The notes beneath the pieces are model-generated. The model saw only the letters and a program-made list of their open reading frames with translations, searched no databases and had not been told where the DNA came from. A stretch of DNA of 64,000 nt from Polynucleobacter sp. AP-Kaivos-20-H2 (lineage in GTDB: Bacteria > Pseudomonadota > Gammaproteobacteria > Burkholderiales > Burkholderiaceae): positions 1-64,000 of the forward strand of contig NZ_JACVOX010000004.1 of the NCBI RefSeq assembly GCF_018882215.1. Reading direction: 5' to 3'. The stretch's first letter is position 1, and each line of letters starts with the position of its first letter. The translations under genes were made by a program, and so were the position numbers. Of the stretch, positions 1 to 64,000 are shown piece by piece.

Positions 1-125
1 ATATATCCACTACTACAACCATGACCGAATCAAAGAAAAGCTAAAGGGATTAAGTCCGGTTGATTACCGAACTCAATCCCTCGTGCTAACCTAACTAAAC
101 TGTCCAACTACTGGGGGTCAGTTCA
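1..125 (+). mobile_element. IS3-family (IS150-like) insertion sequence, right end only
   Basis: The window opens inside an insertion sequence. Bases 2-94 encode the last 30 residues of an IS3-family transposase. About 30 bases after its stop, bases 101-125 form a terminal inverted repeat; read from the outside inwards it begins TGAACTGACCCCC and ends TTGGACA, which is typical of the IS150 subgroup. The outer edge is therefore placed at 125. The left part of the element and the target duplication lie outside the window or cannot be checked from one end. Confidence 0.8.
2..94 (+). CDS. IS3-family transposase OrfB, C-terminal end (partial)
   Basis: This open frame enters from before the window and ends at TAA 92-94. 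The visible residues contain [22 protein letters not shown] and TQS, the usual C-terminal tail of the IS3/IS150 DDE transposase (rve integrase-core domain). The catalytic Asp, Asp and Glu lie upstream, so nothing can be said about activity. Its identity is supported by the adjacent inverted repeat ending at 125. Confidence 0.82.
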
Positions 126-227
126 GAAGGTGGCTTTAGTATTTCTTGCTTGCCTAGAGCAGCATCAACAAAGGCCTGAGATTCTTTGCAAATATTAATT
201 TAACTTACGGCTTTAATCTTAAGGCTA
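126..227. other. Short spacer between the IS end and infA
   Basis: No complete gene is visible. The minus strand of about 126-183 can be read as a short open frame containing AFVDAALGKQEILKPP, which has a coding look. It could be a remnant cut by the insertion sequence, but it has no start codon and is too short to identify. No clear terminator for infA is seen here. Confidence 0.3.
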
Positions 228-488
228 TCAATATCGTCTCTTAGGCACACCAGCAAAAGATTGCTTCTTCTCAAGATGTCTAAATGTAATACGGCCTTTG
301 CTCAAGTCATAGGGAGAGACCTCCAAAGAAACCTTATCTCCTGCCAATATACGAATGTGATTTTTTTTCATTCTTCCCGCTGTATAGGCAATAAGCTTAT
401 GGCCATTATCTAAAGTAATCCGATAACGAGAATCTGGCAGAATTTCATCAACCAGACCTTCCATTTCAAGCAACTCTTCTTTTGCCAT
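228..488 (-). CDS. infA: Translation initiation factor IF-1
   Basis: IF-1 binds the ribosomal A site on the 30S subunit and assists IF-2 and IF-3 in start selection. The 86-residue product is a single S1-type OB fold containing the family motifs [37 protein letters not shown] and [11 protein letters not shown]. It is longer than the 72-residue E. coli protein because of a C-terminal tail ending in KRRY; such a longer copy, distinct from the ribosomal-operon copy, is common in Burkholderiales. The start at 488 is preceded by AAGGATG at 493-499. It lies downstream of the cold-shock gene on the same strand, and a terminator-like hairpin sits between them in its leader. Confidence 0.93.
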
Positions 489-502
489 TTAACATCCTTT
501 AT

Positions 503-533
503 AAAAATAAAAAGCCCAGTCATGCTGGGCTTT
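503..533 (-). terminator. Rho-independent terminator between csp and infA
   Basis: A 9-bp perfect stem (511-519 with 525-533, loop 520-524) is followed on the minus strand by a T-rich run (503-510). It ends the cold-shock transcript but lies only 22 bases before the infA start, so it also sits in the infA leader. Confidence 0.85.
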
Positions 534-573
534 AGGCCAGGCAAATAATTTCCGCCTGGTATTTGCTTCTGAT

Positions 574-777
574 TTAAACAGGTTGAATATTGGATGCCAA
601 CTTGCCTTTAGGGCCAGTAGTGATATCAAAAGTCACCTTTTGACCTTCAGCTAAAGACTTAAATCCGCTGCTGTTAATTGCTGAAAAATGGGCAAATAAA
701 TCTTCGCCGCCGAGTTCAGGGGTAATAAAGCCGAAGCCTTTAGCGTCGTTAAACCATTTCACAATTCCGTTTGCCAT
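574..777 (-). CDS. Cold-shock protein, CspA family
   Basis: This is a small single-stranded nucleic-acid-binding protein of the CspA family, acting as an RNA chaperone in the cytoplasm. The 67-residue product is one cold-shock domain. RNP1 is KGFGFI at residues 13-18 and RNP2 is the variant DLFAHF at 26-31, with W8 and F9 on the usual aromatic face. Length is standard. A U-rich terminator-like hairpin lies about 30 bases upstream of the start, and a strong terminator lies downstream, before infA. The sequence alone does not show whether it is cold-induced. Confidence 0.95.
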
Positions 778-791
778 ATCTGACTATTCCT

Positions 792-819
792 TAAAAAAAT
801 ATAAAAGGGGCTATGCCCC
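792..819 (-). promoter_or_regulatory. Terminator-like hairpin in the csp leader
   Basis: On the minus strand a GC-only 5-bp stem (815-819 with 807-811, loop of 3) is followed by TTTTATATTTTTTT, then an AAGGAA ribosome-binding site and the csp start at 777. The position fits a leader attenuator. The short stem makes this tentative. Confidence 0.45.
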
Positions 820-1024
820 AAATGAGGCGAAAGTCAAGAATGGCGGGGGAGATGCTAAGAAGAACTATCGCAGAACTGCGGTATTAATTACTAGTACAAC
901 AACACTATTAGCTTGAAAATCGCTAAATGTATTTTACTCTACTTTAGTCATCAAAGATTATTTAATTACAAATCACCTCTATAACAGCCATAGGTGCAGG
1001 TAAAAGTGCTTTGGCTATCTGTTA
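820..1024. other. Intergenic region upstream of csp
   Basis: This is most of the 300-base gap between the csp start and the DUF2252 gene. It should contain the csp promoter and leader on the minus strand. No protein gene, tRNA or convincing -35/-10 pair could be assigned by eye. Confidence 0.4.
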
Positions 1025-1085
1025 GTTGCGAGTTAGAATCTACCGACCTACCAGCTATACAAAAGCCGCCCTCTAGCGGCTTTTT
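1025..1085 (+). repeat. Repeat/terminator unit, copy 1 (upstream of DUF2252 gene)
   Basis: Bases 1025-1038 (GTTGCGAGTTAGAA) recur exactly at 2531-2544. Both copies are followed by CGACCTA and then by a terminator hairpin of related sequence; here the stem is AGCCGC 1064-1069 with GCGGCT 1076-1081, followed by T's to 1085. No gene precedes this plus-strand terminator, so it either ends an unseen small transcript or is a relic. Confidence 0.55.
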
Positions 1086-1116
1086 CATTTCACTACCCAT
1101 ATGGCATCATAGAATC

Positions 1117-2523
1117 ATGACAAGTAAACTATATGACTTATTTCTAGAGAAAAATCCAAGCCTGCAAGAGCGGCTAGATTTAGGAAAATCGATTCGCAAA
1201 CAGGTTGGTCGTTCTTCAATTGGAGTATTTAATATAGAAGCTAAACGTCAAACTCCAATTGACATCTTGCTTTCTCAAGCGCGATCACGCATTCCTGAAT
1301 ATGTACCAATTCGACATGCGCGCATGGCGGTTGATCCCTTTGCGTTTTTTCGAGGTGGTGCCGCAATTATGGCTAATGACCTAAGCCGCACCCAGAGCCC
1401 ACCTATTAAAGTGCAGTTATGTGGAGATATGCATGTCAGCAACTTCGGGTTCTTTTCCACAACCGAACACCAGTTAGTCTTTGGAATTAATGATTTTGAT
1501 GAAACACTGCCCGGTAACTTTGATTGGGATCTGAAACGTCTTACAGCAAGCGCAATGATTGCCGCTCAGCAATTAGGCAAAGACTGTGTTTATGGTGAAA
1601 TGATTGTCAGGACGATAGTGAAATCCTATCGTAATTTTCTACAGCAATACTCAACCGTACCCTATACCGATCTCAAGCGAGCATATATTGATGAAAAGGT
1701 GCTAACGCAAGCTGCGGCAAAATATGCGGATCCGGTAAGTCAAAAATACTTACAAAAATTGCTTGATAAAGCGAGGAAAAATAATAGTCATGGCCTCATC
1801 GGAAAGCTCACTGAAGATACCCCAGAGGGTATGCGATTAATTAATCAACCCCCATTGATTGAGCACCCAGAACTTTCGCCCCATGGCCGCAAAATATCGG
1901 AATTAAATGATGTAGGTATAAATTTTTATATTCAGTCATTAAATCCAGATCGCAGGCATTTATTAATGCGTTACCAATGGGTTGACTGGGCTAGAAAAGT
2001 TGTCGGCGTAGGAAGTGTTGGCACTGCCTGCTGGGTAATGTATTTTGAAGGTCTCAATGCCAATGACCCACTATTCCTCCAAACAAAACAAGCCCAAAAA
2101 TCGGTATTGGCTTCATTTTTTCCGGATATACAGTTCAAATCAGAGGGAGAACGAGTTGTTCACGGTCAATGTCTAATTCAGGGGGCTCCAGACCTTTTCC
2201 TAGGCTATGGCAAGACTGCAGAAATGGATTTTTATGTACGGCAATTGCGTGACATGAAGGGTGGAATATCTGTGGGGGGCGACGGCATCAATGCCAAAGT
2301 ATTTCCTGACTTTGCAAAACTCTTTGGATGGGCATTGGCTAATGCGCACGCTCGGTCAGGTGATGCAGCTCAATTGGCAGGCTACTGCGGCAAGAGTGAG
2401 GCAATGGATGATGCCCTTGTGAGCTTTGCTACAACATATAGCAAACAAAATATGGTCGACTACGATACTTACTTAAAGGCGATCAAGTCAGGCAAGATCC
2501 CCTGCGCGACTGAAAACTTTTAA
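1117..2523 (+). CDS. DUF2252 family protein
   Basis: This 468-residue protein belongs to the DUF2252 family, whose biochemical role is not established. Residues 102-111 read CGDMHVSNFG and residues 123-129 read GINDFDE, followed by GNFDWDLKRL. The GDxHxxN and DFD pair resembles the catalytic-loop and metal-binding motifs of aminoglycoside-phosphotransferase-like kinases, so a kinase-like fold is a reasonable inference. The open frame extends upstream to 994 but crosses a terminator; the ATG at 1117, after that hairpin, is the better start. It is cytoplasmic by appearance, with no signal peptide or membrane segment. It stands alone between two related repeat/terminator units. Confidence 0.85.
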   Translation: MTSKLYDLFLEKNPSLQERLDLGKSIRKQVGRSSIGVFNIEAKRQTPIDILLSQARSRIPEYVPIRHARMAVDPFAFFRGGAAIMANDLSRTQSPPIKVQLCGDMHVSNFGFFSTTEHQLVFGINDFDETLPGNFDWDLKRLTASAMIAAQQLGKDCVYGEMIVRTIVKSYRNFLQQYSTVPYTDLKRAYIDEKVLTQAAAKYADPVSQKYLQKLLDKARKNNSHGLIGKLTEDTPEGMRLINQPPLIEHPELSPHGRKISELNDVGINFYIQSLNPDRRHLLMRYQWVDWARKVVGVGSVGTACWVMYFEGLNANDPLFLQTKQAQKSVLASFFPDIQFKSEGERVVHGQCLIQGAPDLFLGYGKTAEMDFYVRQLRDMKGGISVGGDGINAKVFPDFAKLFGWALANAHARSGDAAQLAGYCGKSEAMDDALVSFATTYSKQNMVDYDTYLKAIKSGKIPCATENF

Positions 2524-2530
2524 CCCTTTG

Positions 2531-2618
2531 GTTGCGAGTTAGAAAACGAAGTTTCGGCGCAGCCAATTTCGCTCGACCTAGTAGTTAAAAAGAGCCACTC
2601 TCTAGTGGCTTTTCTTTT
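2531..2618 (+). repeat. Repeat/terminator unit, copy 2 (downstream of DUF2252 gene)
   Basis: The 14-base block at 2531-2544 is identical to 1025-1038. Compared with copy 1, a GC-rich segment is inserted before CGACCTA. The unit ends in a terminator (see the next entry) whose loop and stem resemble those of copy 1. Confidence 0.55.
2593..2618 (+). terminator. Rho-independent terminator after the DUF2252 gene
   Basis: The stem AGCCACT (2593-2599) pairs with AGTGGCT (2604-2610) around a CTCT loop and is followed by TTTTCTTTT. It lies about 70 bases after the stop codon. Confidence 0.8.
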
Positions 2619-2683
2619 GCATCCATTTAGCCTGTATCACAAACTCAACTGCAAAAAGTCTATTGAGGTGCTACATTAGATCT

Positions 2684-3463
2684 ATGCAGAAAACGGCCTT
2701 ACCAATTAAATCAATCTTTATTTTTTCCTTTCAATTGCTTTTCTTGAATGCGGCATTTGCATGGGGAGATGAGGGACATCAGGTAGTTGGTCAAATTGCT
2801 CAATCGCAACTATCGCCTAAAGCACAGATTGAAATTAGCAAACTATTAATGTTGGAGCCCGGCTCTACTATGGTGAGCATCTCAACTTGACTAGATGAGC
2901 ATGCGACCAAGATTACCGCCCGGTGGCATTACATCAATTTTCCAAAGAAAGCCTGTTTATACGTACCCGAGAGAGATTGCCCAAATGGGGATTGCGTGAT
3001 TGCAGCCTTGGAGCAACAGACGCAGATTTTGGGATCAAAAGAGTCAGGTGAGAAAAGGCTGCTTGCACTCAAATACATTGTTCACTTTATGGGTGACATC
3101 CACCAACCTTTACATGCGGGCTATAAAGAAGATAAAGGCAGTAACACTTACCAAATCCAGGCCTTTGGTAAAGCAACTAATTTACATGCCCTTTGGGACT
3201 TTGGTCTGATTAAGAACTTAAATACCCCAACCAATGCATTGGTGCTCGACCTATCATCCAATAAGACTCAACGCGGGGATTACTTCAATATAGAACCACT
3301 CAATGCGGCTACTGAGTCCTGCAATATCGCCCATGAAAATAGGTTTTATCCAACCCGCCTAGTTGATCAGCAGTACATCAATCACTACACGCCGATTCTA
3401 GAGGTCAGACTTAGGCTTGCAGGTGAGCGACTGGCTCAACTACTCAATAAAACTTTTCAATAG
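2684..3463 (+). pseudogene. S1/P1-type nuclease, interrupted by one in-frame TGA
   Basis: The reading frame encodes a secreted zinc-dependent S1/P1 nuclease of about 260 residues, but TGA at 2888-2890 stops it. The frame is otherwise continuous. The N-terminal part has a signal peptide ending AFA, then the mature WGDEGH that supplies Trp1 and His6 of the trinuclear zinc site. After the stop come LDEH (Asp), WHYINFP (His), HFMGDIHQPLH and HALWDFG. All nine zinc ligands of the family are thus present. The family usually has Trp in S-x-W-A/L-D-E, so TGG to TGA is the simplest explanation. Start 2684 follows GAGGTG; an in-frame TTG at 2663 is an alternative. A sequencing error or TGA readthrough cannot be excluded. 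Confidence 0.85.
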
Positions 3464-3483
3464 TAATTTAAGCTTCATAAAAA

Positions 3484-3885
3484 CTATTCACAAATACCCG
3501 TCAAGAGTAAGCTGCCAGAGAAGAAACCAAAAGGTTTTTGCTTCCCTTTTACAAATTCATCAATATTCAAATAATCTACAAAGACCCCACTTTTACTGGC
3601 TGCCTTTTGGACCCAAAGTACTTTAAAGGAATTTTTCTCGCTGCCGGACGCAAGCACCTTAGGATTTTTTTGAGCGTCCATTACGTCGCCAAAAACCTCG
3701 CCCGTTTTCTTCATCACAGTAAATTTCTGCCCTATTCTTGAGTTATTTTGCAAGATCTCTAAAGAACCATCATACTTAATATGAGCATCGCTCATCACTT
3801 CGCATTGGTAAATTTTGGAATCAGCAAAGACTTGTAATGGAGAGGTCAATACGATTACGGAAAGTATATTGAATAAGTAATTCAT
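3484..3885 (-). CDS. Exported protein of unknown function
   Basis: I do not recognise this 133-residue protein. The start at 3885 gives a clear signal peptide (MNYLFNILSVIVLTSPLQVFA, cleaved before DSK), whereas the longer open frame to 3930 would put charged residues in front. The mature part of about 112 residues has two cysteines, one near each end (IYQCEV and TGICE), which could form a disulphide in the periplasm. It points toward the nuclease pseudogene and is convergent with it, with 20 bases between the stop codons. Confidence 0.6.
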   Translation of the reverse strand: MNYLFNILSVIVLTSPLQVFADSKIYQCEVMSDAHIKYDGSLEILQNNSRIGQKFTVMKKTGEVFGDVMDAQKNPKVLASGSEKNSFKVLWVQKAASKSGVFVDYLNIDEFVKGKQKPFGFFSGSLLLTGICE

Positions 3886-3968
3886 AGTTTTATCTCTTTG
3901 TAATAAGTTCGAAAAAATCTTTAGATCCACTAATTTCTTTTAATCATTCAGCCATACAAAAACCTTCA

Positions 3969-4181
3969 CTACTCATCCCAAGGAAATCTAGCGCGGGACA
4001 GCTCCTCCATGATTTCTCGTTTACTGCGACCGACCCTTCTAGAATGATTGGAGGCTTGCAGCCCTTCACCCCCATGATCCGATGGTGTTTCTGATTGCTC
4101 CCGCCCCAACTCCTCTGGTGTAGAGGATTCACTCTTAAGGTCTTCCTTCTTGGCAGGCTCTATATTGGAATGATTAGTCAT
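3969..4181 (-). CDS. Small hydrophilic hypothetical protein
   Basis: This 70-residue frame is very rich in Glu, Ser, Lys and Arg, with no hydrophobic segment, and is probably disordered. It ends RARFPWDE. GTG at 4184 and ATG at 4181 are adjacent candidate starts, and no strong ribosome-binding site is visible. A second frame on the same strand (3944-4132) overlaps it. I favour this one on composition, with limited confidence. Confidence 0.4.
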   Translation of the reverse strand: MTNHSNIEPAKKEDLKSESSTPEELGREQSETPSDHGGEGLQASNHSRRVGRSKREIMEELSRARFPWDE

Positions 4182-4212
4182 CACTTAGTACAGGGAATAA
4201 TTTAAAAATCGA

Positions 4213-4605
4213 TCAAATTAATTCAGAGATTTCAATCAAGTTCTGATCTGGGTCTCGAACATACACAGAGTTAATTTTCTGTGTAGCGCCAGTACGAACC
4301 ACCGGACCCTCAATGATGGGCCAGGCTTCAGCTTTAAGCCTTTCAATCACTTGTTGTAGTGGGCAATCAGCAATAAAACACAGATCTAACGAGCCTGGAG
4401 TTGGAATGTCGGCCTTAGGCTCGAATTCCTTACCTTTAATATGTAGGTTGATCTTTTGATTGCCGAACTTAAAGGCTTTACGCTCTACAGGCGGAGTGCC
4501 ACCAATAAAAGATTCCAGCTTCATTCCAAGAACCCGGGTATAAAAATCCACACACTCAGCCTCCTTTGCGGTGGTGAGAACTAAGTGATCTAAATGGTCA
4601 ATCAT
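4213..4605 (-). CDS. VOC (glyoxalase/bleomycin-resistance) family protein
   Basis: The 130-residue product is a single vicinal-oxygen-chelate domain. Metal-ligand candidates are visible at the expected places: His in HLVLTT at the N-terminus, His in NLHIKG in the middle, and Glu in NLIEISEL at the C-terminus. The RDPDQNLIEI signature is typical of the family. Members include lyases, dioxygenases and resistance proteins, and the substrate cannot be read from sequence. It lies 21 bases after the HMG-CoA-lyase-like gene on the opposite side of a shared minus-strand run, so it may be its upstream or independent neighbour rather than a dedicated partner. Confidence 0.85.
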   Translation of the reverse strand: MIDHLDHLVLTTAKEAECVDFYTRVLGMKLESFIGGTPPVERKAFKFGNQKINLHIKGKEFEPKADIPTPGSLDLCFIADCPLQQVIERLKAEAWPIIEGPVVRTGATQKINSVYVRDPDQNLIEISELI

Positions 4606-4626
4606 GCTTATCTTCTGATCTAGACT

Positions 4627-5562
4627 TTATTGAACGCGGCGTAATTCATCAACGTAATCTGGCTCAGGATGCAATGCGTTGGTAGTGCCGGCCTTTGCCA
4701 CCTGCCCGGGAACTTCATGACCGACAATCTTTGGTAACTCTCTTGCCAGCTGTATTAGCCTGGGAATATTCATGCCGGTGTCATAACCCATCGCATCAAG
4801 CATATGAATCGCATCCTCACTAGAAATATTGCCACTTGCACCTGGTGCATAAGGGCATCCTCCCAAGCCACCTAGAGAACCATCAAAGCGAACAATGCCA
4901 GACTGAACAGCAGCCAAAAGATTAGCTAAGCCCATGCCTCTGGTGTTGTGGAAGTGTAAGGTCAGCTGTAGGGCAGGAAATTGCTTCTGCAATGAATCGC
5001 ACATCCTCTTTACTTGATCAGGATTTGCCATGCCCGTGGTGTCGCAGATTGTTACACCTCTTACACCGAGGTCTGCAAACCGTTTTGTAAATCCTTCAAC
5101 CACCGCTTGAGAAACCTCCCCTTCCATGGGGCAGCCAAAACTGGTGGATAAGGAAACATTAATAGGGGTTCTGCCATCAACATACTTAATTACTTCAACT
5201 AATCCAGCAAAGCTCTTTTCTCGACTCATGCGTAGGTTGGCTAAGTTATGAGTCTCTGAAGTCGACATCACGAGATTAAATTCATCGGCCTTAGATTCCA
5301 AGGCGCGCTCGGCACCTCTTAAATTGGGAACTAAAACGGTGTACTCCACTCCAGGTACGCGCTTAATACGCCCCATCACTTCCTCAGCATCGCGTAGCAT
5401 CGGAATAGCTTTAGGCGAAGTAAATGAGGTCACCTCAATTTTGGCAAAGCCGCACTCACTGAGTGCATCAACCAGCTTTACCTTATCATCCGTTGGTACA
5501 AAATTGGGCTCAATCTGAAATCCATCCCGCATTACGACATCATTGAAATAAATTCTGGTCAT
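4627..5562 (-). CDS. Hydroxymethylglutaryl-CoA lyase family protein
   Basis: The 311-residue TIM-barrel enzyme belongs to the HMG-CoA lyase / DRE-TIM family, which cleaves a 3-hydroxyacyl-CoA into acetyl-CoA and a keto acid. Visible motifs are RDGFQIEP near residue 10, the divalent-metal HFHNTRG, and the lyase signature GGLGGCPYAPGASGN with the catalytic Cys. The frame could begin at 5589, inside the upstream gene. ATG 5562 is preferred because it follows the CoA-transferase stop by 10 bases and matches family N-termini. Pairing with a CaiB-type CoA-transferase suggests an operon that activates an organic acid and then cleaves its CoA ester; leucine or a related branched acid is possible but not shown. 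Confidence 0.88.
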   Translation of the reverse strand: MTRIYFNDVVMRDGFQIEPNFVPTDDKVKLVDALSECGFAKIEVTSFTSPKAIPMLRDAEEVMGRIKRVPGVEYTVLVPNLRGAERALESKADEFNLVMSTSETHNLANLRMSREKSFAGLVEVIKYVDGRTPINVSLSTSFGCPMEGEVSQAVVEGFTKRFADLGVRGVTICDTTGMANPDQVKRMCDSLQKQFPALQLTLHFHNTRGMGLANLLAAVQSGIVRFDGSLGGLGGCPYAPGASGNISSEDAIHMLDAMGYDTGMNIPRLIQLARELPKIVGHEVPGQVAKAGTTNALHPEPDYVDELRRVQ

Positions 5563-5572
5563 GGTTTTATCT

Positions 5573-6769
5573 TTATTTAGTAAATGCAATGCCGCGCTCT
5601 TTTAAAGAGGCGACCTGATCATCACTCAAACCAATGCTTTTGAGTATTTCATCGGTGTTCTGCCCAATATCTGGGGCAAGAGTCTTAATGGATCCCGGCG
5701 TACGCGATAACTTCGGAATCACGCCCGGCACATCCAACTTTGTGCCATCTTGCATCTGAATCGTTTGAATATTTTCACGGGCTTTGTAATGTGGATCGCT
5801 TGCGATATCGGCAACGGTATAAATTTTTCCTGCTGGCACGGATACAGAATCCAGCGCTTCCAATGCTTTGGTAGCGCTAACCGTTTTAGCCCACTTACCT
5901 ATAGCTTGATCAAGCTCAGCCACTCGTTTGACGCGACCATCGTTAGTTTCCAGCTGGGGGTCATTGCCTAAATCTACGCGCCCAATCACTGTCATCAGGC
6001 GCTTGAATATGCTATCACCATTGCCGGCAACCAATACATAGCCACCATCAGCGCACTGGTAGGCATTGGTTGGGGCAATACCAGGCAAGGCGCTACCAGC
6101 CGCTTGGCGTACCTCACCAAATGCGCTGTATTCAGGCAACAGGCTTTCCATGCAATTAAAGACTGCTTCATACAATGCAATATCAATAATCTGACCCTTG
6201 CCACTGTTATGGCGCTCTTGCAGAGCTAGCAAGATACCAATCACACCATGCAAAGACGCTAAAGTGTCGCCGATGCTGATACCAACCCGCACAGGTACTC
6301 TGCCGGGTTCAGCAGTGAGATGTCGCAAGCCGCCCATAGCTTCTGCAACCACACCAAATCCCGGTTTATCTCTGTATGGACCAGTCTGACCATAACCACT
6401 GATACGGAGAACAATTAACTTGGGATTGAGTTGAAGTAATTTTTCTGGATCAAGACCCCAACCCTCCAATGTTCCAGGGCGAAAGTTTTCGATTAATACA
6501 TCCGCCTCTTTTACTAGCGTCCTGACAATATCTTGCGCTTCCGCTTTTCTTAAATCCAGGGAAAGTGATTTCTTATTACGTGACTGCACTTGCCACCAGA
6601 CTGAAGTGCCATTTTTAAGAAGGCGCCACTTGCGCAATGCATCGCCCTCTTTAGGAGGTTCGATCTTGATGACATCAGCACCAAAATCAGCCAGGGTCTT
6701 AGCGGCGAATGGCCCGGCAATGAGTTGTCCCATCTCAACGACTTTTAACTTTGATAATGGCTCCATCAA
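5573..6769 (-). CDS. CaiB/BaiF family CoA-transferase (class III)
   Basis: This 398-residue enzyme is a class III CoA-transferase, which moves CoA between carboxylic acids without a ping-pong anhydride. Family motifs are clear: MGQLIAGPFAAKTLADFGADVIKIEPP at the N-terminus (with the short GPFAAKTLADFGA core), RNKKSLSLDLR, ADVLIENFRPG, and GYGQTGPYRDKPGFG. The catalytic Asp is expected in the segment around residue 170 (GISIGDTLASLHG). It lies 10 bases upstream of the HMG-CoA-lyase-like gene, so the two are very probably cotranscribed. An adjacent ATG at 6766 is an alternative start. Confidence 0.92.
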   Translation of the reverse strand: MMEPLSKLKVVEMGQLIAGPFAAKTLADFGADVIKIEPPKEGDALRKWRLLKNGTSVWWQVQSRNKKSLSLDLRKAEAQDIVRTLVKEADVLIENFRPGTLEGWGLDPEKLLQLNPKLIVLRISGYGQTGPYRDKPGFGVVAEAMGGLRHLTAEPGRVPVRVGISIGDTLASLHGVIGILLALQERHNSGKGQIIDIALYEAVFNCMESLLPEYSAFGEVRQAAGSALPGIAPTNAYQCADGGYVLVAGNGDSIFKRLMTVIGRVDLGNDPQLETNDGRVKRVAELDQAIGKWAKTVSATKALEALDSVSVPAGKIYTVADIASDPHYKARENIQTIQMQDGTKLDVPGVIPKLSRTPGSIKTLAPDIGQNTDEILKSIGLSDDQVASLKERGIAFTK

Positions 6770-6884
6770 ATCCCCTGAATTATGCTTTTATGCCCTAAGT
6801 GGGTACTTTAAATCAATCAGCAATTGATCTAATAAAAGTCCATTTTCTGAGCCTAAAACACAGCTCTTTTATGGTGGGGGTTAA

Positions 6885-7493
6885 TCAATCCTTCCAGGTG
6901 GGATATTTTTGCATCACTGAATCGAATAATTCAGATTCAAGCTGCTGATCGAGCCATTTTTTGACTGCAGGTATAGGGAGTTGCTCAAACCTTTTGGGAT
7001 CAACCATTGAAAATTGCCTAATGAATGGGAAGATAGCCACATCAACCCAAGTTAATCTGTTCCCCATTAGGTATTGGAAGTTTTGCAGCGCCTGCTCCAT
7101 AGGGATCAACATGACTTGTAATGCTTCATCGAGAACTGCTTCTGGATCTAGCTCTGGGAATCGAGCAGGGTATTTGTATTGATCTAATAGAGTCTTAAAT
7201 GGGCCATCATTTTTTTCAATCCAAGTATTGGCGATAGACTCATCTACCTCCCTCCACTCTTGAGGGTCAGACTGTTGCAATGCCCAGCGCAAGATATCCA
7301 GGCTTTGATCTAATACGAGATCATCAATCCGTAAAACAGGGACCGTTCCCTTGGGAGAGATCTGCAACATCGATTGCGGTTTATTGCGCAACTCAATCTC
7401 TCGGTGTTCAACCTGAATACCCGCATACTTCAATGCCATGCGGGCCCGCATTGCATATGGACATCTTCGATAAGAATACAAAGTGGGTGTCAT
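6885..7493 (-). CDS. Glutathione S-transferase / glutaredoxin-2-like protein
   Basis: The 202-residue protein has an N-terminal thioredoxin-like domain (residues 1-80) and a helical GST C-domain. The active-site segment is RRCPYAMRAR near residue 10, a Grx2-type CPxA start, followed by cis-Pro (KGTVPVL) and the glutathione-contacting LDQSLDI. This favours a disulphide or thiol-transfer role over classical GST conjugation. It stands alone, with short gaps to unrelated neighbours. Confidence 0.88.
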   Translation of the reverse strand: MTPTLYSYRRCPYAMRARMALKYAGIQVEHREIELRNKPQSMLQISPKGTVPVLRIDDLVLDQSLDILRWALQQSDPQEWREVDESIANTWIEKNDGPFKTLLDQYKYPARFPELDPEAVLDEALQVMLIPMEQALQNFQYLMGNRLTWVDVAIFPFIRQFSMVDPKRFEQLPIPAVKKWLDQQLESELFDSVMQKYPTWKD

Positions 7494-7515
7494 GCAATCA
7501 CTTTACTCCCAGCAA

Positions 7516-7824
7516 CTAATAGGTCACCCGCTGCCAACCGCTAGGGCAGGCCTGTGTCTGTGGATAGTACAGTCCATTTTCAGGGCAATAGGCAGCAGTT
7601 TGGGGCTGCGGAGGATAAACATATTGTGGGGCGTAATAAACGCGCGGCGGCCTGTAGTACGCATTAGCAACAGCCACTCCAGCCACAGCACCAACCGCAA
7701 AAGGCGCCCAACCGCCACGCCAACCACCATATCCACCGTGCCACCTACCACCATGAGCGCTAGCTGAACTAGCCATTCCTGCAAGCATGACTCCTGTAAG
7801 CAGGCATATCAGTAACTTTTTCAT
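7516..7824 (-). CDS. Small exported Gly/Tyr/Pro-rich protein
   Basis: The 102-residue precursor has a good signal peptide (MKKLLICLLTGVMLAGMASSASA). The mature part begins with a His/Gly/Trp-rich stretch, then a short hydrophobic AVGAVAGVAVANAYY segment, a Tyr/Pro-rich stretch, and a C-terminus with two Cys (AYCPENGLYY and QACPSGW). Similar small envelope proteins are frequent in Burkholderiales, and no function is known to me. The ATG at 7824 is chosen because GGGGGTC precedes it; the ATG at 7836 lacks this. Confidence 0.78.
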   Translation of the reverse strand: MKKLLICLLTGVMLAGMASSASAHGGRWHGGYGGWRGGWAPFAVGAVAGVAVANAYYRPPRVYYAPQYVYPPQPQTAAYCPENGLYYPQTQACPSGWQRVTY

Positions 7825-7934
7825 ATCGACCCCCATTTATAAAGGCATTAAGCCCTTTCTTACATAACGGATCAACTTTTAGGTGAGTTGACGCTATCCA
7901 ATTAAATACTTTTGCAGGTATTGATGGGCAGGTC

Positions 7935-8087
7935 TTAAGGGAGCTTTTTCTTCCTACAAGCATCAGAGCAGTATTTGACTGATTCCCAATTTTTAGCCCA
8001 GGATTTTCTCCAAGTCATTTCTTTTTTGCAGACAATACAAATCTTACTTGGGAGAGCGCTTTTATTTCCCTTAAACGTTGTCTTCAT
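7935..8087 (-). CDS. DUF2256 family zinc-ribbon mini-protein
   Basis: Only 50 residues long. The protein reads KTTFKGNKSALPSKICIVCKK at its start and continues with TWRKSWAKNWESVKYC and SDACRKKK. Cys17, Cys20, Cys40 and Cys44 form a CxxC...CxxxC set able to bind one zinc ion. This is the DUF2256 family, typically encoded beside cryptochrome/photolyase genes and of unknown function. The start lies 7 bases after the photolyase stop on the same strand, so translation is probably coupled. A longer overlapping frame (7769-7963) in another phase is a shadow. Confidence 0.88.
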   Translation of the reverse strand: MKTTFKGNKSALPSKICIVCKKEMTWRKSWAKNWESVKYCSDACRKKKLP

Positions 8088-8094
8088 GAGTATT

Positions 8095-9654
8095 TTATAG
8101 CGTGTCGAGCTGATTCAGAATCTTTTGGGCATGCAGCACAATTTCTTTTTGATCTTCATCACTAATTCTTTTGAGGTTAGCCGTCATTAACTTAGTACGC
8201 GGGCTCGCTTCAAATTGCGCGCGATGCTTAATCAAAAAGTTCCAATACAAAGTTGTGACGGGGCATGCCTCTTCCCCATAACGTATCTCAGGCTTGTATT
8301 TACATGAGCCACAATAATTACTCATGCGCTTGATATATGCGCCACTGGCGATATAAGGCTTACTAGTAAACCGTCCGCCATTGGCAAATAAGGCCATCCC
8401 AGCCGTATTAGGCAACTCCACCCATTCAATCGCATCTACGTAAATCGCCAGATACCAATCGCACACTTCTTGAGGCAGGATTTCTGCTAGAAGTGCAAAG
8501 TTCCCCGTCACCATTAAACGCTGAATATGGTGTGCATAACCATATTGCAATGTTTGACCAATAGCATCTTGCATACAAGTCATCTGGGTCTGCCCAGTCC
8601 AATACCATTTGGGCAATGAGCGCTGATGTTGATAGTAGTTATCTTGCGCCATCTTTGGCATATCAAGGTAATACATACCCCTGACAAATTCACGCCAGCC
8701 TAATATTTGCCGAATGAAACCTTCGATTGTTGATAGATCCAATACATACTTTTTCCAAGCAATGATGACCGTATCAATCACCTCGCGAGGATTTAGTAGC
8801 TTTAGGTTTAATGCGCTCGACAAAATTGAATGCCACCCAAACGGCGTATCCGTCCACATAGCATCTTGATACACACCGAAGTTTCTGAGGCGATATTCGA
8901 CAAAATACTCAAGAGCTTGTAGAGCCTGGCCTCGGGTAACAGGCCAGTTAAATGATTCCAGGGATCCGGGGTGCTCTGGGTAAGTCTTTGCAACGAATTC
9001 CAATACTTCATTGGTAATCGCATCTACTTCAAACGCCGCAGGAGCATCGATGATGCCCGGCCCCTTCTTGGGATAGGGCTTGCGATTATCTTGATCAAAA
9101 TTCCACTGACCCCCCTCGGGATTGCCATCTGCACCTATCAACACATGGTGCTTCTTGCGCATTAGGCGGTAAAAATACTCCAGCCTGAGTTCTTTCTTGT
9201 TTGCTGTCCACTCCACAAACTCTTGACGCGAGCAATAGAAATGCCCATCCTCAAGCATCTCCAGCTCAATGTTGAGCTCTTTTGCTAATACCTCAATCGC
9301 CTGCTTTAGACGCCACTCACCGGGTTCCACGCAAACTAAACGCATTACTTTCTTGTGCAGGATGTGCTCCTTAAGAACCTCGACAAGCGTTAGAGACGCA
9401 CCTTGAACGTAAGTCAGTGGATATTCCAGCTTTTTCAACTCTACTGCGAAGTGACGCATCGCCGATAGAAATAAAGCAATTTTGGCTTTATGGGACCAAA
9501 CGTACTGAGCCTCATTAGCCGATTCAATCATGATGATTTCATCTGCTTGAGGATCAAAGCCTCGTAATGCGGCGCTCTGTAAATCGAGCTGATCGCCCAG
9601 AATCAGAACTAAGCGCTGAGACTCCTTGGTTTGCTGCTTGCTTTGGCGCTTCAT
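8095..9654 (-). CDS. Iron-sulphur bacterial (6-4) photolyase / cryptochrome-like protein
   Basis: The 519-residue protein belongs to the FeS-BCP branch of the photolyase/cryptochrome family (COG3046), which uses FAD, a ribolumazine antenna and a 4Fe-4S cluster; characterised members such as Agrobacterium PhrB repair (6-4) photoproducts using light. Cys360, Cys448, Cys451 and Cys464 have the same spacing as the four PhrB cluster ligands. The adjacent histidines 375-376 in YAHHIQRL match the PhrB active-site pair. The N-terminal alpha/beta domain begins RLVLILGDQLD. It overlaps the upstream TIGR03643 gene by 4 bases (ATGA) and is followed by the DUF2256 gene, so the three form one operon. Repair rather than signalling is inferred from these residues. 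Confidence 0.92.
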   Translation of the reverse strand: MKRQSKQQTKESQRLVLILGDQLDLQSAALRGFDPQADEIIMIESANEAQYVWSHKAKIALFLSAMRHFAVELKKLEYPLTYVQGASLTLVEVLKEHILHKKVMRLVCVEPGEWRLKQAIEVLAKELNIELEMLEDGHFYCSRQEFVEWTANKKELRLEYFYRLMRKKHHVLIGADGNPEGGQWNFDQDNRKPYPKKGPGIIDAPAAFEVDAITNEVLEFVAKTYPEHPGSLESFNWPVTRGQALQALEYFVEYRLRNFGVYQDAMWTDTPFGWHSILSSALNLKLLNPREVIDTVIIAWKKYVLDLSTIEGFIRQILGWREFVRGMYYLDMPKMAQDNYYQHQRSLPKWYWTGQTQMTCMQDAIGQTLQYGYAHHIQRLMVTGNFALLAEILPQEVCDWYLAIYVDAIEWVELPNTAGMALFANGGRFTSKPYIASGAYIKRMSNYCGSCKYKPEIRYGEEACPVTTLYWNFLIKHRAQFEASPRTKLMTANLKRISDEDQKEIVLHAQKILNQLDTL

Positions 9655-9920
9655 TTATTTTTATATTGAGTGGGGCAATAGGCCCGAGTGACATCTTCAC
9701 TGCGTAAGGCGCTATGTTTTGTTGCCCTTCCAGTTACCCGCTTGCGCCAAAGTTCAAAGGAGCTGCGTTTTAGCTCCTTACGCATGATGGCAATCACCTG
9801 AGGCTCACCCAAGCCGAAGGTCTTCTCAATCGCATCAAATGGTGTGCGATCCTCCCAGGCCATTTCAATAAGGCGAGATAAATCGGGCTCTGCGAGGGTC
9901 CTAGGAGCTAGCTTTGGCAT
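9651..9920 (-). CDS. TIGR03643 family protein
   Basis: The 89-residue protein matches the TIGR03643 family by its LSRLIEMAWEDRTPFDAIE and GLGEPQVIAIMRKELK segments, which look like a helix-turn-helix-type small domain, then an Arg-rich C-terminus (LWRKRVTGRATKH). Its function is unknown. Family members are often found with cryptochrome-type genes. Here the stop overlaps the photolyase start by 4 bases, arguing for translational coupling in a photolyase operon. Confidence 0.85.
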   Translation of the reverse strand: MPKLAPRTLAEPDLSRLIEMAWEDRTPFDAIEKTFGLGEPQVIAIMRKELKRSSFELWRKRVTGRATKHSALRSEDVTRAYCPTQYKNK

Positions 9921-9961
9921 CCTGCAATTTTAAGACTTATTCAATAAACTAGCTTGAGCCC

Positions 9962-10312
9962 ATGATTGGAAAAATTCGTCAAAAACTGATTTCCCAAGAA
10001 ATCCCAGCGATACAAAAGCCGGCGGTAATCATTTGCCCTATTTGCGATCGACCCATCCCAGATTCACAGAAGGATGCGCACCACCTCATCCCCAAATCTA
10101 AGGGTGGGAAAACTACCGAGCACCTTCACCGCATTTGCCACAAGCAAATACATGCCTTATTTAGTGAATCAGAATTAGCTCAGCAATACCATCATGCTCA
10201 GATCCTGAAAGAGCACCCAGAAATGAAGAAATTTATTCAATGGGTCAAAGACAAGCCCAATTCTTTTTATGAAAAAACTCGTAAGAGCGCACGCTTGAAA
10301 GACTCTTATTAA
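9962..10312 (+). CDS. HNH nuclease family protein
   Basis: The 116-residue protein carries a compact HNH domain: CPIC (Cys25, Cys28), DAHHLIPKSKGG (His40-His41), then LHRICHKQIH (Cys59, His60, His64). Cys25, Cys28, Cys59 and a following His would hold structural zinc, and His40/His41 is the general-base region. No other domain is present, so DNA or RNA targeting is unknown. It is transcribed divergently from the photolyase operon, 41 bases away, so promoters may overlap. No methylase or phage gene is nearby. Confidence 0.82.
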   Translation: MIGKIRQKLISQEIPAIQKPAVIICPICDRPIPDSQKDAHHLIPKSKGGKTTEHLHRICHKQIHALFSESELAQQYHHAQILKEHPEMKKFIQWVKDKPNSFYEKTRKSARLKDSY

Positions 10313-10487
10313 GTATTCACTTTGCCCTATTTAAGTGCATTGAAGAGTTTAATTGACCTATTAGCGACTCAAGAACCTTTTTTAAAGGGCATTAAAGAGA
10401 GATCAATCTAAACCCCTCTTTGGTGCATAGGATTTGAAGTTGTGCAAAGCCAAATTTCGTTCTAATTATTAAAACTTAAGATGTGGC

Positions 10488-10706
10488 ATGCGTATAAAAA
10501 TTACAAAGAGCCTGGTATTACCGGCCCAAATACTCGAGACCGAAAGCATCCCTGAGGCACTTTTCCCTGAGGGGGATTATCTTGCCAACCTCACCCCTGA
10601 TGGGAAGATTGAGGTGATCAATACACGGAAAATAAAAGCTCTTTTTTCTTTCTCGCAATTTAGAGAAAGAGTCTCGCTAGGTGAATTTATTGTGATGGAG
10701 GCCTGA
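10488..10706 (+). CDS. Small hypothetical protein
   Basis: I do not recognise this 72-residue protein. It lacks a signal peptide and membrane segments. The composition (alternating beta-type segments such as IKITKSLVLPAQIL and YLANLTPDGKIEVINTRKI) looks like a folded small domain rather than chance. No strong ribosome-binding site precedes the ATG. It converges with 10716-11093, with 9 bases between stops. Confidence 0.42.
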   Translation: MRIKITKSLVLPAQILETESIPEALFPEGDYLANLTPDGKIEVINTRKIKALFSFSQFRERVSLGEFIVMEA

Positions 10707-10715
10707 GATCGAATC

Positions 10716-11093
10716 TCAGTGGGCTAAATCTAGACTCACTACAACCGCTGTCATTGCAGCAACAGATTCAAATGCTTTTGAATTAACGCCACTAGTATCA
10801 ACATCCTCCCAGTTGAACTCCAAGGAGAAATGGGCAGACTCGACAATCAGCTCATAACTAGTAGACACCTTATTGCTCTCAACCCCCTTTAGCTCATCAC
10901 TCAGAGGAACGCGTAAGGACTCGATAGCAGCAATTAATGTACTCACCTCATTACCCGTTAACTCTCGGGTACGCAGCACATCATCTGTTCGCTTAATAGA
11001 AATCTTGGAGACCTCATCAATCGTCACCTCGTATTGGTTAAGACCCAGATCTTCCCAAACAGTTAATTCCAGAGCAATCGGATATGTTTTCAT
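10716..11093 (-). CDS. Conserved-looking hypothetical protein
   Basis: A 125-residue protein of unknown function, acidic and without signal peptide or membrane segments. The C-terminal half contains an Ala/Val-rich helix (KAFESVAAMTAVVVSLDLAH). It starts at an ATG whose first base is the last base of the upstream stop (TGATG), so it is translationally coupled to 11093-11320. A TTG at 11096 is an alternative first codon. Confidence 0.6.
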   Translation of the reverse strand: MKTYPIALELTVWEDLGLNQYEVTIDEVSKISIKRTDDVLRTRELTGNEVSTLIAAIESLRVPLSDELKGVESNKVSTSYELIVESAHFSLEFNWEDVDTSGVNSKAFESVAAMTAVVVSLDLAH

Positions 11094-11320
11094 CAATCTA
11101 CCTCGTCAACATGGGGTTCGTCAAAATGCGTCTTTTGAGGCCGAAGCTTTACTGCTAGCTGAGTCCATTTACTTTGATGGATTCGGTAATCGCAATCCTC
11201 AGCATGATTCTCTAGCAAACCAAAAATGATGGTAGTCGGGATTTTGCAATGAAGGCAGCGATAAGCATGTTGATGCTCTTCAATCTTCTCTTGGGGGTAG
11301 TCGATATAAAACGGTTTCAA
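11093..11320 (-). CDS. Small putative zinc-binding protein
   Basis: This 75-residue protein is not one I can name. It contains CLHC (residues about 22-25) followed by HAEDCDYRIH, which together could bind a metal. It is Glu/His/Lys rich and ends in DEPHVDEVD. Its stop overlaps the next gene start by one base (TGATG), so the two unknown proteins are probably made together and may interact. Confidence 0.6.
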   Translation of the reverse strand: MKPFYIDYPQEKIEEHQHAYRCLHCKIPTTIIFGLLENHAEDCDYRIHQSKWTQLAVKLRPQKTHFDEPHVDEVD

Positions 11321-11413
11321 TTTGAGCCCCTTTTTTTTCTTAGCTAGATCAGGTTAATAAAACCATCTTACACCTGAGCTTTATTAAAGTGGGATTCATT
11401 TGAAGGTATATAT

Positions 11414-12643
11414 CTACCCCTCAAGCTCACCTTCCCATTTAGAGATAACGGCCGTTGCCAAGCCATTACCCAATACATTGGTTGCCGAACGCGCCATATC
11501 CAAGAAGTGATCTACCCCAAGGATCAATAGGACGCCCGCTTCTGGCAAGTTAAATTGGGATAGGGTTGCAGCAATGACCACCAATGAGGCTCGCGGTACG
11601 CCCGCTATCCCCTTTGAGGTGATCATTAACACTAGCAACATCAAGAGCTGTTGGCTGAGCTCCATCTCAATACCGTAGACCTGCGCAATAAAGATTGCAG
11701 CAAATGTGCAATACATCATCGACCCATCTAAGTTAAAGGAATATCCCACCGGCAAAACAAAAGAAGCAATTTTGTTTTTACAGCCAAAGCGCTCCACTCT
11801 CTCTAAAGTCATTGGATAAGCCGCTTCTGAACTCGCCGTCGTAAACGCAAGTAAAGCCGGCTCACGCAACATCTTCACTAAAGTCCAAGTGCGATTTTTT
11901 AATACCAAGGAACTAATCAGAATGATGACGATCCATAAGGTGAAAATAGCAGCATAAAAACTCAGCATGAATTTTCCGTAGGTCATCAATATGCTGACAC
12001 CATTTTCAGCAATGACGGAAGAAACTGCCGAGAAGACTGCGATAGGAGCCATCTTCATCACTGCAGTCGTAATCTTGAGCATGATGTGGGAGAGCATATC
12101 CAGATTACGAATGAACTCATCCGCTCTAGCTCCCATGCCTGCTGCGCCAACCCCAAAGAAAACAGCAAAAACTACGATCTGCAAGATCTCGTTTTTAGCC
12201 ATCGCATCAAAGATGCTGACCGGGAAAATATGTCTCACAAAATCTGGAAAATTAAGGCTCGCTTTATTTAATCCAGTATTGGCCGCGATCTCCGGCAGAG
12301 TTAATTCCACACCAACACCCGGATGCAGAATATTGACCATGACCAAGCCCAGCAATAAAGAAACCAGCGACATAGAAATAAACCAAGAGAAGGTTTTTAA
12401 ACCCACTCTACCGATAGTCGAGGCATCACCCATTTTGGCTATACCAACAACCAAGGTGGCAAATACCAAGGGAGCAATGATCATCTTAATCAAACGCAAA
12501 AAGACATCCGTCAAGATTGAAATGTAAAGGACGTACTGATCGGGGAAAGAAGTTCCTGCACCGTATAAGTTGACAAGATAGCCAACCAAGACACCCAAGA
12601 CCATCGCCCCTAGAATAAAGTGAGTTAGCTTTTTAGAGTTCAT
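11414..12643 (-). CDS. Dicarboxylate/amino acid:cation symporter (DAACS/DctA-GltP family)
   Basis: The 409-residue inner-membrane protein belongs to the sodium/proton-coupled glutamate/dicarboxylate symporter family. Family landmarks include the N-terminal LIKMIIAPLVFATLVVGI, the Ser-rich reentrant loop FTTASSEAAYP, the helix FVLPVGYSFNLDGSMMY and the second loop TSKGIAGVPRAS, followed by DHFLDMARSATNVLGNG. ATG 12643 gives the normal N-terminus; the open frame extends to 12685 with non-conserved residues. C4-dicarboxylates or acidic amino acids are likely substrates, but sequence does not separate them. It is a single-gene unit. Confidence 0.92.
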   Translation of the reverse strand: MNSKKLTHFILGAMVLGVLVGYLVNLYGAGTSFPDQYVLYISILTDVFLRLIKMIIAPLVFATLVVGIAKMGDASTIGRVGLKTFSWFISMSLVSLLLGLVMVNILHPGVGVELTLPEIAANTGLNKASLNFPDFVRHIFPVSIFDAMAKNEILQIVVFAVFFGVGAAGMGARADEFIRNLDMLSHIMLKITTAVMKMAPIAVFSAVSSVIAENGVSILMTYGKFMLSFYAAIFTLWIVIILISSLVLKNRTWTLVKMLREPALLAFTTASSEAAYPMTLERVERFGCKNKIASFVLPVGYSFNLDGSMMYCTFAAIFIAQVYGIEMELSQQLLMLLVLMITSKGIAGVPRASLVVIAATLSQFNLPEAGVLLILGVDHFLDMARSATNVLGNGLATAVISKWEGELEG

Positions 12644-12762
12644 GGACGGCCTAATAAATGAGGGGAACAGAAAGATTCTACCCATCTTTAGGCTTGCTAG
12701 AGGTCAACCAAGACTGAAAAAGTTGATAATGAGCGATTGAACATACTTCTTGGAAGATAAAT

Positions 12763-13428
12763 ATGCTCCCTTGCATTGAATTGGAAACTAGCCCGAATCC
12801 AACAGCTGCCGTTATCTGGTTGCATGGTCTTGGAGCCGACGGCAATGATTTTGTACCTATCATTCCTGAGTTAAAACTAGCTGGATGCCCTGGCATTCGC
12901 TTTGTGTTTCCCAGCGCCCCAAGCATGCCCGTCACCGTTAATGGTGGCTACGTCATGCCAGCCTGGTATGACATCATTGGCAGAAACCTGATGGATCAAG
13001 AAGATGCGGCAGGCATTCAAAAATCGGCAGCGGCGATTGTTCAGTTAATCGAAAAAGAGGCTGAGCGCGGGATTGCCTATGACAAGATTGTGTTGGCTGG
13101 CTTTTCTCAAGGGTGTGCAATGGCCTTGCATATTGGCTTACGTTTTCCACACAAACTTGCCGGCATTATTGCCCTGTCAGGCTACCTACCCTTAGCAATG
13201 ACTGCCAATATTGAAAAGCATACTGCCAATGTTAAGACACCGATCTTTATGGCACATGGCACATATGATCCCGTGGTTGCTCTTGATCGCGCCCAAGCAT
13301 CGCATGCCTTACTAGAACAAATGGGTTATCAAGTAGATTGGAATGAATATCCCATGGAACACTCCGTTAATCATGAAGAGCTCATGGATATCTCGCGCTT
13401 CTTGCAAGAAGTATTAGCAGCTAAATAA
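12763..13428 (+). CDS. Carboxylesterase / phospholipase, alpha/beta hydrolase
   Basis: The 221-residue cytoplasmic hydrolase belongs to the phospholipase/carboxylesterase family (COG0400). Visible are the oxyanion-hole segment WLHGLGADGNDF, the nucleophile elbow GFSQGCAMA with the catalytic Ser, the Asp in AHGTYDPVV and the His in EHSVNHEE. Length is typical. Natural substrates are short-chain esters or acyl thioesters in characterised relatives. The start follows GGAAGA. It converges with the TauE/SafE gene with an 8-base overlap of coding ends. Confidence 0.92.
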   Translation: MLPCIELETSPNPTAAVIWLHGLGADGNDFVPIIPELKLAGCPGIRFVFPSAPSMPVTVNGGYVMPAWYDIIGRNLMDQEDAAGIQKSAAAIVQLIEKEAERGIAYDKIVLAGFSQGCAMALHIGLRFPHKLAGIIALSGYLPLAMTANIEKHTANVKTPIFMAHGTYDPVVALDRAQASHALLEQMGYQVDWNEYPMEHSVNHEELMDISRFLQEVLAAK

Positions 13429-14206
13429 GCCCATCCGAAATTAACTTGATACTGGCAATCAGCAAAAAGAATCTTACTGTTCGGTAGTACCATTTCATTG
13501 AGATTCTTTTAGCAAGATAAAAGCCAAAATAGACACCTACTGGTGCACAAGGCAACAAGATGATTGAGGTTGCCAATTGCTTGTAATTTAATAGATCTAA
13601 ATAGGCATAAGGCCCCAGCTTCCCAAAATTCATAACCGTGAAAAAGACTCCTAAGGTCGAGGTGTAAACCATTGGCAAGAGCTTTTCTCTGAGCATGTAC
13701 ACCGTAATCGGTGGCCCACCAATATGTGCAACAAAGGAAGTAAAGCCAGACGTCAACCCCATAGCTCTCCCAAGCCAAGGATAGGACTTTGTCTCCTTCG
13801 CCTCTATGCGAGACATAGCAAGATTCTGAATCAAAAAGAGGAGGGTAAAAATACCAATCGACAGTGTCAATACCTGAGGCGTGATGGCAGTAAAGAAAAT
13901 CATTCCCAACAGAAGACCTGCTATGGCCGGCGGAATAACAATCTTAAGAATGCCCCAGTTCGCATTTTGAATGTATCGACGCAAACCCACTAAATCAATC
14001 ACAATTAAGAGTGGCAGCATGATTGCTAAGGCTTCATTAATTGGAGCTTGGCTAGCCATCAAAGGTAGCGAGAGAGTGCCAAGCCCAGCGCCAAAGCCGC
14101 TTTTAGATATACCCAGAATGGTCACGCTGATGACCGCACATACAAAAAAAGCAAGTGAATGTGCGTGAAAAGATTGCTCCAGGGAGGTAAAGAGTAAATC
14201 AAGCAT
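13421..14206 (-). CDS. TauE/SafE family membrane transporter
   Basis: A 261-residue integral membrane protein with about eight hydrophobic segments and the family repeats GISKSGFGAGLGTLSLPLMA (first half) and GFTSFVAHIGGPPITVYML (second half). The family exports sulphite, sulphoacetate or related anions. Substrate is unassigned here and no sulphur-metabolism gene is adjacent. It is 9 bases downstream of the Nramp-type gene on the same strand, so cotranscription is likely. Confidence 0.9.
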   Translation of the reverse strand: MLDLLFTSLEQSFHAHSLAFFVCAVISVTILGISKSGFGAGLGTLSLPLMASQAPINEALAIMLPLLIVIDLVGLRRYIQNANWGILKIVIPPAIAGLLLGMIFFTAITPQVLTLSIGIFTLLFLIQNLAMSRIEAKETKSYPWLGRAMGLTSGFTSFVAHIGGPPITVYMLREKLLPMVYTSTLGVFFTVMNFGKLGPYAYLDLLNYKQLATSIILLPCAPVGVYFGFYLAKRISMKWYYRTVRFFLLIASIKLISDGLI

Positions 14207-14215
14207 CCAGCGATC

Positions 14216-15493
14216 TTACCAAGCTATGAATAGGTAGGCAGCGGCTACGGCCATAAAGCCTGTAGCTAGCCATCCGAAAATCCTCATGCTCAAAGAGGCG
14301 ACATGAGCCCCCATCACAGACTGTTTTGATGACAAAACCATAATGGCCACCATGAGTGGTACAGCGACAATCCCATTGATTACCGCACTCCAAAACAAGG
14401 CTTTCATAGGGCTAATGGGCGAGTATTGAATCGCGAGGGCAATCAACACGCTCAAGGCAATGATGGCGTAAAACTTGCTTGCTTGAGCAGCGCTATCTTC
14501 CAAGCTAGAGCGCCAGCCAAATACTTCTGACAAAGCATAGGCAGCCGAACCAGCAAGAACGGGCACACCCATCAGCCCGACGCCCAAGATCCCCAGTGCA
14601 AAAAGCAGAAAAGTAAACTCGCCGGCGAGAGGTCTCAGTGCTGATGCAGCTTGAGCAGCAGTATTGATATCGCGTATGCCTGCAGCATAAAGAGTTACTG
14701 CTGTAGCGAGAATAATGCAGTACGCAGCCACATTGGAGTACAACATGCCGCTCCAAGTATCCCAACGAATTCTTCTGAGCTCTGCAGCGACCACCGCGGG
14801 ATTTTTCTGTTCAAAGAGACTGGGCTGACCACGCAAGTTCATATCCTCCACTTCCTGGGAGGATTGCCAAAAAAATAAATAAGGGCTGATAGTAGTGCCA
14901 AAGATTCCAACCACTACGGCGGCCGAATCTGCACTCCAGGTCAGTTGAGGGAAGAAGGTACTCCAGATCACATCACCCCAAGGAATATGCACCGTAAAAA
15001 GGACGGCGCCATATGCCAGTAGGGAAAGTGATAACCACTTTAAAAAGAAAACATAGTGGCGATAAGGAATCAGTATCTGCAAAATCAAAGTCAACAATAC
15101 AAAGATGCCGGTCATGATGTGCCAATTAATGCCTGTAACCAATTGGGCCACTTCACCCATTGCAGCAATATCTGCAGCAATATTGAGAACATTGGCAATC
15201 AATAGCAGCAACACTAGAGCAACCAATACAACCGGCGGAAAAGCCAACTTCATATTGGCGGATAAACCACGGCCAGTCACCCTGCCGATACGAGCGCATA
15301 ACACTTGGATTGTCGACATTAAAGGGTATGCAAATGGCATTGTCCAAAGCATATTTAAACCAAATTGCGCACCCGCTTGAGAATAAGTGACGATCCCACT
15401 TGGATCATCATCCGCTACACCCGTCACCAATCCCGGACCTACCCGAGATAAAGGATGTTGCTTAATGCGGACCCAGATTTCCGAGAGATTCAT
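14216..15493 (-). CDS. Nramp-related divalent metal transporter with altered metal site
   Basis: The 425-residue protein has the eleven-helix layout of the Nramp (SLC11) family. Canonical Nramps coordinate metal through DPGN in helix 1 and MPH in helix 6. Here helix 1 reads DDDPSGI (Asp30-Pro31-Ser32-Gly33) and helix 6 reads TTISPYLFF (Ser203-Pro204-Tyr205). Thus Asp and both helix-breaking Pro remain, while Asn, Met and His are replaced. Nramp relatives lacking the selective Met have been described as Mg2+ transporters, so manganese or iron specificity should not be assumed. It starts MNLSEIWVRIKQHP and lies upstream of the TauE/SafE gene in an apparent two-gene operon. Confidence 0.88.
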   Translation of the reverse strand: MNLSEIWVRIKQHPLSRVGPGLVTGVADDDPSGIVTYSQAGAQFGLNMLWTMPFAYPLMSTIQVLCARIGRVTGRGLSANMKLAFPPVVLVALVLLLLIANVLNIAADIAAMGEVAQLVTGINWHIMTGIFVLLTLILQILIPYRHYVFFLKWLSLSLLAYGAVLFTVHIPWGDVIWSTFFPQLTWSADSAAVVVGIFGTTISPYLFFWQSSQEVEDMNLRGQPSLFEQKNPAVVAAELRRIRWDTWSGMLYSNVAAYCIILATAVTLYAAGIRDINTAAQAASALRPLAGEFTFLLFALGILGVGLMGVPVLAGSAAYALSEVFGWRSSLEDSAAQASKFYAIIALSVLIALAIQYSPISPMKALFWSAVINGIVAVPLMVAIMVLSSKQSVMGAHVASLSMRIFGWLATGFMAVAAAYLFIAW

Positions 15494-15560
15494 ATGGGTT
15501 GCGGTGAAAAGATCATCCTTTGAGTGTAGTCTTTAATAGAGAGCTCAGGAGGATCCGCCC

Positions 15561-15588
15561 AAAAGAAAAGGGCTCATACAGAGCCCTT
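15561..15588 (-). terminator. Rho-independent terminator after the TRAP binding-protein gene
   Basis: The 8-bp stem (15568-15575 with 15581-15588) is followed on the minus strand by TTCTTTT. It lies 20 bases after the stop of the TRAP binding protein. Confidence 0.85.
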
Positions 15589-15607
15589 ATGCTGATTGCT
15601 TTCACTC

Positions 15608-16690
15608 TCAAAGTTTCTTGCTAAAACTATATTGAGCAAATGCTTGCTCGGCCACATTAAACCACTGCGCCTCCATGCTTCTAAATGCACGGTAGTCCTC
15701 AAAAATCTTTTTGAATTGCGGATTCTTGGCAGACTCCTCTGCATACGTTTCTTGGCTTGCTTTAAAGCACGCATCTAGGATAGAAGTGTTGAACTTGCGA
15801 AGTACGGCGCCGTTTTGCAGGAGACGTTGTAATGCTGGCGGATTGAGCGCATCGTACTTTGCGCACATATCGGTATGGGCTTCGAAACAAGCCGACTCCC
15901 ATGCTGCCTGATAGGCAGGCGGCAAAGAATCCCACTGCTTTTTATTGACCAAGAAAGAAAGTCCGGCGGCACCCTCCCAGAAAGCTGGGTAGTAGTAATT
16001 CTTGGCAACCTTTGCCAGGCCTAGCTTTTCATCGTCATAGGGTCCAACAAATTCAGCAGCATCAATCGTGCCTTTTTCTAAAGCCGAATAAATCTCACCG
16101 GCCGGAAGCTGTTGTGGCACTACACCGAGTTTTGCAAGTACCTGCCCTGCAAATCCAGCGATACGGAATTTCAGGCCCTTCAGGTCTTCTGGTGATTTAA
16201 TTTCTTTGCGAAACCAGCCACCCATTTGCGTACCAGTTTGACCGCCTAAGAAATTCACAATGTTGTAGCTGGCATAGAGTTCGCGCATTAACTTCATACC
16301 ATTGCCATACAGCATCCAAGCCGATTGTTGGCGTGCGGTCAAACCAAATGGTGCAGCGGTATCGAATATGAAAGCACTGTTTTTACCAAGGTAGTAATAA
16401 CTCGCAGTGTGTCCGCACTCTACAGTGCCATTTTGTACGGCATCCAATACTTGTAGCGCTGGAACCACTTCACCAGCTGCAAATACCTTAACGTTAAATT
16501 TTCCGTCAGTAGCTTTACGCAAAGCGTTAGCAAATACTTCAGGCGTACCAAATAAAGTATCTAATGATTTAGGGAAGCTCGAAACCAGACGCCAATTCAG
16601 AGTTGGCAAACTTTGCGCAAGCGATGGCGCTGCTAAGGCGGCAGCTCCGGCACCAATTGTGGCTTTCTTTAAAAATGAACGTCTTTGCAT
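15608..16690 (-). CDS. TRAP transporter solute-binding protein (DctP family), Tat-type signal
   Basis: A 360-residue periplasmic binding protein of the DctP family, which delivers organic acids to TRAP transporters. The N-terminus MQRRSFLKKATIGAGAAALAAPSLAQ is a twin-arginine signal. Family residues include the TRAP motif region DLKGLKFRIAGFAGQVLAKLGVVPQQLPAGEIYSALEKGTID, of which RIAGFAGQVL carries the carboxylate-binding Arg. ATG 16690 is favoured since AAGGGG lies 8 bases ahead; GTG 16699 overlaps that site. No dctQ or dctM membrane gene lies in this window next to it, so it is an orphan or serves a distant transporter. Confidence 0.9.
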   Translation of the reverse strand: MQRRSFLKKATIGAGAAALAAPSLAQSLPTLNWRLVSSFPKSLDTLFGTPEVFANALRKATDGKFNVKVFAAGEVVPALQVLDAVQNGTVECGHTASYYYLGKNSAFIFDTAAPFGLTARQQSAWMLYGNGMKLMRELYASYNIVNFLGGQTGTQMGGWFRKEIKSPEDLKGLKFRIAGFAGQVLAKLGVVPQQLPAGEIYSALEKGTIDAAEFVGPYDDEKLGLAKVAKNYYYPAFWEGAAGLSFLVNKKQWDSLPPAYQAAWESACFEAHTDMCAKYDALNPPALQRLLQNGAVLRKFNTSILDACFKASQETYAEESAKNPQFKKIFEDYRAFRSMEAQWFNVAEQAFAQYSFSKKL

Positions 16691-16765
16691 TTCCGTCACC
16701 CCTTTTAAAAATAATGAAGTTTTATATTGATACTATTTTTAGTAGTCCGTATAGATTGTCTTGCT

Positions 16766-18112
16766 TTATTTTCCACCAACCGTCATTGAGCCCAATAAGA
16801 TTGATCCCGTTTCTTTAGCACCACGAATGAGGGTATCACTGCCAATTAACTGAATATCCATCAGCATATCGCGTAGATTGCCAGCGATGGTAACCTCTTC
16901 AACAGGATATTGAATAACTCCATTTTCAACCCAGTAACCAAATGCACCTCGTGAATAATCACCCGTCACGTAATTGACCCCCTGCCCCATTAATTCTGTC
17001 ACCAATAAACCGGTGCCCATTTCTTTTAATAGTGCAGGCAAGCCACCCTTAGGCGTTTTCTTACTTTGTAAAGTCAGGTGATGTGATCCACCAGCATTAC
17101 CGGTGGTTTTCATGCCCAACTTCCGAGCAGAATAAGTCGATAAAAAATAACCTTCGAGTATTCCTTTATCTACCACTGTTCTAGCAGAAGTTTTGACACC
17201 CTCCTCATCAAATGGCGCACTACCACTCATTGACTTCAGATGCGGATCTTCAAACAAGCTGATATGTTTGGGCAACACTTGCTTGCCCAGGCTATCGAGT
17301 AGAAAGCTGGAGCGGCGATACAAAGCACCGCCTGAAACAGCTTGTACTAGACCTCCCAATAAACCCGCAGCGAGAGGCGCCTCAAAGATCACCGGGCAAC
17401 GTCGAGTTGTCAAAGATCTAGCCTTGAGTCGTGACAAGGCTCTCTGAGCTGCATAGGTTCCGATTGCAGTAGGATCAGCCAACTCCTCAGGAATGCGAGA
17501 GCTGGAGTACCAATCGTCACGTTGCATGTGGGCTTTCTTGCCACCTTCGCTAGCGATTGGTGCGCAGGAAATATAGTGGCGAGAAAAAGGATAGCCACCC
17601 ATAAATCCATGGGACGTTCCCATCATGAAATGCGCATGGTGTGCGGATACCGATGCGCCATCACTATTCTGAATTTGTTTGCTCACTGAAAATGCCGCAC
17701 CCTCAGCACTACGTGCGATTTCTACGGCAGCAGCTGCATCAATATTCCATGGATGAAATAAATCTAAATCTAGCGGATTTTTTTCTAAGAGCTCAGCCTC
17801 AGCAGGACCTGCACATAAATCCTCTGCCGTGTGTTGTGCGATGTGATAGGCAGCATCTACCGTTGCCTTTAATGATGCTTTAGAGAAATCGCTAGTGCTG
17901 GCGTTACCGCGGTGATGACCCAAAAATACGGTGACCCCCACTTGCTTATCCAGACTTTGTTCGATAGTCTCGACCTCACCCTTACGAACAGTAACGGAGA
18001 GGCCTTGCCCCTCTGAAACCTCCGCTACGGCATCTGAGGCACCCCTTCTTTTGGCCTCTTTAAGCATGAAATCGATGATTTCTTGAAACTGGTTCGATGT
18101 GTATGTAAACAT
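16766..18112 (-). CDS. pmbA: Metalloprotease PmbA/TldE
   Basis: PmbA (TldE) forms a heterodimeric protease with TldD, known for maturing modified peptides and degrading the antitoxin CcdA. The 448-residue length is typical. Family features include the N-terminal RGASDAVAEVSEGQGLSVTVRKGEVETIEQ region (core GLSVTVRKGEVE), GMKTTGNAGGSHH, and the C-terminal GYWVENGVIQYPVEEVTIAGN. TldE lacks the catalytic zinc motif, which TldD supplies. It starts 26 bases from the divergent mogA start, so their promoters must be shared or overlapping. Confidence 0.94.
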   Translation of the reverse strand: MFTYTSNQFQEIIDFMLKEAKRRGASDAVAEVSEGQGLSVTVRKGEVETIEQSLDKQVGVTVFLGHHRGNASTSDFSKASLKATVDAAYHIAQHTAEDLCAGPAEAELLEKNPLDLDLFHPWNIDAAAAVEIARSAEGAAFSVSKQIQNSDGASVSAHHAHFMMGTSHGFMGGYPFSRHYISCAPIASEGGKKAHMQRDDWYSSSRIPEELADPTAIGTYAAQRALSRLKARSLTTRRCPVIFEAPLAAGLLGGLVQAVSGGALYRRSSFLLDSLGKQVLPKHISLFEDPHLKSMSGSAPFDEEGVKTSARTVVDKGILEGYFLSTYSARKLGMKTTGNAGGSHHLTLQSKKTPKGGLPALLKEMGTGLLVTELMGQGVNYVTGDYSRGAFGYWVENGVIQYPVEEVTIAGNLRDMLMDIQLIGSDTLIRGAKETGSILLGSMTVGGK

Positions 18113-18138
18113 ACCCTAATAATAGCTAGAATAGAAAC

Positions 18139-18771
18139 ATGAAGCATACAGAAGCCCTGAAACGAAACAGCCCCAATGAGGTCAAAATTGGCCTCATATC
18201 CATCTCGGATCGCGCCAGTAAAGGCGTCTATCAGGATGAGGGCATTCCTGCCCTACAAACCTGGCTCATTAAGGCCATGAGCAATCCCTGTGTTTTTCAT
18301 GAACGGCTCATTGCTGATGAGTCTGAAAGCATTACCGAGACAATTGTTGAACTAGTAGACGAGCTAGGCTGCGATCTAGTGCTCACTACAGGCGGTACTG
18401 GCCCCTCCAGAAGAGATGTCACCCCTGAGGCTACCCGTGAAGCCGGCACTCGTGAGATGCCTGGTTTTGGGGAGCAAATGCGTCAAATTAGCTTGAGTTT
18501 TGTGCCAACCGCCATTCTGTCTAGGCAGACAGCCGTCCTAAGAGAAATTGATGGTCATGCCGCCCTGGTCATTAACTTGCCCGGACAACCTAAGGCAATT
18601 GCAGAGACGCTTGAAGGCCTGAAGGATGAAAACGGCAAATCGATTGTTCCCGGCATCTTTGCAGCAGTGCCTTACTGCGTTGATTTAATTGGCGGTCCGT
18701 ATATCGAAACTGACGAAACCGTCATTAAAGTCTTTAGACCAAAAAGTGCTCTTAAGAAATCTGGAGCTTGA
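18139..18771 (+). CDS. mogA: Molybdopterin adenylyltransferase MogA
   Basis: MogA adenylylates molybdopterin before molybdenum insertion in cofactor synthesis. The 210-residue protein has the MoCF fold with KIGLISISDRASKGVYQDEGIPAL (core SISDRASKG), the loop VLTTGGTGPSRRDVTPEAT that binds the pterin, and NLPGQPKAI near the C-terminus. Length is normal. In many betaproteobacteria a DUF615 (yjgA) gene lies between pmbA and mogA; it is not present here. Confidence 0.93.
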   Translation: MKHTEALKRNSPNEVKIGLISISDRASKGVYQDEGIPALQTWLIKAMSNPCVFHERLIADESESITETIVELVDELGCDLVLTTGGTGPSRRDVTPEATREAGTREMPGFGEQMRQISLSFVPTAILSRQTAVLREIDGHAALVINLPGQPKAIAETLEGLKDENGKSIVPGIFAAVPYCVDLIGGPYIETDETVIKVFRPKSALKKSGA

Positions 18772-18787
18772 TTCGCTAACCATCAAT

Positions 18788-18813
18788 AAAAAGGTCCGCA
18801 TTGCGGACCTTTT
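18788..18813. terminator. Bidirectional terminator between mogA and orn
   Basis: A 10-bp near-perfect stem (AAGGTCCGCA with TGCGGACCTT) is flanked by A's on one side and T's on the other, so it can serve both convergent genes. Confidence 0.88.
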
Positions 18814-18825
18814 CGCTTGAGACAA

Positions 18826-19446
18826 CTATTGAGGAAGCGGCACAATAAACTTCTCGCGGTAATACTTCAGCTCTTCGATAGACTCTTCTATGTCTGCTAA
18901 TGCTGTATGCGCCTGGTTCTTTGTGAAGCCTTTCACCAACTCAGGATGCCAACGCTTACAGAGCTCTTTCAAAGTAGAAACATCAATATTTCGATAATGA
19001 AAGTAAGCCTCTAACTTCGGCATGTACTTCGCCATAAAGCGTCTGTCTTGCCCAATCGTATTGCCACACATTGGAGCGATGCCAGCCTTAATATATTTTT
19101 TCAAGAAAGCAATGCACTCTGCCTCCACTGTTGCCTCATCTAGAGTGGATGCCTTCACCTTATCGATCAAACCAGAGCGCCCATGCGTACCTTTATTCCA
19201 GGCATCCATGGCATCCAAAACGGCATCTTCCTGATGCACTACCCAGACTGGGGCCGTGGCAATAGTATTGAGGTGGGCATCCGTCACGATGATGGCAATT
19301 TCCAGAATCCGTTCGGTTTCCGGATTTAGGCCTGACATCTCCATATCTACCCAAATCAGGTGTTCATTAGCTGGTGCTTCCTTGGTTGCCGCCGTGACTG
19401 CTGCTGTGGCTGCTCCTGTGGCTGTAGTGTTAGTTTGCTCGCTCAT
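18826..19446 (-). CDS. orn: Oligoribonuclease
   Basis: Orn degrades very short RNAs (mostly dinucleotides) to mononucleotides and is usually essential. The catalytic core has the DEDDh exonuclease signature beginning [22 protein letters not shown], then [20 protein letters not shown] and the final [18 protein letters not shown] with His and Asp. The 206-residue product has about 25 extra N-terminal residues rich in Thr and Ala before the conserved start. No internal Met precedes the first catalytic Asp, so an upstream start is needed. It diverges from the M48 gene with 15 bases between starts. Confidence 0.94.
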
Positions 19447-19461
19447 ATCTATAATGATCTC

Positions 19462-20715
19462 ATGACATTCACAATTGTTTTTCTAATTGCCTTTATTGCT
19501 AGCTTTGGCTTACGCCATTGGCTCTCCCAACGTCAAATTCGCTATGTGGCACAGCATCGTAATGCCGTACCCGCAGATTTTGCTGAAAAAGTGACTTTAG
19601 CTGAACATCAAAAAGCAGCTGACTACACCATCGCTAAATTGCGTCTTGGTATTTTAGAGAATGGGGTCAGCGCCATCATTTTAATTGGCTTCACCTTATT
19701 GGGTGGGCTACAGATTCTAAACCTAGCATTACTACAATTTTTGGGCGAAGGCATCGCTCAACAAATTGCCCTGCTGGTTTCCGTCGTGATCATTTCTGGC
19801 GTGATTGATATGCCTTTCTCTTGGTACAAGCAGTTCCATTTAGAGGAACGCTTTGGATTTAACCGCATGGGTAAAAAACTATTCTTCACGGATATGATTA
19901 AAGGAATGGCAGTAGGCGGCGCCATTGGTATTCCATTACTCTGGGTCATCCTGACATTGATGGCCAAGGCTGGTGATTTATGGTGGCTTTGGGCATGGGC
20001 AGTATTGACAGCATTTAGCTTGCTCATGCAGTGGATCTTCCCCACTTTTATAGCACCCCTCTTCAATAAGTTTCAACCCTTAGAGGATGGACCTTTAAAA
20101 ACACAGATTGAAGCGCTACTAAAACGCTGCGACTTTGCGAGCCAGGGCCTATTTGTGATGGATGGCAGTAAACGTAGCGCTCACGGCAATGCATTCTTTG
20201 CCGGCATGGGTAAAGCCAAGCGCATTGTATTTTTTGACACCTTGATTGAAAAGCTCAATCCGGGCGAGGTAGAGGCGGTTCTCGCACATGAGCTTGGCCA
20301 TTTCAAATGCAAACATATTCGTAAACGTCTCTTGGTCTCGTTCGCTCTCAGCTTTGCGATGTTTGCTCTATTGGGTTGGATCAGCACCAAAGTCTGGTTC
20401 TACACTGACTTAGGCGTGATGCCTAACCTCAATGGTTATAACGGTGGCCTCGCATTGGCACTCTTTATGCTGGTCTCTCCAGTCTTTAGCTTTTTCTTCA
20501 CACCACTTTCTAGCTTGGCCTCACGCAAGCATGAGTACGAAGCGGATGGATTTGCTGCCGAGAAATCTTCCGCAAAAGATTTAATTGCGGCACTAGTGAA
20601 GTTATATCAAGATAATGCCTCGACCCTCACGCCCGATCCGATCTATACGGCTTTCTATAGCTCGCATCCACCTGCGCCCTTGCGCATTGCTAACTTACAG
20701 CGGTTTAGCTCATAA
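19462..20715 (+). CDS. M48 family membrane metalloprotease (Ste24/CAAX-type)
   Basis: The 417-residue inner-membrane protease has the zinc motif [10 protein letters not shown] in the C-terminal half, with the third ligand Glu expected in [10 protein letters not shown]. About six to seven hydrophobic segments surround it, as in Ste24-type enzymes, which cleave membrane proteins or prenylated peptides in eukaryotes; bacterial members act in membrane protein quality control. The open frame extends upstream to 19360 through a Cys-rich translation of the antisense of orn. ATG 19462 gives the proper hydrophobic N-terminus. The stop is 2 bases before rsgA. Confidence 0.91.
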
Positions 20716-20717
20716 GG

Positions 20718-21731
20718 ATGGAGCAATTTCATGCGCTACTCATTGCCTCCTACGGAAGGCATTATTTAGCGCAGCGTTTAATTGCAGATGCTGCTGGTCA
20801 AGAATCACCTGATGGTCCATTAATACAAGTCAGCACTCCAGCTAAGCAACATATCGGTGCTGTGGGTGATCGCATGTTGCTTGAAATGACTTCAGCTGAT
20901 CAAGCACGCATTATCCAAATTGAGCCCCGAGAAAATCTCCTCTATCGCTCGGATGCCTTCAAGAGCAAGTTGATTGCCTCGAATGTAGATCAAATCTTGG
21001 TAGTACTTGCTACTCAACCCGCTTTCTCGCCAGACTTATTGGGAAGAGCAGTAGTAGCTGCTGAAGCCAATCAAATTGGTCTCCATATTTTGCTTAACAA
21101 GTGTGACCTTAAAGACAATCTTGAGCACGCACGCAAAATCATCGCGCCCTATGCTCGCATGGGATATCAAGTCAGCGAAGTCTCTGCCAAATTTGATCCA
21201 GCCTCAATCGATTCCTTGCAGTCTGCTCTACAGGGCAAGATCTCTGTCTTTGTAGGCCAATCAGGTATGGGCAAGTCCAGCCTATTAAATGCTTGGATAC
21301 CGAATGCGGCCGCACTGACCCAAGAATATTCTGTGCGCTTAGATACCGGCAAACACACTACTACTGCATGCCGTTATTTTGAATTGCCTGAGGCTTGGGG
21401 CAGAGATGCCACAGGTAAGCTTGGCGCTTTGATTGATTCACCAGGCTTTCAGGAGTTTGGTTTGGCGCACATGTCTGTTAGTGAATTGCAGCATGCCTTT
21501 AGGGAATTTAAAGACTTGCTTGGAAAGTGCCGCTTTCATAACTGCGCGCATTTGACTGAGCCAGATTGCGCAGTAAGAGAAGCGGTAGATAGAAATGAAA
21601 TAGCGCCAGAAAGACTGGCGCTATTTAGACAGCTGCACTCAGATTCAAAAACAGCTGATGTACAAATTCAGGGAATTAGCCAAGCCAAAGAGCGATGGTC
21701 AGCATTAGCAACAAAGCCATCCAAGCGATAA
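20718..21731 (+). CDS. rsgA: Ribosome small subunit-dependent GTPase A
   Basis: RsgA is a late 30S assembly GTPase that checks the decoding centre. The 337-residue protein shows the circularly permuted order: an N-terminal OB domain, G4 (LNKCDL) before G1 (GQSGMGKSSLLN) and G3 (DSPGFQEFGL). The C-terminal zinc site CRFHNCAHLTEPDC follows. Length is usual. It is probably cotranscribed with the M48 gene. Its 3' end overlaps that of the convergent CobD/CbiB-like gene by 56 bases. Confidence 0.94.
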   Translation: MEQFHALLIASYGRHYLAQRLIADAAGQESPDGPLIQVSTPAKQHIGAVGDRMLLEMTSADQARIIQIEPRENLLYRSDAFKSKLIASNVDQILVVLATQPAFSPDLLGRAVVAAEANQIGLHILLNKCDLKDNLEHARKIIAPYARMGYQVSEVSAKFDPASIDSLQSALQGKISVFVGQSGMGKSSLLNAWIPNAAALTQEYSVRLDTGKHTTTACRYFELPEAWGRDATGKLGALIDSPGFQEFGLAHMSVSELQHAFREFKDLLGKCRFHNCAHLTEPDCAVREAVDRNEIAPERLALFRQLHSDSKTADVQIQGISQAKERWSALATKPSKR

Positions 21732-22635
21732 CTAAGCGCCATACTAATCCTACTGCAGAGCGCATCGTACGCTCAGTAGGCTCAAGACCTACTTCATAAA
21801 TAACCGGTTCACCAGCTTCAGCCATACGCAAAGCTTCATCACTATCAGGCTCGCTCATTGGCTCACCAAGACGCACACCCAATGCACCGCTGCCTGCTGC
21901 CAAAATTACTGCAGACAAAGAGTCTGACCACTTTTGCGTGAGATAGCGCCAGCCATATACAGCGCCCTCGAAGTTGCCAACAATGGCAAAGCCCATTGCG
22001 GTAATGCGCGCAGGAACCCAATCCAAAACGTAGAAGAAATGACGGGCAGATTCGCTGAGGTTAAAGTCACCACGCTCTGACCAACGTTGAGAGGCAATAT
22101 CAGCCAAGCGGTAGAGCACAACACCAGCCGGGCCCATTGGCATCATGAACCAGAACAACACACCAAACACATGGTGGTGTGAACCGATGATGGCGCGCTC
22201 TAGTGCCAAAGAAATCACTTCAGTCTCGGAAAGATTGGAAGTGTCCAATTCAGGGCCATACCACTCACCCAAGGCTGCACGTGCAGCAGGTAAGTCATGC
22301 GCTTCAATTGCTTCATGCACGGCAGTAAAAGAATGACTGAACTGACGAAAACCAAAAAACAAATAAGCGATAACGATATTCCAAAGAAAACCCAAGATTG
22401 GATAAGTCACCATACAAGTGACATACACAATGAAGACTAAAAAAGTTGGCAGTATGAAGGCCACCAAGCAGGCCATGCGAGCACCGATAGGGCTTGCACC
22501 GTCTTCAGTCTTACCACCGAACTCAGCGGCGACCCAGTCTAACCAGCGAGCGCATACACGCGCAATCCAATGGCTTGAAGTGACTGGGCGGTATTGCTCA
22601 GCAATGAGGGCGAAGAGAATAGAAAAGAAAGTCAT
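21676..22635 (-). CDS. CobD/CbiB family membrane protein
   Basis: A 319-residue membrane protein of the CobD/CbiB (AmpE-like) family. It has an N-terminal hydrophobic helix then WIARVCARWLDW, several middle membrane segments (MACLVAFILPTFLVFIVYV region), the HHVFGVLFWFMMPMGPAGVVLYRLAD helix and a final C-terminal helix. In cobalamin makers CobD attaches aminopropanol to cobyric acid, but no other B12 gene is in the window, so a regulatory or unassigned role as in AmpE is equally possible. It overlaps the Nudix gene by 4 bases upstream and rsgA by 56 bases at the 3' ends. Confidence 0.84.
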   Translation of the reverse strand: MTFFSILFALIAEQYRPVTSSHWIARVCARWLDWVAAEFGGKTEDGASPIGARMACLVAFILPTFLVFIVYVTCMVTYPILGFLWNIVIAYLFFGFRQFSHSFTAVHEAIEAHDLPAARAALGEWYGPELDTSNLSETEVISLALERAIIGSHHHVFGVLFWFMMPMGPAGVVLYRLADIASQRWSERGDFNLSESARHFFYVLDWVPARITAMGFAIVGNFEGAVYGWRYLTQKWSDSLSAVILAAGSGALGVRLGEPMSEPDSDEALRMAEAGEPVIYEVGLEPTERTMRSAVGLVWRLVIAWMALLLMLTIALWLG

Positions 22636-23375
22636 ACTTTTAATAAATGATAAAGGTTACGCAACATTCCCGCAGTGGCACCCCAAATAAAGCGGTTCTC
22701 ATAAGGCATTGAATAAAAACGTCGTCCACCCTGCTCACTTTGCCACAATCTGACTTGATGATTAGCGGGATCTAACAAAAAACTTAGGGGCACCTCAAAG
22801 ACATCGGCCACCTCAAACTCGTCTAAGACATATTCTGCGTGAGCTTGGACCAATCCTACTACTGGTGTAACGCTATAGCCAGAAACAGTTAAATACTGTG
22901 GCAAATGACCAATAATCTCCACTCGCCCAGGATCTAATCCGATCTCTTCTTTGCTCTCACGCAAGGCGGTCTCATTAGGACTTTGATCCTCAGGATCCAT
23001 ACGACCCCCTGGAAAACTAATTTGGCCTGCATGATCGCGCAAATGATTGGTTCTTTGCGTGAGCAATACTGACAAACCATCCTCCTTCAATAGAAGTGGA
23101 ATCAGTACTGCTGCTTTAGTGACTTTTCCGACTGCTTGGCGCTTAGCAATAATGTCAGCCGCAATGACATGACGATTTTCATCGGTAATCTCCGGCTCCC
23201 ATTGGGGCGGTGATTGCAAACGCGCTTTTAAACCAGTGGGCTCCAAAAATTCTGGTGCTACCTTTTTTTCACCAGCACACACCGCATGAATCGGAATTGC
23301 CTGTGCATCAAACCCTGAAGGCGCAGCAACATTGATTGCATTATCTTCAGGTGTTGAGGTCTTGGGCATATTCAT
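22632..23375 (-). CDS. CoA pyrophosphatase, Nudix family
   Basis: The 247-residue protein has the Nudix box GGRMDPEDQSPNETALRESKEEIGL (core ALRESKEEIG) preceded by LLTQRTNHLRDHAGQISFPGG, the UPF0035 pattern specific to CoA-hydrolysing Nudix enzymes. It would cleave CoA or acyl-CoA to 4'-phosphopantetheine derivatives and 3',5'-ADP. An N-terminal extension of about 60 residues precedes the domain. It is cotranscribed with, and overlaps by 4 bases, the CobD/CbiB-like gene. Confidence 0.9.
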   Translation of the reverse strand: MNMPKTSTPEDNAINVAAPSGFDAQAIPIHAVCAGEKKVAPEFLEPTGLKARLQSPPQWEPEITDENRHVIAADIIAKRQAVGKVTKAAVLIPLLLKEDGLSVLLTQRTNHLRDHAGQISFPGGRMDPEDQSPNETALRESKEEIGLDPGRVEIIGHLPQYLTVSGYSVTPVVGLVQAHAEYVLDEFEVADVFEVPLSFLLDPANHQVRLWQSEQGGRRFYSMPYENRFIWGATAGMLRNLYHLLKV

Positions 23376-23388
23376 ATTCTAAGGCAAC

Positions 23389-23415
23389 AAAAAAGGCGAC
23401 CGAGGCCGCCTTTTT
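23389..23415 (-). terminator. Rho-independent terminator after rplS
   Basis: On the minus strand the stem AAAAAGGCG pairs with CGCCTTTTT across an 8-base loop and ends in T's. It closes the rpsP-rimM-trmD-rplS operon. Confidence 0.88.
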
Positions 23416-23433
23416 AAATCAAGTCAGCATTAA

Positions 23434-23826
23434 TTATGCGGCTGGAGTTGCTACTGCTACTTTACGTGCAGGAAGCTTCTCTTTAATACGTGCAGACTTA
23501 CCTGAACGATCACGCAAGTAGTACAACTTAGCACGACGTACATCACCACGACGCTTCACTTCAATGCTAGCGATCAATGGTGAGTAAGTTTGGAATGTAC
23601 GCTCTACACCTTCGCCAGATGAAATCTTGCGAACGATGAAGCTGGAATTGAGTCCGCGATTGCGCTTTGCAATCACAACACCTTCAAACGCCTGAGTACG
23701 CTTACGCGCACCTTCAACAACGTTCACGCCAACAACTACTGTATCGCCAGGAGCAAAGCTCGGCAAAACCTTGTTAGCACTTAAGCGAGCAATTTCTTCT
23801 TGCTCAATTTTTTCAATTAAATTCAT
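23434..23826 (-). CDS. rplS: 50S ribosomal protein L19
   Basis: L19 lies at the 30S-50S interface. The 130-residue protein shows [39 protein letters not shown] and [25 protein letters not shown], all L19 signatures, with a slightly longer Ala-rich C-terminus (VAVATPAA). It is last in the rpsP operon. Confidence 0.98.
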
Positions 23827-23962
23827 TTTTAATCCTTAAACATCTTATCAGCGTTTAATCCCGAGACCTAAATCAACGGACCTAATAGAGGATGCAGTTA
23901 AAACAATTTCACTAAACCAAAAACTAAACCACCTATTCACCACTGCACACTACTGAAAGTAT

Positions 23963-24709
23963 TTACAGAGAGCGAAGAAATTGTTCATCTTCTCGGGTTA
24001 GCAACCCTTTGGCTCTGGCCGATTCAATTAAGTCCGGCCTTAACCTGAACGTCAGCTCTAAAGACTTCTGCCGACGCCAATCCGCTATTTTAGCGTGATG
24101 TCCGCCTAAAAGCACGTCTGGGACAGATAAATTTTCATATATTTCGGGGCGGGTGTAGTGCGGATAGTCCAAAAGACCGTTCATAAAGCTATCCTGGGTG
24201 GCAGATTCGCCATCTCCAAGCGCCCCTGGAATCAATCTAATCACCGCATCCATCATCGCCATAGCGGGAATTTCGCCCCCAGAAAGCACAAAATCACCGA
24301 TAGAAAGCTGTAAATCGACGTTTCGGTCGACAAAACGTTGGTCAATAGCCTCATATCGACCACAAATAAAGCTCAAATTGCCGTAATCCAGGATATCTGC
24401 CGCTATCTTCTGAGAAAAACGCTCGCCCTGGGGTGCCAATAAGCAAATTGGGCCTGATTTGATGTTTGCCGCCTGATGGGCTGCCTTAATTCCGGCGACT
24501 GTATCTTCTAAGGGCTTGGCCAGCATCACCATGCCAGGTCCACCGCCATAAGCACGGTCGTCCACTGTTTTACGAGGATCAGCGCAAAAGTCACGAGGAT
24601 CCCAAAGATGAACGCTGGCTAATGATTGTCCACATGCGCGACCAGTAATGCCCCACTGTGTCAATGCAGAGAACATTTCCGGAAACAAGGTGACTACATC
24701 AAAGCGCAT
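23963..24709 (-). CDS. trmD: tRNA (guanine37-N1)-methyltransferase TrmD
   Basis: TrmD methylates G37 of several tRNAs to prevent +1 frameshifting. The 248-residue protein has the SPOUT knot with the SAM-binding LLAPQGERFSQKIA and FICGRYEAIDQRF, then LSIGDFVLSGGEIPAM. The RAYGGGPGMVML loop near residue 55 is also diagnostic. It sits between rimM and rplS, with 136 bases before rplS that hold no visible gene. Confidence 0.98.
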   Translation of the reverse strand: MRFDVVTLFPEMFSALTQWGITGRACGQSLASVHLWDPRDFCADPRKTVDDRAYGGGPGMVMLAKPLEDTVAGIKAAHQAANIKSGPICLLAPQGERFSQKIAADILDYGNLSFICGRYEAIDQRFVDRNVDLQLSIGDFVLSGGEIPAMAMMDAVIRLIPGALGDGESATQDSFMNGLLDYPHYTRPEIYENLSVPDVLLGGHHAKIADWRRQKSLELTFRLRPDLIESARAKGLLTREDEQFLRSL

Positions 24710-24744
24710 ATCGGTAATTAATTTTGAAATTGATCTTTGCGTTC

Positions 24745-25311
24745 TTATTGCCAGTCAGACTGCCAATCAAGAGTAATCGTTTTATTTGGCAAGTCGACGT
24801 TTTGCACTACTTCTTTTACAAACGGCACTAAATACACAATCGTTTTAGTTACTGGATTACCAATTGCGATAACGCCATGTGCACCATTCTCAGTAACATC
24901 AATCACTTCACCAAGGGCTTCGCCTTGCAAATTCACGGCATTGCAACCAATTAGATCAACCCAGTAATAGGAATCACTATCTGCCTTTGGAAACGCATCG
25001 CGCGCCACCAAGATACGAGAACCTTTTAATGCGAGCGCCTGATCACGATCGCTTACACCCTCTAGCGACATCACAACATTGCCGCTGTGCATCTTGGCAC
25101 TTTTCACTTTGTATTGTGTCAAGGAAGCTTGTTCTAGAGACGCAGAAACGCCCGCATCCCTACGAGGGATCAGAGACAGCCAAATAGATCTAGAAGAAAG
25201 AAGTGCTACAGGCTCTGATGAGTGAGGTCTTACCTTCACTTGGCCTTGCAAACCTTGCGCCTCAGATATGGCGCCAAGCTCAATCAAATCATTCAGGGAA
25301 GGCGTACTCAT
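24745..25311 (-). CDS. rimM: Ribosome maturation factor RimM
   Basis: RimM assists 30S head assembly through S19. The 188-residue protein begins with the family motif ELGAISEAQGLQGQVKVRPHS, then a PRC-barrel C-terminal part with YYWVDLIGCNAVN, GEVIDVTENGAHGVIAIG and a final VPFVKEVVQNVDL. It is 92 bases after rpsP, and that gap contains a long RNA hairpin. Confidence 0.96.
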   Translation of the reverse strand: MSTPSLNDLIELGAISEAQGLQGQVKVRPHSSEPVALLSSRSIWLSLIPRRDAGVSASLEQASLTQYKVKSAKMHSGNVVMSLEGVSDRDQALALKGSRILVARDAFPKADSDSYYWVDLIGCNAVNLQGEALGEVIDVTENGAHGVIAIGNPVTKTIVYLVPFVKEVVQNVDLPNKTITLDWQSDWQ

Positions 25312-25359
25312 TTGTAAGACACCTTATTTTCCCAAAATAGAACTACTATAAATTCTGCC

Positions 25360-25394
25360 GCTAAAAACCTCATCACATCGATGAAGTTTTTAGC
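25360..25394 (-). promoter_or_regulatory. 15-bp intercistronic RNA hairpin between rpsP and rimM
   Basis: On the minus-strand RNA, bases 25394-25380 pair with 25374-25360 over 15 positions, one of them G-U, around a 5-base loop. No T-run follows, so it is not a classical terminator. The site lies between the rpsP stop and the rimM start and may be an RNase III/E processing site, an mRNA-stability element or a partial attenuator setting different levels for S16 and RimM. Confidence 0.8.
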
Positions 25395-25403
25395 AATCGA
25401 ATA

Positions 25404-25649
25404 TTAAACAGCTGGATTGTTTTTGATCAAACGAACTACTGTTGGGGAAACCTGCGCGCCAACACCAGTCCAGTAAGTCAAACGGTCTTGAGCAATACGC
25501 ATTGCTTGCTCAGTTGCCGCTGCTTGTGGATTGAAGTAACCAATACGCTCGATGAAATTCGAGTCACGACGGTTGCGTTTATCAGTAGCAACAATGCTGT
25601 AAAAAGGGCGCTTCTTAGAACCGCCGCGTGCCAGTCGAATGACGACCAT
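25404..25649 (-). CDS. rpsP: 30S ribosomal protein S16
   Basis: S16 is an early 30S assembly protein. The 81-residue product starts [20 protein letters not shown] and contains [21 protein letters not shown], both diagnostic. It is first in the rpsP-rimM-trmD-rplS operon; its promoter must lie in the 224 bases before the divergent META gene. Confidence 0.98.
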
Positions 25650-25873
25650 ACTTATTCCTTAAAATCTAAAATGAAAACAGGTTGATTACAACCCAATGAA
25701 ATTTCTACAAAAAACCTTGGGCTCCAGCTCACCAAATAAAGATACGGTAGACCGGAAAACCTCATATTCTAGACGAAAACCCCTACTTCTTCCACCTATT
25801 TAAGCATCTAAGACAGTAGAATAGAATGTCGACTTAGATAAAATATACATTAAAAACAATAACTTAGGTAAAT

Positions 25874-26404
25874 ATGGTCCTTAAATCTAGACTTTTAGAC
25901 TTCCTCAGAAGGCCTTCAAAAGGGTTCTTTCTGACACTTTCTTGCCTAAGTCTTGGACTTTTAAGTGGCTGCGCAAACGTCATCCCTCCATGTGGAGCCA
26001 AAATAAGCCCACCAAGCAGCGAACTCAAAAATACCAAATGGGAGCTGACCCGCTGGAACTTACCCCCCAATAGCAATGGAGAGGTGCGTACCCGCCAAAT
26101 TCCGCAAGGCGATGCCAGTAACCCGATTCAAATCATTTTTGATGCTAGCGGACAACGGCTGAGCGGCTCGACAGGATGCAATCGGTTTACTGCAACCCTT
26201 GATGAAGACACCCGCGGTTTTTCTCTCAAGCAAATCGCCAGCACAAAGATGGCCTGCAGCCCTCAGCGTATGGAATTAGAAAATGATTTCCTCTATGAGT
26301 TAAATGACTATCGCAGCATTGTGCGCAATGGTGATCAATTACTCATGATCGGCACTGATCGTGAAGTACTCAGTTTTACTCAAAAGCCAAACAACGCTAA
26401 ATAA
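25874..26404 (+). CDS. META domain (HslJ-like) lipoprotein
   Basis: The 176-residue protein has a hydrophobic signal with lipobox-like LLSGC near residue 33, after a short basic N-terminus, so it is probably an envelope lipoprotein. The rest is a META domain: TKWELTRW at the start and SGSTGCNRFTATLDED, then IASTKMACSPQRMELENDFLYEL. META/HslJ proteins in E. coli relate to heat shock and novobiocin resistance; the activity is unknown. It is 38 bases before the next gene. Confidence 0.87.
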   Translation: MVLKSRLLDFLRRPSKGFFLTLSCLSLGLLSGCANVIPPCGAKISPPSSELKNTKWELTRWNLPPNSNGEVRTRQIPQGDASNPIQIIFDASGQRLSGSTGCNRFTATLDEDTRGFSLKQIASTKMACSPQRMELENDFLYELNDYRSIVRNGDQLLMIGTDREVLSFTQKPNNAK

Positions 26405-26442
26405 ACACTCAATTATTCATTAGCAATACCACTGAAAGATTC

Positions 26443-26889
26443 ATGAAAAAATCCAAACTTCTTTTTTGCGCACTCGGATTACTCCTTCCGGGCAGCGGCC
26501 TTAATTGTTTTTATCTGCAAGGACTTAAATCTTTTTGGGCATGGGTTCAACTATTTGCCTTGATAGGTGGCGCAGTAGGCTGGGTCATTCTCAAGGACGC
26601 CCACTTTAATTCGGCGCCAGGATGGGTGCTCGTTACTTTTGGCTTTATGGCTATTGAAGCAAGCTGGTTAACCACGATTGCCTTTGGTCTTCGCTTAGAT
26701 GAGAAGTGGGATGCCCAATTTAATCCCGGCATTGAAGATCACCGACGCAGCCGCTCTGGCTGGCTCGAGATACTAACAGTGATTTTCTCATTGGTATTGG
26801 GTGCTGGTGTGATGATGACTTTTTTAGCAGTCTCATTTGAGCAATTCTTCATCTCTCAAATCCATGAAGCAAAAAAGCTATCCCAATAA
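26443..26889 (+). CDS. Small inner-membrane protein, unknown function
   Basis: I cannot name this 148-residue protein. It has about four hydrophobic segments: residues about 5-25, 30-52, 60-82 and 108-134. The hydrophilic loop DEKWDAQFNPGIEDHRRSRSG separates the third and fourth. The LLPGSGLNCFYLQGLKSFWAW start recalls TM2-type small membrane proteins, but I do not press that. It likely shares a transcript with the META lipoprotein and is followed by a strong terminator. Confidence 0.72.
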   Translation: MKKSKLLFCALGLLLPGSGLNCFYLQGLKSFWAWVQLFALIGGAVGWVILKDAHFNSAPGWVLVTFGFMAIEASWLTTIAFGLRLDEKWDAQFNPGIEDHRRSRSGWLEILTVIFSLVLGAGVMMTFLAVSFEQFFISQIHEAKKLSQ

Positions 26890-26913
26890 TTGCAGATAGC
26901 TTTCATTTTGCAA

Positions 26914-26940
26914 GAGCCGCTCTTAAGAGCGGTTTTTTTA
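26914..26940 (+). terminator. Rho-independent terminator
   Basis: The stem CCGCTCTT pairs with AAGAGCGG and is followed by seven T's. It ends the META/membrane-protein unit and lies just before the convergent acyl-CoA dehydrogenase stop. Confidence 0.9.
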
Positions 26941-26957
26941 TTCTCTTTTGCGTCCCC

Positions 26958-28745
26958 TTAGAACTGCTCTACTTCCAGGGCATTGGTGGAGTGACCGCTT
27001 TCAACAATCGACGTTGCTAGTGCTTGTGCTTGAGGCATGAGATTCTCAGCAAAGAAACGAGCTGTAGCAATCTTCGCATCATAGAATTTTGGATCGCCAT
27101 CGCGAAGACGCTCAGAAGCTAAGAGCGCCCTCGCCATTTGCCAGCCGCCCAATACCAAGCCAGATAAGCGCAAGTAAGCAAAGCTACCAGCATAGACAGC
27201 CTTGATATCTGTCTTTGCATTCGTAACGATGTATGCAACGGCCTGCTCGAAGGCGGCACGAGCTAAGGTGAGCTGTTTGAGCACTGCTTTAGCATCAGCG
27301 CTTCCACTGGCAGCTAAATCTTTTTCAGTGGCAGCAATTCTTTGGGAAAGCTCTTTGGCAATCGCACCGCCATCACGAACCGTTTTTCTACCAACTAAGT
27401 CATTCGCCTGAATTGCAGTAGTGCCTTCGTAAATCGTCAAGATGCGGGCATCACGGTAATACTGCGCTGCGCCAGTTTCTTCGATAAAGCCCATGCCACC
27501 ATGCACTTGAACTCCCAGACTAGCGACTTCAATCGACATTTCTGTAGAAAAGCCCTTAACGATTGGGACTAAGAATTCATAGATAGCTTGATTAGCTTTC
27601 CGAACCGCTTCATCAGGGGCGGCATGCTGTGCATCATAGGCAGAAGCAGCGTAATAAGCTAAAGCACGTGATGCCTCTGTGTAGGCGCGCATGGTCATGA
27701 GCATCCGCTTTACATCCGGCTGATGAATAATTGCAACTGGGCCCGGTGAACCCGCTAGATCGCGGCTTTGTACTCGATCTTTTGCATATTGAACCGCCTT
27801 TTGATAGGCACGCTCAGCTACCGCTACGCCTTGCATACCTACTGCAAAGCGAGCCGCATTCATCATCACAAACATGTATTCAAGACCGCGATTTTCCTCG
27901 CCTACTAAGTAACCGATCGCACCACCATGATCACCAAATTGTAGAACCGCAGTTGGGCTCGCTTTAATACCCAACTTGTGCTCAATCGAAACGCAATGCA
28001 CATCATTACGTTCACCTAATGAACCATCTTTATTCACCATAAACTTCGGCACTACAAATAATGAAATACCCTTTACGCCCTCTGGTGCATCAGGTGTTCT
28101 GGCTAACACCAAATGGATAATATTCTTAGCCATATCGTGCTCACCATAGGTGATATAAATTTTGGTACCAAAAATCTTGTAAGTACCGTCACCCCCTGGA
28201 ACAGCACGTGAGCGAACCATCGCAAGATCAGAACCAGCTTGAGGCTCAGTCAAATTCATTGTTCCAGTCCACTCACCAGAAATCATCTTCGGAACATATT
28301 GCTCCTGAAGTTCAGGGCTAGCAGCAGTTAAGAGAGCTTCAATAGCACCATCAGTAAGTAATGGGCAGAGTGCAAAAGAAAGATTGGCTGCATTCACCAT
28401 CTCTAAACAAGCAGTAGAGATCAATTTTGGTAAGCCTTGTCCACCAAACTCTGCGGGATGAATTACGCCTTGCCAACCAGCAGCAGCGTATTGCTCAAAA
28501 GCTTGTTTGAAGCCAGGGGTGGTTGTCACTACACCATCCTTTAAAGAGCTTGGGTTTTGATCGCCAGTCCAGTTGAGGGGTGCCACTACATCTTGATTAA
28601 ATTTGGCTGACTCCTCCAAGATCGCAGGGGCTAAATCTACATCCGCACCCGCGTCAGCATAGGAGGGATAGGCAACAACATCTGATAGCCCAGCTAGTTC
28701 ATTCATCACAAACAACATATCTTTCACTGGGGCTACGTATGGCAT
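26958..28745 (-). CDS. Acyl-CoA dehydrogenase (long form with extra C-terminal domain)
   Basis: The 595-residue flavoenzyme oxidises acyl-CoA to enoyl-CoA. It has the N-terminal helical part, the middle-domain signature WTGTMNLTEPQAGSDLAMVRS (core LTEPQAGSDL), the FAD/CoA helices with VQVHGGMGFIEETGAAQYYRDARI and the catalytic base region IYEGTTAIQANDLVGRK. The extra 100 C-terminal residues match the acyl-CoA dehydrogenase C-terminal-domain family, to which DmdC-type and medium/long-chain enzymes belong. Downstream of etfB-etfA, its electron acceptor, it completes a beta-oxidation module. Chain length cannot be read. Confidence 0.93.
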   Translation of the reverse strand: MPYVAPVKDMLFVMNELAGLSDVVAYPSYADAGADVDLAPAILEESAKFNQDVVAPLNWTGDQNPSSLKDGVVTTTPGFKQAFEQYAAAGWQGVIHPAEFGGQGLPKLISTACLEMVNAANLSFALCPLLTDGAIEALLTAASPELQEQYVPKMISGEWTGTMNLTEPQAGSDLAMVRSRAVPGGDGTYKIFGTKIYITYGEHDMAKNIIHLVLARTPDAPEGVKGISLFVVPKFMVNKDGSLGERNDVHCVSIEHKLGIKASPTAVLQFGDHGGAIGYLVGEENRGLEYMFVMMNAARFAVGMQGVAVAERAYQKAVQYAKDRVQSRDLAGSPGPVAIIHQPDVKRMLMTMRAYTEASRALAYYAASAYDAQHAAPDEAVRKANQAIYEFLVPIVKGFSTEMSIEVASLGVQVHGGMGFIEETGAAQYYRDARILTIYEGTTAIQANDLVGRKTVRDGGAIAKELSQRIAATEKDLAASGSADAKAVLKQLTLARAAFEQAVAYIVTNAKTDIKAVYAGSFAYLRLSGLVLGGWQMARALLASERLRDGDPKFYDAKIATARFFAENLMPQAQALATSIVESGHSTNALEVEQF

Positions 28746-28802
28746 TACAACTCCTCTTTATACAATTTGATACTTAATTAATCTTTGACTTCAATCTTCA
28801 GC

Positions 28803-29738
28803 TCAACCAAGTGCTTTTGTTAGCTCCGGCACAGCAGTATTCAAATCCGCCACTAGACCATAGTCAGCAACACCAAATATTGGCGCCTCTGGATCTTTGT
28901 TGATTGCTACGATCACTTTGGAATCTTTCATACCAGCCAAATGCTGGATGGCACCTGAGATACCTACGGCAATGTAAAGCTGAGGAGCCACAATCTTGCC
29001 AGTCTGACCCACTTGGTAATCATTGGGAACATAACCTGCATCCACCGCAGCACGGGATGCACCTAAAGCAGCACCGAGCTTGTCGGCCAAAGGAGCAATG
29101 AGCTCCTGATACTTTTCACCAGAACCCAAACCGCGACCACCAGAAACAATAATCTTGGCGGCGGTCAATTCTGGACGATCAGATTTAGTCAGCTCACGAC
29201 CAACAAAGGATGATGAAGATTTACTATCAGCAGCAGCAGCTTTTTCTACAGCAGCTGAACCACCAGTTGCAGCGACTGGATCAAAACCAGTAGTACGTAC
29301 GGTAATCACTTTGATTAGGTCAGTGGATTGCACGGTTGCAATCGCATTGCCAGCATAAATTGGACGCTCGAAAGTATCTACAGAGATGACTTTGGTAATG
29401 TCAGACAACTGGGCCACATCTAACTTAGCGGCAACGCGTGGCAAAACATTCTTCCCATTAGCTGTTGCAGGAGCGAGGATATGACTATAGCTATTCGCAA
29501 TGGAGATGATCTGCGCAGCCAAAGGTTCAGCCAATTGATCGGCCAAATTGGCGGCATCGATTTGAATGACTTTGCGCACACCAGCAATTTGCGCTGCGGC
29601 AGCTACGGCAGCATCAGCACCACTACCAGCAACGAGCACATCCACTTCAGGAGAGCACTGCAAAGCAGCTGCTACAGCATTAAGGGTTGCCGCTTTTAAT
29701 GATTGATTGTCGTGTTCAGCAATAACAAGTGCAGCCAT
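28803..29738 (-). CDS. etfA: Electron transfer flavoprotein subunit alpha
   Basis: EtfA carries FAD and passes electrons from acyl-CoA dehydrogenases to the ETF:quinone oxidoreductase. The 311-residue protein has the C-terminal FAD domain signature [50 protein letters not shown] (core [12 protein letters not shown]) and [12 protein letters not shown]. It begins directly after the etfB stop with no gap and is 57 bases before the acyl-CoA dehydrogenase. Confidence 0.97.
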
Positions 29739-30488
29739 TTAGATCACCTTCGCTTCATTTTTGAGTTTTTCTACAAGGGCTGCTACATCAGCAACCATCA
29801 CGCCAGCAGAGCGCTTTGGCGGCTCTTCTACTTTAAGTGTTTTCAGGCGTGGGGCAATATCGACACCCAATTCTTCAGGCTTCACGATATCAATCGTTTT
29901 CTTCTTGGCCTTCATGATGTTCGGCAAAGTGACATAGCGTGGTTCATTCAAGCGCAGGTCAGTGGTAATCACTGCCGGCAAAGTTAGTGCAATAGTTTCT
30001 AAGCCGCCATCGACTTCGCGAGTCACAGTGGCATTGCCGTCTGCAACCACCACTTTGGAGGCAAAGGTAGCCTGAGGGATATCCAACAAGCTTGCCAGCA
30101 TCTGACCGGTTTGATTACTGTCATCGTCAATTGCTTGCTTACCAAGAATGATGATTTGCGCTTGCTCTTTATCAGAGAGCGCCTTGAGAATCTTCGCTAC
30201 TGCTAAAGGTTGCAGCTCTGCATCTGTCTCCACCAGGATGGCACGATCCGCACCAATTGCCAAAGCGGTACGTAGGGTTTCTTGGCATTGAGTTGCGCCA
30301 GCAGTCACTACAACCACTTCAGTTGCAACACCCGCCTCTTTTAAGCGCACTGCTTCCTCTACTGCGATTTCATCAAAGGGATTCATGCTCATTTTGACGT
30401 TCGCTAAATCAACACCAGAGTTATCTGATTTCACCCGAATTTTGACGTTGTAATCTACAACGCGTTTTACAGCTACTAAGACTTTCAT
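29739..30488 (-). CDS. etfB: Electron transfer flavoprotein subunit beta
   Basis: EtfB holds AMP and docks the dehydrogenase partner. The 249-residue protein begins [20 protein letters not shown] and contains [17 protein letters not shown] and the AMP-binding [17 protein letters not shown] plus the signature [27 protein letters not shown] (core [16 protein letters not shown]). It is first in the etfB-etfA-acyl-CoA-dehydrogenase operon. Confidence 0.97.
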
Positions 30489-30576
30489 CCCTCAAACCTC
30501 TCCAATAATATATAAATCGAGAATAAACCCTCAATAAAAAGCACGATCGTTTTATTTTACCTGAATATTTGCCAAA

Positions 30577-32229
30577 TTAAACATCAATTGCGGTAGCTGA
30601 ACCCGCTTGTTTCCGAAGCTCAAACTTCTGAATCTTGCCAGTCGAGGTCTTTGGTAGCTCACAGAACACAATGGCTCTCGGAACCTTAAAGCCTGCTAAA
30701 TGCTTTTTACAGTGGGCAATAATCTCCTCAGCAGTCACTTCTGAGCCAGGTTTGATTTCCAAGAAGGCACAAGGCGTTTCACCCCACTTAGCGTCAGGCT
30801 TAGCAACCACCGCAGCAGCATTAATGGCTGGGTGTCGATAGAGCACATCCTCAACCTCTACAGAGGAAATATTTTCACCTCCAGAAATAATGATGTCTTT
30901 GCTGCGGTCCTTCATCTTCACATAACCATCTGGATTTATTACCGCCAAATCACCCGAGTGAAACCAGCCACCTTCAAATGCCTCTTGGGTTGCTTTTTCG
31001 TTCTTCAGATATCCCTTCATGGCGATATTGCCCTTGAACATAATTTCACCCATGGTTTCACCATCAGCCGGAACGGCCTGCATAGTTTCTGGATCAAGAA
31101 CAGCAATTGCTTGTTGCATGTGGTAGCGCACACCTTGACGTGCATTTAAGCGAGCACGCTCACCGATATCAACATCATTCCACTCATCTTGTTTAACGCA
31201 CACAGCTGCTGGCCCATAGGTTTCAGTCAAACCATAGACGTGCGTTAAATCAAATCCTAACTTTTCCATGCCCTCAATAATGGATGCAGGTGGTGCGGCA
31301 CCCGCGATCAAGCCTTTGACTCCTGCGGGCACTCCCACCTTCAGCTCATCTGGCGCATTGACCAACAAGTTATGCACGATAGGTGCTGCGCAGTAGTGGG
31401 TCACGCCATGTTCTTTAATTGCCGCAAAAATATGTTGCGCATCAACCCGACGCAAGCAGACATTGACACCAGCGCGAGCTGCGATCGTCCATGGGAAGCA
31501 CCAACCATTGCAATGGAACATCGGCAGAGTCCAAAGATAAATAGGGTGCTTATTAATATCCCAGTCCAGCACATTGGAAACAGCATTGATTGCAGCGCCA
31601 CGATGGTGATACACCACGCCCTTAGGGTTACCAGTAGTTCCCGATGTGTAGTTCAAGCAAATCGCTTGCCACTCATCTGCGGGAACTTGCCATGCAAAAT
31701 TTGGATCCCCTTCGGAGAGTAATTTCTCATAAGTAAGTTTGCCTAACTTCTCGCCAGGAACATTAAATTCATTTTCTTCAACATCTACCACCAAGAAATC
31801 ACGACCAGAATCTTTCTTAGCGATCTCAAGCGCTTTTTTCATCACCCCTGAAAATTCAGGATCAACAATGACTACCTTTGCTTCGCCATGATTCAGCATA
31901 AAAGCCACTGTCTCTGCGTCTAAACGAGTATTAAGAGCATTCAAAACTGCACCCGCCATCGGAATACCAAAGTGGGCTTCTACCATTGGAGGCGTGTTGG
32001 GTAACATCACCGCTACGGTGTCACCCAAACCAACACCATGCTTTTGCAAGGCGCTAGCCAAGCGACGGCAACGCTCATAGGTTTGCGCCCAGGTCTGACG
32101 CAATTTCCCATGAATAACGGCAGTTTTATTGGGGTAAATTTCTGCTGAGCGCTCTAAAAATAAGAGCGGTGTAATTGGGGTGTAGTTGGCTGGATTGCGA
32201 GCCAAACCTTGTTCATAAATATTTGCCAT
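30577..32229 (-). CDS. Acyl-CoA synthetase (AMP-forming)
   Basis: The 550-residue adenylate-forming enzyme activates a carboxylic acid to its CoA ester. Motifs are LNYTSGTTGNPKGVVYHHRG (P-loop-like A3), HVYGLTETYGP (A5), GWFHSGDLAVINPDGYVKMKDRSKDII (core HSGDLAVINPDGY) and the catalytic Lys in PKTSTGKIQKFELR. It resembles medium-chain fatty acid or aryl-propionyl CoA ligases of the same length. Its place upstream of etfBA and acyl-CoA dehydrogenase fits fatty-acid activation, although an 88-base gap separates them. Confidence 0.92.
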   Translation of the reverse strand: MANIYEQGLARNPANYTPITPLLFLERSAEIYPNKTAVIHGKLRQTWAQTYERCRRLASALQKHGVGLGDTVAVMLPNTPPMVEAHFGIPMAGAVLNALNTRLDAETVAFMLNHGEAKVVIVDPEFSGVMKKALEIAKKDSGRDFLVVDVEENEFNVPGEKLGKLTYEKLLSEGDPNFAWQVPADEWQAICLNYTSGTTGNPKGVVYHHRGAAINAVSNVLDWDINKHPIYLWTLPMFHCNGWCFPWTIAARAGVNVCLRRVDAQHIFAAIKEHGVTHYCAAPIVHNLLVNAPDELKVGVPAGVKGLIAGAAPPASIIEGMEKLGFDLTHVYGLTETYGPAAVCVKQDEWNDVDIGERARLNARQGVRYHMQQAIAVLDPETMQAVPADGETMGEIMFKGNIAMKGYLKNEKATQEAFEGGWFHSGDLAVINPDGYVKMKDRSKDIIISGGENISSVEVEDVLYRHPAINAAAVVAKPDAKWGETPCAFLEIKPGSEVTAEEIIAHCKKHLAGFKVPRAIVFCELPKTSTGKIQKFELRKQAGSATAIDV

Positions 32230-32265
32230 CTTCAGCTTTCGATTTCTGTTTTACTAAATTTTTTA

Positions 32266-33186
32266 TTAAATGTCTGCTAGTGCTTTAATATGGGCCACCA
32301 CACTGCGGCCTAAAGCAGAGAGGTTATAACCACCCTCTAAGCAGCTCACAATGCGTCCTTGCGCATACTCATTAGCAATCTCTTTTAAACGTTTGGTAAT
32401 CCAGACATAGTCATCCTCCACCAAGCCCATCTGACCTAAATCATCCTCGCGATGGGCATCAAACCCTGCTGAAATAATCACGAGCTCAGGCTCAAAATTA
32501 CGCAAAGCTGGCAACCACTGCTCTTCCACAATGGAGCGCACCACATCGCCCCGAGTCGCAGCAGGCAAAGGTACATTGACCATATTGTTTGCGTGATCAA
32601 GGCCGCTATAGGGATAAAAGGGATGTTGAAAAAAGCTACACATCAAGACATTAGGGTCATTGAAAAAGGCAGCTTCAGTACCGTTGCCATGATGGACATC
32701 AAAATCAACGATGGCGACACGCTCAATGCCGTATGTTTCCATTGCATATCGCGCAGCAATCGCCACGTTATCAAATAAACAAAATCCCATAGAACGCGTT
32801 GGCTCCGCATGATGTCCTGGCGGTCTTACAGCACAAAATACGTTCTCAACCTCACCCTTCATCACAGCATCTACGCCTGCAATAGCAGCGCCTGCAGCTC
32901 TGAGTGAAGCTCTGTAAGTATGGGGATTCATAATGGTGTCACCATCGAGCATGAAATACCCGCTCTCTGGGGCGCGATCTCGAACAAAAGAAACGTGGTC
33001 AGAACTATGAACCAATTCCAATTGGTCCTCAGTGGCCAATGGCGCATCTAAATGATGTAAAAATTGATCAACACCACTGCGAATCAGTTGATCATTGATC
33101 GCCTGAATTCTCTCTGGACACTCTGGATGATGGCTTCCCATCTCATGTTTCAGAAAGTCTGGATGAGTTATGTATCCTGTTGTCAT
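32266..33186 (-). CDS. Histone deacetylase family hydrolase
   Basis: The 306-residue zinc hydrolase belongs to the class II HDAC/acetylpolyamine amidohydrolase family; bacterial members remove acyl groups from polyamines or proteins. Key residues are seen in RPPGHHAEPTRSMGFC (His-His pair), VDFDVHHGNGTEAAF (zinc Asp and His) and ISAGFDAHREDDLG (second zinc Asp), with LEGGYNLSALGRS near the C-terminus. It lies 36 bases after the acyl-CoA synthetase start on the same strand, upstream of it, so the genes may be cotranscribed. The physiological substrate is unknown. Confidence 0.92.
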   Translation of the reverse strand: MTTGYITHPDFLKHEMGSHHPECPERIQAINDQLIRSGVDQFLHHLDAPLATEDQLELVHSSDHVSFVRDRAPESGYFMLDGDTIMNPHTYRASLRAAGAAIAGVDAVMKGEVENVFCAVRPPGHHAEPTRSMGFCLFDNVAIAARYAMETYGIERVAIVDFDVHHGNGTEAAFFNDPNVLMCSFFQHPFYPYSGLDHANNMVNVPLPAATRGDVVRSIVEEQWLPALRNFEPELVIISAGFDAHREDDLGQMGLVEDDYVWITKRLKEIANEYAQGRIVSCLEGGYNLSALGRSVVAHIKALADI

Positions 33187-33281
33187 TACTCGAAATCCTC
33201 AATAGCAAATTTGTTATTTTTATAATCTAATTAAACGTGCTCAACATTCGAAAATCCAATACCAATAAAAATATCTTAGGC

Positions 33282-34535
33282 ATGAACTTTCACGTCTCCT
33301 ACCTACTGCTTGCTCTTGCGTTTTTAGCAGGGTGCTCTAGCACCTCCACACAACCAACCCAATCGCAACAGCCCATCGTAAACCAGACTGACGATGTCGC
33401 TACCGAGGCGCGTTTTAGCCAGAACCTCAACGAACTCCTTACCCAGGTCTCCCAGAACCAAGAAATCCCACTCCCAGCCCTAGAAATGGGCTTCCTAGAT
33501 GCTAAAACGGTTCCCTCAATTCGGAAATTGGTATTACCCCCATCGGTTACATTTAAGAAGAATTGGCTGGCTTATCGCAAACGCTTTATTGAGCCCGTGC
33601 GCCTTAAGGCTGGCAGGGTCTTTTGGGACCAAAATCAAGCCTTTTTGAGCCAAGTTGAGCAAGAGTCAGGGGTGCCAGCTGAGATTATTGTGGCCATTAT
33701 TGGCATCGAGACCATCTATGGGCGCCAAACTGGTAATTTCAGGGTGAAAGATGTTTTATCCACCCTCGCCTTTAGTTACCCAGATACCCCAAATAAACCA
33801 GCACGTGAACAACTCTTCAAGGATCAACTCAAAGAACTCATTCTGATGTGTTGGACCGGGGCGGGTGGCAAGTTGCCCTCTAAAAATAGTAGTCAAGGTA
33901 TCAATAGCACACGCTTTAATGCTTGCCTAAATCAGAATAGTTCTTATGCTGGCGCCATCGGCCTGCCACAGTTCATGCCCAGCAGTATTCGCAGCTTTGC
34001 AGTCGATGGTGACGGCGATGGTCAAATTGATCTAAGGCAAAGCCCTAAGGATGCTATTGCGAGTGTTGCCAACTTCATGAAAAAACATGGCTGGCAACCC
34101 GGTATGCCGATTTCATTTCCAGTTCAAGAAAATGGCATCAGTACTGCCAAAGCAATGGCTGATGGTGAACCGCAATTGAAATTTACTGTACAAGAGCTCA
34201 TTGAAAAAGAAATCTTGACTCAGCAACAGGGCGATCTTCAAAGTGGTGGGGTAGAGCCACAAAGCAAAGCTTTCATCGTTGACCTACCGTATCCAGATAA
34301 AGATGGCGTAGACCAAGTGCAATATTTTGTTGGCTTAAATAATTTTCTGACGATAGTGCAATACAACCGCAGTTATTTCTATGCGCAAAGTGTTGCTGAG
34401 TTTGCCCAAGCCCTAGGATATAAAAATCAAAGTGTTGTGCCAGTAGAAAACTCAAGTAAAACTGTTGGCTCAAAGGCGGCTACTGAAAAGTCTAAACCCA
34501 AGAAATCCAGCGCTAAGAAAAAAGTAAAGTCTTAA
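33282..34535 (+). CDS. Membrane-bound lytic murein transglycosylase B (MltB family)
   Basis: A 417-residue outer-membrane lipoprotein that cleaves peptidoglycan with 1,6-anhydro product formation. The signal ends in lipobox LAGC (residues about 14-17). The catalytic Glu lies in VAIIGIETIYGRQTG. SYAGAIGLPQFMPSSIRSFAVDGDGDGQIDL follows (core IGLPQFMPSSI), and the C-terminus is a Lys-rich tail. ATG 33282 yields a proper lipoprotein signal; GTG 33237 would add 15 polar residues. It converges with cysM with a 4-base overlap. Confidence 0.92.
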   Translation: MNFHVSYLLLALAFLAGCSSTSTQPTQSQQPIVNQTDDVATEARFSQNLNELLTQVSQNQEIPLPALEMGFLDAKTVPSIRKLVLPPSVTFKKNWLAYRKRFIEPVRLKAGRVFWDQNQAFLSQVEQESGVPAEIIVAIIGIETIYGRQTGNFRVKDVLSTLAFSYPDTPNKPAREQLFKDQLKELILMCWTGAGGKLPSKNSSQGINSTRFNACLNQNSSYAGAIGLPQFMPSSIRSFAVDGDGDGQIDLRQSPKDAIASVANFMKKHGWQPGMPISFPVQENGISTAKAMADGEPQLKFTVQELIEKEILTQQQGDLQSGGVEPQSKAFIVDLPYPDKDGVDQVQYFVGLNNFLTIVQYNRSYFYAQSVAEFAQALGYKNQSVVPVENSSKTVGSKAATEKSKPKKSSAKKKVKS

Positions 34536-35443
34536 GCCGGAAAAACACCAGTAGATAGATAGCGGTCACCACGGTCGCAGACAATAAAGACGATCGTGGC
34601 ATTTTCAACTTGACGGGCAATGCGCAAAGCCACTACCAAGGCACCTCCAGCAGAGATGCCACAGAAAATACCCTCTTCTGCTGCCAAGCGACGGGCCATC
34701 TCCTCTGCATCCGCTTGCGAAACATACTCAATCAGATCTACCTTATCGCCTTGATAAATCTTGGGCAGGTACTCGGGTGCCCACTTCCGAATACCAGGGA
34801 TCTGTGAGCCCTCTTCTGGTTGTGCACCAATAATCTGAATCGCAGGATTCATAGACTTTAGATAAGTGGAGACTCCCGTAATGGTTCCAGTTGTACCCAT
34901 AGCGGATATGAAATGGGTAATCTGTCCATCAGTGTCTCGCCAAATTTCTGGTCCAGTAGTTTCTATATGTGCTCTAGGATTGTCAGGATTGGCAAATTGA
35001 TCAAGTAATCTACCGCGCCCTTCTCTTTGCAGCTGCAAGGCGTAATCTCTGGCAAATTCCATACCGCCAGAGGCTGCGGTCAATATTAATTCAGCACCAT
35101 AAGCCGCCATACTTTGACGACGTTCAATGCTTTGATTTTCTGGCATGACTAGAATCATTTTGTAACCGAGCATCGCTGCAGTCATTGCCAAAGCAATACC
35201 CGTATTGCCGCTGGTTGCCTCAATTAATGTATCGCCAGGTTTAATCTCACCGCGCTCTTGTGCGCGTGAGATCATCGACAGCGCAGGTCGATCCTTCACC
35301 GACCCGGCTGGATTGTTTCCTTCCAACTTACCCAAGATCACATTATTGCGATTCTCGTTTTCTAAACCAGGAATACGCTGCAAACGAACTAAAGGCGTAT
35401 TGCCCACAGTCTGCGAAATAGTAAGGTAGGAAGGTTTGCTCAT
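34532..35443 (-). CDS. cysM: Cysteine synthase B
   Basis: CysM is the PLP-dependent O-acetylserine sulphhydrylase isoform that also uses thiosulphate. The 303-residue protein has the PLP-lysine motif EGNNPAGSVKDRPALSMI (typical CysM form), the substrate loop EATSGNTGIALAM, and GTTGTITGVSTYLK binding the phosphate. Length matches CysM. It is the last gene in the long minus-strand series, 41 bases after the HhH protein. Confidence 0.95.
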   Translation of the reverse strand: MSKPSYLTISQTVGNTPLVRLQRIPGLENENRNNVILGKLEGNNPAGSVKDRPALSMISRAQERGEIKPGDTLIEATSGNTGIALAMTAAMLGYKMILVMPENQSIERRQSMAAYGAELILTAASGGMEFARDYALQLQREGRGRLLDQFANPDNPRAHIETTGPEIWRDTDGQITHFISAMGTTGTITGVSTYLKSMNPAIQIIGAQPEEGSQIPGIRKWAPEYLPKIYQGDKVDLIEYVSQADAEEMARRLAAEEGIFCGISAGGALVVALRIARQVENATIVFIVCDRGDRYLSTGVFPA

Positions 35444-35484
35444 AAAGCCATTTTAGCCATAAGCCGCCTTAAACACGGAAGGGT

Positions 35485-35913
35485 TTAATTTCTGCGACCT
35501 GATCCCGAACGCTCCTGCTGATTGCGAGGACTAGCTTGATTACGCGAATGGCGTCGGCTAGATGCTCCACCCTCTTTCTTCGTGCGGCCATTAGGCTCCC
35601 GAAAGGAGCTAGGGGCTTCAATGGTTAAACCGTTATCCACCATTTTTTCGACTGATTTCATACCAATGCCACGAACCCGCTTCTGCAGATCATTCGCATC
35701 CTGAAAATGACCGCCATCCAAACGTTCAGCAATAATGGTTTTTGCCTTAGCAGGGCCAATACCCTTAATGCTCTCAAGCTCGGTTTGAGTGGCAGTATTG
35801 ACATTAATGGGTGAAGCGTAAGCTGCCCCAGAACCCAATACCAATACAGTTAATGCTAGTGCTACAGCTCCAACTAAAGTCTGAACTTTACCCAAAGTTA
35901 AATTTTTTATCAT
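35485..35913 (-). CDS. ComEA-like helix-hairpin-helix exported protein
   Basis: The 142-residue precursor has a signal peptide ending AYA, then a ComEA-type double helix-hairpin-helix DNA-binding domain: INVNTATQTELESIKGIGPAKAKTIIAE and VRGIGMKSVEKMVDNG. The last 40 residues are a basic Ser/Arg/Gln-rich tail. Periplasmic ComEA-like proteins bind incoming DNA in natural transformation, so a DNA uptake role is a fair inference. ATG 35913 is preceded by AGGAGA; the frame could extend to 35949. Terminator upstream separates it from hldD. Confidence 0.88.
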   Translation of the reverse strand: MIKNLTLGKVQTLVGAVALALTVLVLGSGAAYASPINVNTATQTELESIKGIGPAKAKTIIAERLDGGHFQDANDLQKRVRGIGMKSVEKMVDNGLTIEAPSSFREPNGRTKKEGGASSRRHSRNQASPRNQQERSGSGRRN

Positions 35914-35931
35914 CTTCTCTCCTGTAGTAAA

Positions 35932-35964
35932 TAAAAAATCCACGGACACAAAGTGCGCGTGGAT
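35932..35964 (-). terminator. Rho-independent terminator after hldD
   Basis: On the minus strand ATCCACG pairs with CGTGGAT, with further pairing inside the loop, followed by TTTTTTAT. It lies 37 bases after the hldD stop and closes the supraoperon before the comEA-like gene. Confidence 0.82.
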
Positions 35965-36001
35965 CGTTTACAACGAGGAGAAACTACTTTTGTTGACTGA
36001 C

Positions 36002-37021
36002 TTACAAGGGGTTAGCCAGAAAACCAGCATTAGCCTCCAACCACTCGATATATTTTCCTACACCCTGCTCAACACTGAGGAAGGGCTCTGTATAGCCCGC
36101 AGCCCTCAACTTAGTCAAATCAGCTTGAGTAAAGCATTGATATTTGCCTTTGAGTGCATCCGGAAATGGAATGTACTCAATGGCTTTTTCTTTCACCAAT
36201 TCTTGAAGGGTTGCAGGCACCCCTTTATCTAACTTACGCATAGAATTAGCTACGGCATGCGCTACATCATTGAAGGGTTGCGCACGACCGCTACCTAAAT
36301 TAAAGATGCCACTGATTTCTGGATGATCTAGGAAGAAGAGGTTTACTTTAACTACATCCTCAACGGATACAAAGTCGCGACTTTGCTCACCAGGAGCATA
36401 ACCACCGTACTCACCAAACAGCTTTACATGACCATTAGCTTTGTATTGGTGATATTGATGAAAGGCAACTGAAGCCATACGGCCTTTATGTGACTCACGA
36501 GGGCCATAAACATTGAAGTAACGAAAGCCAACAACCTGTGCTGTATTTGCCTTTTCTGCAAAATGCTTACGCATCACTTGATCGAATAAGAACTTAGAGT
36601 AGCCATAAATATTGAGTGGCTTCTCATGCTCACGACTTTCTACAAATACGTCTGAGCCACCATAGGTAGCCGCAGAAGAGGCATAAAGCAATTGAACCTT
36701 TTGCTCAGTGCAAATATCCAAAAGATCCATGGTGTAGCGATAGTTATTCGCCATCATGAAAATTCCATCTGTCTCCATGGTGTCGGAGCAGGCCCCCTCA
36801 TGAAACACGGCCTTCACCTTACCCAAACGACCACTTCTAAATGCCTCTAGAAACTCATCTTTATCAAGGTAATCAATGATGTCCAAATCAGCGAGGTTGC
36901 GATACTTGTCTGCAGGGCGAAGATCATCTACTGCAATGATATTTTTCTCGCCACGCGCATTAAGCGCTTGAACAATATTGGCACCAATAAATCCAGCTGC
37001 GCCGGTAACGATAATAGTCAC
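36002..37021 (-). CDS. hldD: ADP-L-glycero-D-manno-heptose 6-epimerase
   Basis: HldD (RfaD) makes ADP-L-glycero-D-manno-heptose for the LPS inner core. The 339-residue SDR enzyme has the NADP-binding [14 protein letters not shown] and the catalytic [10 protein letters not shown], plus [24 protein letters not shown], specific to HldD. It overlaps rfaE1 by 4 bases, so the two heptose genes are translationally coupled. Confidence 0.97.
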
Positions 37022-37947
37022 TGTAATTCCTCTGAAGTAACGGTTGCAGTTCCCAACTTGCCAACGACGATGCTACCAGCACGGTTTGCAAGCGCCATGG
37101 CTTTTTCTAAAGGCCACTTCGCAGCCAATGCCACGGCCAATGTTGCAATCACAGTATCGCCAGCACCAGATACATCAAATACCTCACGAGCCTGCGCCTT
37201 GACATGACTGACACCTGCATCAGTATACAAACTCATACCTTCTTCAGAACGCGTTAGAAGCAAGGCTTGTAAGTCAAGGGACTTTCTAAGGTCTTGGGCT
37301 TTCTTAGTCAAATCTTCTTCGCTAGTCCACTGACCAACCACTTGGCGCAATTCACTACGGTTAGGCGTTAAGACAGTAGCGCCACGATACTTTTCATAAT
37401 CTTCGCCCTTAGGGTCAACCAAGATCATTTTATTTTGTGCTCGAGCCTGCTCAATCATATGAGCTACTTGGCCCAATGCGCCTTTGCCGTAATCGGAAAG
37501 TATTACTACGTCAGCATCACCCACGAGTTTTTCAAAACGCTCTAATTTATGAGCAAGCGCTTTTGCGCTTGGAGTTTCTTCGAAATCTAAACGAATGAGC
37601 TGTTGCTGACGAGCAATCACTCGTAACTTCACAATAGTTGGAACATCTGCATCAATTTCCAACTGGCTATTGACACCGCCGGCTTTTAATAGCTCAACTA
37701 CACGCTTGCCAGGTTCGTCATTACCAACAATACCGAGAATGGTTGCTTTAGCATCGAGCGCAGCTACGTTACGAGCTACGTTAGCAGCGCCACCAAGACG
37801 TTCATCAATCTTACCTACCTGCACCACTGGCACTGGCGCCTCAGGAGAAATGCGATTGGTGTCACCGAACCAATAACGATCCAGCATGACATCGCCCACC
37901 ACTAGTAGACGGGCTTTGGAGAACTGTTCTCTATTGGCTTTTTCCAT
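37018..37947 (-). CDS. rfaE1: D-glycero-beta-D-manno-heptose-7-phosphate kinase (RfaE domain I)
   Basis: This PfkB-family kinase phosphorylates heptose 7-phosphate at C1. The 309-residue protein begins [16 protein letters not shown], includes [15 protein letters not shown] and ends with the anion-hole motif [18 protein letters not shown]. Only the kinase half is present; the adenylyltransferase half (rfaE2), fused in E. coli, must be elsewhere in the genome. It precedes hldD. Confidence 0.96.
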
Positions 37948-37994
37948 TTAGCTATTTACTATTTTCTGTGTTTTGGCGCTTCTTATTTATTTAC

Positions 37995-39359
37995 TTAATT
38001 ATGTCTACCAATGCCATAGTACTCAATACCTAATTCTTGCATAGAAGCTGGCTCATAGAGGTTGCGACCATCAAAGATAGTGGGACGCTTGAGTTTTTGC
38101 ATGACCTGATCAAAATCAGGAGTATGGAATGCCTTCCATTCCGTCACAATAACCAAGGCATCAGCATCAGTTAGCGCTGACATCGGATCGGCAGTCATTG
38201 ATACTTGCGCAAGACCTGTTGGATTACCTTTAAAGTCGAGCTCCAAGGCATGACTAGCTTCAGACATAGCAACTGGATCATACGCAACCACTTGGGCGCC
38301 ACGTTTAACTAATTCCTGAATAATCACACGGCTAGGCGCTTCACGCATATCGTCGGTATTAGGCTTAAAAGCCAATCCCCACAAAGCAAACCTCATGCCT
38401 TTGAGATCTTTGCCAAAGCGTTTTTCGATCTTCTCAACTAAGGTGTACTTTTGTAATTCATTAACGGCTTCTACAGCGTCCAGAATTTTGAGTTCACGAC
38501 CGTGTTCTTTAGCAGTCTTAGAAAGTGCTGATACATCCTTTGGAAAACAGGAGCCGCCATAGCCTGTGCCGGGATACAAAAAGCCAAAGCCAATACGGGA
38601 GTCTGAGCCAATGCCTTGGCGCACATGTTCAATATCAGCGCCAACTAAGTCGGCCAAGTTCGCTAACTCATTCATAAAGGAGATGCGGGTTGCTAACATT
38701 GCATTAGCTGCATATTTAGTCAGCTCAGCACTCTTCACATCCATGTAGTAGGTGCGCTCGTGGTTGCGATTGAATGGGGCATAGAGTTTGCGCATTTGCT
38801 CTTTAGCACGCATTCCTGCTGGTGTATTTTCAGTGCCAATCACAATGCGATCAGGGCGCATAAAGTCTTCAACGGCTGCGCCTTCTTTTAAGAACTCAGG
38901 ATTAGAGACCACTGCACATAAGTCTGAAGGTAAACCTCTTTTTTCTAGCTCTTCGGTAATTGCGGTTTGAACCTTATCTGCAGTACCTACTGGGACAGTC
39001 GATTTATCGACAATCACTTTAGGGGTGGCCATATGGCGACCAATATTACGCGCTGCTGCAACAACATATTGCAAATCAGCAGAACCATCTTCATCGGGAG
39101 GGGTGCCTACTGCGATGAACTGAATATCGCCATGGGCAACCGAAGCAGCAATATCAGTAGAAAATTGCAAACGACCAGCAGCACGATTTCGCTCAATCAT
39201 CTCTTTGAGGCCTGGCTCATAAATTGGAACTCCGCCAGAATTGAGAATCTCAATCTTTTTGGGATCAACATCTACGCAAAAGACATTATTGCCCTGTTCA
39301 GCCAAGCATGCGCCTGTAACCAAACCTACATAACCACTGCCAATTATAGTAACTTTCAT
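37995..39359 (-). CDS. ugd: UDP-glucose 6-dehydrogenase
   Basis: Ugd oxidises UDP-glucose to UDP-glucuronate with two NAD+. The 454-residue protein has the NAD-binding [29 protein letters not shown], the catalytic Cys in [17 protein letters not shown] and [19 protein letters not shown]. It follows lapB by 17 bases and precedes the heptose genes, grouping cell-envelope sugar functions. Confidence 0.97.
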
Positions 39360-39376
39360 TCTTTCTCCTAAATTCT

Positions 39377-40588
39377 TTACATCGAAGGACCACTTGGTGC
39401 GGCACCTTCACTTCGTCTTGGGGAGTATGCCTCCCAATGATTACATCCAGGGCACTGCCAATAAAATCTTCTCGCCCTAAAGCCACAATTGCCGCAAGTG
39501 TAACGAGCCAAACTAGTAGTACGCTGGCGCAATAGATTCAAAATCGATTGAAGTTCTAAAAGTCTTTCTGGACTAGCACTACCTTCTTCTAATGCGAGTC
39601 GGGTTTCAGCCATCTTTGATAATGCAATCAGAGTAGGTGAATGCTGCATCACATCAGACAACATGATATTTGCTGCTTGTGGGCCACGAATTTTCATCAG
39701 GTGCTTATGCACAATATCGAGCAACTCACCTGTAGCTTGGGTTTTCAGTAAATCACAAAGGCGATCTAAACCCTCATCCGCCTTATTAATTGCGGTATGA
39801 GCCAACATCCAACGATCTGCCAATAAATGCATGTATGCAGGGTGCTTACTAGCAATCATGCTCCAAGCCTCAATTGCTTGAATAGGTCGCTCCATTGCCA
39901 TTAAATAATCGCCCTGCAATATCAAAGCGCGCGCGTGATTAGGCACCGCCTGCAAAGCACGTTGTATCGATTGCTCCGCTTCCACTAAATCTTTACGGCG
40001 TAACGCTTCTTGACCTAGCTCACAGTGGAATTGCGCAATTTCAGTATGGTGTGACTTGCCTTGGAGACCCTCTAACTCACTAGCCGCAATAATTGCTTTT
40101 TTCCAATCATGCTCAATTTGATACATCTCCAGCAAGCTTTCTTTAGCAGGCTCAGCATACTTACCATTGCCTACACGATTTAAAGAAGCTTCCGCTCGAT
40201 CAAGCAAGCCAGCACGCAAAAAGTCACGGCCCAACTCATAGGCAGCGTGATCACGATCGCGGGGCTTCAGATCATCACGATTAGCCAAGTGCTGATGAAT
40301 GCGAATAGCGCGCTCTGTTTCACCACGACGGCGAAATAAATTACCCAATGAGAAATGCAGCTCAATAGTCTCTGGATCTAATTGTGCAATTTTGACTAAG
40401 GTTTCAATCGCCTGATCAGGCTGCTCATTGAGCAAAAGACTCAAGCCTTTAAAGGTAGAGCGCTGCTGACGCATGCGCTCACGTTCATCCATGCGGTTTT
40501 CAAGACGCAAGTCCCAGCGTGCCGCTAACCAACCAATGCCAAACATCACTGGCAGCAGCAACAACCAAGCGGTAGCTATCTGGATCAT
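39377..40588 (-). CDS. lapB: Lipopolysaccharide assembly protein LapB
   Basis: LapB (YciM) is an inner-membrane-anchored TPR protein that guides LPS assembly and FtsH-mediated control of LpxC. The 403-residue protein has one N-terminal membrane helix ([18 protein letters not shown]), a TPR region covering about residues 60-330, and a C-terminal rubredoxin-like zinc site CGNC...CPGC, as in E. coli. The partner gene lapA is often directly upstream in other bacteria but is missing here between ihfB and lapB. Confidence 0.93.
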
Positions 40589-40605
40589 AGTGCGCAGAAT
40601 TTAAA

Positions 40606-40630
40606 TAAAAAAATGGCCCGAATGGACCAC
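40606..40630 (-). terminator. Rho-independent terminator after ihfB
   Basis: On the minus strand TGGTCC pairs with GGGCCA (one wobble) across ATTC and is followed by seven T's. It lies between ihfB and lapB. Confidence 0.75.
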
Positions 40631-40648
40631 TGAGGTTGAGCCTGAATC

Positions 40649-40993
40649 TTAGGCACCAGAACCCTCTTTGGGGCCCGCCTGCTTCAACGGCTTGTAATCT
40701 ACTCGCTCACGCAACTCTTTGCCAGGCTTAAAGTGGGGAACGCGTTTTTCTGGAATCAATACTGTCTCACCAGACTTTGGATTGCGACCAGTACGCGCAG
40801 GACGATGGTGAAGCACAAAGCTACCCACGCCACGCAACTCGATACGCTTGCCCTCAGCCAAAGCATGAGTCATTGTGTCCAGCAAAGTTTTTACCGCCAA
40901 CTCCACATCCCTAGGCAGAAGCTGCGGAAACTGTTCCGCGAGGCTCTCCACTAGTTCGGAGCGGGTGATTGCTTGTTGCTCTTGATCTGTCAT
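40649..40993 (-). CDS. ihfB: Integration host factor subunit beta
   Basis: IHF-beta pairs with IHF-alpha to bend DNA sharply. The 114-residue protein contains [46 protein letters not shown] (core [16 protein letters not shown]) and [12 protein letters not shown], with the intercalating Pro in RTGRNPKTG-like RTGRNPKSG. It has about 15 additional C-terminal residues compared with E. coli. Terminators lie on both sides, one after rpsA and one after ihfB. Confidence 0.96.
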
Positions 40994-41001
40994 GATCTAT
41001 C

Positions 41002-41039
41002 AATAAAAAATCGCCACTCCCCTAATGGAAAGCGGCGAT
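41002..41039 (-). terminator. Rho-independent terminator between rpsA and ihfB
   Basis: On the minus strand a 13-bp stem (ATCGCCGCTTTCC with GGGGAGTGGCGAT, some wobble pairs) with an ATTA loop is followed by TTTTTTATTG. It begins 7 bases after the rpsA stop and isolates ihfB from the aro-cmk-rpsA transcript, apart from readthrough. Confidence 0.88.
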
Positions 41040-41045
41040 ATTGAT

Positions 41046-42719
41046 TTAGCCTTGATTATCCAATTTTGCTTTTAACAAAGCACCCAAATTGGTTGTGCCA
41101 GACTGCGCATCACCTTGGAGCTTGCTCATTGCATCTTGTTGATCAGAGCTGTCTTTTGCTTTGATTGAAAGATTGATAACACGTGACTTGCGATCAATAT
41201 TAATGATCATTGCAGTAACGCTATCGCCTTCTTTCAATACATTACGTGCATCTTCAACGCGATCTGTTGAGATCTCAGAAGCACGTAAGTAAGCTTCAAC
41301 TTCATCAGCTAAGTGAATTGTTGCACCCTTAGCATCAACCGCTTTCACAGTACCAGTTACGAGGCTACCCTTGTCGCTGACAGATGTGTAGTTGTTGAAT
41401 GGGTCACCAGACAATTGCTTGATACCGAGAGAGATACGTTCCTTCTCAACATCAATTGCCAATACAGTGGCTTCAACTTCATCACCTTTTTTGTATTTCT
41501 TAACAGCTTCTTCGCCTGGCTCATTCCATGAAAGGTCTGAGAGGTGAACTAAACCGTCGATACCGCCAGGCAAGCCAATGAACACACCAAAGTCAGTAAT
41601 AGACTTGATTGCGCCAGATAACTTATCGCCTTTTTGTTGGGCACGTGAGAATTCTTCCCATGGATTAGCTTTGCACTGCTTGATACCCAAGCTAATACGA
41701 CGCTTGTCTTCATCAATATCCAGAACCATTACTTCAACTTCGGTTCCTAATGCAGTAGCTTTGCTTGGAGCAACGTTCTTGTTAGTCCAGTCCATTTCAG
41801 AAACGTGTACCAAACCTTCGATGCCAGATTCGATTTCAACGAATGCGCCGTAATCAGTCAAGTTAGTTACTTTGCCGAATAAACGGGTATTAGGTGGATA
41901 GCGACGAGCGATACCAACCCATGGATCATCACCAAGCTGCTTCACGCCGAGTGAAACACGGTTCTTTTCTTGATCGAACTTCAAAATCTTCGCTGTAACT
42001 TCTTGACCAACAGTCAACATCTCGCTTGGGTGACGTACACGACGCCATGCCAAGTCAGTGATGTGCAAGAGGCCGTCGATACCACCGAGGTCAACGAACG
42101 CGCCGTAATCAGTAATGTTCTTAACGAGGCCAGTAACAACTGCGCCTTCTTTAAGATTAGACATCAACTTAGCACGCTCTTCACCTTGGCTAGCTTCAAC
42201 CACTGCACGACGTGACAACACTACGTTGTTACGCTTACGGTCAAGCTTGATAACCTTGAACTCCATCGTCTTACCTTCGTAAGGGCTGGTGTCTTTGATT
42301 GGACGTGTATCAACGAGTGATCCAGGCAAGAATGCGCGGATACCGTTAACCATAACAGTCAAGCCGCCTTTAACCTTACCGGTAACAGTACCGGTAACGA
42401 TCTCAGCTTGCTCAAGCGCTTTTTCCAAATTCATCCATGATGCCAAGCGTTTTGCTTTATCACGGGAAAGGATGGTGTCGCCATAGCCGTTCTCAAGAGC
42501 GTCAATAGCAACAGAAACGAAATCGCCAGGAGCTACTTCAATCTCGCCAGCGTCGTTATGGAATTCTTCAACAGGAATAAACGCTTCAGACTTTAAGCCA
42601 GCGTTAACAACGACGAAGTTATGGTCGATGCGGAGAACTTCAGCCGAAATAACTTGGCCGGTCTTCATATTCGATCGGGTTAATGATTCTTCAAATAGTT
42701 CTGCAAATGATTCAGACAT
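41046..42719 (-). CDS. rpsA: 30S ribosomal protein S1
   Basis: S1 brings structured or weakly bound mRNAs to the 30S subunit. The 557-residue protein holds six S1 domains; repeats such as [47 protein letters not shown] and [24 protein letters not shown] (cores TDYGAFV and TDFGVFI) show domains 3 to 5. It begins [13 protein letters not shown], the usual start, and follows cmk by 136 bases. That leader probably carries the S1 autoregulatory region. Confidence 0.98.
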
Positions 42720-42855
42720 GTGTATTCACTTTGTGCCGCCAGAAGGCCTGACGGGTTAGATTAAAAAAGTCTTCAAGAAACACGCTAATGAAAAGTCGCG
42801 TTGTGGAGTTTCTTAAGACACCAAAAACTACTGCATACAGCCAGCTACATACAAA

Positions 42856-43518
42856 CTAGGCGATTGTCGATTGATACCAATCTAAAACCGTCTTAACTGC
42901 TTGATCTATAGATAAATCTGATGTTTCAAGCACTTTTGCACCATCTGCAACTAACAAGGGTGCGGTACCTCGACTACTGTCTCTGGCATCGCGCTCCTGC
43001 AAATCTTGCAGCAAGTCCTCAAGTTTAGCAGAAATTCCCTTAGCTATCAATTGCTTATAGCGACGCTCAGCTCTAGCAGCCGCTGTTGCGGTCAAGAAAA
43101 CCTTTAAAACGGCGTCTGGGAATATGACACTTGCCATATCCCTGCCATCGGCCACCAGCCCCGGAGATTGGCGAAAACTGCGCTGTAGGCCTACCAAAGC
43201 GGACCTCACGTCAGGGTGTATAGCTAAAGCGGATGCCCTTAAACCCATACTTTCTGTGCGAATAGCATCTGTGACATCCTCGCCATTAAGCAAAATTCGC
43301 CCATTTTTGAATGAAATCAATAACTTAGGAACCAAAAGCCCTAATTCTGAGCCATTTTTAACGTCAATTCCCTGTTTTTCGCTAGCTAAAGCCACCAAGC
43401 GATAAAGGGCACCACTATCCAAATAATGAAAGCCTAGCTTTTCTGCAACGAGTGAGGCAACAGTACCTTTGCCCGAAGCAGTTGGGCCATCAATAGCAAT
43501 GACTGAGAAAGAGCTCAT
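42856..43518 (-). CDS. cmk: Cytidylate kinase
   Basis: Cmk phosphorylates CMP and dCMP. The 220-residue protein has the P-loop [24 protein letters not shown], the NMP-binding [15 protein letters not shown] and [15 protein letters not shown] (shown here as [14 protein letters not shown]). It is 4 bases after aroA. The cmk-rpsA link is widely conserved. Confidence 0.97.
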
Positions 43519-43522
43519 GAAC

Positions 43523-44851
43523 TTAGTTCACTACCTTTGCAAACTCTGCGAAGTAAGTCGGGAAGGTTTTTGCTACGCAATTAGGATCATTGATCTTGAG
43601 CGCATTTGGACCAAATGCAGCAAGTGAGAAACACATCGCCATGCGATGGTCATCATAGGTATCAATACCTTCAATCGGAGACTTCCAGTCACTGGGTAAT
43701 GCAGGAGCTTGCACAACAATGTAGTCAGCACCTTCTTCAACGATTGCACCAACTTTTTTCAATTCTTTTGCCATTGCCGCAATGCGATCTGTTTCTTTAA
43801 CGCGCCAGCTAGCGATATTGTTCAAACGCGTTGGACCTTCTGCAAACAAAGCAGCAACAGCCAAGGTCATCGCAGCATCAGGAATTTCAGTGCAATCAAT
43901 GGTGATGCCATTGAGTTTGCCATTGGCATTTTTCACGCCAGATACTTCAATCCAATCTTCACCCATATTGATCTTGGCGCCCATCAGCGCAAGCGCGTCA
44001 GAAAAAGCTACATCACCTTGAATACTATCTTTACCAACGCCAAGAACCTTTATGGGACCAGCGCCAATGGCACCAAGAGCCAAGAAGTAGGATGCAGAAG
44101 AAGCATCACCCTCAACAGATAACTGACCAGGACTCTTGTACACAGAATCCGAATGTTTTGCAGGAATAATGAATGACTGTTTATCAGGACAAGCAACTGT
44201 CACGCCAAAGCGGGTCATCAACTTCAAGGTGATATCGATATACGGACGTGAGATAAGTTCACCAATTACTTCAATACGTACCGGCTCTATCGCAACCAAA
44301 GGCAAAGCCATGAGTAATGCGGTTAAGAATTGGCTTGATACATCGCCGCGTACTTTAACAACATCTTTAATCTGAATCGCTGCAGCGGATATTCTGATCG
44401 GTGGATAGCCTTCCTGCAATTCATAGTCGATCTTTGCGCCCACTTGACGTAAACCATCCACCAAATCCCGTATTGGTCGCTCATGCATGCGGGCAACACC
44501 AGATAAACGATAGTTACCACCTTGCATTGCTAAAGCTGCGGTTAATGGACGCATCGCAGTACCAGCATTACCCATAAAGAGGTCCGCCTCCTGCACCGGG
44601 AACTTACCACCACAACCCTCGACTACGCATACTTGATTAGGTTGATCGGTAACGGTCAATCCTAATTGACGCAAAGCACTGCGCATAACTTGAGTGTCAT
44701 CTGCATCCAATAAATTCTTGAGGGTGGTCGTACCACTGGAAAGGGCTGCAAGTAGCAATGCCCGATTTGAAATACTCTTAGATCCTGGCAAAACAATCGA
44801 GCCTTGGGCTCGCTTGAATGGACCAATACTAATATCTGGCAAACCACTCAT
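43523..44851 (-). CDS. aroA: 3-phosphoshikimate 1-carboxyvinyltransferase (EPSP synthase)
   Basis: AroA makes EPSP, the penultimate step to chorismate. The 442-residue protein has [39 protein letters not shown], and the C-terminal [17 protein letters not shown] with TYDDHRMAM, all diagnostic; the [12 protein letters not shown] loop is the class I form. ATG 44851 shares its A with the end of the tyrA TGA stop (TGATG); TTG 44854 is a less likely start. Confidence 0.97.
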
Positions 44852-45732
44852 CAAAGCACATCCAAATCTTGACGCGCTTTACTCGCCTTATTGAATAATT
44901 TTTCCAATCCAGGGCCATCGTTCTCAGCAATCAGTTTTCGCATGTGACTCACAATCAACAGATACTGATCCAATTCTTTCAGAATTGCAGTGCGATTACC
45001 TAAGCAAATGTCGCGCCACATCTCTGGGCTGGATGCAGCAATGCGTGTGAAATCTTTAAAGCCAGCACCAACATGACCAAGCTTTTGATCAGCGTCTTCA
45101 GAATTCACTACGCTAGCCATTAATGCGTAAGACAGGATATGAGGCAGATGTGAAACCGCTGCATATATTGCATCGTGCTGTACGACGCTAATCTTTTTCA
45201 CTTCAGAACCAACGGATTCCCAAAAACCAGTAATCAAAGCCGTATCTTCAGGTGAATTTTCTTGTAAAGGGCAAATAATAGTTTGCTTACCTTTAAATAA
45301 ATCTGCCTTAGCAGCACTGGCTCCGTGCTGAGCACCACCTGCAATCGGATGAGCCGGCACAAATTGACATGCCTTCTTACCCAACACTTCCTTGGCAGCC
45401 AAAATCACATCGCCTTTAGTGCTGCCAGCATCGGTAACCATGGTGCGAGGCTCAAGATGTGGCTCCATCACCTCAAAGGCAGTGCGCATTTGCGCTACAG
45501 GCACGCAAAGCACGATGACATCAGATTGCTTAGCGGCCTCAACCAAATCCACCACACCATCAATAGCACCCATCTTTTGCGCTTGCTCTAAATTTTCCTT
45601 GCTACGACCTACGCCCAAAACTTTAGTCACCAAACCCGCCTGCTTGAGTGCCAAACCCAATGAGGCACCGATTAAACCAACACCAACGATGGTGACGGTA
45701 CCGTAATTGCTTGCTGGATTAATGATGGTCAT
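44851..45732 (-). CDS. tyrA: Prephenate dehydrogenase family protein
   Basis: TyrA oxidatively decarboxylates prephenate or arogenate for tyrosine synthesis. The 293-residue protein has the Rossmann motif [19 protein letters not shown] and [18 protein letters not shown], where the His is catalytic, and [12 protein letters not shown]. No chorismate mutase or ACT domain is fused. It overlaps both neighbours by one base. Prephenate versus arogenate preference cannot be decided from sequence alone. Confidence 0.95.
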
Positions 45733-46850
45733 TAGGAAAGTATTTGTTTTAAAGAATCAATGAATGCTGTATTTTCTTCTGGCAAGCCAATCGAGATGCG
45801 TAACCACTGCGGCAAACCATAATTACCAACTGGGCGAACAATAATCCCGCGCTTAAGTAATTCCAAATTAATACGAGCACCAGCTTGGTCATCATCACCC
45901 ACTTTGACAAGAACAAAGTTGCCTGCAGATGGCAGATAGCGTAAACCTAGTTCATCGAAAGCTTTGGTGAGCTGAGCATAGCCAGCACGATTGAGTTCAA
46001 AACCTTGCTGCAAAAATTCTTTGTCCTGAAGGGCTGCAATAGCAGCAGCCTGAGCCAGACTATTTACATTAAACGGCTGACGAATTCGATTCAGCAGATC
46101 AGTTAAGTGGGGTTGTGCAACCCCATAACCAATGCGCAGACCGGCTAAGCCATAAGCCTTGGAGAAGCTACGCGACAAAATCATATTAGGGAAGCGCTTT
46201 ACCCAAGCAATGGCATCGTAGCGTTGCTCAGGCGTGAGGTACTCGTTATAGGCTTCATCAAGTACAACAACTACATTCGACGGGACTGCAACTAAAAAGT
46301 CTTCAATCTCTTTAGCTGTCAAATAGCTACCAGTAGGGTTATTGGGATTAGCCACAAACACCAACTTCGCCTTGTCGCCAGATGCCTTGATTGCCGCCAA
46401 CATGGCTGGTAGGTCGTGACCATAAATATCCGTAGCAGCCACTTCAATTGCCTTGGCGCCAACAGCCTGGGTAGCCAAAGGATAAACAGCAAAAGCGTGT
46501 CTTGAGAAGATCACTTCGTCGCTGGCTTGTGCAACTGCACGTGCAGCCAATTCCAGAATATCGTTACTGCCGTTACCTAAGGTAATCCAATCTGTTGGCA
46601 CACCCAATCGATCGGCTAAGACGTTCTTTAACTCAAATCCATTGGAATCTGGGTAGCGGCCTAAGTCACCTGCAGCCTTGAGCATGGCATCTTGTGCCGA
46701 CTTTGGCATGCCTAATGGATTTTCATTGGAAGCTAGCTTCACAATTTTATTTTCATCAAGACCATACTCACGCGCAACTTCGCTGATAGGGCGACCACCA
46801 ACATAAGGGGCGATCGCATGAATATGTTTTAAGCCAATCTTAGAAGTCAT
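45732..46850 (-). CDS. hisC: Histidinol-phosphate/aromatic aminotransferase
   Basis: A fold-type I PLP aminotransferase of the HisC family, 372 residues. Motifs are KLASNENPLGMPKSA, ANPNNPTGSYLT, VVLDEAYNEY and the PLP-lysine SRSFSKAYGLAGLRIGYG. HisC-type enzymes transaminate imidazole acetol phosphate and often aromatic keto acids. Its place between pheA and tyrA, rather than in a his operon, argues that it makes phenylalanine and tyrosine as in the hisHb copies of related supraoperons. Its stop overlaps the tyrA start by one base. Confidence 0.93.
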   Translation of the reverse strand: MTSKIGLKHIHAIAPYVGGRPISEVAREYGLDENKIVKLASNENPLGMPKSAQDAMLKAAGDLGRYPDSNGFELKNVLADRLGVPTDWITLGNGSNDILELAARAVAQASDEVIFSRHAFAVYPLATQAVGAKAIEVAATDIYGHDLPAMLAAIKASGDKAKLVFVANPNNPTGSYLTAKEIEDFLVAVPSNVVVVLDEAYNEYLTPEQRYDAIAWVKRFPNMILSRSFSKAYGLAGLRIGYGVAQPHLTDLLNRIRQPFNVNSLAQAAAIAALQDKEFLQQGFELNRAGYAQLTKAFDELGLRYLPSAGNFVLVKVGDDDQAGARINLELLKRGIIVRPVGNYGLPQWLRISIGLPEENTAFIDSLKQILS

Positions 46851-46904
46851 TCGAGCTTTACTAATTTATTTACTAATACACAGTTAGTTACAGTTAATCT
46901 TGGA

Positions 46905-47984
46905 TTAAGTAGAGTGGGGATAAGAGCCAAGGTTCTTATAGAAAGCTGCAACCCCTTTTAACTCCTCAAGCGCCTTCACTACTTTCGCATCATCTGCATG
47001 ACCAGCAATATCAATATAGAAGTGATATTCCCAAGTACCTTTACGTGCAGGACGAGATTCAAAGCGATTCATAGAGACGCCATGCTTTGCCAAAGGCGCC
47101 AATAAACGATGGACAGCACCAGGCTGGTTATCAACAGAGAGCACCAAAGAGGTCTGATCTTTACCGGTTGGCTGGCAGGCGTAGTTACCGACCACAACAA
47201 AACGGGTGCGATTATGCGGATCATCCTGAATCTGTGCAGCTACCGCTTGCAAACCATACGCCTCTTGCGCAGGATCGCCAGCAATTGCAGCCAGAGTTGG
47301 ATCACTTGCCGCCATGCGAGCTGCTTCCGCATTACTGCTCACCGCTTGACGCTTTAATTGTGGAGCGTGCACGCTTAACCATTGCTGGCACTGAGCCAAT
47401 GCTTGAGCATGAGCGCAAACAGTAGTTACGCCATCAAGCTTGCCACTCTTAGTCAATAAGTGATGACGAATTGGCAATACGACTTCGCCGCTAATACGCA
47501 TAGAAGAGTCGAGCAATAAATCCAATGTGCGAGAAATCGCACCTTCACTAGAGTTCTCAACAGGCACTACGCCAAATTGTGCCGCGCCCTTCTCTACTGC
47601 TTTAAAAACCTCGTCCAAACTGGCGCAAGGCAATCCAGCGATGGAATGACCAAAATAGGTTTGTGCTGCTTGCTCAGAAAATGTTCCTACTGGGCCAAGG
47701 TAAGCAATGGTTTGGCGAGCCTCCAAAGCTCTACATGCAGACATCACTTCGCGCCAAATGGCAGCAATACCATCTGGAAGTAATGGGCCTTTATTAATCT
47801 CTTGAAGGCGCGCGACAACTTGGCGCTCACGCTCAGGACGAAAGACTGGTGATGCGAAGCCGCCTTTAACATGGCCTACTTCTTGGGCTGCTTGTGCACG
47901 CTGAGTAAGCAAATCCAAGATCTGCGCATCGAGCGCGTCAATTTTTTCCCGCAAGGGCGCTAAGCGCTGTTCTTCAGTACTCAT
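46905..47984 (-). CDS. pheA: Bifunctional chorismate mutase/prephenate dehydratase (P-protein)
   Basis: PheA converts chorismate to phenylpyruvate. The 359-residue protein has an N-terminal AroQ chorismate mutase (LREKIDALDAQILDLLTQRAQAAQEVGHVK, residues about 8-90), a dehydratase domain with AYLGPVGTFSEQAA, PVENSSEGAISRTLDLLLDS and RTRFVVVG-like NRTRFVVVG, and a C-terminal ACT domain with MNRFESRPARKGTWEYHFYID that senses phenylalanine. Its start meets the serC stop by a one-base overlap. Confidence 0.97.
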   Translation of the reverse strand: MSTEEQRLAPLREKIDALDAQILDLLTQRAQAAQEVGHVKGGFASPVFRPERERQVVARLQEINKGPLLPDGIAAIWREVMSACRALEARQTIAYLGPVGTFSEQAAQTYFGHSIAGLPCASLDEVFKAVEKGAAQFGVVPVENSSEGAISRTLDLLLDSSMRISGEVVLPIRHHLLTKSGKLDGVTTVCAHAQALAQCQQWLSVHAPQLKRQAVSSNAEAARMAASDPTLAAIAGDPAQEAYGLQAVAAQIQDDPHNRTRFVVVGNYACQPTGKDQTSLVLSVDNQPGAVHRLLAPLAKHGVSMNRFESRPARKGTWEYHFYIDIAGHADDAKVVKALEELKGVAAFYKNLGSYPHST

Positions 47985-49081
47985 TAAGCCCGCCTTTCAA
48001 AGTCGCGCATAAATTCAACTAAGGCTTTTACACCCTCAATAGGCATTGCGTTATAAATGCTGGCACGCATACCGCCTGCAGCTTTATGGCCACGCAAGGC
48101 AACCAAGCCAGCCGCGCTCGATTGCGCCAAAAACTCTGCATTCAGGTTCTCATCTTTTAAGAAGAAAGTCACGTTCATACGTGAGCGATATTCCTTGGTG
48201 ACACGATTCTCATACAGGCTGCTTTGATCTAAGAAGTTATAAAGTAAATCCGCTTTTTCTTGATTACGCATTTCAATGGCTTTCACTCCACCTTGCTTAA
48301 GCAACCACTTAAAGCCTAGGCCAGCCATATAAATCGAAAATGTCGGCGGCGTATTGATCATCGACTGAGTTTTAGCTTGCACAGCCCAGTCCCAAATCGT
48401 GGGAGTAATGCCCATGCTATGTCCAATTAAGTCCTTACGCACAATCACAATCGTCACGCCAGAGGGGCCGATATTCTTTTGCGCACCACCAAACCAAACG
48501 GCGCACTTACTCACATCCATTTCCTTAGAAAGAATATTGCTAGAGATATCCGAAACTAGTGGAACATCACCAACATCCGGCACGTCTGGGAACTCAACAC
48601 CACCAATCGTTTCATTGGCACAGTAGAGAACATAAGCAGCATCACCAGATAACTTCCAAGTTGATCTTGCCGGAATAGTATTGAATTTTTCTGCGGCTGA
48701 AGAGGCGGCTAGATTTGCAGTGCCATACTTCTGCGCTTCTTTATAGGATTTTTCTGACCATACGCCAGTAACGATGTAATCTGCCTTCGGTCCGTTCTTG
48801 GCCAAAGGCATCAGATTCATGGGGATGGCTGCATTTTGCCCAAGACCACCGCCTTGTAAGAGCAAAATTTCATAGTCATCAGGAATATTCATGAGGGTGC
48901 GCAAATCTTGCACCACCTCTTCATATACTTCCATAAAATCTTTGCTGCGATGACTGATTTCCATCACACTAGTACCGAGTCCACGCCAATTGAGCATTTC
49001 ATCGGCAGCCTGCTTCAGTACCTCCTCAGGCAAAGTAGCAGGCCCCGCAGCGAAATTGAAAATGCGGCGGTCAAAAGTCAT
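47984..49081 (-). CDS. serC: Phosphoserine aminotransferase
   Basis: SerC makes phosphoserine from 3-phosphohydroxypyruvate and also acts in vitamin B6 synthesis. The 365-residue PLP enzyme starts FNFAAGPATLPEEVL and has EISHRSKDF, LLLQGGGLGQNAAIPMNL, WFGGAQKNIGPSGVTIVIVRKDL (with the PLP Lys in GAQKNIGPSG) and SRMNVTFFL. Its place between gyrA and pheA is the standard betaproteobacterial order. Confidence 0.98.
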   Translation of the reverse strand: MTFDRRIFNFAAGPATLPEEVLKQAADEMLNWRGLGTSVMEISHRSKDFMEVYEEVVQDLRTLMNIPDDYEILLLQGGGLGQNAAIPMNLMPLAKNGPKADYIVTGVWSEKSYKEAQKYGTANLAASSAAEKFNTIPARSTWKLSGDAAYVLYCANETIGGVEFPDVPDVGDVPLVSDISSNILSKEMDVSKCAVWFGGAQKNIGPSGVTIVIVRKDLIGHSMGITPTIWDWAVQAKTQSMINTPPTFSIYMAGLGFKWLLKQGGVKAIEMRNQEKADLLYNFLDQSSLYENRVTKEYRSRMNVTFFLKDENLNAEFLAQSSAAGLVALRGHKAAGGMRASIYNAMPIEGVKALVEFMRDFERRA

Positions 49082-49098
49082 GATGTGGTCTAGTCTAA

Positions 49099-49120
49099 AG
49101 GTGACGCTTAAGCGTCACCT
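49099..49120 (-). repeat. 22-bp perfect palindrome containing the gyrA stop codon
   Basis: Bases 49099-49120 are a perfect inverted repeat. As RNA it folds into a 9-bp stem with a UUAA loop, and the UAA of gyrA lies in that loop. No T-run follows. It lies in the 26 bases between gyrA and serC. Confidence 0.85.
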
Positions 49121-51822
49121 ACCGTATCGTCATTAGAGTCGGTTGTTGGATCAGCAGATACATCACCTTCTTCTGCGCTATCAACATCAACTTCTTCATC
49201 CGAATCGCTCTCAGCAATACGCTGCAGACCTGATAAGCGCGTACCCTCATCAACATTGATCAAAGTAACGCCTTGAGTAGCGCGCCCCATTTCACGAATT
49301 TCAGAAACACGAGTACGTACCAAGATGCCGCCAGTAGTGATCAACATAATTTGATCTTCTGGAGATACCAATGCAGCCGCAACTACCTTACCGTTACGCT
49401 CTGAAGTCTGAATGGCAATCATGCCCTTCGTGCCGCGACCATGACGAGTGTATTCAGCGATTGGCGTACGCTTACCGTAACCATTCTCTGTAGCTGTCAA
49501 TACGCTACTTGGAATTGCAATGCCGTCCGCATCAACCACAGCTGCTTCAGCACCTTCCGCAGCTTCTGCTGGAGCAACCAACATAGCGATCACTTGATGA
49601 CCTTCGCCTAAGTTCATGCCGCGCACACCGCGTGCGGTACGACCCATTGGACGAACATCATACTCGTCAAAGCGCACGGCTTTACCAGCGTCAGAGAACA
49701 ACATAACGTCGTGCTGACCATCGGTAATCGCTGCACCAACTAAAAAGTCGTTTTCATTCAAGTCCACAGCAATAATGCCGGCCTTGCGTGGGTTAGAGAA
49801 GTCAGACAAACGCGTCTTCTTCACAGTGCCCAAGCTAGTAGCCATAAAGACGTAATGATCATCCTGGTAGCCCTTGATCGGCAGAATCACGGTGATCTTC
49901 TCGCCTTCAATCAGCGGGAACATGTTGACGATTGGCTTGCCACGAGAAGTACGACTACCTTGCGGCACTTCCCAAACTTTGAGCCAATACATACGACCGC
50001 GATCGGAGAAGCACAAAATAATATCGTGAGTGTTGGCAACGAAGAGCGTGTCGATCCAATCTTCATTCTTAGTGGCTGCAGCCTGCTTGCCACGACCACC
50101 ACGTTTTTGTGCGCGGTATTCACTCAGTGGCTGACTCTTCATGTAACCAGTATTTGAAAGAGTCACCACCATATCTTGCGGTGTAATTAAATCTTCTGTG
50201 AAGAGTTCTGTGGCATTCATTTCGATGAATGAGCGACGACCTGTATCACCACCAGCAATACCAAACTCCGCTTGAACTTCTTTCAACTCGGATTCGATCA
50301 CTTGAGTTACACGCTCTGGCTTTGCCAACAAATCAAGTAAGTCAGAAATCTCTGACATCACTTCTTTGTATTCGTTAACAATCTTATCTTGCTCAAGACC
50401 AGTCAAGCGTTGCAAACGCATCTGCAAAATTTCTTGCGCTTGACTATCAGAGAGGCGATACAAGCCAGTAGTTTGCATGCCGTACTCAGGCAACAATCCC
50501 TCTGGGCGATAAGCGTTGCGGCCGCCTGGCGTATCTGTCTCAGCACGCGCTAACATCTCACGCACCATCGATGAATCCCAAGCTTTGCCCATCAATTCTT
50601 GCTTAGCAATCACTGGGTTCGCAGCAGCTTTAATAAGCGCAATGAACTCATCGATGTTTGCCAATGCAACAGCCAAACCTTCCAAGACATGGCCACGATC
50701 ACGCGCTTTACGCAATTCAAAAATCGTACGACGTGTCACTACTTCACGACGATGCTGCAAGAAGTACTCAAGCATCTGCTTCAAGTTCAACAAACGTGGC
50801 TGGTTATCTACCAAGGCCACCATGTTCATACCGAAGTTATCTTGCAACTGAGTACTCTTATACAAATTATTGAGAACGACCTCGGGCACTTCGCCGCGCT
50901 TCAATTCAATCACAACGCGCATACCAGATTTATCTGATTCATCACGCAAATCAGAGATACCCTCAACTTTTTTCTCATTCACTAACTCAGCGATACGCTC
51001 GAGCAAGTTCTTTTTGTTTACTTGATATGGCAATTCATCAACGATAATGGCTTGACGCGCGCCCTTATCCAAATCTTCAAAGTGCGTCTTAGCGCGCATC
51101 ACCACACGGCCGCGGCCAGTGCGATAACCCTCGCGGACGCCTTGAACGCCGTAAATAATGCCGGCGGTTGGGAAATCCGGGGCTGGAATGATCTCGATCA
51201 GCTCGTCTATCGTGCATTCTGGGTTGTGAAGTACATGTAAACAGGCTGTAACTACCTCATCCAAGTTATGGGGAGGGATGTTGGTCGCCATGCCTACAGC
51301 GATACCAGAACTACCATTTATCAACAAATTAGGCACTTTGGCAGGCAGAATCAGGGGTTCTTTCTCGCTACCGTCGTAATTTGGCCCAAAATCGACCGTT
51401 TCCTTGTCCAAATCGGCCAAAAGCTCATGAGCTATCTTGCGCAGGCGGATCTCGGTATATCGCATTGCAGCAGCGTTATCGCCGTCTACGGAGCCAAAGT
51501 TACCCTGCCCGTCAACCAGCATATAGCGCAGAGAGAAATCCTGGGCCATCCGAACGATCGTGTCATACACCGCAGAATCACCGTGCGGATGGTATTTACC
51601 GATTACATCGCCAACTATACGGGCAGATTTTTTGTAAGCTCGGTTCCAATCGTTGTTTAATTCATACATAGCGAATAAGACCCGGCGGTGAACCGGTTTG
51701 AGGCCGTCACGCACGTCTGGCAGGGCTCTGCCGACTATGACGCTCATTGCGTAGTCCAAATAGGACCGCCGCATTTCGTCTTCGAGGGATATTGGTAGTG
51801 TTTCTTTAGCGGCTTGTTCCAT
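49108..51822 (-). CDS. gyrA: DNA gyrase subunit A
   Basis: GyrA performs DNA cleavage and wrapping. The 904-residue protein opens with [34 protein letters not shown], and the catalytic Tyr is in [10 protein letters not shown]. The quinolone-determining region reads [17 protein letters not shown], with Ser and Asp at the usual sensitive positions. The C-terminal beta-pinwheel starts with the GyrA box [10 protein letters not shown]. It ends in an acidic tail ([15 protein letters not shown]). It heads the supraoperon toward serC and is divergent from the OmpA-like gene. Confidence 0.98.
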
Positions 51823-51981
51823 CTGGAAATAATATCATTTTGATGACAGGTAGGCCCTATGCTAAGATTCTGTCAGTTTGTACGAAATTGAGATGTGTCG
51901 CTTTGCAGTTTTTGCATCAAGGTAGGGCGAATTACATTTAAGTTTGACTTTAATTAAAAAAGAGATTTTTGAGGACTAAAA

Positions 51982-52554
51982 ATGAACAAAACCCTAAGAG
52001 TGTTGCTCGCTTCTGTTATTACTGTTTCTGCTTCTGCAGCAATGGCTTCTGATAACTGGCAAAACGGCGATGGCGCCCTAAACTGGAAAAACGGCGACGG
52101 CACATTGTGCTGGCGCGATAACAACTGGACTCCTGCTACTGCAGCTAAAGGTTGTGACGGTGCGTTGACTGCTGCTGCTGCTGCTGCTGGCGTTAGCCAA
52201 AGCAAAATCACTTTGCAAGCTGACACACTGTATGACTTCAACAAGTCTGACTTGAAACCAGAAGGTAAAGCTACTTTGGACAAGATCGCTGCTGATTTGA
52301 GCAAGATCAAGTTAGAAGTAATCATTGCTGTTGGTAACACTGACAGCGTTGGTACAGATGCATACAACATGGCCCTCGGTCAGCGTCGTGCTCAGTCAGT
52401 TAAGACTTACCTGACAAGCAAAGGTGTTGACGGTAGCCGCATCTACACAGAATCAAAAGGCAAGAGCAATCCAGTTGCATCAAACGCAACTGCTGAAGGC
52501 CGCGCTAAGAACCGCCGTACTGACATCGAAGTTGTTGGTACAGCAGCTAAGTAA
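51982..52554 (+). CDS. OmpA family outer-membrane/peptidoglycan-linking protein
   Basis: The 190-residue precursor has a signal peptide ending AMA, then a short region with the tandem motif NWQNGDGALNWKNGDGTLCW, followed by an Ala-rich linker and an OmpA-like C-terminal domain (residues about 75-185) with LYDFNKSDLKPEGKATLDKIA and YNMALGQRRAQSVKTYL, which bind diaminopimelate of peptidoglycan. There is no beta-barrel, so it is a periplasmic or anchored linker. Two Cys lie in LCWRDN...KGCDG and could form a disulphide. GAGGA at 51970 precedes the start, and a strong terminator follows. Confidence 0.92.
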   Translation: MNKTLRVLLASVITVSASAAMASDNWQNGDGALNWKNGDGTLCWRDNNWTPATAAKGCDGALTAAAAAAGVSQSKITLQADTLYDFNKSDLKPEGKATLDKIAADLSKIKLEVIIAVGNTDSVGTDAYNMALGQRRAQSVKTYLTSKGVDGSRIYTESKGKSNPVASNATAEGRAKNRRTDIEVVGTAAK

Positions 52555-52567
52555 TTCACTTTACTTG

Positions 52568-52598
52568 TAAAAAAGCCCGCTTCTAGCGGGCTTTTTTA
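52568..52598 (+). terminator. Rho-independent terminator after the OmpA-like gene
   Basis: AAAAAGCCCGC pairs with GCGGGCTTTTTT across a TTCTA loop and ends in six T's. Confidence 0.93.
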
Positions 52599-52650
52599 TT
52601 TCCGCTATATTCATAGACTTCTCCAATAGCCTCACAATTAGCCCATTTAT

Positions 52651-53340
52651 ATGAACGTCGACCAGTCAGAAATCGCCAAATTTAGCGCCCTAGCCCATCG
52701 TTGGTGGGATCCTAATAGTGAATTCAAGCCCTTACACGCCATCAACCCACTGCGCCTGAACTGGATTAAGTCATTTGTTAGCTTGGAAGGCAAGAAGGTG
52801 GTTGATATCGGTTGCGGTGGTGGCATCTTGGCAGAATCTATGTCCCAATCAGGCGCAGATACTACCGGCATTGATCTCTCTGAAAAAGCACTCAAGGTAG
52901 CTGAATTGCATGCTTTAGAGGTAGGCGCAAACCTTACTTATCGCTCCATCTCAGCAGAAGCGCTCGCTGATGAGCAACCTGAACATTATGACGTGGTGAC
53001 CTGCATGGAGATGCTTGAACACGTGCCGGACCCCGCCTCGGTAGTGCGCGCTTGCGCCAAACTTTGTAAGCCTGGTGGCACTTTATTTTTTAGCACCCTC
53101 AACCGCAGTCCTAAGTCCTACTTATTTGCCATTATTGGTGCTGAATACATTCTGAAGTTACTTCCTAGAGGTACTCACGAATACGCAAAATTCATCAAAC
53201 CTTCTGAGCTAGTTGCCTTTACACTTCATGCGGGTTTACAGATGCTGGGCATGAAAGGCCTTAGCTACAACCCACTCACTCAGGTCTATAGCTTGAATGA
53301 TGACGTCGATGTGAATTACATGATTGCCGTCAGAAAGTAA
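52651..53340 (+). CDS. ubiG: Ubiquinone biosynthesis O-methyltransferase
   Basis: UbiG methylates two hydroxyls in ubiquinone synthesis. The 229-residue SAM methyltransferase begins EIAKFSALAHRWWDPNSEFKPLHAINPLRLNW, the family start, and contains the SAM motif VVDIGCGGGILAESMSQSGA, then MEMLEHVPDPASV. It is followed by gph after 7 bases, an arrangement common in proteobacteria. Confidence 0.96.
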   Translation: MNVDQSEIAKFSALAHRWWDPNSEFKPLHAINPLRLNWIKSFVSLEGKKVVDIGCGGGILAESMSQSGADTTGIDLSEKALKVAELHALEVGANLTYRSISAEALADEQPEHYDVVTCMEMLEHVPDPASVVRACAKLCKPGGTLFFSTLNRSPKSYLFAIIGAEYILKLLPRGTHEYAKFIKPSELVAFTLHAGLQMLGMKGLSYNPLTQVYSLNDDVDVNYMIAVRK

Positions 53341-53347
53341 TGCAATA

Positions 53348-54028
53348 GTGAGTAATCTTTCTAGTCCTTATGCCGGCATCTTTTTTGATTTAGATGGCAC
53401 GTTAGCTGATACCGCACCTGATTTAGTAGCGGCAACTAATCAATTACTTGTTGCACGCAATCTTGCGCCTAAGCCTTATGAATTTCTGCGCCCCTATGCA
53501 TCGGCTGGTGCCCGCGGATTACTCGAAGGCGCATTTGGCATTAGCCCCGATCATGCGGATTTCATTTCATTGCGTGATGAATTTTTCAGTAATTATGAAA
53601 AAGCAATGCTGGTAGAAAGTAAATTATTCGATGACATGAGCCATCTACTCGATCAAATGGATCAAGCTAAGCTCCCCTGGGGCATCGTTACGAATAAAAG
53701 TGAGCGCTTTACTAACCCTCTTACCGAATTAATGGGTTTACGCCAAAGAGCCATTTCTACGGTCTCAGGCGATACAACAGCGTATTCAAAACCCCATCCT
53801 GAGCCGATCTTGCACGCCGCCAGAATAGCTAAAGTAGATCCTACAAAATCGCTTTATGTGGGCGATGACATTAGAGATGTTCTAGCAGGCAAAGCAGCGG
53901 GAATGAAGACTGTCGCAGCCGCTTATGGCTACTGTGGCTGTAAAGAGCCTCCAGAGGCTTGGGGGGCCGATTACATCGTCAATAAGCCTCTCGAGCTACT
54001 GCAAATCATCTTTCCCAGCAGGGGATAA
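53348..54028 (+). CDS. gph: Phosphoglycolate phosphatase
   Basis: Gph removes phosphate from 2-phosphoglycolate formed in DNA repair. The HAD protein of about 226 residues shows the nucleophile motif FFDLDGTLADTAPDL, motif II WGIVTNKS, and motif III/IV KPHPEP...YVGDDIRDVLAGKAAG. There is no ATG at the expected place; GTG 53348 sits 7 bases after the ubiG stop, while a TTG at 53324 would overlap ubiG. I prefer GTG. Confidence 0.92.
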   Translation: MSNLSSPYAGIFFDLDGTLADTAPDLVAATNQLLVARNLAPKPYEFLRPYASAGARGLLEGAFGISPDHADFISLRDEFFSNYEKAMLVESKLFDDMSHLLDQMDQAKLPWGIVTNKSERFTNPLTELMGLRQRAISTVSGDTTAYSKPHPEPILHAARIAKVDPTKSLYVGDDIRDVLAGKAAGMKTVAAAYGYCGCKEPPEAWGADYIVNKPLELLQIIFPSRG

Positions 54029-54092
54029 ACCAAAGATATTCAGCAATTTAAGGTCGACGGCCTTAAAATAAGGTTTCCAATGCATGAACTCC

Positions 54093-54451
54093 GGGGTCGA
54101 CATGGTTTCGACGTGGATTACAAAGCATCAAGGGCATACCGAGGACCCGTTATCTCGTAAATCAATGGGAATGTTTTAACTGCAAACGACGAACGTTTCG
54201 CACTAGCCGCTTAATTGCGGTTGCCCCTGAACTGATTCTCTCTTGGGTCAGCTAGCGAAAGCTAGATCAGGGTCATTTACAAGAGATAAGATCATTTCAT
54301 GTCACGGGGAATGATTCGAAAACTTAGTGAATCGTCAGCGTGGAACGTGTCAATCTGTGCCTAGCTGGCTAAATTAAATGATATGACTAAGTATGTAGAA
54401 CTTGTTGTGGAGGATTTGCGGACGCGGGTTCGATTCCCGCCGACTCCACCA
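54093..54451 (+). ncRNA. ssrA: Transfer-messenger RNA (tmRNA)
   Basis: tmRNA rescues stalled ribosomes with SmpB. The 5' end GGGGTCG pairs with CGACTCC before the CCA tail (54449-54451), giving the alanyl acceptor stem. The 3' part has the T-arm GCGGGTTCGATTCCCGC. The tag begins with the resume GCA at 54182 and encodes ANDERFALAA, ending at TAA 54212-54214. Length is about 359 bases, and the RNA is encoded in one piece (not permuted). A terminator follows. Confidence 0.97.
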
Positions 54452-54467
54452 TTTTGAAGTAACAGTC

Positions 54468-54497
54468 AAACGCCACCCAGATGGGTGGCGTTTTTTT
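54468..54497 (+). terminator. Rho-independent terminator after ssrA
   Basis: CGCCACCC pairs with GGGTGGCG across a four-base loop, followed by seven T's. Confidence 0.93.
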
Positions 54498-54520
54498 GTC
54501 TCAAGAATCCATCATTCTTA

Positions 54521-56599
54521 TTAATTGAATTGATAGCTCATTCCGGCTTGGAAATTGAGAGGCGCTCCAGCAAAAATCCCATCAGGACTCCGGCTGGATA
54601 TATATCTCTTATTAAATACATTATTAATCACTCCAAATACTTTCCAATCTTTGTTGATGGCGTAGTTAGCACTCCAATTGACTGTTGTAAAAGCAGGAAC
54701 CTCGCCTAAAGTTCCAATGGCATTTTGCGCAACCGTATTTGCCGAATCCGCATACTGAGTAGAAACATAATTCAGATTGACTAAAGTATTGAAGCCATTC
54801 TTTTCGTAGCTAACACCCAAATTTGAAGTTAATTTAGGCGTGTACGGAATGCGATTACCATCTCGCCCCAAAGAACTCGTGCCAACAAACTTAGCCACCG
54901 GGATGTACGTAGCATTACCGTTAATGCCCCACCCTCCTCCTAGCGCATAAGCCAAGGACATCTCAGCCCCTTGATGCAAACTTTTACCTCCATTGGCTTT
55001 AGAAATTCCGGCAGCTAAGCTCTGATTCACAATTTGATTACTGAAGTTCATGCTAAAAATAGCTGAATCATAAGTAAAAGCACCCGAGCGACCACGCAGC
55101 CCGAGCTCCGCATTAGTTGAGCGTTCTGGGGCTAACTGCTGATCAACTCCTTTGTCATCAATTGCGGTGGCTAACTGTGCTGGCGCAAAACCTTTATAAA
55201 CACTACCGTACGCCTGCACTTGGGGAACAAGCTGCCAGGTAGCACCAATTTGCGGAATAGTTTCTACATTCTTGGCGCTACCGGCTTTACCAGAGGCAGC
55301 ATTTGAACGGGTCTGGTTATAACTTTCCACTCGTACCCCAGGAATAAGTGCAAAGTCTTTACTCAGCAAGAAACGGTTTTGTGCATAGACCGCCACTGAA
55401 TTAGCCTTGTTATCTTCCTGCGAAGTGAGTCGACCAGAATAGGCTAAAGTTTTGGAGCTCACTAATTGATTGATTTGAGATTCGGTATGCATGCGCAATC
55501 CAAACTCTGCTTCATTAGAAATCCCTAGAGCCTTATAGGCATGACTTACCCGAGAATCGATGCCCAACATTTGAAATTCTCGATTTCGCCCAATCAGACA
55601 ATCAGTACCTATGTTGCAGGCTCTCAAGACTGTCGATTCCTGTGTGCGTTTAACAATACTTTGCCGCCAATAATCCCTAGATAACCTACTCCAATACATC
55701 AAGGTATTGATTTTGGTCTCTGGGCTGATTTCAATAGCATGGTTGAGATCTACTGCATTTCTTTGGGTAATAAAGCGGTCATTTGGCGCTGGATTATTTC
55801 TTGAGTGAGTGCTGTACTGATTTGGACGCAGACCTACATAAGAGGTATTGATATTGTTATCGTAATGGGTGTATTTCAGACTTAACCACTGATTCTGTGC
55901 AATCTCCATTCCCCCTTTCACCAAGATGTCGTACATCTTGAAACCATTGTCCTGGTATCCATTGGACTCAGATTGAATCAGGTTTATTCCTCCAATGGCG
56001 CCATTCGATGACGATTTTCCCCCTGCCTCAAGCTCTGCTAAGCGATATCCGTAGTTACCCACTTTACCGGTTAACTTCAATCCTGGAGCAGGTGTTTTGC
56101 TAAGGTAATTCACTACGCCACCAATATTGGATGGGCCATATTTCAGGCCCGATGCGCCCTTTAAAACCTCAATTCCACCGATTTGCTCAACAGGCGGGCT
56201 GTAATAGGAAGCATTGGAAATAAAGAGACTTGGTTGAATGGGGGCACCATCCTCCAGAAGAAGAACCTTGGAGCTGCGACTCGGATTTAACCCCCGAATA
56301 CCAATATTTGGAATAGACCCCAGGCCACCCTCATCTCCGCGGACATTAACACCAGGAACCGTCTTTAATACATCTTGTAGGGACTGAGGTTGCAACTCCT
56401 CCATCCTCTGTTGATTAATGACATCAACCGTACCAGGAATTTTATACAGCGCATTTTCCTCTCGCCCAACAATATCAATCCTAGGTAACTCAATATCTTG
56501 AGCATTTGCCCAAACCGAAAAAGATCCTCCATATAGCAATACAAAAGATGAAAGCCAGACTAACTGATTTCGAGGACGAAAAACTTCTTGATGCTTCAT
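54521..56599 (-). CDS. TonB-dependent outer-membrane receptor (iron/haem or siderophore)
   Basis: The 692-residue precursor has a signal peptide ending WANA, a TonB box-like IELPRIDIVGR start, a plug domain (residues about 45-170) with LQDVLKTVPGVNVRGDEGGLGSIPNIGIRGLNP (core VPGVNVRG) and VEQIGGIEVLKGASGLKYGPSNIGGVVN, then a 22-strand-type barrel ending in Phe-Asn (QAGMSYQFN). FecA-like families share this plug. Its neighbours tonB and hemP point to haem or ferric uptake. The substrate cannot be read from the sequence. Confidence 0.93.
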   Translation of the reverse strand: MKHQEVFRPRNQLVWLSSFVLLYGGSFSVWANAQDIELPRIDIVGREENALYKIPGTVDVINQQRMEELQPQSLQDVLKTVPGVNVRGDEGGLGSIPNIGIRGLNPSRSSKVLLLEDGAPIQPSLFISNASYYSPPVEQIGGIEVLKGASGLKYGPSNIGGVVNYLSKTPAPGLKLTGKVGNYGYRLAELEAGGKSSSNGAIGGINLIQSESNGYQDNGFKMYDILVKGGMEIAQNQWLSLKYTHYDNNINTSYVGLRPNQYSTHSRNNPAPNDRFITQRNAVDLNHAIEISPETKINTLMYWSRLSRDYWRQSIVKRTQESTVLRACNIGTDCLIGRNREFQMLGIDSRVSHAYKALGISNEAEFGLRMHTESQINQLVSSKTLAYSGRLTSQEDNKANSVAVYAQNRFLLSKDFALIPGVRVESYNQTRSNAASGKAGSAKNVETIPQIGATWQLVPQVQAYGSVYKGFAPAQLATAIDDKGVDQQLAPERSTNAELGLRGRSGAFTYDSAIFSMNFSNQIVNQSLAAGISKANGGKSLHQGAEMSLAYALGGGWGINGNATYIPVAKFVGTSSLGRDGNRIPYTPKLTSNLGVSYEKNGFNTLVNLNYVSTQYADSANTVAQNAIGTLGEVPAFTTVNWSANYAINKDWKVFGVINNVFNKRYISSRSPDGIFAGAPLNFQAGMSYQFN

Positions 56600-56665
56600 A
56601 TACCATCTCCAGTGATAAAAACAAAAAATCGCTGGCTATATGCATATGAAAATGCTCTTGCTGGC

Positions 56666-56676
56666 TAGTAAGTTAA
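56666..56676. promoter_or_regulatory. Shared 11-base motif between hemP and the receptor gene
   Basis: TAGTAAGTTAA occurs here and again at 57489-57499, before tonB. It could be part of a common operator such as for an iron regulator, but it does not match a full Fur box by eye. Confidence 0.35.
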
Positions 56677-56683
56677 TTCATAT

Positions 56684-56863
56684 TTACTTCGTCAAAATGA
56701 GTTTCCCTAATTTAGTGATGCGCAATTGATATGAATGCCCATCATGCAAAATGAAGATCTGCTTTGTGCGGCCCAATAAGGTTTCGCTTGGAATGCATCT
56801 AGGCAAAAGTTGATTTGATCGAATACATTTTGAATCAAGATCTAAGGTATTTTTCTCGCTCAA
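56684..56863 (-). CDS. hemP: Hemin uptake protein HemP
   Basis: A 59-residue protein starting at TTG 56863, with GGAAGG five bases ahead and only one base after the tonB stop. The C-terminal half reads ILHDGHSYQLRITKLGKLILTK, the conserved HemP/HmuP signature. Related proteins are needed for haem uptake and act as transcription coactivators of the receptor genes in Bradyrhizobium (HmuP). Two cysteines lie in SKCIRS and PRCIPS. The next gene downstream is the TonB-dependent receptor, 84 bases away, and the context strongly supports a haem or iron function for the receptor. Confidence 0.9.
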   Translation of the reverse strand: MSEKNTLDLDSKCIRSNQLLPRCIPSETLLGRTKQIFILHDGHSYQLRITKLGKLILTK

Positions 56864-56864
56864 G

Positions 56865-57431
56865 TTAGCCTTCCAAAGTAAATTGAATGGGTGTTTGAAA
56901 GCATTGCAAAGAAACCTGGGCAGGAGCTATTGAAATGGGTTCAAATCTCCACTGAGCCAAAGCCTTGATGGCAGAGCGATCCAAACCCTGAAAGCCTGAG
57001 CTTTGGGTGATACCAACTTCTTGCACAAGGCCTTGCTCACTTACACATAATCTTGCAATAACCAAACCCTGTTCCTTAAGTTGTCTGCTGGCTAAGGGGT
57101 AATGGGGTTTAGGGCTGTATATAACCTGTCTAGCTGTACCTAATGCGTGACGCCCAACTCCCTTGCTATCACTATGCGCATGGGATTCATTTACAGCACT
57201 GGAACTATCGCGCTCATTGCTGGAAGGTGTCTTGATTTGGGGTGCAAACAAGGATTTTTTCTGTTGAGATGACAATGTACTTTTACCTACTAGATTTACC
57301 ATCAGAAAATCTGGAGCGGATGATGTGGACCCCGCAAATGATCCCGATAAAAGTATCAATAGTGCTAATAAATGAGAGAAAGTTACCCCTGATATTAGCA
57401 ATACATTTCTAGACAATGCACCAGAAAGCAA
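56865..57431 (-). CDS. tonB: Energy transducer TonB
   Basis: The 188-residue TonB-family protein couples the proton gradient to outer-membrane receptors. It has one N-terminal membrane helix (LISGVTFSHLLALLILLSG), a short periplasmic linker rich in Ser/Lys rather than the usual long Pro-rich spacer, and a C-terminal TonB domain with YPLASRQLKEQGLVIARLCV, SGFQGLDRSAIKALAQWRFEP. The start is TTG 57431, with AAGGG ahead. No exbB or exbD follows, so those must lie elsewhere. Confidence 0.92.
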   Translation of the reverse strand: MLSGALSRNVLLISGVTFSHLLALLILLSGSFAGSTSSAPDFLMVNLVGKSTLSSQQKKSLFAPQIKTPSSNERDSSSAVNESHAHSDSKGVGRHALGTARQVIYSPKPHYPLASRQLKEQGLVIARLCVSEQGLVQEVGITQSSGFQGLDRSAIKALAQWRFEPISIAPAQVSLQCFQTPIQFTLEG

Positions 57432-57488
57432 ATGACACCCTTAAAAAATAAATGAGAAAAACTATATTCAACTTACCAAAAAAATGTG

Positions 57489-57499
57489 TAGTAAGTTAA
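57489..57499. promoter_or_regulatory. Shared 11-base motif upstream of tonB
   Basis: Second copy of TAGTAAGTTAA, about 58 bases before the tonB start. It lies within GTAGTAAGTTAACTAC, an imperfect dyad. The 159-base gap around it also holds the divergent end of the methyltransferase gene. Confidence 0.35.
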
Positions 57500-57590
57500 C
57501 TACTGCTCTCAATGATTTTAAAGATGATGTAGTGGTTTAACAACCATGATCCCAATGGGGACGGGGCTTGTAGGGCTATTTAATGTGGTA

Positions 57591-58763
57591 CTACTTTTGG
57601 GTTAATCGCCACAGTGAAGTGACTTCTTTAGATCTCGCTGCATGCAATGCATCCTCTTTATCAAATGCCTTGTTGTGCGTTGGCTTCGTATCTAAACGCG
57701 CAATCACTTTCAAGCCGGCCTTCTCAATCCAATTCAGAAGCTCTTCTCTTGTTCTCAAGCCTACGTGCTCTGCTAAGTCAGAAAGAATGAGCCAACCCTC
57801 ACCATTTGGCAACAGATGATCTTTTAAACCGCTCAAGAAACCTTTCAGCATCTGACTCTCAGGGTCATACACCGCATGCTCTAGCAGGGAGCTTGGTCTT
57901 GCTGGTAGCCATGGTGGATTACAAACAATGAGTGCTGCTTTGCCATCTGGAAAAAGATTGGCTTTCTGAATTTCAATTTGTGAATTCAAGCCCAAGTGGT
58001 CAATATTTTCTTTCGCACAAGCAATTGCTCGATCACTTAGATCGGTCGCAATAATCTTCTGAATATCTCGCAGAGCCATAATCACTGCCAACACTCCGGT
58101 ACCCGTCCCAATATCAAAAGCTATAGAGCCATCTTTTATTGCTTGAGGTATAGGGGCTTTCAGCACCAAGCTAATATATTCACTGCGCACTGGAGAGAAA
58201 ACACCATAGTGTGGATGAATGCGAACCTCTTCATCATCTCTTGTCAGAACTTGAATACCTGTCTTGCGCCACTCATGAGCGCTAATAACGCCAAGCAACT
58301 CACGTAAAGAAATTACATAAGCATTTTCTTGTGCTCCATAAGCCTCAAGGCAGGCCTGAGCAACATCCGGCGCACGCCTTAAAGAGATACTATGGTCGGC
58401 GTTGACCTGTATCAAAATCATTCCCAGAATACGTGCGCGTTGGGATTGGGCAAGGCGATGCAGGTTGAATGCATCCAAGGAACTTTTGGTTTTCTCTTTG
58501 GTAACTCTGTCAGCTCTAGTGGATTTCTTGGAGGGCTTATCTACCCTTCTGACCAAAGCCTGCAAGAGTTGCCGCGCATTCTGAAAGTCGCCCCTGTAAA
58601 GCATCGCAGTGCCTTCACAAGCTAAGCGATAAGCAATATCAGCAGTCAGCGTGTCATCCGCAATCTGAATCTTTTTATGCGGCACAATCCCATTTTCAGA
58701 ATGCCAATGAGCGGAACAGATTTGTCCGCCCTCTTCCCATTGAAGGGTTGCTGATTGTGTCAC
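57591..58763 (-). CDS. Class I SAM-dependent methyltransferase with NPPW motif
   Basis: The 390-residue protein has an N-terminal domain of about 180 residues that is Lys/Arg rich, then a class I methyltransferase domain with the SAM motif FDIGTGTGVLAVIMAL and LIVCNPPWLPARP. NPPW/NPPY motifs mark amino-methylases that act on Gln, Ade or Gua, so RNA, DNA or a protein could be the target. Its stop lies one base from the pirin gene's end; the shared orientation and touching coordinates (58763/58764) suggest an operon with pirin. Confidence 0.82.
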   Translation of the reverse strand: MTQSATLQWEEGGQICSAHWHSENGIVPHKKIQIADDTLTADIAYRLACEGTAMLYRGDFQNARQLLQALVRRVDKPSKKSTRADRVTKEKTKSSLDAFNLHRLAQSQRARILGMILIQVNADHSISLRRAPDVAQACLEAYGAQENAYVISLRELLGVISAHEWRKTGIQVLTRDDEEVRIHPHYGVFSPVRSEYISLVLKAPIPQAIKDGSIAFDIGTGTGVLAVIMALRDIQKIIATDLSDRAIACAKENIDHLGLNSQIEIQKANLFPDGKAALIVCNPPWLPARPSSLLEHAVYDPESQMLKGFLSGLKDHLLPNGEGWLILSDLAEHVGLRTREELLNWIEKAGLKVIARLDTKPTHNKAFDKEDALHAARSKEVTSLWRLTQK

Positions 58764-59618
58764 TTAGGAAACCACAAAGCGATTGTTTTGATAATCATCG
58801 ATGGTTTGTTCAATTTCAGCGCGAGTATTCATTACAAATGGGCCGTACTGAACGATAGGCTCATGTAGTGGTAATGCTGCTAGCACGATGAACTGTGCCC
58901 CTAGCTCTCCAGACCTCACCTTTAAGCGATCACCATCCCCAAGAACGATAGCTGCCTGCTTTGGGGCGGGCATCATTGGCCCACCTATTTCTAGGGCGCC
59001 CTCGTAAACATAAACGAAAGCATTTAGCTCTTTTGGAATACGGTGTTCGAACTCACCATTAGTTGGTAAATGCACATCTAGAAATAATGGCGCAGTGGTG
59101 ATCCCTTGAATTGGGCCTTGAACTGCTTTGCCACCATCATCGTATGTGCCCGCAATGACCTTGACTGAGCCCCCATTTACCAAAGCAGTCTTGGGTATAT
59201 CTTCAACCTGGATATCCTTATAGCCAGCCGCTTTCATTTTTTCTTTAGCCGGCAAGTTAATCCACAACTGAAAGCCGCGCATAGCACCACTCACTTGCTG
59301 TGGCATCTCAGAATGAATAATGCCGCGCCCTGCCGTCATCCATTGCACCCCACCAGTCTTCAGGTGGCCTTGATTGCCTAAATGATCCTCATGCAGCATA
59401 TGGCCTTCTAGCATGTAGGTCACCGTCTCAAAACCTCGATGAGGGTGGGCTGGAAAGCCCGCTACATAATCATTTGGATCATTAGAGGAAAACTCATCAA
59501 GCATCAAGAAGGGATCTAACCTGACTTGATTTTGACCGCCCAGACTACGGCGCAATTTCACACCTGCACCATCAGAGGTGGCAATGCCAGGAATAATAGT
59601 TTGGATGTTGCGGATCAT
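58764..59618 (-). CDS. Pirin family protein
   Basis: The 284-residue bicupin protein carries the N-cupin metal motif PHPHRGFETVTYMLEG with His-His pair, then GVQWMTAGRGIIHSEMP with the third His and a Glu. Pirins can act as quercetin dioxygenases or as regulators of metabolic enzymes; neither can be chosen. It begins MIRNIQTIIPG and directly adjoins the methyltransferase gene. Confidence 0.9.
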   Translation of the reverse strand: MIRNIQTIIPGIATSDGAGVKLRRSLGGQNQVRLDPFLMLDEFSSNDPNDYVAGFPAHPHRGFETVTYMLEGHMLHEDHLGNQGHLKTGGVQWMTAGRGIIHSEMPQQVSGAMRGFQLWINLPAKEKMKAAGYKDIQVEDIPKTALVNGGSVKVIAGTYDDGGKAVQGPIQGITTAPLFLDVHLPTNGEFEHRIPKELNAFVYVYEGALEIGGPMMPAPKQAAIVLGDGDRLKVRSGELGAQFIVLAALPLHEPIVQYGPFVMNTRAEIEQTIDDYQNNRFVVS

Positions 59619-59659
59619 ATTGATGAATGTTTTGACTTGGCTTTGGCTAAGTTTTAACT

Positions 59660-60211
59660 TTAAGCTGGAGGATGATCCTCAGGATTGACATCTAGCGCTA
59701 TCAAGAATCGAGACACCATGTTGTAAGCGGCAATTACCGTGACTAATTCCACGGTATCCGTGCTTCCCAAAGCCTTTTGCAAGCGCTTCATTAATTCAGG
59801 ATCCACTTTGATGTTGCGCGTCATCTGAAAAGTCAAATCGGCGGCGTCATTTTCTACTGAAGAGTAAAGATCTTTTGGAAAATTCGGCTGTCCAATGAGT
59901 CGCAAACCTTGAACCTGCTCCTCCGTGCCGCCCGCTTTCTTGAAAGGTGGCGCATGATGAAAGAACTCATACTCAGCACCGTTCAACACGGCTACTCCAC
60001 ACATGGCCAATTCACGTAACTTTGGATCCAAAGAGAGGTTATTACGAATCTCGCCGATAAAGTGATTCCAGCCCTCTGCAATAGGAACGCTATGCAAGAG
60101 CATGCGGTCCAAATTAATAAATTGACCACCACGTCTTGTGCGAATAGCAGCGACCAACTCTGCTGGCTCTGCCAAATCCATTGGCTGATACGGAATTAAA
60201 CGTTCTGACAT
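59660..60211 (-). CDS. Carboxymuconolactone decarboxylase-like protein
   Basis: The 183-residue protein has the CMD helical fold signature LRELAMCGVAVLNGAEYEFFHHAPPFKKAGGTEEQV, of which ELAMCGVAVLNGAEYEF is the core. The redox pair CxxC of AhpD-type members is absent; one Cys remains (MCGVA). Hence it is closer to true decarboxylases or to uncharacterised members than to alkylhydroperoxidase. It is 41 bases from pirin, so may be cotranscribed. Confidence 0.85.
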   Translation of the reverse strand: MSERLIPYQPMDLAEPAELVAAIRTRRGGQFINLDRMLLHSVPIAEGWNHFIGEIRNNLSLDPKLRELAMCGVAVLNGAEYEFFHHAPPFKKAGGTEEQVQGLRLIGQPNFPKDLYSSVENDAADLTFQMTRNIKVDPELMKRLQKALGSTDTVELVTVIAAYNMVSRFLIALDVNPEDHPPA

Positions 60212-60246
60212 GCTTACCTTTTATCAATACTGCTTATCAACAACTC

Positions 60247-61260
60247 TTACTGAGCAGTTTCTTTAATATTGTTTTCAATCACAAACTTACCCCAGATACC
60301 CATTTGCTTGCCGATAAAGTCTTGTGCAGCAACTGGGGTGCCACCAACAATTTGAATGCCTTGCATTTTGAACTTCTCAGCGACAGCAGGCGTCTTCAAG
60401 GCTTTATTTAATGCCTTATTCATTGCATCGATCACTGCCGGAGAGGTCTTACCGGGGGCCAATACCGCCCACCAAGCTGGCGCACTAAAGCCTGGGAAGC
60501 CGCTCTCAGAAATTGTCGGCACATTAGGCAAGGATGGTGAACGCTTGGCAGTTGTAATCACTAGCGGAATAACTCCACCGTTATCGATATGAGGCTTCAC
60601 CAAAAATTCCGAGCCTACCGCCAACTCCACTTGACCGCCCAAAGCATCTTGCATTAAAGGACCGCCACCACGATAAGGGATGTGGTTCCAATCAAAGCCC
60701 GCTTGTTTTGCCAGACGCGCCATTGCTAAGTGACCCAAGCTACCAATTCCAATGGAGCCGTAACTAAATTGCTTGCCTGTCTTGGAAAGATCCACTAATT
60801 GCTTAAAACTGGTGATACCAGATTTTTTGCTCGCAACTAACACCATCGGCGATGTGCCAACCAAAATCACGGGGGCAATATCTTTAATCGTGTCATAGGG
60901 AAGTTTTTCTTTTAGACTAGGGTTCACACCATGGGTATCAAATACCACCGCAAAGGTGTAGCCATCCGGATCGGACCGAGTCATTGCAGAGGTGCCAATT
61001 ACACCGGAGGCACCACCAACGTTTTCCACAATCACGTTTTGCTTGAGTTCTGCTTGCAAAGCAGGTGCCAATACACGAGCAACCTGGTCAACCGAACCAC
61101 CCGGCGGAAAGACCGCAATTAAACGAATTGGCTTTTGAGTTGGCCATGTGCCAACACCCGCATTTTGCGCCAGAGCAACACCGCTAACTCCTAAGGCCAT
61201 CAAAATGGCTAATAGGCTGTTTTTAAGGGCTTTTTTAGTCATTTTCACTAAATCCTGCAT
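60247..61260 (-). CDS. Bug-type tripartite tricarboxylate transporter binding protein
   Basis: A 337-residue periplasmic binding protein of the Bug (TctC) family, which binds carboxylates and related ligands. It has a signal ending ALAQ, then WPTQKPIRLIAVFPPGGSVDQVARVLAPALQ (core FPPGGSVDQVAR) and the FDTHGVNPSLKEKLPYD ligand loop. ATG 61260 is favoured by AGGAG ahead; the frame extends to 61299. No tctA/tctB transporter genes are nearby. The ligand is unknown. Confidence 0.9.
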   Translation of the reverse strand: MQDLVKMTKKALKNSLLAILMALGVSGVALAQNAGVGTWPTQKPIRLIAVFPPGGSVDQVARVLAPALQAELKQNVIVENVGGASGVIGTSAMTRSDPDGYTFAVVFDTHGVNPSLKEKLPYDTIKDIAPVILVGTSPMVLVASKKSGITSFKQLVDLSKTGKQFSYGSIGIGSLGHLAMARLAKQAGFDWNHIPYRGGGPLMQDALGGQVELAVGSEFLVKPHIDNGGVIPLVITTAKRSPSLPNVPTISESGFPGFSAPAWWAVLAPGKTSPAVIDAMNKALNKALKTPAVAEKFKMQGIQIVGGTPVAAQDFIGKQMGIWGKFVIENNIKETAQ

Positions 61261-61349
61261 GGACTTTGTCTCCTCTAGATAAGACCTCAAGATTAACACC
61301 CCCTCAGCCTATTTGCTCGATAATGCTGCTGTAGCCCAGTGAGAGAAAA

Positions 61350-62126
61350 ATGAAGTCGATTCTAAATATTGCAGCCTATTTATTTGTCAGCCTAGATGGC
61401 TTGCCAGAGCTGCGCGCCAAAATGCTGGATGAATGTACCGCCCGCCAGTTGAAGGGAACCATCTTGTTGACTGGTGAAGGCATCAATATGTTCCTGGCCG
61501 GCAAAACAGATGAGCTACGTGGATTTATGAATTGGCTCCGTACTGACCCCCGTTTTGCCCCACTTCAAGCAAAAGAAAGTTGGTCCGAGGATCAGCCCTT
61601 CAAGAAGATGTTGATCAAACTCAAAAATGAAATTATTCGCATGAATCATCCAGCGATTCGTCCTGAGGAAGGACGCGCTAATTTCATTAGCCCAAAAAAA
61701 TTGCAAGAGTGGTTAGATCGCGGCACTGACGATCTAGGTCGCCCTGTAGTGATGGTTGATACACGCAATGCCTTTGAAGTCGACTACGGCACTTTTGAGA
61801 ATGCATTGCATTTCAATATTGAAAAGTTCACCGAGTTTCCAGCAGCAATTTCTGCACATAAAGATGATTTAGCCGATAAGACGCTGGTCAGCTTTTGTAC
61901 GGGCGGTATTCGCTGTGAAAAATCTGGCTTGTATATGCGGGAGATTGGCATGGAGCATAGCTACCAGCTAGAAGGCGGTATTTTGAAATATTTCGAAGAG
62001 GTGGGTTCCGCACATTACCAAGGCAGTTGCTTTGTCTTTGATGAGCGTGAGGCATTGGAGCCAAACCTAGACTCCATCCCCGTAGAACACTCCATTCGAA
62101 AGAAACTCAAAGCCAGCCAAGCCTGA
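61350..62126 (+). CDS. trhO: tRNA uridine 5-hydroxylase family protein TrhO (rhodanese domain)
   Basis: TrhO (YceA) hydroxylates U34 of some tRNAs using oxygen. The 258-residue protein has an N-terminal acylphosphatase-like domain beginning ILNIAAYLFVSLDGLPELR and a rhodanese domain with the active site FCTGGIRCEKSG (Cys183 in the loop). E. coli TrhO is about 350 residues; this one lacks the C-terminal extension, a difference that may reflect family variation. It is divergent from one Bug gene and parallel to the next. Confidence 0.9.
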   Translation: MKSILNIAAYLFVSLDGLPELRAKMLDECTARQLKGTILLTGEGINMFLAGKTDELRGFMNWLRTDPRFAPLQAKESWSEDQPFKKMLIKLKNEIIRMNHPAIRPEEGRANFISPKKLQEWLDRGTDDLGRPVVMVDTRNAFEVDYGTFENALHFNIEKFTEFPAAISAHKDDLADKTLVSFCTGGIRCEKSGLYMREIGMEHSYQLEGGILKYFEEVGSAHYQGSCFVFDEREALEPNLDSIPVEHSIRKKLKASQA

Positions 62127-62202
62127 GCAGGGCTAACGCTATCAATAGTAAAATGACTTGGCTGTACAAAACTAACTTACAACAACAATTCGGACTCGAG
62201 AC

Positions 62203-63204
62203 ATGTCTAATACGATCAATCGGCAAAAGCCGATTTTTTTGTCATCCCTTATCTTTGCTTTTTTGGGATTGGCATTCCATTTCAATGCGCAAGCACAAGG
62301 TGCAGCAACCTATCCAACCAAACCTATCAAACTGATTGCACCAGTAGCTGCTGGTGGCGGATTAGATAATATTGCACGAGCTGTTGCGGAAAAACTTTCT
62401 CGATCTATTGGTCAAACAGTGGTTGTAGAAAACATGGGTGGTGGTGGCGGATCAATTGCCTCACAAGCAACCGCTAAAGCACCAGCTGATGGCTACACAC
62501 TCATGATTGCTTATGTAGGAACACACGGCACTAACCCTGCTGTCCGCAAACTACCTTACGACGCCATTAAAGATTTCACACCGATTGGCATGATTGGTGC
62601 AACACCTAACGTACTCATTATCAATCCTGACCTACCGATCAAGAATTTCAAAGAGTTTGTAGATTACGCCAAAAAGAATCCTGCCAAATTAAGTTATGGA
62701 TCTGCTGGTCCAGGCACTCTGACACATCTTGGCATGGAGCAACTAAAGCTAGCAGCTGGAATATTTATGGTGCATGTGCCTTATCGTGGCGTAGGTCCTG
62801 CCTACACTGATTTATTGGCAAGCCAGACTCAAGCGATGTTCCCTACTCTATTTGCAGCGTTGCCATACATCAATACGAATAGGGTTCGTGGGCTTGCTGT
62901 TACTGGATCTAAACGTAGCCCAGTAGCACCCAATATTCCCACCTTCAAAGAGCTTGGATATAACGGCTTTGATGGCCAGCAGTGGTATGGCTTGGTAGGC
63001 CCCGCAAATCTTCCACCTGCGATTGTTGCCAAGCTCAATGCCGAATTAAACAAAGTTCTCGCGCTACCAGACTTCTCAGAAAAAATGACAAGTGAGGCTT
63101 TGACATTGATGCCGATGACGCCTCCTCAATTTACTAATTACATCAAAGAAGATATTGCACGCTGGGCTAAGGTTGCCAAAGACCGCAATATTGAAATCGA
63201 TTAA
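62203..63204 (+). CDS. Bug-type tripartite tricarboxylate transporter binding protein
   Basis: A 333-residue periplasmic binding protein with a signal ending AQA, then YPTKPIKLIAPVAAGGGLDNIARAVAEKL (core APVAAGGGLDNIAR) and VGTHGTNPAVRKLPYD, as in Bug/TctC proteins. It lies 53 bases before an MmgE/PrpD gene. Bug proteins beside such genes often serve uptake of an organic acid that is then dehydrated. It is 76 bases after trhO. The ligand is unknown. Confidence 0.9.
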   Translation: MSNTINRQKPIFLSSLIFAFLGLAFHFNAQAQGAATYPTKPIKLIAPVAAGGGLDNIARAVAEKLSRSIGQTVVVENMGGGGGSIASQATAKAPADGYTLMIAYVGTHGTNPAVRKLPYDAIKDFTPIGMIGATPNVLIINPDLPIKNFKEFVDYAKKNPAKLSYGSAGPGTLTHLGMEQLKLAAGIFMVHVPYRGVGPAYTDLLASQTQAMFPTLFAALPYINTNRVRGLAVTGSKRSPVAPNIPTFKELGYNGFDGQQWYGLVGPANLPPAIVAKLNAELNKVLALPDFSEKMTSEALTLMPMTPPQFTNYIKEDIARWAKVAKDRNIEID

Positions 63205-63257
63205 TTTTCAATACCCACTTATTTAAAAATACTCACACTTATTCATAGGAAATTTAT

Positions 63258-64000
63258 ATGTCTCACGCTATTGCTGCAGCAGCTGATCTCAATGCACCAC
63301 CAGTCACCAAAATTTTGGCGGAGTTTGTTAATACTCACCCAAGCCAAGGATGGACTCCAGAGGTTGAACACGAAGGGCATCGTACATTCTTAAACTGGCT
63401 TGGTTGTGCGATCGGTGCAGCCAATCATGAGAGCATTGAATCCTCATTAGCTGCTATTCGTGAATTTCAACCAGCGCCACAAGCCAGCATCCTCGGTCGC
63501 AAAGACAAAGTAGATATGGGCGGAGCAGCATTGATTAACGGCATCAGCTCACATACTTTTGACTTTGACGATACTCACCTCAAAACCGTGATTCATCCAG
63601 CTGGCCCAGTGGCTTCTGCAATCCTAGCCTTAGGCGAACACATTGGCGCCAATGGTCGCCAAATGATTGACTCTCTTGTTCTGGGCATTGATGTTGCCTG
63701 TCGAGTCGGTAATGCAATGTATCCAGATCACTACCATCGTGGCTGGCATATCACCGGCTCCACAGGGATGTTGGGTTCTGCTGCTGCATGTTCACGCTTA
63801 ATGGGTCTTGATCTGCAAAAAACAATTATGGCTCTGGGTATTGCTGCCTCACAACCGGTTGGTATGCGCGAGCAATTTGGCACGATGACCAAACCTTTTC
63901 ATCCGGGTGGCGCTGCACGTGCAGGTCAACTTTCTGCGTTGTTGGCAAAACATGGTTTTACTGCAAGCTCTAAAGCGCTTGAAGCGGGTCGTGGCTATAT
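63258..64000 (+). CDS. MmgE/PrpD family protein, 5' part (continues past the window)
   Basis: The frame starts at ATG 63258 and stays open to the window end, giving 247 residues and part of a codon. It shows GGAALINGISSHTFDFDDTHLKTVIHPAGPVASA (core HTFDFDDTHLKTVIHP), AYPDHYHRGWHITGSTGMLGSAAA-like YPDHYHRGWHITGSTG, and KPFHPGGAARAG. This is the MmgE/PrpD family, which includes 2-methylcitrate dehydratase and related hydro-lyases. Full length is usually about 450 residues, so roughly half is visible. The Bug gene upstream fits an organic-acid operon. Confidence 0.9.
   Translation, partial: MSHAIAAAADLNAPPVTKILAEFVNTHPSQGWTPEVEHEGHRTFLNWLGCAIGAANHESIESSLAAIREFQPAPQASILGRKDKVDMGGAALINGISSHTFDFDDTHLKTVIHPAGPVASAILALGEHIGANGRQMIDSLVLGIDVACRVGNAMYPDHYHRGWHITGSTGMLGSAAACSRLMGLDLQKTIMALGIAASQPVGMREQFGTMTKPFHPGGAARAGQLSALLAKHGFTASSKALEAGRGY

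Follow-up and report, generated by a model that had tools for sequence, protein, structure and literature searches.

The photolyase and its two small companions

Three consecutive genes occupy the minus strand of part of the window, by which we mean the whole 64,000-nucleotide stretch of DNA that was analyzed:

9651-9920, minus strand: DUF2805/TIGR03643 protein, 89 aa (PF10985 119.7 bits, TIGR03643 118 bits)
8095-9654, minus strand: FeS (6-4) photolyase / cryptochrome B-type protein, 519 aa (PF04244 DPRP 246 bits)
7935-8087, minus strand: DUF2256 protein, 50 aa, CX2C-X19-CX3C, zinc-finger-like (PF10013 70.6 bits)

Both small proteins score above the cut-offs of their families (22.5 for PF10985; 66.55, the curated NCBIfam value, for TIGR03643; a gathering threshold of 25 for PF10013). 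The ORF coordinates confirm what an earlier note on this DNA had described: the order of the trio, the 4-nt overlap of the DUF2805 and photolyase genes (9651-9654), the 7 nt between the photolyase stop (ending at 8095) and the DUF2256 ATG (beginning at 8087), and exactly four cysteines in the 50-residue DUF2256 protein. Across 11 sequences (the window and 10 relatives), pN/pS is 0.19 for DUF2805, 0.165 for the photolyase and 0.15 for DUF2256, implying purifying selection on each of the three genes rather than chance ORFs. The closest DUF2805 loci in named genomes belong to Polynucleobacter (97% identity), so that the window almost certainly comes from this genus.

On one side of the trio, a divergent plus-strand gene for an HNH-type protein (9962-10312) starts 41 nt from the DUF2805 start; the HlpB model gives it 69.1 bits, below the cut-off of 130, and a homologue adjoins DUF2805 in 7 of 80 DUF2805 loci, all from the Polynucleobacter group. 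On the other side, downstream of DUF2256, a minus-strand gene (7516-7836) encodes a 106-aa protein that begins like a signal peptide and is rich in Gly, Tyr and Pro, for which no match was found in Pfam or NCBIfam.

The best solved relatives of the photolyase are CryB (3zxs, 454.9 bits) and PhrB (4dja, 445.5 bits). In the C-terminal part, where the alignment to PhrB is ungapped with an offset of 10, Cys360, Cys448, Cys451 and Cys464 of the window protein correspond to PhrB Cys350, Cys438, Cys441 and Cys454, the cluster ligands named in the available part of PMC3204975. This bears out the claim that all four cluster cysteines are kept at the PhrB spacing, and the 87, 2 and 12 residues between them fall within the ranges given there for FeS-BCPs (86-89, 2 and 12-15). 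The PhrB residues Trp342, Trp390, Tyr391, Tyr424, Tyr430, His366, Leu370 and Met410 are also kept; at the position of PhrB Tyr399 the window protein has Ile. Of the two active-site histidines that the earlier note had also listed, His366 is present, but the second eukaryotic histidine is a leucine, as it is in PhrB: FeS-BCPs, according to the accessible portions of PMC3204975 and PMC4619345, retain just one of the two, His366, with Leu370 as the neighboring conserved position. Judged by its sequence, the enzyme is an ordinary member of the known FeS-BCP (6-4) photolyase class, with predicted repair activity.

An alignment of 17 DUF2256 sequences shows three invariant tryptophans and a strict WRK.W...W..V.YCS..C motif. 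A structural model of DUF2256 (17 sequences, mean pLDDT 78) combines two short helices with two short strands; Cys17 and Cys20 lie between these strands, and Cys40 and Cys44 sit at the final helix. Foldseek ranks YacG chains 1, 2, 3 and 10 (4tma first, E 1.4) and the FCS finger of LMBL2 6, with no E value below 1; VIA places the FCS finger 2w0t first (Z 3.1, rmsd 3.7 over 37 aligned residues) and gives YacG a Z of 2.7 (rmsd 2.4 over 35), both weak matches. We take the Pfam family DUF329 to be YacG. A YacG/FCS-like fold fits the membership of DUF2256 in the Pfam TRASH clan, where the accessible part of PMC4047054 lists it together with DUF329, and DUF2256 would be expected to bind zinc through its four cysteines as a treble-clef-like finger. 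The conserved C-terminal region with which YacG contacts GyrB and GyrA is absent from the 17 sequences, in which the residues after the fourth cysteine vary in length and sequence.

The DUF2805 model (47 sequences, mean pLDDT 75) has four predicted helices (residues 11-22, 28-35, 39-49 and 52-62) and looks helix-turn-helix-like. Among its best VIA matches, a yeast spliceosome chain comes first (Z 5.3), followed by GcrA (5.0, with an rmsd of 2.1 over 45), TrpR (4.2), TnpE (3.8), a resolvase (3.1) and a pair of sigma factors (3.0). The modeled fold thus appears to match mostly helix-turn-helix proteins, all of them weakly (every VIA Z is below 6, and every Foldseek E is above 1, the best being 4.6), and DUF2805 may be a helix-turn-helix protein itself.

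A conserved element upstream of DUF2805

Between the DUF2805 gene and its divergent neighbor lie two further features:

9925-9950, minus strand: 26-nt conserved element AGTTTANTNAATAAGTCNTAAACTTG, with 1 mismatch here; candidate promoter/operator, set 4 nt upstream of the DUF2805 ATG
9927-9932, minus strand: TAAAAT, a candidate -10 box for a putative leaderless transcript, at -12 to -7 of the DUF2805 start codon

Many Polynucleobacter genomes have this block, nearly invariant, ahead of DUF2805. It is absent where DUF2805 follows or is paired with DUF2256 (L091, L189 and L190, each with an adjacent DUF2256-DUF2805 pair in a fetched stretch without an FeS gene). A search of 71 congeneric genomes that allowed up to 3 mismatches returned 81 copies in 48 of them, versus 0 in 71 for the reversed pattern used as a control. 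In these 71 genomes, 45 of 66 DUF2805 genes carry the element, and its spacing from the domain match is fixed: 46 nt for 43 of them and 40 nt for the other 2. Another 36 copies do not precede DUF2805, and we examined 22 of these: 16 stand before a DCC1-like gene (one, in G220, lacking a start), 2 before a chalcone-isomerase-like gene, 1 before the FeS photolyase itself (G247), and 3 before no convincing gene. The second copy in the window's own genome, about 107 kb away, heads a DCC1-like - Chalcone_3 - DUF3833 row, with a DUF2237 gene diverging from it.

The start codon lies 4 or 7 nt past the element in 7 of the 8 DUF2805 genes and 16 of the 17 DCC1-like genes that were read, the exceptions being the damaged genes of G220; for the two chalcone-like genes the distance is 35-49 nt. 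With a start codon 4 nt past the element taken as the reference, nearly all 81 copies have TANANT at positions -12 to -7, which matches the -10 box expected if the transcript begins at the start codon. A sigma-70 consensus scan of positions 7400-10400 found 0 sites, shuffled sequences averaging 5.2. The element also contains an AGTTTA...TAAACT dyad with a conserved middle, which suggests a candidate regulator site as well. Overall, the sequence pattern suggests a small photoprotection regulon for which the element, shared with the DCC1-like/chalcone-isomerase-like/DUF3833 operon, serves as a leaderless promoter. The DCC1-like/Chalcone_3/DUF3833 set consists of redox- or lipid-type genes; the literature searched yielded nothing that joins at least four of the five terms photolyase, DUF393, chalcone isomerase, short-chain dehydrogenase and light.

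Distribution and linkage of the two small families

In a sample of 200 Pseudomonadota genomes, profile searches found the FeS photolyase (PF04244) in 38, DUF2256 in 36, DUF2805 in 12 and PF03441 photolyases above cut-off in 86. Among the control genomes, that of Caulobacter crescentus also gave a DUF2256 match. DUF2256 and the FeS photolyase occur together in 31 genomes, DUF2256 alone in 5, the FeS photolyase alone in 7 and neither in 157 (Fisher 1.7e-24); for DUF2805 and the FeS photolyase the corresponding counts are 11, 1, 27 and 161 (3.2e-8), and for DUF2805 and DUF2256 they are 10, 2, 26 and 162 (5.7e-7), all three Fisher values ignoring the shared ancestry of the genomes. Put differently, the FeS photolyase is found in 31 of 36 DUF2256 genomes and 11 of 12 DUF2805 genomes, and DUF2256 in 10 of 12 DUF2805 genomes. 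DUF3253 is one conceivable substitute for DUF2805. The five genomes with DUF2256 and no FeS photolyase are G119, G151, G167, G178 and G196; G167 has no PF04244 match and a PF03441 match only below the cut-off. DUF2256 was not detected in seven FeS-photolyase genomes (G023, G070, G083, G122, G158, G182 and G193); in many of this sample's large genomes no more than 35 DUF2256 candidates each were scored, which makes absences there soft. All candidates were scored in the 71 genomes of the window's genus, and nearly all in a third set, the 49 DUF2805-carrying genomes that remained of 80 DUF2805 loci after setting aside 22 (for the most part congeners of retained loci), a further 8 to stay within 50 loci, and L102.

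Among those 49 genomes, chosen for carrying DUF2805, 41 have the FeS photolyase, 44 have DUF2256 and 48 have a PF03441 photolyase. Eight have no FeS photolyase (G271, G287, G290, G295, G310, G311, G313 and G316); five of them correspond to loci that bear the name Psychrobacter or Acinetobacter, and the eight include some incomplete bins. DUF2256 is retained in all of the eight but G313. Three Acinetobacter genomes (G290, G295 and G316) carry both small families and a single PF03441 gene (280-291 bits), which would be class I-like going by PF03441 scores only. Two Psychrobacter genomes have side-by-side DUF2256 pairs (G287:C5:117331-117654 and G310:C14:37633-38045), one copy being strongly diverged at about 46 bits.

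Within the window's genus, DUF2805 is present in 65 of 71 genomes, the FeS photolyase in 65 (counting the broken genes of G220 and G260) and DUF2256 in 63. All three are missing jointly from five (G213, G214, G234, G252 and G265), which may be a single loss. Of the two genomes with a broken FeS photolyase gene, G220 (L196) also has a stop in DUF2805 and an open DUF2256, and in G260 (L195) both small genes are open and lie elsewhere in the genome. The coupling of both small families to the FeS photolyase that the earlier note had proposed on the basis of a single locus therefore holds at the level of genomes, even for unlinked genes. Co-occurrence was also the check it had suggested, with frequent occurrence outside FeS-photolyase genomes as the contrary outcome: the association is strong, but the contrary outcome is seen in part, one family or the other occurring without an FeS photolyase in 5 of 36 DUF2256 genomes and in 1 of 12 and 8 of 49 DUF2805 genomes.

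Physical linkage is far from universal, and looser outside Polynucleobacter. In the 80 fetched DUF2805 loci (flanks of up to 8 kb), DUF2805 stands directly 5' of the FeS photolyase in 12, all 12 of which, Leucothrix L154 and Flavobacteriales L146 among them, keep the 4-nt overlap given mechanically called starts. At 53 of the 80, neither a photolyase nor DUF2256 was detected within the flanks. Arrangements in Polynucleobacter include the contiguous trio, an adjacent DUF2256-DUF2805 pair, all three genes apart (G208), and in L188 a run that unites genes of the trio with the DCC1-like set, DUF2805 - DCC1-like - Chalcone_3 - DUF3833 - FeS, with DUF2256 beside a DASH-like gene; this variety implies that the presence of the genes is kept even where linkage is lost.

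For DUF2256, 17 of the 36 genes in the 200-genome sample directly adjoin a photolyase or cryptochrome gene: 10 an FeS photolyase, 7 a type X gene (one truncated) and 1 a DASH-like gene, G007 being counted twice and types X and DASH-like being recognized through phmmer matches to L154 and L079 seed sequences. Three more are separated from a photolyase by intervening genes, and for 16 no adjacent or near photolyase gene was found in the 12-14 kb fetched (in G099 a weak PF03441 gene lies ~5 kb off). Since DUF2256 also adjoins type X and DASH-like genes, we rejected an association with FeS photolyases only. Type X is a ~500-aa non-FeS photolyase often found beside DUF2256 (L154:6181-7653, L079:6425-8017); its nearest solved chain, 1np7, scores just 141-171 bits, and the L079 protein matches PF00875 and PF03441. 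In Leucothrix L154 the whole row is DASH-like - X - DUF2256 - DUF2805 - FeS photolyase, and an Acinetobacter plasmid carries DUF2805, DUF2256 and the FeS photolyase as neighbors on mixed strands. Plasmid records match DUF2805 in 43 cases and DUF2256 in 130; no match to DUF2805 was found in phages. Apparent fusions of DUF2256 with other domains were also rejected: the long frames run from stop to stop, and 29 of the 30 loci inspected have a start codon close to the domain, the exception being L044, where the nearest ATG is far upstream.

Possible roles of the small proteins and related systems

With the anatomy of the trio, an element common to the DCC1-like/chalcone-isomerase-like/DUF3833 operon and the co-occurrence of the small families with several photolyase/cryptochrome classes established, we give about an even chance to the reading that this is a three-gene photoreactivation operon within a small, apparently co-regulated photoprotection set, in which the small proteins are accessory factors for photolyases in vivo. 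DUF2805, the photolyase and DUF2256 would be co-transcribed from the element, with transcription initiating at the DUF2805 start codon or right beside it. We favor, with moderate confidence, accessory DNA- or protein-binding factors over Fe-S assembly factors. PhrB alone repairs (6-4) products in vitro (PMC4619345, accessible part), so any benefit from the small proteins must arise in the cell, through DNA access, damage hand-over, stability or regulation. The two proteins might, for example, give access to damaged DNA or hand damage over to other repair.

The earlier note had listed cluster insertion among the possible roles, and the tight gene order with an FeS enzyme, the four cysteines of DUF2256 and its higher odds ratio for the FeS photolyase (139) than for PF03441 photolyases (23) would agree with Fe-S cluster insertion or repair factors. 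We nevertheless consider this highly improbable: the small families do not occur only with FeS photolyases, as such a factor should. DUF2256 adjoins two non-FeS photolyase types and persists in 7 of the 8 DUF2805 genomes that have no FeS photolyase, and the FeS-photolyase genomes themselves include 7 of 38 in which DUF2256 and 27 of 38 in which DUF2805 was not found. Moreover, PhrB made in E. coli is active and carries its cluster (3.9 Fe per protein as isolated, according to the available part of PMC3204975), and an E. coli control genome, a single one and not the expression strain, matches neither family.

A role for DUF2805 (as a helix-turn-helix protein) and DUF2256 (as a zinc finger) in controlling light or photooxidative-stress genes, including other photolyases, strikes us as rather unlikely. 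The helix-turn-helix-like model of DUF2805, its conserved basic residues, the small size of both proteins and the photoprotection-type gene neighbors in L188 are in its favor. However, neither protein has a sensory domain, and only Met46 of 21 invariant DUF2805 residues falls in the putative recognition helix (39-49). The element is, moreover, present in G247 and in G252 (the latter just 90% complete, in 260 contigs), where neither family was found, which makes an essential role of either protein in regulating it improbable. Less probable again is that the small proteins share the regulon and serve a target other than the photolyase, for instance as a YacG-like modulator of gyrase. DUF2256 does share the TRASH clan with DUF329 (PMC4047054, in part), and the structures that Foldseek ranks first for it are YacG in complex with gyrase, into whose GyrB subunit YacG inserts a tryptophan (PMC10886550, in part), a residue of which DUF2256 has three invariant copies; G290, G295 and G316, moreover, keep both families without an FeS photolyase. 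Set against this are the fold match, which alone is not significant (E 1.4), the lack of a conserved counterpart to the essential C-terminal region of YacG and the very strong association with photolyases.

Extending the accessory-factor reading, we tentatively propose, as a possibility that we doubt more than we believe, that DUF2256 and DUF2805 form a general, previously unrecognized pair (zinc finger plus helix-turn-helix) needed by several photolyase/cryptochrome classes for efficient light repair in the cell, and that a dedicated leaderless promoter, defining a small photoprotection regulon, would drive the pair together with the FeS photolyase in Polynucleobacter. New here are the association of two uncharacterized families with several photolyase classes and the 26-nt element. 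Neither the genome-wide link nor the element was found in the literature searched, which excludes most subscription journals, nor did that literature yield any mention of COG4338; an operon of the trio type was not found in the Polynucleobacter photolyase literature, as represented by titles and the beginnings of abstracts. Prokaryotic photolyases have so far been studied as stand-alone enzymes, and two widespread families that track them across classes, also when unlinked, suggest overlooked protein partners of bacterial photoreactivation; the shared element offers a concrete handle on the control of photoprotection in a freshwater planktonic genus.

Like PhrB and CryB, the described FeS-BCP/CryPro photolyases, the window enzyme has PF04244, the four cluster cysteines, His366, Leu370, Trp342, Trp390 and Tyr424; unlike them, it is encoded between two small genes, and the available portions of PMC9649867, PMC3204975 and PMC4619345 mention no small partner genes. 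The UV-B operon of Synechococcus sp. PCC 7335, as described in the accessible part of PMC9649867, has overlapping photolyase genes in one UV-inducible operon, but it consists of two photolyases only, without small companions. The table of RpoHI and RpoHII regulons of Rhodobacter in the available part of PMC3441632 includes RSP_3075, RSP_3076 and RSP_3077, among which DUF2256 might be represented. With the TRASH clan (zf-FCS, DUF329/YacG), DUF2256 shares clan membership and the CX2C-X19-CX3C pattern, its first fold matches, weak ones, being the YacG chain 4tma and the FCS finger 2w0t, and it differs from these relatives in having no conserved C-terminal tail, in its strict tryptophan-containing motif and in tracking photolyases. 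The nearest described system is the light-inducible PplR/LitR set of Pseudomonas, from which the Polynucleobacter set differs in its DCC1-like/Chalcone_3/DUF3833 genes and in an element unlike the CarH/LitR half-site, TGTACA. In that set, which according to the available part of PMC9758184 comprises PhrB, CryB, UfaM, FolE and a short-chain dehydrogenase, photolyase and CryB-type genes are co-induced with lipid/redox genes.
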